From: Neocallimastix lanati (nom. inval.)
Lineage: Eukaryota; Neocallimastigomycota; Neocallimastigomycetes; Neocallimastigales; Neocallimastigaceae
Direction of reading: 5' to 3'
DNA length: 64,000 nt
NCBI GenBank assembly: GCA_016946835.1
Contig: JACVTC010000010.1
Span: forward strand, 1,771,001-1,835,000
A model generated the notes under the pieces. The model saw only the letters and a list, made by a program, of their open reading frames with translations. It was not told where the DNA came from and did not search any database. The position numbers and the translations under genes were made by a program. Shown piece after piece: positions 1-64,000 of the stretch (within the stretch, counting starts at the first letter, position 1; every line of letters begins with the position of its first letter).

Positions 1-543
1 ATTCATAGGGAAGTCCGTATAATAGTTCAGTATCTCCTTTACCATCTTTTAAAATATTTCTATCATGAAAATTAATATTTTCATTTACTATATTATATTC
101 AGTTAAATAATCAATAACTTTAGAGTATGAGAATTCTGATTGTAAGACCGTGTTATCAAGATAAGAATTATCACTGAATAAGAAACGATCATCTAAGATC
201 ATTAAATCATAGTTGGAGCGCTTTAATTCTCTGATAATACAATTGAAACTTTTAGCATATTCTATATCGAGTGTATATGGAGATTTAAATTCTTTATATA
301 AATTTAAAATATTTGTACCATCATAATCATCAGGGGCACAGTAAGAAAATTTAACTTCAACATCTTCTATATTATTGTTTGTAAAGAATTGATTCATCAA
401 TTCATTATAATTATCTAAATATTGATTTTCACCAATATCCGGTTTATTGATTAAAATATTTACAGTTTCTTTAGCATTGATTTTCCCTGAAGCTAATATT
501 AAAAATAATGAAATATTACTAATTAAATTTTTAAATGAATACA
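1..543 (-). CDS. SBP-7TM receptor paralogue, 5' end only (cut by window edge)
   Basis: The reading frame starts at an ATG whose first base is 543 and stays open for 181 codons to the window edge. The first ~24 residues are a hydrophobic signal peptide opening MYSFK, followed by a stretch with NILINKPDIGENQ. It is closely similar to the N-termini of the receptors starting at 14057 and 24476, sharing the blocks VEVKFSYC, RELKxSN, LDDRFL, SDNSYLDNT and YGLPYE. Those genes carry a solute-binding-protein-like extracellular domain ahead of seven membrane helices, so this is the first third of the same domain. No stop or frameshift is seen. The start is supported by the signal peptide and by alignment with both paralogues. 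Membrane helices and tail lie outside the window, so whether the whole gene is intact is unknown. Confidence 0.85.
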
Positions 544-4702
<4,159 letters not shown>

Positions 4703-4856
4703 ATAAATAAATAAATAAGTAAATAAATAAATAAGTAAATAAATAAATAAGTAAATAAATAAATAAGTAAATAAATAAATAAGTAAATAAATAAATAAGT
4801 AAATAAATAAATAAGTAAATAAATAAATAAGTAAATAAATAAATAAGTAAATAAAT
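4703..4856. repeat. 16-bp minisatellite
   Basis: A nearly perfect tandem array of the 16-bp unit AAATAAATAAATAAGT, about nine to ten copies. The single G per unit, always in phase, shows that whole 16-mers were duplicated and that this is not simple AAAT slippage. Confidence 0.9.
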
Positions 4857-4991
4857 AAAATGAAAAGATTAATTATTTCAATCTATTTTTAAATAGTTAA
4901 AATAAAATTTTTTGTCACCATTTTAATCTATTAAATATACTTCTTGTAACCACTTTGAAAAGTTTTTTATTTTAATTTATTTTGTTTATTA

Positions 4992-5343
4992 AACTTAAAA
5001 AGAATTCTCATATCATTAATATTATTTAACAATTACTAAATTTATAATTCTATATTTCTATCTATAATAATTTTACATTGATTCATATGATATACACCAT
5101 TTAAGATATACGCCACAATATACATTTTTTTATTTTATATCTTTTTATATTTAATAAATTAAAGTTTAGATTAATATATAAAAAATTTAACTTAAAAAGA
5201 ATTCTCATATCATTAATATTATTTAACAATTATTATAAATTTATAATTCTATATTTCTATCTATAATAATTTTACATTGATTCATATGATATACACTATT
5301 TAAGATATACGCCACAATATACATTTTTTTATTTTATATTTAT
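4992..5343. repeat. Direct repeat pair, about 155 bp each
   Basis: A block beginning AACTTAAAAAGAATTCTC and containing GATATACGCCACAATATAC occurs at about 4992-5150 and again at about 5189-5343, offset by 197 bp with only a few differences. It is not simple-sequence DNA. It looks like a local segmental duplication and shows no coding frame. Confidence 0.85.
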
Positions 5344-7119
5344 TTTTATATTTATTTTATATTTAATATATTATTTTATTTTTTTTTCTTTAGAAATTTT
5401 TAAAAAAAAAATATTTTTTAGTTGCTTTTAAATATTATTTAATATGTAATATATTTTATTTATATTACAATATATTAATTTTATATTAATGTTTATTATT
5501 AATTTATATTTAAACAGTATTATATTATATTGCAATATATTATATATTTAAATTAATATCGACAAATAAATATAAATTTATAAATTTTATTAAATAAAAA
5601 AAAATAAAAAGTGATTAAATGAAGAAAAAGACTTCTTTAAATATACACATAATATGCTTAGCATATTATATAGTACTTAACAAATTAGACATAGAATACT
5701 TTTAATTTATAAACAAGTTAAGGTAATATAATACTTTTCAATTTATAAAAACATCATTTAAATTATTAATATAATACTTTTCAATTTATAAAAGCATCAT
5801 TTAAATTATTAATAAATATATTTTTAATTACTTTTTCAATTTAATATTTCATAAAACATTTTTTTTTTTTTTTTTCATTTTTCATTTAATAATAATATAT
5901 GGACAAAAAGCATTAAAATTTACAGAAAATAAAACGTTAATACTAATTGATTTTAATTTAACTATTTTTTATTTTATTCATTTAGGTAATATAGTATATA
6001 TTACATAATATTTTTATTTTATTTTTATTTTCATATAATTATATTAATATTTATTATTTTCCAGGAATTGGGATAATAAATCATTTTATTAAATATATAA
6101 AAATTATATTTATAGAGAGTATTAAAAATTAATTTTTATGATTACTAAAATAATAAATTTTTTTTTTATTATTATTAATTTATTACTAATAAAATAATAT
6201 ATTTAATAAATAAATAATTTGTTTTTTATTTATATTTTTATTTATTCTATTCACCGCTTATTACTTTATATTAATTTAATAATTATAAATTTTGTTTTTT
6301 CAAATACATTAATTTCATAATAATAATTTTGTTTTTAAATAAAAATTTCTTTTTTACCATCTTATTTCTATAGTACAAAACAATAAATATTCGCATATTC
6401 ATGTTTTAATAAAATATTTATTTAGGTGATTTTTTTTTTTTTTATTTAAATAGAAATAAATTTAATAGTATATTAATTATATAATTTTTATTTATAAATA
6501 ATATTTATTAATAGTAATAAAAATCATAAAACTTTTTTTTTTTTTTTATTTTTTTTATTTTTTTTTTAAATTTTATTTATTAATTTATTAATGCTAATTA
6601 AAGAACATAAACAATATTTAATGGATTTTATTTATTAATCAATATTATCCAAATAAAAAAGAATAAATAAAATCTATTAAATATTGTTTAATATTTTTAA
6701 TATTTGCTCTTTCTACCTATTCTTTTTTCTATGTTATTACTTTTCTGAATTTCTTAATTTACAGAAATAATTAAAAATTCATAATTTACATAATTATTAT
6801 AAGTATTTAATATCCAATATCAATTTTTCGTTATCGTTAATCTACAATATTTTCTATTATATATATATACATAATTTTATTTTTCATATATAATAATTAT
6901 TATTATCATTTTTATTATTAATTATACATAAAGAATCGTTTTTTTAATACATATATATATTCTTAAAAGCTTAATAATAATATTATGCTCAAAAATATAT
7001 AGAAATATGATACAAAAAAAAAAAAAAATTAAATTATAAATTTTATTTAAAATAACTATATAATATATTATGCAATTATTTATTATTAATAATTTCAGGT
7101 TCAGAAATAAAAAAAAAAA
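5344..7119. other. AT-rich intergenic DNA, no gene seen
   Basis: A/T-rich sequence with homopolymer runs. A short imperfect duplication (ATACTTTTCAATTTATAAAA) lies near 5726-5810. No supported coding or RNA feature. Confidence 0.5.
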
Positions 7120-7823
7120 AAGAGGAAAAATATATATTGTTTTAAAAAAGCATCAAATAATTACTAATCTAATGAAATATAATTAATATGGTATATATAG
7201 GTAATATAAAATCTAATGAAATTTATTAATAATTATTATAAAAAAATATTATAAAAAATATTATAAATTATTTTATTATTATAATTAATAATATTGTTTT
7301 AAAAAACTCATCACATAATTACTAATCCAATAAAATATATTAAGTTATTGTATATAGGTAAAAAATGAAAAAAATTATTTATGAAATTAATAATACTAAT
7401 TAATATTTGTTATAAAAAATATTATAAAAATATTATAAACTATTTTACTATTATAAATAATAATTTAATAAAAAAAAAAATAATAAAATAATTAAAAAAA
7501 AAAAAATTATTAATATTGTTTTAAAAAACTCATCACATAATTACTAATCCAATAAAATATATTTAGTTATGATATATAGATAAAAAATAAAAAAAAATTA
7601 TTTATGAAATTAATTAATAATACTAATTAATATTTGTTATAAAAAATATTATAAACTATTTTACTATTATAAATAATAATTTAATAGAAAAAATAATAAA
7701 TAATTAAAAGAAAAATTAAGACAATTTATATTATTATTATTATTATTACATTAAATTATTTTACTATTATAAATAATAATTTAATAAAAAATAAATAATT
7801 AAAAAAAAAATTAAAACGATTTA

Positions 7824-7890
<67 letters not shown>

Positions 7891-7906
7891 GTATTATTAC
7901 TATTAC

Positions 7907-7951
<45 letters not shown>

Positions 7952-8292
7952 CATTATTTTAATATTCATTTTATTACCAATTAAATTTTATTTTTGTTTA
8001 TTTTTTTTTTTAAAATATATTATAAATTATTTTATTATTATAATAATATATATTGTTTTAAAAAAAATGTATCATATAATTAATAATCAAATGAAATATA
8101 ATTAATAAGATATTTAGATAATATATAAACATTATGAAATTAATAATAGTAATTAGTAATTATATAAAATAATTAATAAGATATATAGATAATATTAAAA
8201 CTTCTTTATGAAATTAATTTATAAATACTAGTTAATAGTTGTTATAAAAAATATTATAAAAATATTATTAAATAAAAAATTAAGAAACTTTC

Positions 8293-8362
<70 letters not shown>

Positions 8363-8439
8363 TTAATATTATTATTTTAATATTATTTAAATTTTATTTT
8401 ATTTTTTTTCCTTTTAAAAATATTATGAATTATTTTATT

Positions 8440-8699
8440 ATTATAATTTATAATATTGTTTTGATGTATCATATAATTACTAATCAAATGAAATATATTT
8501 AATATGGTGTATAGATAATGTAAAATCTTCTTTATTAAATTAATCATACTAATTAATAATTGTTATAAAAGTATAATTAAAATATTATAAATTATTATTA
8601 ATTTAATAAAGAAGATTTTACATTATCTATACACCATATAAAATATATTTCATTTGATTAGTAATTATATGATACATCAAAGCAATATTATAAATTATA
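8440..8699. repeat. Inverted repeat, ~103-bp arms, ~52-bp loop
   Basis: The arm at 8440-8544 is the near-perfect reverse complement of 8597-8699. The matching run includes CATTATCTATACACCATAT in the right arm, with about three differences. It can fold into a very long hairpin. Both arms belong to the 7.1-10 kb repeat family, so it probably arose by head-to-head duplication of one unit. Confidence 0.88.
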
Positions 8700-8812
8700 T
8701 TATTATTGTAATTAATACTAAAGATTATACAAAAGTATTTAAAACAAATAAAGGCTATAAAATTAATAAAAAAGATTATATTGAAAAAAAAAAAAAAAAA
8801 AAAGATACTTTA

Positions 8813-8918
<106 letters not shown>

Positions 8919-8989
8919 TTAATATTCATTTTATATTATTAATTAAATTTTTATTTTTGTTTATTTTTTAAATTTTTTTTTTTTTTTTT

Positions 8990-9245
8990 ATATATATAGA
9001 CTGAAGTCTTTTGTCTCCCCCATTTATTAATATGGGTATATGATTAACTGCCATACCGGTACGGCATTGGCGCTTTCAACTCCCCATAAGCAAAGAAACT
9101 CCCTCCATATAGAAGCACCCTACGCGATCCTCAAGGGAAAGTAGAGCCAACTATAAACTATAGGTGTCGTCCTTGCCATCCCAGAGGAGCTGGAAACTGT
9201 AATCCTCTCAGACAAGGCTTACGCCATGGGATTCATAAAGTGTTG
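8990..9245. other. Isolated GC-richer island of unknown nature
   Basis: About 250 bp of mixed composition interrupts otherwise almost pure A/T. It contains CCATACCGGTACGGCATTGG and GCCATCCCAGAGGAGCTGG. The plus strand has an interrupted protein-like frame: about 34 open codons from an ATG near 9041, two stops, then about 30 open codons including VLAIPEELETVIL. I do not recognise it. It could be a relic of a transposon ORF or another transferred fragment. No terminal repeats are seen. Confidence 0.5.
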
Positions 9246-9540
9246 GAAATATTTATTTTTTTAAAAATATTATAAATTATTATTTTTTTTTTTATAATAT
9301 TGTTTGTAAAAATGTTATCATATAATTAATAATAATTAATAATCAAATGAATTTTATTAAATATGATATATAAATAATATATATATGTTATGAAATAAAT
9401 AATACTAATTATTAGTTGTTATAAAAAATATAATAAAAATATAATAAATTATATTGTTATTATATTATTATACTCAATAATAAAAAATATACAAAAGTGT
9501 GATAATTACTATAAATTTTATTTAAAATAATTATAAAAAA

Positions 9541-9765
9541 TAGATATATTATAAAATTATTATTAATAAAAAATAGACATATTATGAAATTATTTATTAT
9601 TAATAAAAAATAGACATATTATGAAATTATTTATTATTAATAAAAAATAGACATATTATAAAATTATTTATTATTAATAAAAAATAGACATATTATGAAA
9701 TTATTTATTATTAATAAAAAATAGACATATTATGAAATTATTTATTATTAATAAAAAATAGGCAT
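9541..9765. repeat. 37-bp tandem repeat, about six copies
   Basis: The unit containing AAAAAATAGACATATTATGA and TTATTTATTATTAAT repeats every 37 bp (for example TAGACAT at 9574, 9611 and 9648) with only isolated changes. It lies inside the wider repeat array. Confidence 0.88.
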
Positions 9766-10070
9766 TTTATAAAAAAAAAAAAAAAAAAAGGATAAATAAA
9801 TATTGTTTTAAAAATATATTACATAATTACTAATTACTAATCTAATGAAATATAATTAATAAGATATATAGAGAATATAAAAAACTTTTTTATGAAATTA
9901 ATTTATAATTAGTAATTATTTTAAAAATATATTACATAATTATTAATCTAATGAAATATAATTAATAAGATATATAGAGAATATAAAGACTTTTTTTATG
10001 AAATTAATTTATAAATACTAATTAGTAATTGTTATAAAAAATATTAAAAAATATTATAAATTATTTTATG

Positions 10071-11047
10071 AGTATTAATAATTTTATAAAAAAAATAAAT
10101 AAATAAATAATAAAAATAAATAAATATAAAAAGTTAAGATTAATTATATTATTATTATTATCATTATCAATATCATTATTATTATTATGATTATTTTAAT
10201 ATTCATTTTTAATATTAATTAAATTTTATTTTTTTATTTTTTTTTTAAAAAATATTATAAATTATTTTACATTTTACTATTAAAATTAATATTGTTAAAT
10301 ATAATACTTAAAATCAGAAATGATATTTATATTTTATTATTTGTTTAATTATTTATTTTATTGCTATTTACATTTAAGAAAGACCCTTCTTCATTTAAGA
10401 AATATGTCATTACATGTTAATACATATTAATTAATTATAATTAATTTTATATATAGATATGATAGACATATAATAAATATTTTTAATAATAATATTTGAT
10501 AATTCTTACGTTGAATAACAAAAACAATTATCATAATAATAATAATTGGTTATTAAAAAATATATATATATATATATATCTATAAAATAATTTTAATAGA
10601 AATATATATATATAAAAAAAAAAATCTTTAAAATTTAAAATATTATAAACTTTTACATTTTTTATTTTTTATTATACTTTATTTTATTTTATTTTATTTA
10701 CTATTATTATTTTATTTTTTTTTTTTATTACTATTATTTATTTATTACAATTTTTTTTTTAGAGTTATTATTTTTATTACATTTTCAAATAAATACTTTA
10801 AATAATTAATTTTTACATTTAGTATTTATCAACTTTTTTAATTTATTAATTTATTTTCAATTTTTATTTATGTAATATATATATATATAGATATATTTAT
10901 TTTTTAATTTTTATGTCTTTTAAAAATTTATTTTTATTATTATTTTTATTATTTTTATTATTTTTTATTAATAGAATTATTATTTTTATTATATATTAGG
11001 TATTATTATTATATTATTATTATATATTATTATTATTATAATTATTA
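10071..11047. other. AT-rich intergenic DNA downstream of receptor gene
   Basis: Short ATT, AT and poly-T tracts only. It is the 3' flank of the minus-strand receptor ending at 11048. No terminator-like or coding feature can be defined. Confidence 0.5.
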
Positions 11048-11842
11048 TTAATTCATACCATGACTTAATTTATTGAAATAATAATAACTATTTTTAGTAG
11101 AATTATTCTCACTGCAGTTATTATTGCTACCACTGAGATTATCCGTATTAATAAAACTATAATTAGAATTTTTATAATAGTTGTAAAATGAAGCGTTAAT
11201 ATTACCGATATTATCTTTAGGTGACGGACTCATCATGTTTTTACCGTCATCACTTAAATATTTATTTATACTTTGACCGAAAGAACGGTAACTGGTATCA
11301 ATCGCTATGCTGCTACTATTATTATTAAGATTACTATTTAAGTTAGGATCACTCATGATAACGTAGGCATTCGAGGTACTATTTTTACTTGTATTTAAAC
11401 CGGTACTACTATCAAAGAAAGTAAAGGAGGAATTATCATTCATTTTCATTGGAATGAAGTTGACAAGATTATTTATATTACTGAAATCATTTTTATATAA
11501 CTTCTTCCTATTTCTGATGGGATGTTTTTTGATAAATCTAAGTCGATTACCGATTAAAAAGTATACGGTAACGATAGAGAAAATTATATGTATTAAAATT
11601 AAAACCATAGAAGAAGCTGTAACGGAAGAAGCCCCATCGGTTTTAAAGAAGGCAGCAAAACCAATTTGAGAGAAAAAGGAGGCCAATAAAAGTAAGACAA
11701 TGAATAATATAAATCTGGTATCCCCATATTTCTTTGAGAGTTTATGAACTTTAATGGTCATTGCCATCATCACTACAAACTAATTTATTATTATAAATTA
11801 AAAGTTTTTTTTAAAAAAAAAAATTTTATTAAAAAGATAGAA

Positions 11843-11885
<43 letters not shown>

Positions 11886-14057
11886 TTTTTTTAGTAAAAA
11901 TAATAAAATTATTTTTATAATATATTATAATTTTTACATATATATATATATTTTTTTTTTTTTTATTTTACATATATATAAAATATATATATATGTAAAA
12001 TAAAAAAAATATATCTATCAATCTATTTATTTTTATTTATAATCATTTATATATAAAACACTTACTAATATAAGAGTATAAATATTGGTATATAATGAAT
12101 GTTTATCAAAATCGTACATACAGGTCATCATACGATTAAAGGTAATGGATCCAGTGGTCGTTAAGTTGAAGGTATCAAAGGATGATAACCCATAATAACC
12201 TAGGAAGGCAATCACCCAAGCAATGATAATGTAAATAATTAGCCTTCTATCGTGTAATTTTCTACCGTAGGAGACACTTGAAATATTGGTATAGATATAA
12301 TAGATACGGAAGATGATGGCGAAAAGTGGAATATAGACAAGATTGTTAATGAAGAAACTTAAGACACTGCTCATACGACATAAAAATCTTGTGGAGACTA
12401 AATTATAGGAGTATGGATATAAAATTCTCATAATAATACCAAAGATAGTGATGTTGGTTAACTGAGGGGACATGGCCTTTATGTATGGATGTTTTCGATT
12501 TCTATAGACCTTAACCATAATGACAATGAGGTGGATGGCTACTGCAATGGTGATTACATTTAAAATTAAAAACATGAGTAAAAGGGAATCAAATTCAATC
12601 TGCTTATCCCCACCAAAGGATCTGTTCCAAACCTCGATAACATTCAAAATTAACTTTTGAGCGACCTCATTCTTCGGATCACTTAACGTCTGTCTTATAG
12701 CCACCGGAGCGACCAATCTAGATTCTAAGAAACTGGCACTGTACATATCTTTCATCAGTACCGTTGTAATATGAATAGGATCTAATGCCTTAAGTAAATC
12801 ACAAATCTCCGCATGAGCTTGACAGTAGGAATTAGAATTTTCATTTGGATTTTTAAAATCAAACGTCGGAATACTACCAAATTGTAAGGCACGATACAGT
12901 TGCATTTCCTTCGAAGTCAGTTGAAGAGCCACTTGTTCAAGAATATTTTTAGGTTTTGTACTCTTACTGTTGATCACGATATATTTTTCATAGATGACAC
13001 TTTTATTTTCAGGTAAGGCATTAATGTGAATCTTTACATTTTGACTTGGATTTTGATTTTGATTTTGACTTGGATTTTGATTTTGATTTTGATTTTGATT
13101 TTGATTTTGATCTTGATCTTGACTTTGATTTAAAGTAGCATATAATGACGCCTTTCCTTTTAATAAAGGTTTTTCACCCTTAACAAAAGAATTGTAAGCC
13201 TCTTCCATCGTAGTCGATAAAGTTTTATTCATACTGTTTCCAGTAAGATGGTTGATATAGTTTCTTAAGGCATTAAACATTTCATCCTTATATAATAATT
13301 TATAGGATTCTAAGTCATCTTGTTTTGGGGTATCATATTGATAACGAGCAAATTCAGAATAGAGATTTAACAGCTCATCATTATCCATGAGACCAACGCT
13401 GACGATATTTTTAGCATTGGCATCACTGACATTTTGCAGATCTTTTGCTTTTAAGGCGAGGGAATCCTTCAAATCTGCTGCCGTATCATGATAATACAAT
13501 ACATCGAAATCGAATTCATAGGGAAGACCATATAAATTTTCGGTACCCAAGTGACCATCACTTAAAAGCGCTTTATCATGATGATTAATATTTTCCTCCG
13601 TTGGCTTAAGGCTTACTAAATAGTCAGTGAGTTTATGATAAGAAAATTCACCCTGTAAGATGGTATTATCAAGATAAGAATTATCACTGGATAAAAAGCG
13701 ATCATCCAACAGCATCAAATCAAAATTGGACTGTTTTAATTCTCTAAGAGTACAATTAAACTTGTTGGCATAGTCTCTATCCACGGAAAATGGTGAATTG
13801 AAACCTTTATATAACTTTTCAAGACTTGTACCATCCTCAGGAACTGGAGTACAATAAGAAAATTTTACCTCCACATCAGGAATATTATGAAGGGTGAAGT
13901 ATTGATTTGTGACTTTATTATAATTATCTAAAAATTGGTTTTCCCCAATATCCGGTTTATTAATTAATATATTAATTATATCTTTAGCATTGGTACTACC
14001 AGAAAAACATATTAAGAAAAATGGAATATTACTTATTAGAGTTTTAAATGAATACAT
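11048..14057 (-). CDS. Solute-binding-domain / class C seven-helix receptor, intact
   Basis: Two exons, 14057-12066 and 11779-11048, with one phase-0 intron, give about 907 residues. Residues 1-24 form a signal peptide. Residues ~25-485 resemble a bacterial extracellular solute-binding protein (type II periplasmic fold), with blocks such as VEVKFSYC and YGLPYEFDFDVLYY. Residues ~493-740 hold seven membrane helices of the class C GPCR type (GABA-B / metabotropic glutamate-like), with conserved HPYIKAMSP after helix 1 and KVHKLSKKYGD before helix 6. Residues ~745-907 are a Ser/Asn-rich cytoplasmic tail. A Gln-Asn run (residues ~311-340) made of a CAAAAT hexamer repeat lies in the binding domain. 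Inferred role: plasma-membrane sensor of an extracellular solute, possibly a plant sugar, with G-protein-type output. The ligand is unknown. Paralogues lie at 1-543 and 21274-24476 on the same strand. Confidence 0.88.
11780..12065 (-). other. Phase-0 intron in receptor gene (inside helix 5)
   Basis: The donor is GTAAGT directly after the codons for TLIL, and the acceptor is TTAG directly before TTTGTA. Splicing joins TLIL to FVVMMAMTIKVHK and restores helix 5. The intron is 286 bp and contains long poly-A and AT runs. The paralogue at 21274-24476 has an intron at the same codon boundary. Reading through it adds ten residues and then a stop. Confidence 0.88.
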
Positions 14058-14145
14058 TATATATATATATATATATGTTTTCTATTCTTTATAATAATAA
14101 AAATATGTTTAATTTATTTTAATAAAAATAAAAAATTAAATATTC

Positions 14146-14147
<2 letters not shown>

Positions 14148-14233
<86 letters not shown>
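14148..14233. repeat. (TTA)n microsatellite upstream of receptor start
   Basis: About 28 TTA units roughly 90 bp upstream of the receptor start codon at 14057, so it lies in the promoter or 5' leader zone of that minus-strand gene. Confidence 0.95.
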
Positions 14234-14235
<2 letters not shown>

Positions 14236-14852
14236 AACCGATAGAAAGAAAACTTTAAAATATATATATAACTTTCTTTTTATTTTTTTTAGGGTTATTT
14301 ATTTATTTAATATTATATATTTTACTCCCTTTTAAAAGTTTAATAATTTTTTAATTATTAATAGGAACATAATTTTTTATATAAGCTATATATATTATTA
14401 TTTATTTTATAAAAAATAGTTACAAACAATTTTTTATAAAGTTTTTTTTTTATTATTTAAAAAAAAATAATTAATAAAGAATAATTATAATATAAATATT
14501 ATTACTATTATTTTTTTTTCTATTCTATTCTATTCTAATTCTATTCTCTACTTTTATTTTTTTTTTTTTAATTTAATTTAGTTTTTTTTTTTTTTTTTTT
14601 TTTGGAAAATAAACGGAGAATCCATTTCTTATATATACTAAAAATCAATAAAAATTAAAAATAAGAAATAAAAATAAAAATAAAAATAAAAATAAAATGA
14701 AATAAAATAAAATGAAATAAAATCAATAATATATTAATTGTACAATCCTTTTATATATTACAAATACTATTAAATTAATTCATTCACATTTAAAACATTT
14801 TATCTAATTTGAACCTAATTAAAATAAAAAGAAAAAAGAAAAAAAAGTTTAA

Positions 14853-14883
<31 letters not shown>

Positions 14884-15965
14884 AATAAATATAAAAAATA
14901 TATATATGTATATATTAGATATAAAAAAAAATATATATATATAATATAAAATATAAAAATATATATAAAATATAAAAGTATATAAAAAACATAAAAAAAA
15001 AAGAGATAAAACATGAAAACAATAAAAAAAATTTTTGAGATCATCCTCCAACATTAAAATTTTATTAATTATTATTATTTATTTTTTTTTATCCAAATTA
15101 AATGTAATTTGTACCAAAAAAAAAAAAAAAAAATCTCTTTTCCATATAAAAATTTATTTGTTCAAAAAAAAAAAAAATTTTAATATAAAGTATATATCAA
15201 TATATATATAAAAAATATTAAAATTATAATAATTATAATTTATTTATTTATTTATTATACTTTATTATGTCTTAAATATTGAAAAGTTTAAATAATAATT
15301 TTATTATTTAAGATTTTATATTTTATTATATTTATTAGAAATTATTATTATTAGAAATTATTATTATTAGAAATTATTATTATTAGAAATTATTATTATT
15401 TATTATTTTTCTTTTCTATTTTTTCTAATAATAAATAATAAATAATAACAATAATTATAAAATGAATAGTACAGGAAAAAAACTGACAAAAAAAGAAAGG
15501 AATAATGAGAGTAATCTTATTTAAATTGAAAGATTCTAAATAATAAATTTTAACATGATAAAAATAAAATATATAGAAAGAATAAATCAAGAAAAAACCC
15601 ACAATAAAAAAAAATTAATAAATTTTAAACAATGAAAGAATTAATAAATATATATTATTTAGATATAAATAAATAAATAATAATTAATAAATAAATAAAT
15701 AATAAAAATAAAAATAAATAAATAATAAAAATAAATAAATAAATAATAAAAATAATAATAAATAATAAATATAATATTTAATTATAAAAAAAAAGTCAAT
15801 CCAATAGTTTTGTACAACAAATGAAAATTAATGGATAAATTTTAATATAATTTTTTATTTATTAATTTTTTATTTATTTATTTTTTGTTTTAATTTTTAT
15901 TTTTAAATTAAAAATTTAAAAATTTAAAATTTTAAAAAAAAAGGATAAAATTTACTGTTTAACTG

Positions 15966-16090
15966 TTATTATTAGCATAATATTTAATATCATTTAATAT
16001 CATTTTACTTTTTTTTAATTTTATAATAATTATTAGCATAATATTTAATATCATTTAATATCATTGACTTTTTTTAATTTTATAATAATT
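15966..16090. repeat. Tandem duplication of ~62 bp
   Basis: ATTATTAGCATAATATTTAA followed by a TATCATTTAATATCATT segment occurs twice head to tail, with a few base differences near the ends. Confidence 0.8.
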
Positions 16091-17944
16091 AAACTTTTTT
16101 CTTTTTTTTTGATTAAATTTCTTATTTCCTTTTTTAGTATTTCTAAATGGATACTTCTTATACAAATAAATTAAAATTATAATTAATAAAGTTTTTCAAT
16201 TTCTAAATTAATTAAAATTTAATAAATATTAATTAAAATAGAAAATAAAATGAAAATGAAAATTGGAAACTTGAAAAATGATACATTTGAATTATTGGTT
16301 ACAGAAATGATAGACATTTTCTTTATCTACCATCATAATAAATAATGAGAAAGATTTTAGAAATGTAATCATAATAATAAATAATAGTAAAAAATTATTA
16401 GTAATAAGTAATAAGTAATCATAATTAATATTATTAATATTAAATAATTAATAATATTGATGAGAATAATAATAATAATAAAATGTCTCTTAATAACAAA
16501 TGTTTTAGTTTTGAAATATATACTTTTTTTTTGTATAAAAACAAAAATTTAATTAATATTTTGTTATTTTTTGGTTTGTTATCCAAAATTAGAATGAAGT
16601 ATCCATGTAATAACCTTAAAAAAAAGAATAACAAAAAAAAAAAAAAGAATAATATTAATATTAATATTAAATATTATTCGAAGATGTACACAATGATTAT
16701 TAAAAAAAAAAAAGAAAAGAAAAGAAAAGGAAAAAAGAAAAGGAAAAAAGAAAAGGAAAAAAGGAAAGGAAAAATGGAAAGGAAAAAAAAAAAAAGGGAA
16801 AATTATGCCCACATAATTTATTATATAATAATACAAATAATAATAAAAAAAAATTAACCCAAAAAGCATAATTAAATAATGGAAAATAAAAATGAATAAA
16901 AAAAAATTTTTTATTTTCCTTTTTCTTTTTCTTTTTTTTTTTTTTTAATGTCAATCATAAATTTCACAGAAAATATTAAAAATATTGAATGAACTTTTTT
17001 TTTTTTTTTTCTTTTTTTTTTTTTTTTTATTATAATAATTAAAATGAATATGATGTAATAGAAATTCTATTAAAAAAAAAATTTATTATTTATTTTTTTA
17101 TTATTATACAAAACATAATTCATTATTTTTAATTTTATTTAATTTAAATTAATTTAATTTAATTTAATTTAGAATAATTTTAGATGTTTTAACTTTTTAT
17201 AAAAAAAGAAAAAAAATATTATTTAATTATTATTTAATTATTATTTAATCATTAATAAATATTTCTTTTAATTCTTTTTATTATTTAATTATTAATTATT
17301 TATTACTAAATATTTATTTTTAATATTATTATTCAATTATTTATTGTTAATCTATTCATTATTTCCTTTGATAACATTTTAACAGTAGTACTTTTAATGC
17401 TTTTTAATATGAAGAAAGAACTCTTTTTTTTCTTTTTTTTTTTTATTCATATGATTGGGAAGAACACAAAATTCTATTCCATAAACTTAAATTTAGTCAT
17501 TTTTTTAATTTTTACATCATTTTTTTTTTTATTTTTATTTTTTTATATCAAACTTTATTTTATATTAATTATTAATTTATTAATTGATGAATTTATTAAT
17601 TTATGAATTTATTAATTTATTAATTGATGAATTTATTAATTTATGAATTTATTAATTATTAATTATTAATTTATTAATTTATTAATTATTAATTATTAAT
17701 TATTAATTTATTAATTTATGAATTTATTAATTATTAATGTTTTTATATCATCTTTCCAATTTTAAGAATAAAAATTTAAAAAGAAAAACTCATCAAACCT
17801 TAATTATTATTAAATTAATATAAAACTAAAACTAAAAAAAAAAAAAAGTCAAGAATTCATATAAAACTAAAACTAAAAAAAAAAAAAAGTCAAGAATTCA
17901 AACTTCTATAATAAATTTAGAAGAATTTGCCGATTAACTTTATT

Positions 17945-18270
17945 AATAAATAATTAAATAATAAATAATAAATAATAAATAATAAATAATAAATAATAAA
18001 TAATAAATAATAAATAATAAATAATAAATAATAAATAATAAATAATAAATAATAAAAAGAGTATTTATTAATAAATAATAAATAATAAATAATAAATAAT
18101 AAATAATTAAATAATTAAATAATAAATAATAAATAATAAATAATTAAATAATAAAAAAGAGTATTGATTAATAAATAACAAATAATTGAACAATAATAAG
18201 AGTATTTATTAATAAATAATTGAATAATTAAATAATTAAATAATTAAATAATTAAATAATTTATTAACAA
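17945..18270. repeat. AAT-type array punctuated by GAGTATTTATTAATAAAT
   Basis: Runs of AATAAATAAT are interrupted at about 18059, 18158 and 18200 by variants of the motif AGAGTATTTATTAATAAAT. The same motif recurs at 25763 in this orientation and at 60966-61160 in reverse complement, so it marks a dispersed minisatellite family. Confidence 0.8.
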
Positions 18271-18939
18271 TAATAAAGAGAACTAAAAATAATTTTTAAG
18301 GGACTTTTACATTTAATGTAAATTTTTTAACTCAATATTGAATAAAAAAAAAAATTAATAATAATAAATATTATTCATCTATTGAAAAGATAAAAAAAAA
18401 AATTATTATGATAATGATATAAATACAAAATAGTTTCGGTGATGATATCTTTCCGTACAACTCTTCTTATCTTATATACTACTTTTTAATTTTTAATTTT
18501 TAATTTTTTTTTTTTAATAATAATAAAAAAGTTAATTCTAATCAAATTAATTTTATCAAAATAATAATAAATATTAATTATAATCATAGTAATTCTAATA
18601 ATAATCATAATAATAAATAATAATAAATAATAAATAATTGTTAATAATAATAATTGTTAATAAAAATAATATTAATAAATAATAAATAATAATTAATAAT
18701 TAATAAATAATAATTTTAACATTAAAAATGTTAGAAAAAAAAATGATTACATTTAATTTTTTCTAAATTTTTTTTTATTTAATTTTTTTTTTTTTTGTTA
18801 TTTAAAAAATTAAATTTTAATGAGGAATGAAGGATATGAAATTTAAAAATTTGATTTTCATTAATTGTTAAAAAAAAAAAAAAAAATTAAAAAAAATTTT
18901 TTTTTTAAAAATTTTAATATATTTTGGAATACTAATAGA

Positions 18940-18980
<41 letters not shown>

Positions 18981-19085
18981 TAATAATAAAAAGTAATAAT
19001 AAAAAGTAATAATAAAAAGTAATAACAATAATAATAATAATAATAAATAATAATAAAAATAATAATAAAAAGTAATAATAAAAAG

Positions 19086-19116
<31 letters not shown>

Positions 19117-19278
19117 TAATAAAAATAATAATCATCATAATCATAATAAAATAATATTTATAAAAGAATAGAGTAAAAATAAAATTAAATAAAAATAAAA
19201 TTAATAAAAATAAAAATAAAAAATGATAATAATCCTAAAAATAATAAAAGTTAAAGTTTGCTTAAAATATAAAAAAAA

Positions 19279-19350
19279 TATGTCTTTCCATGTGACAAAG
19301 GTTAATGCTTTTAATGTCTTGCCATGTGATAAAGGTTAAATGCTTTTTAA
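19279..19350. repeat. Tandem duplication of ~35 bp
   Basis: ATGTCTTTCCATGTGACAAA and ATGTCTTGCCATGTGATAAA begin two adjacent near-identical units, each ending GGTTAAATGCTTTT or similar. The sequence is more complex than the surrounding A/T DNA but its role is unknown. Confidence 0.75.
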
Positions 19351-19668
19351 AAAGGTTTGAATTCATTCATTCCAATTAATTAAAATTAAAATAATATATA
19401 GAGATATGGAAGCAAAGACGTGAATGGCATCGTGTTAAAAATATATTTAAAATCATTTTATTATCTATTTTTTAAACCTAAAAAAAAAAAATAAAATAAA
19501 AATTAAAAGGATAAATTATTTAGATCTTTTTTTTTTGTTTTATAAAAACTTAAAATATTTAAATAACTTATTATCTATTTTTTAACCTAAAAATAAAGGA
19601 TAAATTTTTTTTTTTTTACGTTAATTTCTACAATAAAAAAAAAAAAAAAAAAAGGATAATTTATTTAG

Positions 19669-19891
<223 letters not shown>

Positions 19892-20141
19892 TTAAAAAAA
19901 ATTAATATATATTATAAAAATTATTATTTTTTTAATTATAATTAATAATTATATTAAATATTTGGTTGATCTTTAATAAAATATTTTAGTATTTTATTAT
20001 GATGTTAATATATTATACTTTTATTTTATTAAATTAAAATATATTATATTGAAAATATATATATATATAAATTAAATTTTAAGAAATTATTATTTATTGT
20101 ATTTATCCATTACTTTTATATTTTTATATTTATATTTATTA

Positions 20142-20176
<35 letters not shown>

Positions 20177-20712
20177 TAAATCACTAAATTTTATATCTAT
20201 AGTTTGTATATCCACTTTCTATATTTCATTATGAATAATTTCAATAATAATTTCTTTTAAAATGTAATGTATGCTATTATTGTTATTTATTATTTTATAT
20301 TTTAATATAAGTAAATATATATATACTTATTTTCATTCTTAAACCGAAAAAATTTTATAAACTATTAATCAAAATATAATAAAAGTTAATTATAAAACTA
20401 TTAATATTTATTATTATTATTATTAATGTAGTAATTATTGCTAAAAATTTATTATTATTATTATTAATGTAGTTATTATTGCTAAAAATTTAAATTATAA
20501 ATATTCATCATAAATATTCCTTAGAAAAAAAAAAAAAAATTTTTTTAATTATCATAAACATTCATTAAAAAAAAAAAAAATTTTTTTAATTATCATAAAC
20601 ATTCATTAGAAATATATATATATATATATATATTTATTCATTTATACATATTTATATTTATATTTATCAAGGATTACTTTGTTTTTTTTTATAAACTGTT
20701 TTTTTTTTTTTT

Positions 20713-21003
20713 TTTTTATTGTGATATATATAAATATTTTATTTATTCCTCTATATAGAAAATATATATATATATATAGATTATATATTATAATATTATA
20801 TATATATATTTTTTTAAGAATAAATTCAAAAATATTAACAATTTGTATATATATATATATAAATAATACTATTTTTTTTTTCTTTTTATTGATATATATA
20901 AATATTTTATTTATTCCTTTATATAGAAAGGAATGTTTTTTTTTGTTTTGTTTTAAGAATAAATTTAAAAATATTAACAATTTATATATATATATATATA
21001 AAT
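20713..21003. repeat. Imperfect tandem duplication (~165-175 bp offset)
   Basis: The block AAATATTTTATTTATTCC, TATATAGAAA, then AAGAATAAATTCAAAAATAT and TTAACAATTT occurs at about 20713-20872 and 20889-21003. The copies differ by an AT-dinucleotide expansion and a poly-T insert. Confidence 0.75.
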
Positions 21004-21273
21004 ATATATAATAAAATATATTTAAATATATCTATAGGTTACTAAGTATTTTCCTAATCTATTTATCTAATTATTTTTTTTCCTTTTTTTTTTTTTTTTT
21101 ATTTTTATTTTTATTTATTTATTTATTTAGTAAGAGTATATGTATATTTCTTCTAATAAGAGAAAAAGAATAATTAAAATTAAATAAATTTTTTTTTTTT
21201 TTTAATTTTTTCCTTATATATTTATATATTTTACATCTTATTTATTTATTCATTCATTGATTTATTTATTTAT

Positions 21274-22383
21274 TTATTTTAAATAAAATTGATGGTAACT
21301 ATTCTTACTGTAACTATTGTAACTATTTACACCATGACTACTTAACGTATTAAAACTTTCCATCGTATTATTATTATTATTACTATAACTAGTAGGATTG
21401 GTAGATTGATGAGGGTTAATAAAACTTACAAGGGGATGATTGTAACCGTTGGGAGGACTATGATAATGACTGCTAGGGGTACTAAAAAAGTCGGTACTAT
21501 CATTATTATAGCTGCTGCTCTTCGTCTGACTATAATAATTATAATAGTATGGATTGATGTTGCTGACGTTATCCTTCTTATTACTACTACTAATACTACT
21601 ACTGAAACTTTCTTTTCTGGAATTTCTTGGACTTCTACTGGTATTACTGGAATGACTACTGTCATTCTCAGTGGTGTATTTTTGAAAGGTTTGAGAAAAC
21701 AAAGGAGCACTGTTATCATTCCCTACGGTCTCCATATTGGTTAAACCACTGCTACTGTATTTTAAGTAGCTGGAGGACGTCGTCGTGGTCATATAATCTT
21801 TAATATTACTATGACTATTGGTATTGCTGTAATCATTACTGTATAAATTGAAGGAGGTCGTTTCATTCTTTCTCATGGGAATAAAGTCAATAAGATTATG
21901 GATGTTGTTCAAGTTTTTATGATTAAAGAGATTTCTCCTATTTCTCATTGGATGTTTTCTTAAGTAGAGAAGTCGATTACCAATTAAGTAATGAACGGTA
22001 ATGATGGAAACGATGATATGAACAAAGAAAAATACCATAGAAGATGGAGTAATGGAGGAAGCCCCATCGGTTTTAAAGAAGGAAGCAAATCCAAATTCAA
22101 AGATAAATGAGGAGATTAAAAGTAAAACAATGAATAATATAAATTTGGTATCACCATATTTCTTGGAAAGTTTATGAACTTTAACAGTCATATATATCAT
22201 AATAACAAACTAAAAAATATTAAAAGTATTATTAAAAAAAAAAAAAAAAAAATATAGGTTTAGATATATATACAAAAAATAGCATTATAAATTATTATTA
22301 AAAAAAAATAGGTTTAGATATATATATAAATATATCATTATAAATTATATTTTTATATAGTTTATTATACATTAAAAAAATGT

Positions 22384-22415
<32 letters not shown>

Positions 22416-24476
22416 ATATTAAAAAGATGTAAAATATATATATAAAAAAAAATAAAAATAAAAAAAAATAAAATAAAATAAAATATATAAAATAAATAAT
22501 AATAATAATAATATATATATATATATATATATATAAAAACTTACCAATATTAAGGTATAAATATTTGAATAATATGAATGTCTATCAAAATCGTACATAC
22601 AAGTCATGAGTCGATTAATCGAAATGGATCCTGCTGTGGTTAAATTGAATTCGTCAAATGAAGAGATTTCATAGTACACTCCAATGGAGATAATTAAAGC
22701 AATAATAATGTATAAAATTAATTTTCGATCATGCAAATGCCTACTGTAGGAGTAACTTGATGCATTAGTGAATATCAAATAGATACGGAGAATGATGGCA
22801 AAAAGTGGAAGATAGACAAGATTATTGACAAGAAAATTTAATACGGAGCTCATACGACATAAAAATCGAGTCGTCACTAAATTATAGGAATAGGGATAGA
22901 GTATTCTTACGATGATACCAAAGATCGTAAAATTGGTTAAGAAGGGGGACATCGCCTTAATGTACGGATGATTTCGGTTTCGATATACCATAACAAAGAT
23001 GACGACGAAATAGATGGCCACGGCAATGGTGAATACATTTAATACCATAAACATAATCATGGAGAAATCAAATTCCATTTCCTTATCCGTAAAGGATTGA
23101 TTCCATACATCGATGATGTTCATGAACGTCTTCCGGAGAATGTCATTATTGGGAAGAACTAAACTTTGCTTTAATGCCAACGGTAGGACTAATCGATCTT
23201 CAAGGAAACTGGCGCTAAATTTACTCTTTTTAAATACATTTCGAATACGTATGGGATCTAAGCTTCTTAATAAGTTACAGATTTCCATATTGGTTTGACA
23301 ATAGGCTTTCACCTCCTCATTTTGTATCTCAAAATTGAACGTGGGAATTGTGCCCAATTGGATGGCACGGTAGTGTTGCATTTCCTTAGAGGTAAGTTGA
23401 AGAGCCATTTTTTCGAGAAGTTCCTTTGATTTTAAACTATTCCTGTTCATCACGATATACTTCTCCGTGAGGGCACTTTTATTTTCGGGTAAGGCCCTCA
23501 CTTGAATATCATTATTTGGTTTTTCTTTTAAGGATTTGTAAAAGGAAGCCTTTCCTTTATACAATGGCTTTTTACCTTCCATAAAAGAATTAAAGGCCTC
23601 CTCTACGGAAGTGGATAAGGTCTTATCCAAATCAGTTCCGGTAATGCTTATTAAATAGTTTCTCAGGGACTGAACTAATTCCTTTTTTAAATACAATAAG
23701 TTATAGGTGCTGGGGTCACTTTCCTTTATGTCATTATATTGATAACGAATAAATTCACCAAAGAAATTTAATAATTCATCATTATCGCTAAAGCCAACAC
23801 TGACCACACCCGATACATTTTCATTCCCTACATTCTGTAAATCATTGATTTGGACGTTTAGGGCATCTTTTAAATTGGAAGCCATATTATGATAATATAA
23901 GATATCAAAATCTAATTCATATGGTAGTCCATATAAATTTTCGGTTTCAAAATAACCATCTTTTAAAATATTGGCATCATGAAATTTGATGGTCTCCTCT
24001 TCTTTCACATCAAAACTAATCAAATAGTCCGTAAGTCTATGGTATGAAAATTCAGTTTGTAATATGGTATTATCTATATAAGAGTTATCACTGAATAAAA
24101 CACGTTCATCTAATACCATTAAATCAAAATTGGATTGCTTTAATTCCCTAAGAGTACAATTGAAATAGGCAGCATATTCTTTATCGACTAAAAATGGTGA
24201 GTCGTAACTCTTATATAGGTCAACAAGACTTTTACCATCCTCAGGATCAATATTACAATATGAAAATTTTACTTCCACATCGGTAATATTATTGAGAATG
24301 AAGTATCGATTTGTAATATCATTATAATAAGATAGATATTGACCTTCCCCAATATTAGGTTTATTTATTAATATATTATAAAGTTCTCTAGCATTGACTT
24401 TATATGAATAAAATATTAAAAATATTAATAATAATAAAATATGATTGAATAATAGAGTTTGTTTTAAAATTAACAT
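21274..24476 (-). CDS. Solute-binding-domain / class C seven-helix receptor, intact
   Basis: Exons 24476-22545 and 22209-21274, joined by a phase-0 intron, give about 955 residues. The long hydrophobic N-terminus is a signal peptide or anchor. The solute-binding-protein-like domain follows, then seven membrane helices from about residue 475 with HPYIKAMSP after helix 1 and KVHKLSKKYGD before helix 6, then a long tail (~210 residues) rich in Ser, Asn, Thr and Tyr. It aligns along its length with the receptor at 11048-14057 but lacks that copy's Gln-Asn run. No frameshift or premature stop. The tail has many Ser/Thr positions that could be phosphorylated (inference). Role inferred as above: cell-surface solute sensing. 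Its tail is the most divergent part of the family, suggesting different internal coupling or desensitisation. Confidence 0.88.
22210..22544 (-). other. Phase-0 intron in receptor gene (inside helix 5)
   Basis: GTAAGT donor after the codons for TLIL and TTTTAG acceptor before TTTGTT. Same position as the intron at 11780-12065. It is 335 bp of poly-A and AT repeats. The intron stays open for about 41 codons, so an unspliced message would encode a receptor cut after helix 5 with a Tyr/Ile/Phe-rich end. Confidence 0.88.
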
Positions 24477-24498
24477 TTTGTTTTCATTCTTTCTATCT

Positions 24499-24530
<32 letters not shown>

Positions 24531-26333
24531 TTGTTTTTTGTTGCTGTTGTTCTTGTTTATTACTTTAAAAATTTAAATTAACTTATTTTAATAAAAACAT
24601 AATGCTTATATTATTTTTTTTTTTTATAAATATGAACATAATATTGATAAGAGATTTGCTTTTATTATTTTAATATTTAATATTTATTTTTCTCTTTTTC
24701 TTTTTTTTAGTTTCTATTCTTTTTTTTTTTTTTATTTTGTTTTATTTTGTTTTTCATTTAATATACACATTAAAAAGTTAAATATAACTTTTTAAAATAT
24801 TAATAATTTAATATACAAATATATATATGTTTTCTTTAAAAATAATATGAATCTTTATTAATATCAATAGATATCTTATTATATATATATCAAATTATCT
24901 TAATAAATCACTTTATTCTATTTTATTTCATTTATTTCATATCAAATCTACTTTAAAATCCTCACTCCCTCTATATATATAATAGTAAAAATAAAATAAA
25001 ATAAAATAAAAAAAAAAAAAATAGATGAAGAAAGCGAATAAAAATTTCTAAAACAATTTTGGTTTACTTAAATATTCAAATAATAATAAATAAACTTTCC
25101 ATTCTATTCGTAGTGCATAAATTAATTCTAAATTAATTTTTAAATTAAAAATAAAAATTTTTATTGGTAATGAAATTAAAATTAAAATTTAAATTAAAAT
25201 TAAAATGAGAATTAAAATTAAAAAAAATCTTTTATTGTTCACAATATTATATAGCTAAATATATATAAATATAAAGATAAATAAAGATAGATATATAAAT
25301 AATTATATATAATTATATGAATATAAATATATAAATATAAATATAATAAATATAAATATAAATATATAAATATAAATATATAAATATATATAAATATAAC
25401 TATATATAAATATATAAATATATATAGATATATATAGATATAAATATATATATAAATCAATATAATAAATATGTATATATATTTTTTCCTTTTTTTTTGT
25501 TTTTTTTTTGTTTTTTTTTTATTCTTTGCTAATAAAAATTAACCAAAAAAAAAAAAAAAAGCATTTTAATTTAATTTAATTTAAATTTAACCTTTTTTTT
25601 TTTTTTTTTGGTATTTGATATTTTTAATTATTTAATGGTTATAAATTAATATTATTAACTGTGTTTATAATATACATTATAATAATAATGAATAATAAGA
25701 AGAATAAAAATAATAAGAATAATAAATGGAATAATAAATAATAAATAATAAATAATAAATAATAAAAAGAGTATTTATTAATAAATAATAAAAAATAAAT
25801 AATTAAATAAATAATGGAATAATTAATAATTAAATAATTAATAATTAATAGTTGAATAATTAATAATTAATAATAAAGAGTTTTAATATTCATATAAAAT
25901 AAAATCTTTTTTATATGAATAAAACTAATAAATTATGAAGAGAAAAACAGAAAAGTCTTGTTATTTCTAACTCTTTTTATTTATTAAAATATACGATTAA
26001 AATTAAAATTAAATACTCTAAAATAAAAAAATAAAAATGAAAGTAATTATTCATGGTTATTATTTAATAAATAAAGGTCATCTTTTGATATAAATATTTT
26101 TAATATATTTCTTTTAATAATTATAATTATCTAAAAATAAAGTAAAATTAAATAAAATAAAATAATAAAAGAAACAAAACTAAATAAATATAAATCTATA
26201 TCTATCTATATATAAAAATGATTTTAATAATGATCAACCTTTTGACAAATTTTATTTCCATCTAATCAACTTTTTTTTTCTTTTAAACTCAATTATTGAA
26301 TAATAATAATAAAAAATTTTGAAGAAAATTAAA

Positions 26334-26537
26334 TAAAAACTATTAAATATTAAATAATAACTATTAAATATTAAATAATAACTATTAAATATTAAATAAT
26401 AACTATTAAATATTAAATAATAACTATTAAATATTAAATAATAACTATTAAATATTAAATAATAACTATTAAATATTAAATAATAACTATTAAATATTAA
26501 ATAATAACTATTAAATATTAAATAATAACTATTATTA
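26334..26537. repeat. 21-bp minisatellite, about nine to ten copies
   Basis: The unit ATTAAATAATAACTATTAAAT (21 bp) repeats almost perfectly. Because 21 is a multiple of three, one minus-strand frame stays open and reads as a repeated SYYLIFN heptad. There is no start context, splice site or non-repeat coding sequence, so I treat it as noncoding. Confidence 0.9.
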
Positions 26538-27459
26538 TACATATTAAATAGTACTATTAAATAGTAACTATTAAATATTATTATACATATTAACTATGAA
26601 ATATTAAATAGTAATTATTAAATATTTAATATTTAATATTTTTAATATTTAATAATTACTATTTAATAATAATTATTTAATACTTAATATTCTGTTTTCC
26701 AAATTTCAAATTTCTTATTGTTTAATTTATTATTTATTTATTCTATATATATTATAAATATATTCTATATATTTTTTAATAAATTATTAATAAATGAATT
26801 ATTATTAAAATGAAATCATAAATTAATTATAAATTATTATTGTTTGTACATTTTCTATTGTTATCTCTTATTATTAACCATTATATATTTATACTTTTAT
26901 ATTATTTATTTATATAACATTTTACTATTATCAATTATTAAATGTTATATAAATAAATACTATATAACATTTTATTATTATCAATTATAAACTTCTGTTA
27001 TTTAACTATTATTTAGCTATATCATAATTTATTATTATCATTATTTAACTATTATTAAGTTATGTAATAATTTATTATTATCATTATTTAACTATTATTT
27101 AGCTATATAATAATTTATTATTATTAAGTTTTATTATTTAATTATTAGAAAAAAAAAAAAAAAAGAAGTTAAAATCTGTAACCAATAATAGTATATTACG
27201 GTTAAATTATTTTTTTTTTTTTTTTAATTTATGAATTAATTTTTAATTATTTCATTTTTAATTTTTTTTTTTTTTTTTTTTTATTTTTTTTTTTTCTTTA
27301 ATTAATTATTTAATTAATTAAATATCTTTAAAAATTTTTTTTTTTTTATTTTTCTTTTGAAAAGATATTTAAAGAAATTTAAAAATATTTATTATAAATT
27401 AAACTTTTTTTATTTAATTAAATTTAATTTTATTTTTAATTTATTTTGTTTTATATTAT

Positions 27460-27990
27460 TAAATGTGAAACTTAATTTTCTTTAGAGTTTGATATAAAAT
27501 GAAATATGCAAATCTTAATTAATATAAAATAGTTTTTATTATTCAAACATGTTATAAATCAAAATTAAATCTAATAGTTTTATAATATTTTCAATATGTG
27601 GCTTTATTTCCTAATATTATTTATATTTTATAAAATAAAAAAATAATAAAGTCATAAATCAAATATAAATCTAATAATTTTATAATGTTCTTTAAAAGTG
27701 GCTTTATTTATATATTTTAATTATCTATATATTTTATAAATTTTAATTTTTTACCATAAATCATATGTTTTAATTATATTCTTATTTAATATTTATATTT
27801 AGAGTTATTAAATATTTTCTTAAATAATAATTATTTATATTTATGATAATTAAGTATTAAAACTCATCAAATCGTTTATTTTAACCACAAGAACAACTAA
27901 TTAAATAGTTAATTTTATAAATAAATAACATAAAATATTTATCTGAGTTTATGAGAAGTATGTGAGAAAGTTGTTAGATAGTTTTAAAAA
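27460..27990 (+). repeat. Dispersed noncoding repeat, copy 1
   Basis: This stretch is recognisably similar, in the same orientation, to 39190-39605. Shared landmarks in order are CTTAATTAATATAAAAT, TTCAAACAT, AAATCTAAT, a TTATATTCTTATTTAATATT-like segment, AAAACTCATCAAAT, then AGAACAACTAATTAAATA and a GAGAAGTATGTG-like segment. No coding frame. It may be a solo LTR or noncoding transposon family. Confidence 0.65.
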
Positions 27991-28500
27991 ATGTAAAAAT
28001 CATGTATAATAATTTTTAACTTGAATAAATATAAATAATCTTTAATAATAAAATTAAATAAATAAATAAATAATACTTTAATAAATTTAAATAAAATTAA
28101 ATTTTAAGCAAATAAACTTCATAAATGAATAAATATTTTTTTGATAATTTCATTATTTCACTTAAACTTTATTTATTAATAAACATTTAATATTTTTAAT
28201 TTTATATCCAATTTATATTAAAATTTTATATTTTATGGTTTTAATCAAATTTATATTAAAATTTTATATTGAATTTTTAATATATTTATTTAAACATTAT
28301 TCTCTATTAAAATATATATTAAAATTTTAATATATTTTTATTTTATATTAAATTTAATTTTAAGCTTTTATCAAATTATTTTTTAAATGGAAATAGAATT
28401 TTCATCTTACCTTTTCATTAAATTAAAAATAAATTAAAAAAAAAGAATATATTATGAAAAAAAAAAAAAAAAAAAAAAAAAGGAATAATAATAAAAAGGT

Positions 28501-28762
28501 TTTTATTCGTGTCATATAACTTTTATTATTATTATTAAAGAACCATACATAGAAATTATTATATTACATGTTATTTTATAATATACATTTATATACATTA
28601 TACATAAATATCGTATGATTTATTCTACGCCACTAACACATACGCTAGCTCATATATTTATTGTTATTACATTATACATTTATACATTATATTTATTTAT
28701 TATATTATAAATATTTATTATATTTATATAATATTAAACCTATTTTAACTTTATTTCTAACA
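28501..28762 (-). repeat. Copia element 3' LTR
   Basis: About 262 bp, closely matching 36936-37197 and 56950-57205. On the minus strand it begins TGTTAGAAATAAAG. Its outer end (TTTTATTCGTGTC on the plus strand) has lost the terminal dinucleotide retained by the other LTRs (TGTGATTCGTGTC). It contains the family landmark CGCTAGCTCATATATTTA-like sequence near 28642. Confidence 0.9.
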
Positions 28763-28770
28763 TTCCCCCC
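28763..28770 (-). promoter_or_regulatory. Polypurine tract of copia element
   Basis: On the minus strand the bases next to the 3' LTR read GGGGGGAA, an exact polypurine-tract signature for plus-strand DNA priming. It lies 6 bp after the RNase H stop codon. Confidence 0.85.
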
Positions 28771-28776
28771 GTAAGT

Positions 28777-30215
28777 TTAATATTCTTGTATCTTGTGAAG
28801 TAAAGAGTTTTTAAATTCTCTTGTTAAAGTACCATTAAGGTATTTTGTAAATCCGTCTACGAGATTATATATAGATTTTATATACTTTAGTTCTATTTTA
28901 TTTTCCTTTATTAATTCCCTTACCTTGTGATACTTTAAATCAATATGTCTTGATTTTGGGTTTATTGTTTCATTTTTGCTGTTGTAAATAGCTGTCTTGT
29001 TATCTATATTTATCGTAATACAATTTAATTTTATACCTAATTCGTTTAAGAAAGTTCTTAACCACATACATTTCAAGGCGCATTCATTTAAACTATAATA
29101 CTCACTTTCTGCAGTAGATAAAACGACGCAATGTTGTAATTTCGAATACCATGTAATTGGAGCTGAACCCACGAAAATGACAAAATCAGTAGTAGATCTT
29201 TTGGTTCCAGCATCACCTCCTAAGTCTGCATCTACGTACGTTCTAATTTTTAATATTTCTATTAAATTTAATACTGTAATATTTTTTTTTTCCTTTCAAA
29301 TACCTGAATATTTTAATTACATTCATCCAGTCTTCATAAGTGGGATTTTGGTTTTTTTTTCTTGATGCTTTATTAGTAGCGAACTTTATATCCAGTCTGA
29401 TTCCCATAGCTAAGTACAGTAGACAGCCAACTGCTTGCATATAGGTTGTTTTTTTCAAATTTTCTTTCTCTGAGTTTCTCATCTTCAGTATACATCATAT
29501 TTGAAATTTCATTGTATTTATCGATTTTAAACCTTTTCAAAATATCGTTCAAATATGACAATTGATGTACAATGTAACCATCTTCACACTTTATAAATTT
29601 AATTCCGATTATGAAATCTACTGTACCTAAATCACCTAAATCAAATTTTCTTTTAATTTTATATTTTACTATATCTATAGTTCTTTTTTTTTTTTTTTTT
29701 TTACCACTAATCAATATATCATCTACATCTATGGCTATAATACAAATAATTTTATTATACTTATCTTTTAGAATTTATACACATGGTTCACTTTTGAGTC
29801 TTTTGAAGCCTATTTCTGTGAGCACATTATCTAATTTGTTGTTCCACATACGGCCAGATTGTTTTAAACCGTAAATAGTCTTAATCTAGTTTCCAGAAAC
29901 CCTTGCCGTAGTCTACACATCCTTCAGGAATCTTCATGTAGAGTTCTTCTTCAAGGTCAGCATTTAAATACGCTGCCTTAATATCGATTTGATAAATTTC
30001 AAAACCGTAAAACAAATGGCAATTAAGATGATTATTCTTAAGGGAGTCTTGTTTGAGAGTAGGAGAAAAGGTTTCTAAAAAATCAATGCCATATATTTGA
30101 GAAAAAAAAACCACGAGCGACTAACCTTGCTTTATATCGTGTGATTATACCTACAATTATTTCTTTTTAAGATTAAAAATCCATCTTGCTGATATAACGT
30201 GCTTTTCTTTGGGAA
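28777..30215 (-). pseudogene. Copia reverse transcriptase and RNase H, decayed
   Basis: Read on the minus strand from about 30215. RARWIFNLKK- and YKARLVARG-like blocks start the reverse transcriptase, then DFLETFSPT, QIDIKAAYLNADLEEELYM, the catalytic block IDVDDILISG (near 29725, a variant of YVDD), and DLGDLGTVDFIIGI. RNase H follows (29172-28777) with STAESEYYSL and NPKSRHIDLKYHKVREL. The frame breaks several times, including at a run of about 19 T on the plus strand (29683-29701) next to the catalytic motif. RNase H is the best-preserved part (131 codons open). Not functional. Confidence 0.88.
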
Positions 30216-33200
30216 CCTTTTTGACAAAAGAGTGTATGGAATATCCCACTGAGAATGGATAAAGTAATCACAATAAGCCAATATAATTGGAGAATCTAAG
30301 ATACCAGAAGAGTGTATACAATTATTACTTGCTGAGTTGTACAAGTAATAAGTTTCAGTGTTGATAGTTGGAGTAAGTGTAGGTACTTTCAGAACCGTGT
30401 ATACCACACCATTCATTATTTTCAATACCCCATTGACCAAACTCATCGGTAGTAACAACAGCAGCGTTTGGATCAAGAGCAACATGGATAACCTAAAGCT
30501 TCAAAGAAGCAAACAGTGACTGGAGTTGGATTATGATCCCAGTTGAAGAATTTTTCATCATCATTTTTTAAGTACATGCGTTTAAGTTCATTTTTATTTC
30601 ATTGTTGTACATATCATTCACATCTAAGAAACCAATGCATTTATTGGGGGAACCAATTAATTCGAAGAAACCATATCATCAGTGTGTTCTAATTTGGCTT
30701 TGCTCATCACATTTACCCAATTCCAGTGAGCCTGTATCAATATTAGAAACATGCAAACAATAATTAGGTTGAGCCATAGAGTAGAAGTAACCTTTACAAG
30801 AAGGTAATACCATCCACTTGGAATATTAAATATCATCACAAGGTTTAACTGTAATTAAATTGTTTAGCTCTTGTAGTGCCTATAAACACTTATTGGTAAA
30901 AGCATGATAGAACCAAATAGACGGTATGACCACTCTTGATTGTAGAGGTGGCTTTACTAATAGTAGAAACTGTAGAACTTATAGTTGTAGTAGTTGTATT
31001 AACAGTTGTAGTTGGTTCGCTGGATTTTTGGATTGGATGTCGAAAGAGATATAAGGCACCAATCATCATTTTCAACTCCCCAAGTACCTGTTTCATCCGT
31101 GTATGCAACATCAGTAATTTTTGGAGAACAACATGGATAGTCATCTACTGGACAATCAGAATCAGATGGTGGAAAAATTTTTGGAAGATCATTATTTCAT
31201 TATTTCTATTAGGATTATAAGGATCGTTTTCTTTATGAATAATAATGCCATTATCTATATCTTGTATTTCCCATTGAAAACTCTCATCATTTTTATCGTA
31301 TGATTCTTCAAAATTGAGTGTTTTACTACTTAAACCATTATATTTTAAGTTCCTACTGTTTTTAACACATAAATATTTATCTTCAATAAATTCAAAATGC
31401 ATAATAACGATCTTTAATATTCATAATATTTTCACACATTTCTAAGCCTGGGGTCTGTGCATTGGCAGCATATAAACACTTTCCATTTTTATCAGATGTA
31501 ATCTTTTTTTTTTTGTTGTTATATTCATCGACATCTGTAACGTGCCATAAACTATGATTCGAAGTGGTACATTCTCCTAAATCAATTAAATTACCATCAC
31601 TATTATTAATTAAAACACATTGCTTAGTTTTAATATTACGGATTCTGCATGTAATAACTCTGTTCATTTCACCAATACCACATAATTCTCCATCTTCTTC
31701 TTCCCATTTTCCATATGAATCTTCTTTGACGACTTTTGGGTTAACCGACGAGCAACAATGATATCCTAGAACTTCAAATGAGCATCGTTCATATCCAATG
31801 CCACACCATTCTCCATTCTCCTTTGCCCAATTACCAAATTACCATATTTATCAACTTTTTCTACTTTAGCATTTTGATTAAAACAACATTTATAACCGCG
31901 TTTTAATATAATTAGTTGAACAAGTTAAATGATCATATCTTGAGGATTGCGAAACTACTGGGTTGAAACTGATAACCCCATCTATGCATTTGTTAACTCG
32001 TGAATAAACCTTTCCGTCCTTAATAGTAAATTCTTTATACCTTACTTCTTTCGCATTCCCGTACGTATAAACCATCATTGGAATAATTTAAATATTTACC
32101 ATCATATGATGAAATAATATGATAGAATCCATTATTATCACTGGAAATAACTCGCCATTGATTCAATTTATAATCAACGCATTTGTAATTGGTTTTTATA
32201 ACTTCTTCTTGAAAACCTTATTTATTAATTATCGTTCTAGGTTGAAGGCATGAAATATTATAACCCTTTTTGGAATCTCGTTTAGATGATAACGTATTCA
32301 ACAATAATTTATAATTATTATTTGTATAAATACTTTGTTTATCAATACTTCAATACTAAAACTGCTTGAATTATAGTTGGATTCATAAATTTTACGTATA
32401 ATATCAGAACTAGGGTAATCTAAAATTATCCATTCATTATAAAGTGGTTTTTCTTTTTCTTCTTCAATATAACTAATTAATTTATCATTTACATAATCTA
32501 CCATTTCTTTTATAGAACTATCAAACCAATCCATAACATTTAAAAATATTGTCCATTCTTTGCCATGTTCATAAAATTAATAGTACGAATGTTTGCATTA
32601 TTTGTATCAAAAAATTTAGTAGCCATAAGATTATTCTTATCATAATAATTTATCATTATACATATCTCCAACGTTACCTTTCAAAGTATCATATACTATT
32701 TCCCATTTATCATCTTCTTCTAAGTTATAATCATCTTTCCCACGAATATTGGGATAATTATTTTGTAGATGTGGTACACAAATATTGCCATCACTTTTTC
32801 CACCCTTATTACTATATTCATCACATTTCCCCATATCTGGAATTCCCTCATATATATACCTGTTGGTTTACTATTATCTTTTTTTACTTGTAAGAATAAC
32901 TATCGTACCATTTACAGAACCAAGAGTAGTGATTTTGTCACCTCTATAAAAAAAAAGTCACTAATAGTTTTATTAGTATTTTTAAATTTTAATAGTATTC
33001 AAAACTGTTTTCTTTTCAATACTTTCAAAAAGTTCTTTTTCCTCCATGAGTTCAATTCTTTCTATTTTTAAATGCATAATTAACTGTTTCTGATGGATGT
33101 TCAATTAAAAAATCAATAGTATCATTTATTACATCATCAAACTTAAGACGGTCTACAGCAGCACCTTCTTTCAAACAATATATAGTAACTCCGACAATAT

Positions 33201-33955
33201 CACCATGAGTAATGTATATTTCATGAATTAATATTTCGATCAACATCAGAGAGTCTTATATCTAAATATCTAATTCCATTTAAATAATTGTTCTTTAATA
33301 CTTGATTGTTGAGTTTCAGCTAAAATAATTATAATCTTCTATATGGAATGTTCCAGTGTCATGAGTACCAGGGATATTAATTTGATTAAGACGGAGGCTA
33401 GGATCAATATTACTCATCCAATTAGCATCTTTATTGAAATAATCTGTATAACTGTACCAACTCCACTCAATTAAAAAACACGTTTGTTAGTTGCATCAAT
33501 ATCATAATAACGAGTATTATTCCATTTAATATTATCCGCTAATTGAGTATCACCATGACTTGCAAAGATAGAAATGACTGGATTCTATATTAACCTTTCC
33601 TTTATTATAGCAATTATCAGGATTATCATAATTGTTACTATCTAAATATATATCAGCCATAGCTATATCTCTGGAATAGCATTGCTTTAAAATTTTATAT
33701 TTAGAAAAAAAAAAAAAAACCGATTCAGTAATTCCTAAACAAATATACATTTCCGTACATTCAAAAGAAGTTATATAAACAGTTTGTTTACCATTATTTA
33801 TTTCAAGATATTTACCTCGATCTATTGAGCAAGTAATACTTTTTATTAAAGTAAGTAAAATAGTTATATTTAATAACTTCATCTTTAATTTTTATTTATT
33901 TTTTATATATATATAAATTATACATAAAATCATTTTAAAAGAAAGTAAATATTCT
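30216..33955 (-). pseudogene. Decayed secreted PI-PLC / ricin-lectin / dockerin gene inside the copia element
   Basis: The frame starts at an ATG at 33882 with a clear signal peptide (MKLLNITILLTLIKSITCS). A phosphatidylinositol-specific phospholipase C X-like domain follows: QINIPGTHDTGT (~33390), the DDVINDTIDFLIEHPSETV region (~33140-33090), and NEWIILDYPSSDIIRKIY (~32435-32380). Next are ricin-type beta-trefoil pieces with QxW-like motifs (NQWRV, FQWEI, SQWDI). At least four CBM10-type dockerins with GY-CC and W-G-EN-WCG patterns lie near 31840, 31720, 31120 and 30440. A Thr/Ser linker is at about 31020-30930. Multiple frameshifts and stops kill it. No GT-AG introns are needed in the parts I could read. 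As a protein it would be a secreted lipid-cleaving or binding protein attachable to the cellulosome. The 3' boundary with the reverse transcriptase is uncertain (30180-30290). Confidence 0.8.
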
Positions 33956-36811
33956 CAATGAAACTCGAAACAATTATTTAAATTGTTTAATTGGCCATTT
34001 TGTAAATTGTGATTATTTTGATAATTGTAATGTTTTTTAATTATTGTTATAAGTTGGTAAGGCGGAGTAATTAAAATTATTTGGGTATTTTAAATTATAT
34101 TGATACTGATACGGATAATTTTGTATAAAATTATTTGGTGGAATATTAATAAGGTGAATAAATCAAATGATTTAATTTATTATCGTAATTGCTTAAAAAT
34201 TCCTTATTGTTGTTGTCGTCCATATTTGAAATAGTTATACTATTGTTATTTGAATTATCCTTATTAATTGTACTTAACATTATTGTTCATATCATTGTTC
34301 ATATTATTGTCATTGAATTCCACAGATACTTCATTATTACTTCCCCTAATTTCATTAATAAGGAGTTAAATTTATAGTATCAGGAATGGAGGAAGGGGCA
34401 GAACAATTACCAGGGGTATCTTCAAAGAAAACAACCAAACGAGAAATAACAACCTTATTATTTGTTATATCATATATACGGTTAAGCAGTGGGGTTTTGA
34501 GTCATAACCTATAAAGATTCCAGGAAAAGAGGTATTTTATAATTTCTTCCTGAACCGTTTGGGAACAAGGAAAAATACCTGATAACAGAAGACTTTAAAT
34601 CTGTTGTAATCAACTTTTTTTATTATATAAAAGTTCAAAAGGAACTTTATTACCTATTCCTCTATGAGGTATCCTATTGTGAATATAATTCGCAGTATTT
34701 ATCTCGCATCTTCCCAGAAAACTTGACTTAAACGCGTATCTTCCATCATAGCTCTAGAATTTGGAATTAACGAACCGTTTAAACGTTCAATTCGACCGTT
34801 TTGCCGTGTTTCATAAGGAACAGAAAAATCATGAGAAATACCATTTTTAATACTCCTTCTATTGGTAAATTCAGTACCATTATCCGTACGTAAATATTTT
34901 ATGGATTTATTAAATATATTTTTAATATTGTTATACCAAGAGAGAAAGGCATCAAACACTTGGTCTTTAAACTTAATAAAGAGAACCCACCCAAACCTAG
35001 TATAATCATCACGGATAGAGACGAAATATTTATTGCTATAAAGGGAGGTATTTATTAATAGAAACTGTATCCATGTGAACCAATTCGAAAGGCTCACTGG
35101 CTCTACTATCAGAAGATTTGTGAGGAAAATTCTTTAGTTTTGTTTTGGCACATATTTTACATTGACATTTAATATCAATTTTACTTAGGGTATTACGGAG
35201 AGGACCTAAAACCGTAGTGAGCTAAACGCCTGTGCCAAATATACCAAGACTATCATTATCATTAGAAGACAGACTATTGCATATTATAAAAGTTAGAATC
35301 AATGGCTCTCTTAGAAGTCCAGATAACATAAGTTTTAGAATAATTTGAAGGTAGTTGTGCATATTCGATTATTTTTACTGTTATATATAGATGCGCAATT
35401 TGTATTATCCTTTTTATAAAACACTGTTTTATAATTTTGATCTGATAAACCGTCGACAGAAATTAAGTTTTTTTATTGAAAGCAGGTATATATAGAACGT
35501 GCTTGAGATTGATTATATTACCATTTTATATTATCCTTTATATATGCCTATACCTTTTGATTTTACGTATTCCCCATTTTGCAAAATAGATTCTCTTATG
35601 ATGTTTAAGCATGTTTGTCAAGATATCAGGATTACCAGTCCTATAATACGTAGTTCCAGAATCTAAAGTCCATGAACGTATCTCATCATCGACGTGTTTT
35701 TGATTATTAATTGAACTATTATAAAAACTTAGAGGCTTTATTGGTAGAATACTTGTTGACGCGTCATTAGATTGTGTTTCATAAGAGTCATTATCGTCTT
35801 TAAAGAAGTCTTCTCTATGCTTGTCCTCTTCTTCATTATCTTTAACCTCATTGTTTTGACATTTGATCTTGCCTCCCCCCTTGTTTTCTTCCCTTTTGAT
35901 AATTTTTATTATTTTTTTTCTATTATTATAATTTTTCCTTTTCTTGTAATCATTATTTGATTTTTTTATTCCAACACTCCCTTTTAAAATGACCTTTCTT
36001 ACCACAGTACCAACATTCTATGTCCTTTCTAAAGCTATTAAAATTGTTATTACCTTTTGTTCTTGTTTGGTTGTAATTTACCTGTACTCCTGAGGAGTTC
36101 GACACTGGGCTTGTATCGGTTTTATTATTCTTATTACCCTATATTTTATCCAGTTTACGTATTTCCTTTAATTTATAGTGAGATTGTATTAGATTTTCTA
36201 TAGCCCCATTCAAATCCTTTTGAAATTGTAACATATTAGCATCCTTTGCTAATTCTATTGGCATGGCATTATATAAATAATTAAATTTATCATCTTCAGA
36301 TGGTTTTGCTTTTAATTTTTCTAATTCCTTGAATTTTTTGTTTAAAGTTAGAAATAAATGAAGTTATATGTTTTTCTCCTTCCGGATCAAATTTTGTATA
36401 ATTTAGATAATCCTTGATTTCATTTCTTCTTTCTTCTTCAGTTCCAACACAGGTTTCTATTATTTTCTGATAGATTTCGTATGACGTTAATGACTCGAAA
36501 TCTATATCCTCAATTAGATTTTATGCTGATCCTTCTTATTAAAATATTTCTAACTTTGGCACCAGCTCATATAACTTCTTTCTTGGTACTAACAGCGAAA
36601 TATGTATCTGTTTGACCAAGCACAATAATTGGCTTTGCTCTTTCATCTTCGGATAGAGTAGATCAGTCCTTTTTTTATTAATTTTTCGTTTAGGATATAT
36701 CCAAGTAAATTTTCCTGCAGAAGCAACGCGAAAATTTCTTTCTTCTATATCTTGAAACTTGAGCGACCTTCAAGTAAATCCCTTGTGCTTAAATTTTCTT
36801 TATTAGACATC
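33956..36811 (-). pseudogene. Copia gag, protease, integrase and linker, decayed
   Basis: Minus strand from the ATG at 36811, opening MSNKENLSTRDLLEGR as in the fragment at 57331. An early TAG (TGG in that fragment) and frameshifts follow. A CCHC knuckle CWYCGKKGHFKREC is at 35974-36015. Protease is marked by WTLDSGTTYYRTG (~35665). Integrase (35097-34699) keeps the catalytic acidic pattern in RDDYTRFGW, YLRTDNGTEF and RQNGRIERLNG. An Asn/Tyr/Pro-rich linker runs on to about 33955 (for example PYQYQYNLKYPNNFNY), where the host-gene sequence begins. Non-functional. Confidence 0.87.
35974..36015 (-). other. CCHC zinc knuckle of copia gag
   Basis: Fourteen codons reading CWYCGKKGHFKREC, a perfect CX2CX4HX4C nucleocapsid knuckle that would bind the element's RNA. 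Confidence 0.9.
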
Positions 36812-36918
36812 CTTAATCCTTATTCTTTAATTCTTAAATTATTGAAATTTAAAAATTTTATAATTATCTTTTTTTATTTTATTTTATTATTTTTGATTTT
36901 TTTTTAATTCCTTAGAGT

Positions 36919-36935
36919 TGCTGAGACTCTTAATC
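36919..36935 (-). promoter_or_regulatory. Primer-binding site, half-tRNA-Lys(CUU) type
   Basis: Directly inside the 5' LTR the minus strand reads GATTAAGAGTCTCAGCA. Its complement TGCTGAGACTCTTAATC matches the anticodon stem-loop of eukaryotic tRNA-Lys(CUU) (GAGACTCTTAATCTC). Drosophila copia and some relatives prime from an internally cut tRNA half, so this element probably used a 5' half of tRNA-Lys. An identical 17-mer is at 57206-57222. Confidence 0.75.
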
Positions 36936-37197
36936 TGTGATTCGTGTCGTATAACTTTTATTATTATTATTATTATTATTAAAGAAATATATATAGAAAT
37001 TATTATATTACATGTTATATTATAATATACATTTATATACATAATATATAAATATTATTTGTTTTATTCTACGCCACTAGCACATATGCTAGCTCATATA
37101 TTTATGTTATTACATTATACATTTATACATTATATTTATTTATTATATTATTAATATTTATTATATTTATATAATATTAAACTTATTTTTTCTAACA
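36936..37197 (-). repeat. Copia element 5' LTR
   Basis: About 262 bp in direct orientation with 28501-28762. On the minus strand it runs from TGTTAGAAA to CGAATCACA, giving the canonical TG...CA ends. It would contain the element's promoter and poly-A signals, but none can be picked out in such A/T-rich sequence. Confidence 0.9.
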
Positions 37198-37479
37198 AAA
37201 GATTTATTATTTATTATTTCATAAGAAATCTTAATAGTTATTAAAATAAAGATAAATATAAAATAAAAATTGTATATAATTAAATATATAAATAAATAAA
37301 ACTATAATTAAATATTAAATAGTAATGTATGTAGATCTTATATAATATAGTCTACATTTATATACCATTAAATAATGAAATAATGAAATAATAGCAATTA
37401 ATATTAATAATAAAAAAGTAATTATTAATAATAAATGATATATGATATATGATGTATAATTTAAAAAAAAAACAAAAAA

Positions 37480-37510
<31 letters not shown>

Positions 37511-38731
37511 CCTCATAAAATAAATAATTAATAGATAATAATGATAAAAAATGGTTAATTTTTTTTTGATGTTTCCCATCTTTATCTGTTATACTAAAAT
37601 TAAATAAAATGAAAAATAATTAAAACTTAATAAATATAATAAAATTTATTTTATTTATTAATAATATCAGACTCCAATTATAATATTTCTTTATAATAGA
37701 ATACTAATCTTTAAATAGAGCTAATTAGTTCCACCATATTAAAAATTCAAATAAATCATATTAAACCTTTTGATATGAAATAGAAATAAAAACTCTAATT
37801 AATAATAAATTTATGTTAATTAAGAAATGTAGTAAAAGCATAAATTTATGTATTAATCTAGTTTTTATTGTATTTCTTATTAGAAATTAATTTATATATT
37901 TTTATTATTTAATTCAATAATTAATGAAAGTAAATTTAATATTTATTACTTTAATATAGGAAAACTTTATTAAAGTAAATAATTATAAAAGATAAAAAAA
38001 ACTTAGAAATAGTTTTATTTCTCTGTCCAAGAATAAGAAATAGTAGATTATAATAATTCTTGAGATCAAAATATGAAAATAAATATTAATTTTAGGAATA
38101 AATGTTAGTTTATAATTTTTAATAATGATAAGTAAATGTAATTCTTCTAAATAAATAAAATTTAAATAAAATTATTTTTATAAAACATATAAATTATATC
38201 CCCCAAATAAAGAATAAACCTTAAAAGAACAGAACCTGAACTTCGTACTTTATCACTTTGCTCCTAATTTTGCAGGCCAATTAGAAAACTTGTTAAGAGA
38301 TCTTAAATTAGAAATAATTGTAAACAATTATAATAATTAAAGGTTACTAATAATTTTATTACTATAATATAATTTTACATTATTTTTAAGTAATGATAAT
38401 AATTCCACATCAATAATTAATTGTTAATTATTATTATTATTAATTATTATTATAAAATATTATATTTATCATTAAATATGATAAATTCAAAAGACCTTCC
38501 AGAAATAATAATAATAAATGAATAATAAATAATAATATGGAAGTAATATATCTACAAATATAAAAATAGATTAAAATGAAATTTACTTTTTTTTTTTTTT
38601 TTTTGTTTTTATCGTATTATCAATTTTAACCTATACAAACATTAAAATATTAATAAGTATTAAATTATATAAAAGTTAATACACAAAAATTTACATTAAA
38701 AACTAACAAGTCTTGAAATTATTAGTTTTAA

Positions 38732-39002
<271 letters not shown>

Positions 39003-39189
39003 ATCATTCTGTCATATTATTGGTTTTAATAATATAACAGATATTTTTTTTAAATTTAAGATTAAAATAAATTAAAAATAAATGAAATATTCATTATCAT
39101 CTTAAATTACAAAATAATTCATTAAATATTTTTAATTTAAAAATAAATTATTAAATTATTGTATTCATCATATTTTTTAATGGTTAACT

Positions 39190-39605
39190 GATGATATTAA
39201 AATACAACTATTCAAACCTTAATTAATATAAAATTAGTTTTTAAAATTCAAACATAAATTAATGTCGTAAATTACATTTAAATCTAATGATTTTACAATT
39301 TTAACAGGCTTGATTTCTATATATTAATTATATTTAGTATTAATAATAAATTTTATAGCATAAATCATTAATTATATTCTTTTTTATTTTAATATTTAAA
39401 TTTATATTTATATAGTTAAATATTTCCTTATTAATATTTATAATACTTTAACATAAAAATTCATTAAATAGTTTGTTTTAATCACCAGAACAACCAATTA
39501 AATAATTCTAACTAAATAACATAAAAAATGAAATATTCTCTCTGACTAAAGAGAAGTGTGTGTAATTGAAAGTGTTATGAAAGTTGTAGGAGTTAGGGTT
39601 AGGGT
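39190..39605 (+). repeat. Dispersed noncoding repeat, copy 2
   Basis: Aligns with 27460-27990 in the same orientation: CCTTAATTAATATAAAAT, TTCAAACAT, AAATCTAATGATTTTA, then AAAAATTCATTAAATAGTTT, AGAACAACCAATTAAATA and GAGAAGTGTGTG. The two copies lie on either side of the copia element. A two-unit TTAGGG run (39593-39604) sits at its right end. Confidence 0.65.
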
Positions 39606-40227
39606 AACAAGTTGGTAAAAGTCATCAGAATAATAATAAACAATGAAATACACTAACTTTTATACCATTCATTAAAATCATAAAAAATGCATTATGTATT
39701 TGTTTAAAATGAACGAATTATTTAAAATATTTAGTATAAAAATCATACAAAAATAATATAAAAAGATATTTTCCAAATATCTTTTTATAAAAAAAATAAT
39801 AAATTTATTAAAAATATTAAAATAATAAAAGTAAAAATCTTTATAAGGAAAATAAAATATAAAATACTTATCCATATTTAACATAAAATTTTTAACAATA
39901 GATATATGCTTACATAAAATAATGATATAAAATAAATTTATGTTTTGGTCTAAATTTTTTAATCACTTTATTTTATATTACCTTTATTTATATCCTATTT
40001 CTTTAATAATTTTTATATTTGATTTCACAGGAGTATTGTTATATTATATGGAACTTTTATGTGCTAGTTAATTTTTAGTAGTATAATTATATTCTTATTA
40101 ATTATTAATAGTTTTTCCTAAAAATAATTATAACAAAATTAACCTCCTTTTAGTAATTACTCTAAAGGTTCATTATACCAACCTTAGAGTTTAGTAATAG
40201 GATGATTTTTATATTAAAAAAAAAAAT

Positions 40228-40425
40228 TATTGTTTTTAATAAACTAAATATAAAATAATAAATAATTAACTAATATCAAATTATTGTTTTTAATAAACTA
40301 AATATAAAATAATAAATAATAAACTAAATATAAAATAATAAATAATATAACTAATATCAAATTATTGTTTTTAATAAACTAAATATAAAATAATAAATAA
40401 TATAACTAATATCAAATATAAACAT
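40228..40425. repeat. Block repeated three to four times (~54-65 bp)
   Basis: ATTGTTTTTAATAAACTAAA then TATAAAATAATAAATAAT and ACTAATATCAAATT repeat head to tail with small indels. Confidence 0.8.
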
Positions 40426-41622
40426 TTTTAATTATATTATAATATATAATATAATATATAATTACTATTAATTATAATAAAATTATTAAATATATAAAAT
40501 TATTATAATATATATAAAATAAAATAACTAATTTAATTAATATATAATAGAATATGTATTAATATATAATTTAACTAAGAAATTATAAATTATTATTTGA
40601 CAAAAAAAAATATTAAAAAAATTTATCATCTTTTCTGTCAAATCATAAATTTTTTTAATATGAAAACTACTCCTTTTTTTTTTGTTAGGATTTATATCAA
40701 CTAAACTTATTTTATTAATAATTAAGGTTTTGATATCAATTTTATATCAGGAAAAAAAAAAAAAAAGTTAAAAGATCTTTTCTTTATATGGTAACTTTTT
40801 TAAGTTTTCTAAATTTTTTTCTGGATTATTAAATTTAAATTTATAATTTTTTTTTTTTTTTTTTTTACATATAATAAAATTGTATAAAGATTGACAGCAT
40901 AATCTATTTCATATACTATTGTTCTATTGCTTCAGATTTATTATGAATTAAAGTTTTGATTTAATTAATTATTAAAACGGTCTTTACTAAAAAAAAGAAA
41001 TTAATTTTAATTTAAAAAAAGGAAAAAAGAATGTTACATAAATGACATATAAATAACATAAATGATAAAATAAAAATGTAAAACATAAAACATATATAGC
41101 ATATATAATATATATAACATATATATAATATATATATAGCATATAATATATATATAACATATAACATATAACATATATACAACATATATATAACATAGTG
41201 TAAATTATAGAGCAATTCTTTAATAATATTAAAAATATAATAAAACTTTTTTACTCTATTAATTATAAATTAAGTTTTTAAATATACATTTTGTATATAA
41301 TATATAAATAAATAATTATATCACTATTTTTTTTTTTTTTTTTTTTTTAAAAATACGTTTTTTATCAAAAGTATTAAATAAAGGAAAAAATAATAATAAA
41401 AATAAATTAAATAGTAAAAAAGAAAAGAGAAGAAAAGAAATAAAAAAAAAAAAAAAAAAATTAATAAAGAACTAAAAAAAAAAAAAAAATAAATAAATAC
41501 TTAAATAAATTATACAAAAAAAAATAAAAAATTAAAGAAATAAAAAGTTAAAGAAGTTAAAAAAATTAAAAGTTAAACAAATAAAAATTTAAAAAAATAA
41601 AGTAATAAATATATAAATCAAA

Positions 41623-42926
41623 ATGAAATTATTAAATATTTTATCTACCGTATCTCTTTTCGGTATGTAAAAACTCTTTGTTAAAAATATTTTAAAAAAT
41701 TTATTTTATTTTTTTTTTTTTTTAAATTCTAATTAAAATTATTCAAAAAAATATGATATAATTTTTTTTTTTTTTTTTTTTTTAAATTTTTAAAATGATA
41801 ATTATAAAGCTTTATCTGTTAAGGCTGGTTTTTATGACCATTTTAGAAGAACCGAACTTTATGAAATAATGGATAAAAGTATTCCAGTAATGCGTATTAC
41901 CATGCCAAAAGCTAATTGGACTGAAATGGTTGATAAAGCTCAAGCTGAAGCTCATAAAGAACTTAAAGAATATGAAGTTCAAGCTGATTTAAAATTTATT
42001 TATGAAGAGTAAGTTAATTAATAAATAATTGAAAATAAAAAAAAAATTTAAAAAAAAAAAAAAAAACATAAAAGTTGGAATACTTTTTATAAAATATTAT
42101 GAAATTAAAATAAAAATATTTATTTTACTTTAATATTTATTTTATTTTATTTTATAAACATTATTTTTTCATATATATATATATATATATATATTTTTAA
42201 TATTTATTCATTTAAATTTATAGAAATGAAGAGAGTTACAAAATTAAAATAAAATTAGGTGGAAAATCATCTGCTGTATTATCAAAACCAGGTTTTAACA
42301 TTAAAATTAAAAATAATGAATCTTTACATGGAACAAAGAATTTCCGTTTAAGAAGTGATCAAAGAGAACCATCCATGATGCGTTCAAGATTAACCACTGA
42401 TATTTTACAAAAAAGTGGTTTACTAGCTATTGAAGTAGGTTATACAGAATTATATATTAATGATGAATATATGGGATTGTAAGTATTTTTGAAAAAACTT
42501 TAAAAAAAAAATAAATATTAAAATAAATATTAAAAAAATTTTTTTTTGAAAGTATATATATATGAATGAAAAAAAAAATTGATTAATTAATAAATTATAG
42601 ATAGAATTGAGCTTTATTAATCATTTTAAGACAGTAAAAATAGAATTAATAATATTTTATAATAAAAAATAAAAAGGAAATAAATATTATAAAAAAAAAA
42701 AAAGAATATTATAAAATAAAAGAATATTAAAAAAAAAAACAAAATGAATATTCAAAAAAATTTATATACAAAATTTTAATTAAAAAATTTTAAAATTTTG
42801 GAAAAGAAATAATGTTACACAATATATTTTTTTTAATTTATACATATTATGTAAAATACATTGTTTTACATATAAAACAATTTAATTTATAACAATCTAT
42901 TTAAAGAAAATAGAAAGAAAGCAAAG

Positions 42927-42967
<41 letters not shown>

Positions 42968-45116
42968 CATAATTATTAGTAACTATTAATATTGCTATCA
43001 TTTTTTTTATGTACATATAAAACAATTTAATTTATACAATCTATTGAAAGAAAATATTTTTTATTAAGAAAATTGTTAAATATTTATAAATATTAGAACA
43101 AAAAATTTATTTATATTAATATATATTTCTATATAATATACTAATAATTTTTTCTTTTTTTCTTTTTACTATTTATGTTTTAATAAAAAAAAAAAAAGTT
43201 GGGTTGTCTCTGATTCTATTAAAAAGAATTGGATTTCAAGAAAATTTGATATTAAAGAAGATGATGTTAGGACTGTTTATAAATGTGATAAACTTAGATT
43301 TGATGATGGTGTAAAAAAAGTCAATTGTGTCAATATTAATGATGATTATACTGATAATATGGAACCATTATATGTAAGTTATATATATAAAATTTATATA
43401 TTATTATTCATATATACTTTTATAAAAATAATATATATATCTATAAAGATAATAAATATAATTTTTTTAATTAATTTTATCTATTATTCCAATAAATTTT
43501 TTTTTTTTTTTCTTTTTTGTTTGTTTGTTTGTTTGTTTGTTTGTTTTTGTTTTGTTTTGTTTTGTAACAATAGGACTTTGTTAATAAAGTTAATGCTGCT
43601 AAAACTAGAGCTGATTTAGAAGAATTCATGGAAGTTGAAAACTTCCTTAAATAGTAAGTAAAAAAAAATTTTTTTTTTTTATTGCATATATTAATAAATA
43701 ATTATTATTGGTTTATTATTATTATTATTATTTTTTTCTTATTATTAGAATGTATTGTAAATAAAAATTGATGAGTAACAATTAAAAAAAAAAAAATTTT
43801 TTTTTTCTATTTTTTAAATTAAATTAAAATAAATTAATTTCTTTAGTATGGCTTGGGAATGGTTAATGGGTTCTTGGGATCACTTCCTTAGTTCTTTTAG
43901 TCATAATATGTGTTGGTTCCTTCAACCAAATGGTAAATGGGCTTACATTCCATTTGATCATGATATTGAATTAGGAGAAGAAGTTCATGCTAAATTCTTC
44001 CCATACATGGATGACATCTATGACCCAAATGATGGTGATAAAGATTATGACTACACTCATATTAGTTTTGCTGATTTTGAACATCATCATCCAATTATTA
44101 AGATTCTTGTTCATGATGATGATACTGAATTCCGTAAATGCCTTGGTGATATCATTAGTAAGGCATTCAATCCTGAAATTTTATTCCCTCATATTGATGA
44201 AGTAAAGAACTATATTGCTCCTTATGTTAAGAAAGAAAAAGAATTAAATGTTGGAAAATTTAATAAAAAGGGTTTGGATGTTTATTTCTCTTATGAACAT
44301 TTCCTTTTAAATACTGAATACACTTTTGTATACAATCTTGGTTGTTGGTTATGGTATAAGGGTTATGGTCTTAAAGATTGGATTCTTGGTCGTTATGAAT
44401 ATGCTGCCAGATACTATGGTATCAACTATAATTCTACTAACCCAGAAGAAAGACATAAACTTATTGAACCAAGACCAGAACCTGTCATTTTACCATATAT
44501 CACAGATATCACTTACCTCGATCCAAAAACAAATGAAACTTTCACTGAAAGACCAGAAGGACCAGGATATGCTTATGTTCAATTTGGTGATAATCGTTTA
44601 GAATACACTTTACTTGAAAATTATGATGATAATCGTGTCCCTACCATTGGTGTAAATGAATACCTTAGAAGCATAGAAAATGGAAAGGAAAATGGAAAGG
44701 AAAATGGAAAGGAAAATGAAAAGGAAAATGAAACAACTACTGAAATTGCTACTGAAACAGCTACTGAAACAGCTACTGAAACCGAAACTTCAATTGAAAC
44801 TGGAAAAGAAAATGAGGAAGCTGAAGCTCCATCTACTGACAAAAATTGTTGGGCTAATGCTTTTGGTTACGATTGTTGTGACAGGGGATGTCAAACTAAA
44901 GTTGTTGTTGTCGACGATGATGGTAATTGGGGAGCTCAAAATCACGAATGGTGTGGTATTCCAAAGGATTGTAAATATTCTGAAGAATGTCCAGGATCTA
45001 AGTTAGGTTATTCCTGTTGTGAAGGCTGTGTCGTCTATGAGGTTGATGACATTGGCTCCTGGGGTTATGAAAATGATCAATGGTGTAGCACTAAAACTTC
45101 TTGTCTTAAAAATTAA
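41623..45116 (+). CDS. Secreted CotH-kinase-like protein with two fungal dockerins, intact
   Basis: Six exons (41623-41662, 41810-42008, 42224-42478, 43199-43373, 43574-43653, 43847-45116), all joins in phase with GT-AG signals, give about 672 residues. Residues 1-19 are a signal peptide (MKLLNILSTVSLFGALSVKA). A CotH domain follows (~20-520), recognised by KPGFNIKIKN, HGTKNFRLRSDQREPSMMRS, MGFWVVSDSIKKNW, SHNMCWFLQPNGKWAYIPFD and the acidic FDHDIELGEE (~286-295), a plausible active-site stretch. CotH proteins are atypical protein kinases in Bacillus spore coats and fungal surfaces. A repeated NGKE/TETA linker (~525-582) leads to two CBM10-type dockerins (~584-625 and ~631-670) with GYDCC, WGAQNHEWCG, GYSCC and WGYENDQWC. 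Such dockerins dock enzymes onto anaerobic-fungal cellulosomes. CotH-dockerin proteins are a known class in these fungi. The substrate here is unknown. Confidence 0.93.
42479..43198 (+). other. Long intron 3 of the CotH gene
   Basis: 720 bp, against 147, 215, 200 and 193 bp for the other four introns. GTAAGT donor; acceptor is a bare poly-A-AG. It contains a duplicated unit ACATATAAAACAATTTAATT then CAATCTATT and GAAAGAAAATA (about 42869-42912 and 43015-43055) and a poly-A run of about 34, so it has grown by repeat expansion. Confidence 0.85.
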
Positions 45117-45528
45117 ATAAATAATAAAAACATAAAAGATAAAAAAAAAATAAAAAAAATAAATATATATATATGCAATGATTAAATAATAAAAAATAAG
45201 ATAAAAAATTTTTTAATAGATGAATCAAAACACAACAAAATAAAAAACAAAACAAAACAAAAAAAAAATTAAAAATAAAAATAAAATTATAGATAGCTTT
45301 TATATATATATTATGTATATTTAAAGAAGAACATTTTATAGTGTAAAAAAAAAAAAAAAAAAAAAAAACTTTTTAGTAAATTATATTAATATATAAATAA
45401 TATTTATTTAAATTCAATATTATCAATATATAATTTATTTTTCTTTTTTTAAAAATTTAGAATTCCTTAGAAAAAAATTAAAAAATTTCAGTAAAAATAT
45501 ATATATTTATATTTATATATATATATAA

Positions 45529-45559
<31 letters not shown>

Positions 45560-45824
45560 TAATAAATTAATAAACAAATAAATAAACAAATAAACAAATA
45601 AATTAATAAATAAATAAATTAATAAACAAATAAATAAACAAATAAACAAATAAATTAATAAATTAATAAATTATATTAATTTACTAGTAGAATTTTAAAA
45701 TGAATCAACTCTGCCCCGCCTGAGTGAATTTTTTAATTTTATTTTATTTTATTTTATTTTTTTTTTTTAAACATAAAAATTTAATCAGTTATTATTAAAT
45801 ATTATTAATATTAAAAATAATAAT

Positions 45825-45869
<45 letters not shown>
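45117..45869. other. CotH 3' flank with AAAT/AAAC repeats and a long poly-T
   Basis: No gene. A duplicated AAATTAATAAACAAATAAAT-type block lies at about 45540-45665. A run of about 41 T at 45829-45869 directly precedes the LINE-like sequence. Confidence 0.6.
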
Positions 45870-45871
<2 letters not shown>

Positions 45872-47930
45872 AGGTAACTCCAGAAATCAAAATGAGAGAA
45901 GACAATTAAAGAAAATTCTGAAATACTTATATATTAAGGTTTTATCCGTTAAACGAATTGCTAATTTTAACGATGTATTAATCTTTAAAATTAAAATAGT
46001 AAGTAATGAAGAAGAAATAACATTTATTATTGAATGTATTGTTAATAGTTTAAAATATACTTCATTTAATGTTATTAATTGCAGAAAAAGGAATCATAAA
46101 TATAGTTTTTCTTCTCTCAAAAGGAGACATTTTGCCTTATCAGAAAAAGTGAATTCATCATCATATAATATAAATTTATCCACTACTTCAATTGTACAAG
46201 TTCAAGTCTAGGTCAAAATTCAAATTCAAGTTCAAATATAGATACAAGTTCAAGTTCTAGTTCAAGTTAAATTCTAGTACAAGTTCAAGTTCAAGTTCAA
46301 GTTAAGTTCAAGTTCAAGGTCAAGTTCAAGTTAAATTCTAGTACAAGTTCAAGTTCAAGTTCAAGTTCAAGTTCAAGTTCAAGTTCAAGTTCAAGTTCAA
46401 GTTCAAGTTCAAGTTCAAGTTCAAGTTCAAGTTCAAATTCAAGTTCAAGTTCAAGTTCAAATTCAAGTTCTAGTACAAGTTCAAGTTCTAGTTCAAGTTA
46501 AGTTCAAGTTCAAGTTCAAGTACAAGTTCAAGTACAAGTTCAAATACAGATACAAGTTCAAGTCAAAATTCAAATTCAAGTTCAAGTTCAAGTTCAAGTT
46601 CAAGTTCAGAATTTCCTAGTACATGGATTGAAGCAAGTATTATATCTATTCCTGAAAAAAAAAAGGAGATGATCTATCTGATTGTGACAATTATTGAGGT
46701 ATCTCTCTGATTAACAATGGTATAAAACTCATTTCGAAAATAGTCTCCAAAAGAATTTCGGATTATGGACTTAAAATTAATTTTATTAGGCCAGAGCAAT
46801 TTGGATTTCTTAATAAAGAAGAAAGTGTTAGTTTATTTATTTCAACTCGAGAAATTTGTCAAAGGCGTAAAAATGATAATAAAGAAACTTACCTTGCTTT
46901 TTTTTTTAGATTTGAAAAAGGCATATGATTCTGTCAAGAACTAAGTTAAAAAAAAAAAAAAATGCTTAAGAAGGTAAAGGAATGGGCTAAATTTAATATG
47001 ATGAATTTTGGAATTAACAAGTGTGCAATGATGGTGATTCGACCAGACACTCCTCTTTTCCAAAATAAAAGAGATCCTACTTTTCATCTTGTTGGTCAAC
47101 CAATCGCAATAACTAAATGTTATACCTATTTAGGTATACCATTTGATAAAAGCTTTATCGTTGAACCCTATTATTAAATTACTTAACTCTTAAAGTTACT
47201 AAAGCTCTCTTTTCTGTTAGTAAATTTCTTTCAAATTCCAAAATCCCTATTCCATTTAAGAAAATTATAATTAACTCCTATGTTCTTAGTAGAGTCTCTT
47301 ACTTTGCACCTTTATTTGGTTCAAATAAAGAGAGAACAAATAATACTCAGAAATTAATTAATAAAGGATTAAGATGGATTGCAGATTTACCAAAAGTCAA
47401 ATCTTTTATTAATGTATATTCTATTCCAAAAGATTTAAATATTCCTCCATGGTCAGTTAAGTGTGCTTTGTCTCAAGTCAAATGTTTTGATAAATGGAAA
47501 GATTCAAATTGTATTATTTCCTATTTAATTAATAATATTCCAAAATCTAGAAAATATATATGGACAAAAGAAAGTAGAACTCTTAAACGTAAACTAGAGA
47601 AAAGAGGTAAGAGGTAATAACGATAATATAATCAAGGATTTTTATTGGAAAAGAGATATGAAAATTGATTCTATTAAAGCTGAATTCTATAACAAAAACA
47701 GATTCGAAGAAACATCAGATTTTATAAAACTTTGTTATGAATATCCTGATCTTCTTCAATCGATTAATACCTATTGCTATTGGCAAGCAATGATCCTTGT
47801 TCAATAGGTTCAAATCGAATCATACTACTACTACCAAGAGCGTCAATGCTGAAGAAACAGTAAGACAGGCCAGCAGGGCTAGCGCAACCAATGAAGGTCA
47901 TAATTTCGTATCTTAAAATTGTGATTAAAC
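45870..47930 (+). mobile_element. Degenerate LINE (non-LTR retrotransposon), copy A
   Basis: Plus strand. An open frame without ATG (45874-46210, ~111 codons: RRQLKKILKYLYIKV, FNVINCRKRNHKYSF) may be the remains of a first ORF. After a TTCAAG repeat, a LINE reverse transcriptase is readable across frames: TWIEASIISIPEK, GISLINNGIKLISKIVSKRI, RPEQFGF, FFDLKKAYDSV (~46908). The palm with the FADD motif is missing: at about 46940 the sequence jumps to a thumb-like part (FGINKCAMMVIRPD, CYTYLGIPFD). The C-terminal part continues to about 47905 (SYVLSRVSYFAPLFG, LINKGLRWIADLPK, INTYCYWQAMILVQ). Stops, frameshifts and poly-A runs throughout. Not functional. Confidence 0.85.
46190..46612 (+). repeat. 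(TTCAAG)n hexamer repeat inside LINE copy A
   Basis: About 400 bp of TTCAAG units with scattered variants (TTCTAG, TACAAG, TTCAAA). On the plus strand one frame reads Ser-Ser repeats, another Gln-Val. It sits between the ORF1-like remnant and the reverse transcriptase. It could be an expanded Ser-rich coding linker or a later insertion. Confidence 0.85.
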
Positions 47931-48540
47931 ATTGTAAAGTCAAAAATTAATTATTATACTACAGTATAATAATGCCCTTGTGAGTGATATGCGGGACTTT
48001 TATGTGCAATAATTGGGTTTTAAATAATGGTAGTTTAGTAAATTTTATTAATAAAATTATAATATTCGTACAATTAAAATAATAATTCTAATTCCTAAAA
48101 ATTTACAAGAGAGTTCTCTATTTCTAATATAAATAATTTAATCTATTTATAAGAAATAGGTAATATATTAATTATATAAACTATATAAATTTTATATGAA
48201 TTAAAGTATTATAATTATTATAATTATAATAATACATATTGAAATAAAAAAAAAAATAAAATAATTATTATCAAAAAGATATAAATTTAATATTTAATAA
48301 TTATTATTAAATATACAAATATGTTACTACACATATTTGTTTTATATCATGAAGTCTTACAAATATTAATTAAATGAAACTAGAATACATTTTATCATTA
48401 ATTTATTTTATTTTATTTTGTGCTTTTTTTTTTTTTTTTTTTGTTTATATTTTAATCTTTTTTTTTTATTTTATTTTATTACATGTATTTTATCAAATAT
48501 TTAGTTAATAAAGATGAAACAAATTTACTGTCGTTAAAAA
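47931..48540. other. AT-rich spacer between the two LINE copies
   Basis: No coding signal. A segment near 47985-48020 (TATGCGGGACTTTTATGTGC) weakly resembles 40048-40070 (TATATGGAACTTTTATGTGC), perhaps another low-copy repeat. Confidence 0.45.
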
Positions 48541-50200
48541 AAAAAAAAATTTTTTTATATTGCTTTAAATAAGATATGTAGTAACATTGGAGTTATATCT
48601 GATCATAATCCTCTTGTTGTTTATTACAAGAAAACTACCACAGATGAATCATTTTTGTTACCAAAAAAAAAAATTTGTTTGGTGCAATTAGTATAAATGT
48701 TTTGAATCTAAGAAAAAAAATTTATGATCATAATAAATTTGAGATTCTTAGTGAAGAATTAGGAAATGAGGACCTTTCCACAGATAGTATAGTTGAAAAG
48801 TTCATCAACATTACTAATTCCATTGCTAAAGATTTATCGATTGCTTCATCAATAGAAATCAGAAAAGCAATGTTAAAAATGTCCCATCAAAATTTTTATT
48901 GTGTTCAAAAAAGGTAATAACATATAAAATATAAACAAATAAAAGGTTGTAAATCCATAAGGGATTCCAATGAATTTGGTGAAATTGGTTTGAGTCGTAT
49001 AATAAACTATGTGAATTAATTCATAAAAAATGTAAACGAAATTTAGGAAAGAAAAAAAAAAAAAAAGGAATATTTATTTATATTGGATTAAAATTGGATA
49101 TTCGTTAGCTTTTAACCAAATGATAGTAGGAAAGTATGGAAATGGGTTAAAAAAAAAAAAAAAAAAGAATGCAAAAAAAAAAAATTAATATTCAATCAAT
49201 CATTCACAGTCTCTCATCCTATTAAAAATTTTAAAACAATGAATTAGTATCTTCTTCAGATGAAAAAAACTTAAAAGCTTTGTATTTTCATTATAAATTT
49301 CTAGCGTTGGATTCTTCAGGTTGTAGTCTTACTAAAGATTTCTAGAAAGATTCTGATACACTTAGGAATTTGGGAACTCCAAAAGCAACAAGAGTGGGAA
49401 ATTAACCAAGAAATTTAGCGATGAAGAAAATTAACGATGCGATCTCATCTACCCTTAACTTAAAAGCTTGTGGTGGGCCTGATGAGATTCCTAATGGAAT
49501 TCTTCAAAGCTTTGATGCCTGGAAAAAAAAAAAAAAAAAGAATGATTCGGAAGAATCTAGCAAAAAATAATGGTAAATAATTTCATCTGGTTTTTAAATG
49601 TCTCAAAAAACCTTAATCAATTTGTATTTGGAATGGTGAATTTCCCCCAAAAATCATGGAATAACCGCATCGATAGTTGCTATTCCTAAAAAGGGTGATC
49701 CCATCAGAATTGTAATAACTATCATGGCATCTCTCTTATCAACAATAGGTTAAAAATTTTGACGAAAAACATCGCTAATAGAATCACTAAATATGGAATT
49801 GATAAAGGATTCTACTCTTGACCTGAACAATATGAATTTCATAATTGAGAAGAATGTATTACTTTTTACATTTTCATTTTAAGAATTATATGTCAGAGAC
49901 GAATATTTGAAAATAAAAGATACTTAACTTGCTTTTTTTTTTTTTGGACCTTAAAAAGGCATATGACTCTCTTCTCATATACAATGTTTTAATGAAGATT
50001 CATCACTTCAATATTAGAGATAAGTGGTATAAAATTATTGAAAATTTTATATTTATCTTTCAAGGCATGTTGTTAGGGTTGATGGTCAATTATTGGAATC
50101 GTTTTAGTATTAAGATAGGAAAGGTGTTCGTCAAGATTCTCCCCCCCCTCACATCAATTTTATTTAACTTGTTCATTTATGACAATTTTTAATAAATATG
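48541..50200 (+). mobile_element. Degenerate LINE (non-LTR retrotransposon), copy B
   Basis: Plus strand. It begins inside an apurinic-type endonuclease end, VISDHNPLVVYYKK (~48590), where SDH is the catalytic signature. An open stretch (48675-48917) with ILSEELGNEDLSTDSIVEKF follows, then the inter-domain region and reverse transcriptase start: KACGGPDEIPNGIL (~49465), NYHGISLINNRLKILTKNI (~49718), RITKYGID, FFLDLKKAYDSLL (~49935). It ends within the palm near 50200. Poly-A runs of 10-18 disrupt the frame at least five times. It covers a different segment from copy A, with overlap only around the reverse transcriptase start. Confidence 0.85.
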
Positions 50201-50526
50201 ATAAATATTGAATCTCGATTGGACTCCTTTCATAGGAAAAAAAAATTATAATGAATATCAACAATTAATAAAAAAAAAAAAAAATTTATTTAAGTCATTC
50301 ATTTAAAATTATTTCTATTATCATATTATTTATAACTATCATTTTTAATTAGATTAACCATTAAATATAGAAATGAAACCCAAAATTAAATGTATTAGAT
50401 AGGAATTAATAATTAATGAATACATTATAATACTAATATAAATAATAATATAATATATTTATTATTATTATTATTATCATAAATTCTTCTTTTAGATATT
50501 AAAAATAGTTATTTTTATATTTATAT

Positions 50527-50558
<32 letters not shown>

Positions 50559-51076
50559 TTCCTGCTCAACTATATTAAAAATATCATATATAATAAGAAC
50601 ATACTCAATTTATATTGTATAATTTTTTATTAGTTATGATAATAACTAATAGAAAGAATAAAACAAAAATAATAATAATAATAAAAAAAAAAAAAGTTAA
50701 TAATGTATTTTTTTTTTTTTTGAATATATAAAGTTTTTTAACAAATATTTAATTAAAAAAATCTTCTTTTAATTATATTTGTATTAGTTTAAACAAATAT
50801 TATTAAAATATTATTTTAAAATTAAATATTATTTTTTTATTATTTTAACATAAGGTATTAAAATATTATTTAAAAATTAAATATTTTTTTTTTTCATTAT
50901 TTTAACAAAAAATACTCTTATATATCTTTAAAATTAAATATTATTAAATTATTAAATATTATTTCATTATTTTATTATTTATTAATTATTTAAATATTAT
51001 TATTTATTTATTGATCGAATATAATTTAAATGTTTATTAAAGTACGCCGCATTTCATATAAAGCCACGTTCCCCCA

Positions 51077-51107
<31 letters not shown>

Positions 51108-51361
51108 ATTATTATTAGAAAAGATACTGAAGTAATTGAGAGATGGGGGAAGGGTACACTTTAGTACGGTATAGTTAAGTGGGAATTACTAGCATTTGGA
51201 TACATGATTTCATGTGTCCATATAGATATTTTTTGTATAAATAAAACAATTTAAAATTTTATGAATATATATATATATATATAAAGAAAAGAAAAAAAAA
51301 TTTAAAAATAAAAATTTAAAATTAACACTAAATATCAACTATAAAAAAAAAAAAAAATTTT

Positions 51362-51478
51362 TTTTAACTCAGATAAAAGATTAACAATTCATATTATTTA
51401 TCTTTTGTTATAGCTCAATCTGAGGAGATTGAGACTCTTAATCTTTTAACTCAGATAAAAGATTAACAATTCATATTA
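51362..51478 (+). repeat. 35-bp direct repeats flanking a 5'-half-tRNA-Lys-like segment
   Basis: TTTTAACTCAGATAAAAGAT plus AACAATTCATATTA occurs at 51362-51396 and 51444-51478. Between them, 51407-51443 reads GTTATAGCTCAATCTGAGGA then GATTGAGACTCTTAATC. It has a tRNA box-A-like TAGCTCA, a D-loop-like section, and the tRNA-Lys(CUU) anticodon arm GAGACTCTTAATC ending at the same base as the copia primer-binding site. No T arm or acceptor 3' strand follows, so it is not a complete tRNA gene. Confidence 0.6.
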
Positions 51479-52129
51479 TATTTTCGTATTTATTTTATTA
51501 TAAAAGTGTTAAGCAAAGTAAAAATAAAAAATGCATTATGCTTATTTTATACAGATAATTAATTTTATTGGTTTAATATATTAAATATTAATTCTTATAT
51601 TATCTCATTTCACAAATTTATTCATTAATATAAATTTTAAAAATAAACTTTTATTTTATTTTCGGAAATTTTTTTTTTTTTTTTTTAAAAAAAAAAATAA
51701 AGATTTTATAATATTTATAATATAGTAATATAGAATAATATTTTTAATTAAATTTATATTGAAAATTGTTTTTGAATTGAAATTTATATTGGTAAAAATA
51801 TTTAATGTATAAAAAATATATTTTTAAAACTTTATGGTGGATAATCCTAAATTAGATTTTTTTTTTTTTATTTATAAATTTAATACATAAAAATAATCAA
51901 AATTTAAAAATAAAAATATATTATAAATAAATTAATATACAAAAAACTTAACATAAACATTATAACGTTTATAATTCATTATTTTTATATACTATCAAAA
52001 TATTTTTTTAAAATAAACTATTACTATTACATAATTATTATTAAAATAATGTTTATATCCATTATTTCTATATGCTGTCAAAATATTTCTTTTCTTTTTT
52101 TTTTTATAAATATATTTAATTTTTCTTGT

Positions 52130-52345
52130 TTTATTTTTAATTAATAATATTATATATATATATATATATGATGAGAAAAGCTGTTTTATTTTTAATTAAT
52201 ATATTTATATATATATATATATGATGAGAAAAACTGTTTTATTTTTAATTAATAATATTTATATATATATATATGATGAGAAAAACTGTTTTATTTTTAA
52301 TTAATAATATTTATATATATATATATATGATGAGAAAAAGCGGTT
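52130..52345. repeat. ~54-bp tandem repeat, four copies
   Basis: CTGTTTTATTTTTAATTAAT, an AT-dinucleotide tract and GATGAGAAAAA repeat four times (GATGAG near 52169, 52223, 52275 and 52329), ending about 25 bp downstream of the receptor stop codon. Copies differ mainly in AT-tract length. Confidence 0.88.
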
Positions 52346-52367
52346 TGAAAAAAAAAATTTCCAATAA

Positions 52368-54603
52368 TTAAGGAATAGGAGTTTGTAAATAATGATAATT
52401 TATTAGGGTTACTTTTAATGTTTTTAATGATTCTGACATATCCTTTGAAAATTTTCCGCTCAAAGTACTGTTAGTATTATTGGCACTAGAAGAATAATCC
52501 GTTTTAGCATTACTCGATATATAACCTCTATTAAGAGTAGTATCTTTAATATTAGAATATCTATTATTAATGATTATATCACGCATCTTTTTATTGTCCA
52601 AGTCTTCCTTACTACTAATAGACATAAATATTACTCGTATGAAAAATATATATATATGATTCATAAGGACACAACTGAAATTGATAATGATGTGTAATAA
52701 ATTATACAGAATATAATTATTTATATTCAAATTATTAAATACGATTTTTAATATTTGATTAATTCCATCAATGATTAAAACCACTGTAAAATGTCTCACA
52801 TCAAAAAAAGTTTCATTCAAGTTCCATTCCAGGAATATCAAGAAACAAATAATGAAATATATAATAATATTATAAGATATCTGAGTGTAGGATACTATCT
52901 TTCCTACAGTATTGTTATAATCACAAATATAGAAATTTTTAAGTTCTTTATAAAAATTAATTTCTTTTATTTTATAGGCCTTCGTCGCTATTATTAATAT
53001 TGATAATAAAAATTGTACAGAAAATAAGAGGGTAAAAAAGATGTATCTATTCTTCTCAATCCATTTTGAATATTTATTAATTTTTGGAAAGTTTACTGCC
53101 AATTTGAAGAGTAGAGGAATAAAAACTAAAGAATCCCCAATTTCCATGCAAATATGACGAAAAGCGCACTTCTTCGAGGTAGGAGTATTGTAGTATTCCA
53201 TAATTGAGGCTAAGATAAATAGAGATCCTATTAAATATAACAACCAAAAATCGGTACTCATGAATTTGAAATATCTTTTATTATATTTAGGAGTGAAAAG
53301 TATTAATGATGAAAAGAACACACAACATAATAAGATGATTACAATTCCCAATATTATTAGTCCACAGAGAGATGTTATCTGTATAGAATAATGACTATTA
53401 ATATCACTAATTTTATTTTGTAATTCTTTTGTTGTTATTGATCCATCTAAATATTTATAAAAATATTTTAAGACCCTATCTGAAAAATGTTCATAATCTT
53501 TCATTGTTGAACTTGGTCTCAGATAGAATTGAATTTCTTTCATCATGTCACAATTAATATATCGGCATGACTCTTCATCGTCGTATAGTGTGCTAAGTGC
53601 TGTAATTAATCCTAACTGTTTTACAATTACTTCTTTTTGAAATCTTTCAGTAAAAAGATACTGAATAACTTTAATTGATGCTTCTATCTTTTCTTTTTCA
53701 ATATTTTTATTAATTCCTATATTAAATCCTCCAAGAATAGATCCATTAATTCCCATTTTTTTTCCAGGTAATACAGATATGGAATAATTAGGTAAAACTA
53801 ATGAACTATAAAAATTAGAAAATAATATATTTCCTTTAGTCATTTCAACAACGTTAAATACTTCATTAGATCTATATACTTCATCTTCATAATATATAAG
53901 TATGTATTATATTTTATTTTAATTTTCAAAAGAAATAAAAAAAAAAGTATATATATATATATTATTATTATTTATTATATATTATTATTATTATTATTAT
54001 TTTTTTTTTAATAAAATATTAATTTTTTTTCTTCTTTTACCAGATGAAATTGTTTCCCTTATTTTCATTAGTTCTTCTAATGCATCATAAGTTTCTTGAC
54101 TAGTAAAATCAGGTATATCTGAATCTTTGTCCTTTCTAAAGGAGTAAATAATTTGATAGAGGGAACATAATGTATTTTCATTATCTTTAGAAAATATTTA
54201 AAAGATTTCATGATGTTATCATTATTTAATAAAAATTTATATTATGTTTATATATAAAATATAAAATATTTAATATTGAATTATACATATTATATTATAT
54301 TATATTATATTATATTATATTATATTATATTATATTATATTATATTATATTATATTATATTATATTATATTATATTATATATATAGTTAAAAATATTACT
54401 TGGAAAAAGTCCATTATATCCAATTAAAGTAGAATTTTTATGCTTTTCTTTTTCTTTTTTCATTATATATTCTGCTGTTTCAATTAAATCATCCCATGTT
54501 TTTGGTATTTCTTTATTATATTGCATTAAATAATCTTTATTTGATTGTAATACTGATATAATCATAAATAGAGGCTAAAATATATATTATTAAAATAATA
54601 ATG

Positions 54604-54637
<34 letters not shown>

Positions 54638-55142
54638 TATTTAATAATATTAATATATAAAAACAAATGATTATATATTCATATAAATAAAACTAAGAAA
54701 TAATTGTTTCATTACAAGGCCATATCTATGATTATTTAATTCAGTTAACTTCTTATTATCATCGGTGTTATATAAATCAAAATATTCTTTTAATTGTGGA
54801 TAATTTTCTAATTCTACTAAATAAGGTGAAAAAATTTTTATATAAAATGGATCATATGCAAATATATCATATTTATTTTTTTTTTTTCCAAATAAACTTA
54901 GGGTTTGAGAATAATCATTATATCCTTGAGCACTATTTTGATCAATAAAATAGGTCATTCTTAAAGTTATACCTAGATTGGTTTCATTTGAATATTTATT
55001 AAAATCATTCACAATTAAATTAAATGCGTCATCCAATATACTATATGAGTTTATAACAAAATTTAGGACTACTGCATATGAAAAATCTATACATAAAAAT
55101 AAAATTAAATAAATTAGAAAATATAATTTTTTTTTTCTTTTT

Positions 55143-55176
<34 letters not shown>

Positions 55177-55242
55177 AAAAAATAATAAATTCATACTTAT
55201 AAAAATAGTTAGTATTGATATATTAATAATACTTGATTTCAT
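52368..55242 (-). CDS. Diverged solute-binding-domain / seven-helix receptor, five exons
   Basis: Exons 55242-55197, 55086-54716, 54574-54400, 54184-54041 and 53884-52368 join in phase to about 750 residues. Residues ~1-20 are a signal peptide (MKSSIINISILTIFI). Residues ~20-410 form a solute-binding-protein-like domain, including YDIFAYDPFY, YGLPLFMIISVLQSN, PKTWDDLIETAEYIM and LPGKKMGINGSILGGF, the last typical of extracellular solute-binding protein family 1. Seven hydrophobic segments follow (about 414-442, 457-474, 481-509, 526-546, 576-597, 599-621, 637-664) and a Ser/Asn-rich tail to 750. It is of the same architecture as the receptors at 1-24.5 kb but diverged, lacks their helix-5 intron and has four introns in the binding domain. 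Internal start and splice sites come from signals plus alignment, so single junctions could shift slightly. Likely a cell-surface solute receptor; ligand unknown. Confidence 0.83.
54185..54399 (-). other. Intron 3 of diverged receptor, with a pentamer microsatellite
   Basis: GTAATA donor and AAG acceptor, phase 1. It carries a TATAT pentamer array (54291-54379, about 18 units). The other introns are 55087-55196 (phase 1), 54575-54715 (phase 0, between YGL and PLF) and 53885-54040 (phase 1). Confidence 0.7.
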
Positions 55243-56949
55243 TTTTATTATATTTATTATTTATTATTATTACTAATTTTTTTTTTTTTTTTTTATTATT
55301 GAAAGTAAAAGTGTAATATGGATAAATAATAAATAAATAAATAAATTATTTCAAAATTAAAAATAAAATTTTAAAATAAAAAAATTGGAAAGATTAATAA
55401 ATATTATATTGATATAAAATTTAATAGGATTATTAAAATATATATATATTATATTGAGTATTAATTATCATTTTTTAAATTTTTATTTTTATTAATAATT
55501 CTTATTAATCCTTTTATAATAATTTTATCCTAAAAATAAATATTTTTATGATTATAAAATTCTTTTTTATTTAATTAAAATAAATTGAACTTAATTTTTA
55601 TTATATTTAATTAAATTATTAATAATAAAATAATTATTATAAAGTTTAAAATTTAGTATTTTAAAGCTTTTAAAAAAATATTTTATTTGAGGAAATTTTT
55701 TTTTTATAAAAAAAAAAGTTTATAAAATAAAAACAATCGTTTTAAATTTTATTTTTAGAATTAATAATATATATATATATTTTTTAATTGTAAAAAAAAA
55801 AAAATTAAAAATATAATAGTATGATATAAATAAATATTTTAGTATCAGGGATAAAGATGTTATATCTTTAAAGCAAAAAAAAAAGATCAAATTAATAATA
55901 TTTTATAATAGGTCTTTACAATAATTTAAGTTGTATTGTATGTAATATTTATTTAATTATTATTTTACTTGATATTATTATTTTTTTTCCTTACTTTGTT
56001 TAAAACTTTATATTTTATCATTTAATTAATTAAAATGACATAGTATGATATAAATAAACATCTAAATATATATTGAAGATAAAAATCTTTAAAACTTAAA
56101 AATTATAAAATTTAATTAATATAATGATAAAATATTAAGCTAATAATAAATAATTATCAAGAATTAAAAAAAAAAAAAAAAAAAAAAAAGATAAATTATT
56201 AAGTTTAATGTAAAGATAGGAATAAAAGATTCAGTACAATTTAAAAATTTGTGAAAGTCTAATAAAAAATATTATTAGTTTTATCTTTTTTTGGTTAAAT
56301 TGTTTTTGGTTAAATTGTTTAAATTGTTTTTGGTTAAATTGTAAAGATAAATTTAAAGTTAAATTGTAAAGATAAATTTATTATTAATAGTTTATTAAAT
56401 TTATAAAGATTATCTGAATGAAAATAAAAATCATAGACCACTTTAAATTATAAGAAAATACTAATTAATAATTACTCATATATGATTTTTTCCTTATTAA
56501 TATAAATTAATATATTTATATATATATATATTTATAAAAGAAAAATAATTTATAAAAAAAAAATAAAAAGATAAAGATTTTATATAGGTAATTATTTATA
56601 TGTTTTAAGAAATATATTTAATTATTAAGATGCGAACTTTTAAATAAAAAGTAAGTAAAGAAAAGAATTTTTTGATTTAAATAAAATTTTGAAAGTGTTA
56701 CTAGTATATAATTATTAATAATAAATAATTACATAATATTTTTTATAAATAAACTAAATAAAGTATAATAAAAATCTTGTATTAATACTTTTAGGCATTT
56801 TGATTATTGAATAATTATTTTTTAAAAAAAAATAATAAATTATATAACAATTGGATGTAAAAAAATAATAATGCTAAAATTTTATTTTTTTTTTATTTTA
56901 TTATATTTATTTAAAGTTTTTATACTTTTTTTTTTTTTTTTTTTTTAAG
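55243..56949. other. AT-rich promoter-side region, no gene seen
   Basis: Upstream of the receptor start at 55242 and left of the copia fragment. Segments near 55815-55880 and 56037-56110 share TAGTATGATATAAATAAA, a short local duplication. A GTTAAATTGTAAAGATAAATT repeat lies near 56330-56380. No coding frame. Confidence 0.5.
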
Positions 56950-57205
56950 TGTTAGAAATAAAGTCAAAAAAAGTTTAATATTAATAAATATTAATAATAT
57001 AAATAAATATAATGTATAAATGTATAATGTAATAACATAAATATATGAGCTAGCATATGTGTTAGTGTGTTAGTGGCGTAGAATAAACATATGATATTTA
57101 TGTATAATGTATATAAATGTATATTATAAAATAACATGTAATATAATAATTTCTATGTATGTTTTCTTTAATAATAATAATAAAAGTTATACGACACTAA
57201 TCACA
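56950..57205 (+). repeat. Copia-family LTR
   Basis: 256 bp, TG...CA ends, matching the two LTRs of the minus-strand element in reverse orientation. Confidence 0.9.
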
Positions 57206-57222
57206 GATTAAGAGTCTCAGCA
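57206..57222 (+). promoter_or_regulatory. Primer-binding site, half-tRNA-Lys(CUU) type
   Basis: GATTAAGAGTCTCAGCA directly after the LTR, identical to the site at 36919-36935, so the match to the tRNA-Lys(CUU) anticodon arm is conserved in two independent copies. Confidence 0.75.
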
Positions 57223-57330
57223 ACTCTAAGGAATTAAAAAAAAAGCAAAAATAATAAAATAAAACAAAAAAAGATAATTATAAAATTTTTAAATTTCAAT
57301 AATTTAAGAATTAAAGAATAAGGATTAAGG

Positions 57331-57797
57331 ATGTCTAATAAAGAAAATTTAAGCACAAGGGATTTACTTGAAGGTCGCGCATATTTCAAGATATGGAAGA
57401 AAGAAATTTTCGTGTTGCTTATGAAGGAAAATTTACTCGGATATATCCTAAATGAAAAATTAATAAAAAAGGACGGATCTACTCTATCCGAAGATGAAAG
57501 AGCAAAGCCAATTGCTGTGCTTGGTCAAACAGATACATATATTACGCTGTTGGTACCAAGAAAGCAGTTATATGAGCTGATGCCAAAGTTTGAAATATTT
57601 TAATAAGAAGGGTCAGCATAAAATCTAATTGAGGATATAAATTTCCAATCATTAACGTCATACGAAATCTATCAGAATATAATAGAAACTTGTTGAGGAA
57701 CTGAAGAAGAAAGAAGAAATGAAATCAAAGATTATCTAAATTATACAAATTTTGATCCGGAAGGAGAAAAACATATATCTTTATTTATTTCTAACAA
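57331..57797 (+). pseudogene. Copia gag, 5' part
   Basis: From the ATG at 57331 the frame is open for 90 codons (MSNKENLSTRDLLEGR, then KIWKKEIFVLLMKENLLGYI, GQTDTYITLLVP, QLYELMPKFE) and stops at 57603. The copy in the minus-strand element continues past this point, and matching sequence here runs on out of frame (EERRNEIKDYLNYTNFDPEGEK region) to about 57797. The N-terminus is better kept here than in the long element. Confidence 0.85.
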
Positions 57798-57799
57798 TA

Positions 57800-57955
57800 A
57801 GTATTATATTATTTATTTTATATTTCTATATTTTTATATTTCTATATTTTTATATTTTTATATTTCTATATTTTTATATTTTTATATTTTTATATTTTTA
57901 TATTTTTATATTTTTATATTTTTATATTTTATATTTCTATATTTTATACTTTAAA
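57800..57955. repeat. TATATTTCTATATTTT-type minisatellite
   Basis: Units of TATATTTTTATATTTCTA type of varying length cover 57821-57949. The Phe/Leu/Tyr-rich frame across it is an artefact. It abuts the truncation point of the copia fragment. Confidence 0.85.
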
Positions 57956-57995
57956 TATTTATTATTTTTTTATTTTTTATTTTTTTAATATTTTT

Positions 57996-58660
57996 AAATT
58001 TAATCTAAACATTGCACTATTAATTATAACAATGAGTACCCATCTCCCATTATGACCATAGCAGATATACTGGCATATTAGTACAGCATCCCTCCACACA
58101 TCGTTTCACATTTCTGCCTGGGGCTGTATTCACTAACATTCTTACATATATCTTCAATGACCCCGAGCATCGGAATAGGAACCATTTACCCCTCCAGTGG
58201 GTATAATCATTTGTCGTGTAGATATATTATCATCACTGCCTATGATTAAGTCGTAACGTAGTATCTCAGGGGCTGGGTCCAATATGCTGCCAAGGGAAAG
58301 CCTTTTGGATACCACTGTGGTTTTATGATACCCCAAGATACTATTAATTATACAGAAGTATATGGAACAAATATAAATTATTAATAATATATTTAAATGA
58401 ATTTGATTGAAATAATTATTAAAATCTTTTACAATGAACCTGAAGGCATTGCCTGATACACTATATTACTACCAAGCATATTATATATATAAATTAATAA
58501 ATATTATATTAAGTAGTATATATTATAATAATTAATGCATTTATGTATAATTATTCATATATTTATTTAATTATTTATAATTGTTAATATTAAGTTCAAG
58601 ATTTGAAACTATCATTAACAAAGTAATTCCAATTATTAATGTTCCTTTCATAATATCCAT
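57996..58660 (-). pseudogene. Probable decayed SBP-7TM receptor 5' region
   Basis: Minus strand. An ATG at 58660 opens a signal-peptide-like frame (MDIMKGTLIIGITLLMIVSN) of 28 codons. Further down, an open frame from about 58466 to 58154 reads NAFRFIVKDFNNYFNQ, like DAFNLIVNDFNKYSNE in the receptor at 52368-55242, and later RYDLIIGSDD where that gene has KYDIFAYDP. It then meets a stop, and other frames continue to about 57996. The part below about 58340 is unusually GC-rich for the window, so it may instead be a separate inserted fragment. No membrane helices are found. I rate the family assignment as tentative. Confidence 0.4.
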
Positions 58661-58869
58661 CTTAAATAAAATGATTGATCTTAAATAAATATAATATTTA
58701 AAAAGATACTTTAATCATATTTATAAGTTCTAATAAAAACATCAATATTTATTTTATGATAATAATTTAAATCATTAAAAATGAAATTTTATCAATACTT
58801 TTTTTTCCATCATGTACAACTGAATAACTAATTTTTTGTATATGATAATTAAAATAATGGAAAAATAAT

Positions 58870-59358
58870 ATAAATAAAAAAAAATATTTATATTATAAAT
58901 ATTATACCCTTTATGAGTATCATTATAATTATCAAATACTAAAACACATTTAACATATGGGAAAGTAATTTTTTTCTTTTTTTTTTTACTGCGTCAATAT
59001 TTTTTAGTTTAATATTATTATTTTCCAAATCCTAATTTTATTCAATTTTCCTAATTTTAATATTAAAACGAAAATAAATTTTGTCAGATAAAAAAAATAA
59101 TATTATTATTTTAATGTACATATATATAATACTTTTAAATTAATAACAACTAATATTTGTGTTATCAATATAACTAGATAAATCATTATTATTCCATTCA
59201 TAATAGTTTTTACTTATTATTGTGCTATTATCATTAGTTATCATACTTTTAATTTCATTTAAATGATCATCTTTATTATATATATATATATATATAGTTA
59301 TTAATAATTTTTATTTATTTACATCTGTATCTATTCTATTTTAATTAGTAAATTTTTA

Positions 59359-59456
<98 letters not shown>

Positions 59457-60340
59457 AAATAATAAATAATAAATAATAAATAATAAATAAAAAATAATAA
59501 ATAATAATAATAATAATAAATAATAAATAATAATAATAAATAATAAATAATAATAATAATAATAAATAATAAATAATAATAATAATAATAAATAATAAAT
59601 AATAAATAATAATAATTATAATAAATTATATATTTATGCATAAAAATATAAATATATCAATTATTTTTAATTATTTTTATTATAATCTTAAGCACGAATA
59701 AAGATCCCTCAACAGTACTATTATTATTAACAAATAATATTTCTATTTCTCAGTGAATATATTTAGTATTATCATTATTGAAATATTTGATATTGGTTCC
59801 TTGAAATATAAATAAATATATAAAAGTTTAAAATATATTAAAAAAAATTATAATAATAATATATTAATACTTGTAAGTAAAAAATATTAAAATTAATATA
59901 TATATATATATTAATTTTTATACAAGTTAAATTCCTTCTTTTGCATAATCACAATTATCTTTATTTCATATAAAAAATCTATGTTTTGTACAAATATGAA
60001 TTAATTTATTATTTTGAACATTCATATTGTTTAAATGTAGTGAAGTATAATTTATAATGGAATAATTATAACCATAATAAGAAGGTTTATTCTTATCCTT
60101 AATATAAACTTATATTCCTTAAAATTAATACATTATTACCTATACATATATACATATATATTATTAATAAAAAATTTTTTTATTAAATGATAATAATAAT
60201 TAATATTATTTAATAAAGAGAAAATAATATTTACCCATAAATCTAAACTTTTTTTTTTCATTGTTTGTAATATTATCTTAATTTGAAATATTCCATTCGA
60301 AATAACTATATTTGAAGGAACCCCTATTTTCAATATTTAT
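58870..60340 (-). pseudogene. Scattered remnants of an unidentified multi-exon gene
   Basis: On the minus strand, short protein-like stretches are interrupted by stops and AT-rich, intron-like gaps: GSFKYSYFEWNISN (~60310), KPSYYGYNYSIINYTSLHL (~60080), NTVEGSLFVLK-like (~59700), DDHLNEIKSMITNDNST and SKNYYEWNNNDLSSYID (~59230), and ITFPYVKCVLVFDNYND (~58940). FEWN/YEWN recurrence hints at a repeated domain. I do not recognise the family. A functional multi-exon gene is possible but several in-frame stops argue for decay. Confidence 0.35.
59360..59620. repeat. (AAT)n / AAATAAT microsatellite tract
   Basis: AAT units, then AAAT units, then mixed AAATAATAAT units. It lies between two blocks of the decayed minus-strand gene. 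Confidence 0.95.
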
Positions 60341-60344
60341 CATT

Positions 60345-62004
60345 ATTATTGTTATTATTTTTTTTAATTTTAATAAAATATATATATATATATATATTTT
60401 ATGAAGATATTAAGATATATATTAAAAAACCAATATTATAATTTATTTTATTAATTTATCTTTTTATATGTATGTATATATGTATGTATAAAAGCTTTAT
60501 AAGAATATTTTTTATTTAATATCTTATTTAGTACTATTCGAATTATCTAATTGAAATATGTGTTAATCTATTTTACAAAATTTGAATAATTTTTTTAATT
60601 TTAACTTTTTAAAAAATAAAATCTTTTTTTTTTTTTTTTTTTTTCCTACATAATAATTGATAAATCGATTATTATGCTTTAGGTACAGATCAGAGATTAT
60701 TAAAATAATTATTTTAAAAAATAAAATTTTATATATTTTTAATAATATTTGTAATAATGGACATAAAAAAAAAAGATAAATATTAATAATAATATTCAAT
60801 TATTTATTATTTATTATTTATTACTTATTATGTATTATGTATTATTTATTATTTATTATTTATTATTTATTATTTATTATTATTTATTATTCAATTATTT
60901 ATTATTTATTATTTATTATTTAATTATTTATTATTTATTATTTATTTATTATTTATTATTAATTAATAAATACTCTTTTTATTATTTATTATTAATTATT
61001 TATTATTAATTATTTATTATTTATTATTTATTATTTATTATTTATTATTCAAATATTTATTAATAAATACTCTTTTTATTATTTATTATTCAATTATTTA
61101 TTATTTATTTTTTATTTTTTAATTATTTATTTTTTATTATTTATTAATAAATACTCTTTTTATTATTTATTATTTAATTATTTAATTATACTCATTTTAT
61201 TCTTTTTATTATTCAATTATTCAATTATTTTAAATATTATTGAATTAATAAAATTAAGTATTTCATCAAATGTTTTTTTTTTTTTTTTTTTTTTTGAAAA
61301 AAGACATACTCTTAAAAAAAAAAAAAAAAAAGGAAGTAACCTCCTTTTAATTGAACTTTTTCAAAATTTAAAAAAAATTTTTTTTATTTATTTTTTAAAG
61401 TCTTTTTTTTTTTTAATTTTTTTTAATTTATTTAATAATTAAATTTAATATATTATATTCTATTACAATATTATGTTTTAATACATTATAATATATATAA
61501 ATAATATAAATAATATAAATTTTAAAGTAAAAAAATAATTTATTTTTACTTCCACAATTTAAAAATAATATATGGTTAATATATATTACAATACTATTTC
61601 TAAATGAATGAATTTTAAATTTTAATTGAAATTTTTTTTATTTTTTTTAATGGATAAAAAAATTTTCAAATACTAAAAAAAAAAGATTTAATATAAAATT
61701 AAAAAAAAAAAAATTTGGAATTAAAAAAAAAAACTATAAAAGCATTAAAATATTTTTTTCTTTATTTTTATTTTTTTTTTTATTTATTTTTTTTAAATAA
61801 TATAAAATTTTTATAGAAAAGTAAAAAGGTAAATAAAAGTAAATATAATTACATAGTAATAATATTTAGGAAAATTTTTTAACTATGAATTTATATATAT
61901 TTTAATATTTATAAAAAAAAACATATTTTAATAAAATTTAATTTTATTGTTATAATTATTAAAAATAGCAGGAATATATAAAAAGAAAATTAAAAAAAAA
62001 AAAA
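60345..62004. other. AT-rich region upstream of the acidic-protein gene, with minisatellites
   Basis: No gene. The segment 60797-61190 is an array of TTATTATTTA units with AATAAATACTCTTTTTATT at about 60966, 61056 and 61147, the reverse complement of the motif at 17945-18270. The last ~250 bp before 62005 are the presumed promoter of the plus-strand gene. Confidence 0.6.
60797..61190. repeat. Dispersed minisatellite family, reverse orientation
   Basis: TTATTATTTATTATTTATTA arrays punctuated by AATAAATACTCTTTTTATTA. The same punctuation occurs in reverse complement at 17945-18270 and 25740-25870. Confidence 0.8.
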
Positions 62005-63174
62005 ATGGATTATCAAAATCAAAATTATTTTATTGATAGTGATAGTGATAGTGATAGTGGTAGTGGTAGTGAAAATGATCTTCCTAAAGTTAATAATAAT
62101 AATAATAATGTTAGTGGTGGTTTAGAATTATTTTTAGACATTGATGATTTAAAAAAAAGCAAAAATGAAAGAGAAAATTTTGAAAAATTAAAAAGTGAAA
62201 AAGAAAATAAAGAAATAAATAATTCAGATAAAGAGATGGATGATGAAGCAAAAAATGAAACAATAAGTGATTCAGAAGATGAAAAAGAAGATTCAGAAAA
62301 GGAGGATGATTCAGAAGAAGAAGATGATTCAGAAGAAGTAGATGATTCAGAAGAAGAAGATGATTCAGAAGAAGTAGATGATTCAGAAGAAGAAGATGAT
62401 TCAGAAGAAGAAGATGATTCAGAAGAAGAAGATGACTCGGAAAAAGAAGATGACTCGGAAAAAGAAGATGACTCGGAAAAAGAAGATGACTCGGAAAAAG
62501 AAGATGAGACAGAAGTAGAAGATGAAACAGAAGTAGAAGATGAAGAAGATCAATTAAGTGATAATTTTGATAATTTAAGTGTTAATAGTAATTATTTAAA
62601 AAGCAAGAATAATATTAGAAATAAGACAAAAAGTGAAGAAATTCCATCAAAAAAAAGAAATCTAAGGAAAAGCAAAAGCATTCAAGATTTTAAATCAACA
62701 AAGTTCGATTCTGCTTCATCTGACAACAATAAAATAAGAAATAATCGTCATAGTCTTAATATAATGAAAAGTGATTCTAAGTTGACAATGTTTACAGAAG
62801 AAAGGAATGAGGATGTACGTGTCGAAAAAATATTATCATTAATTGACACTTTAAAAATAAACTTTGAAAGATTTAGTAAAGATAAAACAAACAATGAAGT
62901 TAATGAACTAAAAGAAAAAATCAAAAGAAGAGATCAAACAATAAAGAAAGCCAAAAGTTCTATGGAGAATTGCAAGAAAGAAATTGAAGATATTACTGAT
63001 AAATTTAATCGACTTTTAAGAAAGCATAATAAATTAAAAAAGAAATTAATGGAAAAAGAAATTGAAAACGAAGAATTAAATGAAGAATTAAGCAAATATA
63101 AACAAAAGAAAAAGAAGTTATCAGAATCTTCAGGAAAAAAAAGCAAGAAAAATGAAAAAAGCAAAAAAAAATAA
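62005..63174 (+). CDS. Acidic Ser/Glu/Asp-repeat protein with C-terminal coiled coil
   Basis: One uninterrupted frame of 389 residues, start ATG in an A-rich context. Residues 12-23 alternate Ser-Asp and Ser-Gly. Residues ~89-182 are a run of EEDDSEE-type units built from a GAAGATGATTCAGAA DNA repeat. Residues ~205-260 are Ser/Lys-rich. Residues ~270-370 are strongly heptad-like and predicted coiled coil (VEKILSLIDTLKINFERF, ELKEKIKRRDQTIKKAK, KHNKLKKKLMEKEIENEEL). The last ~18 residues are lysine-rich (KKSKKNEKSKKK), resembling a nuclear localisation signal. No signal peptide or membrane segment. Casein-kinase-2-like acidic Ser sites are abundant. Function unknown. Composition suggests a nuclear, nucleolar or chromatin-linked protein, but that is inference. 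Codon use and lack of breaks support a real gene. Confidence 0.82.
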   Translation: MDYQNQNYFIDSDSDSDSGSGSENDLPKVNNNNNNVSGGLELFLDIDDLKKSKNERENFEKLKSEKENKEINNSDKEMDDEAKNETISDSEDEKEDSEKEDDSEEEDDSEEVDDSEEEDDSEEVDDSEEEDDSEEEDDSEEEDDSEKEDDSEKEDDSEKEDDSEKEDETEVEDETEVEDEEDQLSDNFDNLSVNSNYLKSKNNIRNKTKSEEIPSKKRNLRKSKSIQDFKSTKFDSASSDNNKIRNNRHSLNIMKSDSKLTMFTEERNEDVRVEKILSLIDTLKINFERFSKDKTNNEVNELKEKIKRRDQTIKKAKSSMENCKKEIEDITDKFNRLLRKHNKLKKKLMEKEIENEELNEELSKYKQKKKKLSESSGKKSKKNEKSKKK

Positions 63175-63524
63175 ATATTTTAGCTTTGAATAATCATTTT
63201 AAATAAATTGACAAAAAAAATATATGCATATATATATATAGTATAAAATAAAAATTCTGAAAATTTTATTAGCTCAATTAAATCCCAATGGTTTCATGAA
63301 TAGTTTAATATTCATGATATTAAATAATTTTTCTTGTTAAAAAATAATTTTAAATAATTTTTTTTTTCATTTTTTAAATTTATTATTACTCTTTTTTTTT
63401 TCTTTTTTTTTTTTTATTTTAATAATAATGTTTAGTTTATTTTATTTCACTAAATAAACAAATAAATAAATAAATAAAAAAGGTGTAATGATTTTTCAGT
63501 TTTTATCAAATTTATTATCTTTCA
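63175..63524. other. 3' flank of acidic-protein gene
   Basis: AT-rich, no gene. A small inverted repeat (ATTCATGA / TCATGAAT, about 63294 and 63311) is present but too short to interpret. Confidence 0.4.
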
Positions 63525-64000
63525 TTATAAATTTAATAAATATAATTTATAAATAAATAAAATATATAAATAAATAAAATATATAAATAAATAAATAAAT
63601 AAATTAATCAATATAATTTGTGTAAAACTAATCATACTAGTTTCTGTGTTCAAATACGCTTTGGAAAAGACGAAGTTCGATTTATTTTGAATAAAATAGT
63701 AAACTTTATTTTCTCTTAAGCTCATTCGAATTATTATTGATAATTGTTATTTTTATATCATTATCTTTACCTATCATGATTTTGGGTTTAACATTTTTGT
63801 GATATACATTTTTTTTTTTATTTTATTAAAATCAAAGGATACATAATTTTTCAATTCATCCTTTTTTAATACTTGATTTACTTATTAGTTTTACTCTCTC
63901 TTTACTGTAATTACCAAAGTTTTAATTGGTTTGTTCATTACATAAGATTTTAATTTGGAAATATAAAATATCAACGCAGGGTCCTGGAGATCAGTTATTC
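63525..64000 (-). pseudogene. Unidentified decayed coding sequence at window edge
   Basis: Minus strand from the edge. A frame with LQDPALIFYISKLK and KPIKTLVITVKRE ends at a stop at 63891. A second frame has VLKKDELKNYVSFDFNKI up to a poly-A run. A third has KPKIMIGKDNDIKITIINNN, and the fourth (to 63525) has NKVYYFIQNKSNFVFSKAY. Composition looks protein-like and the pieces run in one direction, as expected for one gene broken by frameshifts. I do not recognise the family. The missing upstream part lies outside the window. Confidence 0.4.

What the first reader, a model, noticed from the sequence alone, without database searches (positions are those of the whole stretch)
30216..33955. A PI-PLC / lectin / dockerin gene sits inside a copia element, between integrase and reverse transcriptase
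The copia linker reads to about 33955, then after a ~73-bp leader a signal-peptide ATG (33882) starts a secreted PI-PLC-like protein with ricin-type and dockerin modules on the same strand. About 3.7 kb later the reverse transcriptase resumes. No introns are evident in the captured piece, while host genes here have one to five. This fits retro-capture of a host mRNA (transduction) better than random DNA insertion, though both are possible. It would be a route for spreading dockerin modules.
Basis: partly seen in the sequence, partly recalled or inferred. Interest (0 to 1): 0.85.

Follow-up and report, generated by a model that had tools for sequence, protein, structure and literature searches.

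The report
Dead dockerin gene inside a retrotransposon
In a gut-fungus genome, one old and broken copia retrotransposon carries a broken copy of a host secreted-protein gene in its middle; this is a known kind of event, here old enough to leave a related fusion in a second Neocallimastix, with no sign that the gene still works or spreads.

Summary
The finding is real but needs correcting. One degenerate copia element (minus strand, LTRs 37197-36936 and 28762-28501) has a 3.74-kb piece of a PI-PLC/ricin/CBM10 (fungal dockerin) gene between integrase and reverse transcriptase, in the same orientation. Three of three other copies held across both junctions lack it and instead have 666-673 bp of Asn-rich spacer, which the window copy has lost; a fourth is empty at the right junction. 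LTRs and both halves behave as one element, so two fragments flanking a resident gene is unlikely. The gene is dead: split by frameshifts, cut off before its last ~70 codons, and without codon-position bias against its nearest copies. Missing introns are no evidence for mRNA capture, because the compared paralogs have none either. A Neocallimastix 'constans' protein joins the same pseudogene lineage to the spacer missing here, so capture is older than that split and the present left edge may not be original. Template switching during reverse transcription and DNA-level insertion are about equally likely. The right junction was found once in this genome, and dead pieces of the same gene also lie outside this copia family: no demonstrated route for spreading dockerins.

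The parts
36936..37197 (-). 5' LTR, 262 bp, TGTTA...CACA
35956..36138 (-). gag piece with zinc knuckle (zf-CCHC)
   Evidence: Pfam PF00098
34702..35133 (-). integrase core piece (rve, below Pfam cut-off; the related protein P0029 is above it)
33972..34300 (-). copia spacer up to the left junction at 33972; the next ~666 bp of spacer are missing
30230..33971 (-). inserted, frameshifted, 3'-truncated PI-PLC/ricin/CBM10 pseudogene; starts 89 bp before the ATG
33553..33882 (-). N-terminal open piece with signal-peptide-like start; best own-genome relative 44% identical (C15)
32147..33394 (-). PI-PLC part; nearest copy is a dead fragment at C748, 60 substitutions in 1219 columns, without codon-position bias
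31395..31838 (-). CBM_10 (fungal dockerin) and weak ricin-type lectin match
31002..31196 (-). further CBM_10 (dockerin) piece
30229..30236 (-). right junction; ATACAC stands in both parents at the break, two bases out of register
29884..30120 (-). copia reverse transcriptase piece (RVT_2)
28780..29295 (-). copia C-terminal open piece (RNase H by recall; no Pfam hit)
28501..28762 (-). 3' LTR, 262 bp, 236 of 253 ungapped columns identical to the 5' LTR

Best explanation
This is a single old copia element that took up most of a host PI-PLC/ricin/dockerin gene, in sense orientation, at its integrase-reverse transcriptase spacer. Element and gene then decayed without selection. Shown: sister copies with an empty site; replacement of ~670 bp of spacer; LTRs and halves that behave as one element; a truncated, frameshifted gene; a related fusion in a second Neocallimastix. 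Inferred: the gene entered by joining at little or no homology. The route I put slightly ahead is template switching from copia RNA to the gene's mRNA during reverse transcription: the copying enzyme left copia near ATACAC, copied the mRNA towards its 5' end, and returned to copia RNA in the spacer (about 0.45, against about 0.40 for a DNA-level insertion). After capture the gene was a passenger; the element's polyprotein was interrupted, so it could not have moved without help (inference). The confidence below is for the anatomy and history; the route alone stands at 0.45.
For: Empty site: C741, C2:1.98 Mb and C746 carry the continuous spacer across both junctions; C12 carries spacer positions 39-662 of 666 directly before reverse transcriptase. 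One element: the two window LTRs group with the partial C201 LTR at support 1.000, apart from the other copies' LTRs, and both carry a ~33-bp segment that the LTRs of C2:1.98 Mb, C746, C741 and C12 lack; the left half is 93.8-94.3% and the right half 93.2-93.7% identical to the sisters. Sense orientation and a start 89 bp before the ATG fit an mRNA 5' end. No constraint: substitutions by codon position 24/23/13 (C748), 7/8/9 (C379), 18/23/17 (C5), 30/36/37 (C32), against 49/33/89 for C144 and 70/49/132 for C37. Old: N. 'constans' P0007 is identical over 63 of 63 residues to an out-of-frame reading of window 30854-30660 and is fused to copia spacer.
Against: The route is not shown. The compared gene family members have no introns to lose. 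There is no poly(A) mark, though an internal switch would leave none. P0007's spacer lies upstream of the same pseudogene, so the left edge at 33972 may be a later deletion and the fit to an mRNA 5' end a coincidence. In strict register the right break shares one base only. Divergence of the insert from its nearest copies (4.9% and 4.8%) is slightly below LTR-LTR divergence (6.7%), where capture during reverse transcription predicts at least as much; the difference is not significant (p = 0.28 for C748, 0.18 for C379 with both its blocks). The target-site duplication is not clear in the window copy (TCTTT against ACCTT, 3 of 5). The right-half tree puts the window beside C741 and C746 (0.840, very short branch) rather than outside the sisters; the left-half tree groups it with C201 (0.995), which has no right half to compare.
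Confidence: 0.72

Rival explanations
1. DNA-level insertion: after the copia had integrated, a piece of a dockerin gene (perhaps already a dead copy) was joined into the spacer by break repair or other illegitimate recombination, with loss of spacer.
For: Dead pieces of the same PI-PLC region sit at C748 and C32 with no trace of this copia in the 6.4 kb held at each, so such pieces do disperse in other ways. Insert divergence from its nearest copies is not above LTR divergence. Loss of sequence at the site is usual for break repair (established knowledge).
Against: Sense orientation and a left edge just before the gene's ATG are coincidences under this route; a 3.7-kb filler is large.
Confidence: 0.4
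2. Two unrelated copia fragments flank an ordinary resident gene.
For: Target-site duplication of the window element is not clear. The 3' LTR is closer to the C201 LTR (96.0% of 175 columns) than to its own 5' LTR (93.3% of 253).
Against: Both LTRs fall in one subfamily clade (support 1.000); the order of win5, win3 and C201 is unresolved (0.442); both halves are in the same orientation, miss only 666-673 bp between them and are about equally distant from the sisters. The gene is cut inside its coding sequence exactly where copia resumes.
Confidence: 0.05
3. Assembly artefact joining a copia and a dockerin gene.
For: The genome is AT-rich and repeat-rich, and the right junction was found once.
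Against: The separately assembled N. 'constans' genome annotates a protein joining copia spacer of the same family to the same pseudogene lineage with shared indels.
Confidence: 0.03

Closest known systems
Maize Bs1 LTR retroelement with captured host gene pieces (ATPase, xylan endohydrolase, beta-1,3-glucanase)
   Same: Host gene segments inside an LTR element, not full-length (passages of review PMC13317346).
   Different: Here one gene, nearly whole, lies between integrase and reverse transcriptase of an otherwise recognisable copia, in a fungus, and is a pseudogene; the same passages say that Bs1 formed a new chimeric gene.
Captured genes in LTR retrotransposons of rice and sorghum (genome surveys)
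   Same: Host sequence within LTR elements; the review gives 1343 transduced sequences in sorghum (passage).
   Different: Many of those are reported as expressed or under selection; here the changes show no codon-position bias.
Abnormal template switching in LTR elements (Veju, BARE-2)
   Same: Foreign sequence brought into an element during reverse transcription (passage).
   Different: Those examples involve another element or an unknown DNA, not a host coding gene; the route is unproven here.

Membership tests
Ty1/copia LTR retrotransposon | gag zinc knuckle, integrase before RVT_2 reverse transcriptase, in that order | tested here: met
   (rve in the window piece is below the Pfam cut-off); related protein P0029 has rve and SH3_retrovirus above it, RVT_2 following
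Ty1/copia LTR retrotransposon | two LTRs, TG...CA, 5-bp target-site duplication | tested here: inconclusive
   LTRs 262 bp each, 236 of 253 identical, the 3' end reads AAAA instead of CACA; window flanks match 3 of 5; sister copy C2:1.98 Mb has CGTAC on both sides
PI-PLC / ricin / CBM10 (fungal dockerin) gene family | CBM_10 and ricin-type domains with PI-PLC N-terminal part | tested here: met
   CBM_10 above cut-off and ricin below cut-off in window pieces; window pieces align to relatives with PF00388
Functional gene of that family | one open frame, purifying selection | tested here: not met
   many frameshifts; no codon-position bias against nearest copies
Retro-captured (mRNA-derived) host gene in an LTR element | parent introns missing in the captured copy | tested here: inconclusive
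   no introns in the compared paralogs, so nothing could be lost; parent itself not found
Retro-captured (mRNA-derived) host gene in an LTR element | several integrated copies with the same junctions (would show it moved; not required of a first capture) | tested here: not met
   right junction found once in own genome; whole insert matches only itself among scored candidates

The most novel reading that the evidence does not exclude
The copia-dockerin chimera was once a mobile, transducing element: the gene was captured from mRNA in an ancestor of these Neocallimastix species, and the chimeric RNA, helped by intact copia proteins, moved and recombined with ordinary copia RNA. The N. 'constans' form, with spacer restored and the gene entered further in at a CTAT shared by both, would be a recombinant daughter rather than a decayed ortholog.
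Probability: 0.17. Interest if true: 0.7.

Novelty: new member of a known kind. Interest (0 to 1): 0.38.

Why it matters
Anaerobic fungi carry hundreds of dockerin proteins (543 in N. constans, table passage in PMC12341934), and how that gene set grew and reshuffled is open. A documented capture of such a gene by a retrotransposon, traceable in two species, makes one route testable by sequence. This case shows capture but not spread: the captured copy is dead, and only one was found.

Tried and rejected
Intron comparison as proof of mRNA capture: rejected; within aligned blocks of eight paralog loci no stretch above 6 nt is missing from the insert. Between blocks, L071 and L007 are 90 and 68 nt longer than the insert, but these stretches lie mostly inside open frames of 342 and 355 aa in those paralogs. 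A single parent gene: not found; the N-terminal 350 bp has no close DNA match and at most 44% protein identity, the PI-PLC part is nearest to C748, the C-terminal part to C379. Leader comparison with the C15 and C45 genes: inconclusive, by eye. Looking for a P0007 relative in viral contigs: none. Looking for the right copia half in N. constans by protein search with window 28780-29295: 57 hits, none whose longest contig has the length of P0007's contig; the tool shows only the longest contig and limits protein length, so this is weak. Fragments C748 and C32: no copia of this family nearby; eight flank ORFs from these two loci scanned against Pfam gave no transposon domain. Whole-element dating: only rough, from 253 LTR columns and a protein-level comparison with P0007 (294 of 307 residues, about 1.9% DNA by my own conversion). 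Paper searches on anaerobic fungi with retrotransposon or transposable element and with phospholipase and dockerin listed 0, 3, 2 and 0 papers, none about such a capture by title and abstract start; no whole paper was read.

Full report
What is there. The window is G000:C2:1771001-1835000 of a 199.0-Mb, 762-contig genome. Protein matches name Neocallimastix and Piromyces. The N. lanati protein P0003 matches here in three blocks at 97, 99 and 98%, not 100%, and the N. 'constans' protein P0007 at 97% at best. Published assemblies differ in size: N. constans 187.1 Mb in 558 scaffolds (passage of PMC12341934), N. lanati 200.97 Mb in 970 contigs (passage of PMC8561657). So the genome is a Neocallimastix close to, but apparently not identical with, either; this is inference. 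On the minus strand lie a 262-bp LTR, gag with zinc knuckle, integrase, a 3.74-kb foreign stretch, reverse transcriptase, a C-terminal piece and a 262-bp LTR.

Junctions and empty sites. Searches of the own genome with the integrase side (41 matches, 40 of 300 candidates scored) and the reverse-transcriptase side (41 matches, 40 of 688 scored) gave three close full copies (C741, C2:1.98 Mb, C746) and partial ones at C12, C201 and C755. In the three full copies the two halves are joined by 666, 668 and 673 bp of Asn-rich spacer. C12 has spacer positions 39-662 of 666 directly before reverse transcriptase, but its integrase side was not seen. C201 has lost the region; C755 was not held across the site. 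So three of three copies held across both junctions are empty, and a fourth is empty at the right junction. The metagenome protein P0029 also reads through the empty site. In the window, copia identity ends at 33972 and resumes at 30236-30229. At the right break both parents have ATACAC; in strict register only one base is shared (read by eye). With up to 3 mismatches the right junction occurs once in the genome; the only other match is the empty C12 site.

One element or two. The window LTRs are 93.3% identical over 253 ungapped columns, and both carry a ~33-bp segment missing from the LTRs of C2:1.98 Mb, C746, C741 and C12. With the partial C201 LTR they form a clade of support 1.000. The left half is 93.8-94.3% and the right half 93.2-93.7% identical to the sisters. 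Against this, the duplication around the window element is only 3 of 5, the 3' LTR is somewhat closer to C201 than to its partner (96.0% against 93.3%, order unresolved at 0.442), and the right-half tree puts the window beside C741 and C746 (0.840, very short branch) while the left-half tree groups it with C201 (0.995), which has no right half. I conclude one element.

The captured gene. Window pieces carry CBM_10 and a weak ricin-type match; relatives add PI-PLC (PF00388). Searches show a large family in the genome. Paralog L008 continues about 70 codons past the right break, so the captured gene is 3'-truncated. It is split into many short frames. The nearest copies are a PI-PLC fragment at C748 (60 substitutions in 1219 columns) and the C-terminal part of a shortened gene at C379 (26 in 546). 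In both, the changes show no codon-position bias (24/23/13, p = 0.16; 7/8/9, p = 0.86), nor against C5 (18/23/17) or C32 (30/36/37), whereas comparison with C144 or C37 shows third-position excess (49/33/89; 70/49/132). The insert thus shows no constraint since it parted from its nearest copies.

Introns. Within aligned blocks of eight paralog loci the longest stretch present in a paralog but absent from the insert is 6 nt. At C190 (952-aa frame) and C41 (783-aa frame) the N-terminal match and the dockerin match lie in one open frame (same reading phase by their coordinates). Paralogs without introns leave no test.

A second species. P0007, N. 'constans' U3516DRAFT_853824, 455 aa, begins with copia spacer, from the part missing in the window copy. 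It then passes at 'DPI-ILIHHMM' into the same pseudogene lineage: 63 of 63 residues identical to an out-of-frame reading of 30854-30660, where none of the other 24 proteins matched, and shared indels. In own-genome search its best C-terminal match is the window itself, 97% against 75% for the next. By eye I find no splice signal at the join in the related sequences held here, so I read it as a DNA join at a CTAT that both parents have; the N. constans DNA itself was not available. Hence capture predates the split. Either the ancestor had more spacer and the window's left edge is a later deletion, or the constans form was made by recombination with an ordinary copia. Either way the edge 89 bp before the ATG cannot be taken with confidence as the original capture point.

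Age. LTR-LTR 6.7% (95% interval 4.0-10.5), insert against C748 4.9% (3.8-6.3), against the C379 C-terminal part 4.8% (3.1-6.9). The order element, then capture is suggested but not significant (p = 0.28, 0.18). Divergence from P0007 is smaller (294 of 307 residues identical in the blocks).

Mechanism. Template switching during reverse transcription (about 0.45) fits sense orientation and a start near the gene's 5' end. DNA-level insertion (about 0.40) fits the dispersed dead fragments at C748 and C32, which show no trace of this copia in the stretches held, and the divergence order. The remainder covers mixed routes, two fragments and artefact.

Verdict. Host-gene capture by LTR elements is known in plants (Bs1, rice, sorghum; passages of PMC13317346). 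This is a new member of that kind in an early-diverging fungus, with a second-species trace, but with no function and no spread shown. My paper searches listed no report of it in anaerobic fungi; they cover only the held open library.

Noticed in passing
window 43833-45113 (+): Open frame with CotH kinase and two CBM_10 (dockerin) stretches, about 6.6 kb from the copia element's 5' LTR; an ordinary-looking dockerin gene.
   Followed up: partly
window 12036-14081, 22422-24572, 52371-53906 (-): Three open frames with class C seven-transmembrane receptor domain (7tm_3) in one 64-kb window.
   Followed up: no
L005 (C37) 502-2979 and 4061-4459: An 826-aa PI-PLC/dockerin frame stops short and is followed by a copia reverse transcriptase on the opposite strand with no DNA match to the window's copia.
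   Followed up: partly
L006 (C406) and L007 (C79): Two equally scoring copies of a truncated family member; the L007 frame ends ...HAFHPPQEQWEY, as does metagenome protein P0002.
   Followed up: no
L002 (C144) 174-258 and 1501-3118: The gene breaks at the spot matching window 30311-30314 and continues on the opposite strand, an apparent inversion inside the gene.
   Followed up: no
C141:15281 and C141:45958: Two family members with equal match scores and 1151-aa frames about 31 kb apart on one contig, a probable recent duplication.
   Followed up: no
protein P0028: ENA metagenome protein joining a dockerin-family N-terminus to an aminotransferase-like protein; probably a mis-assembly.
   Followed up: no
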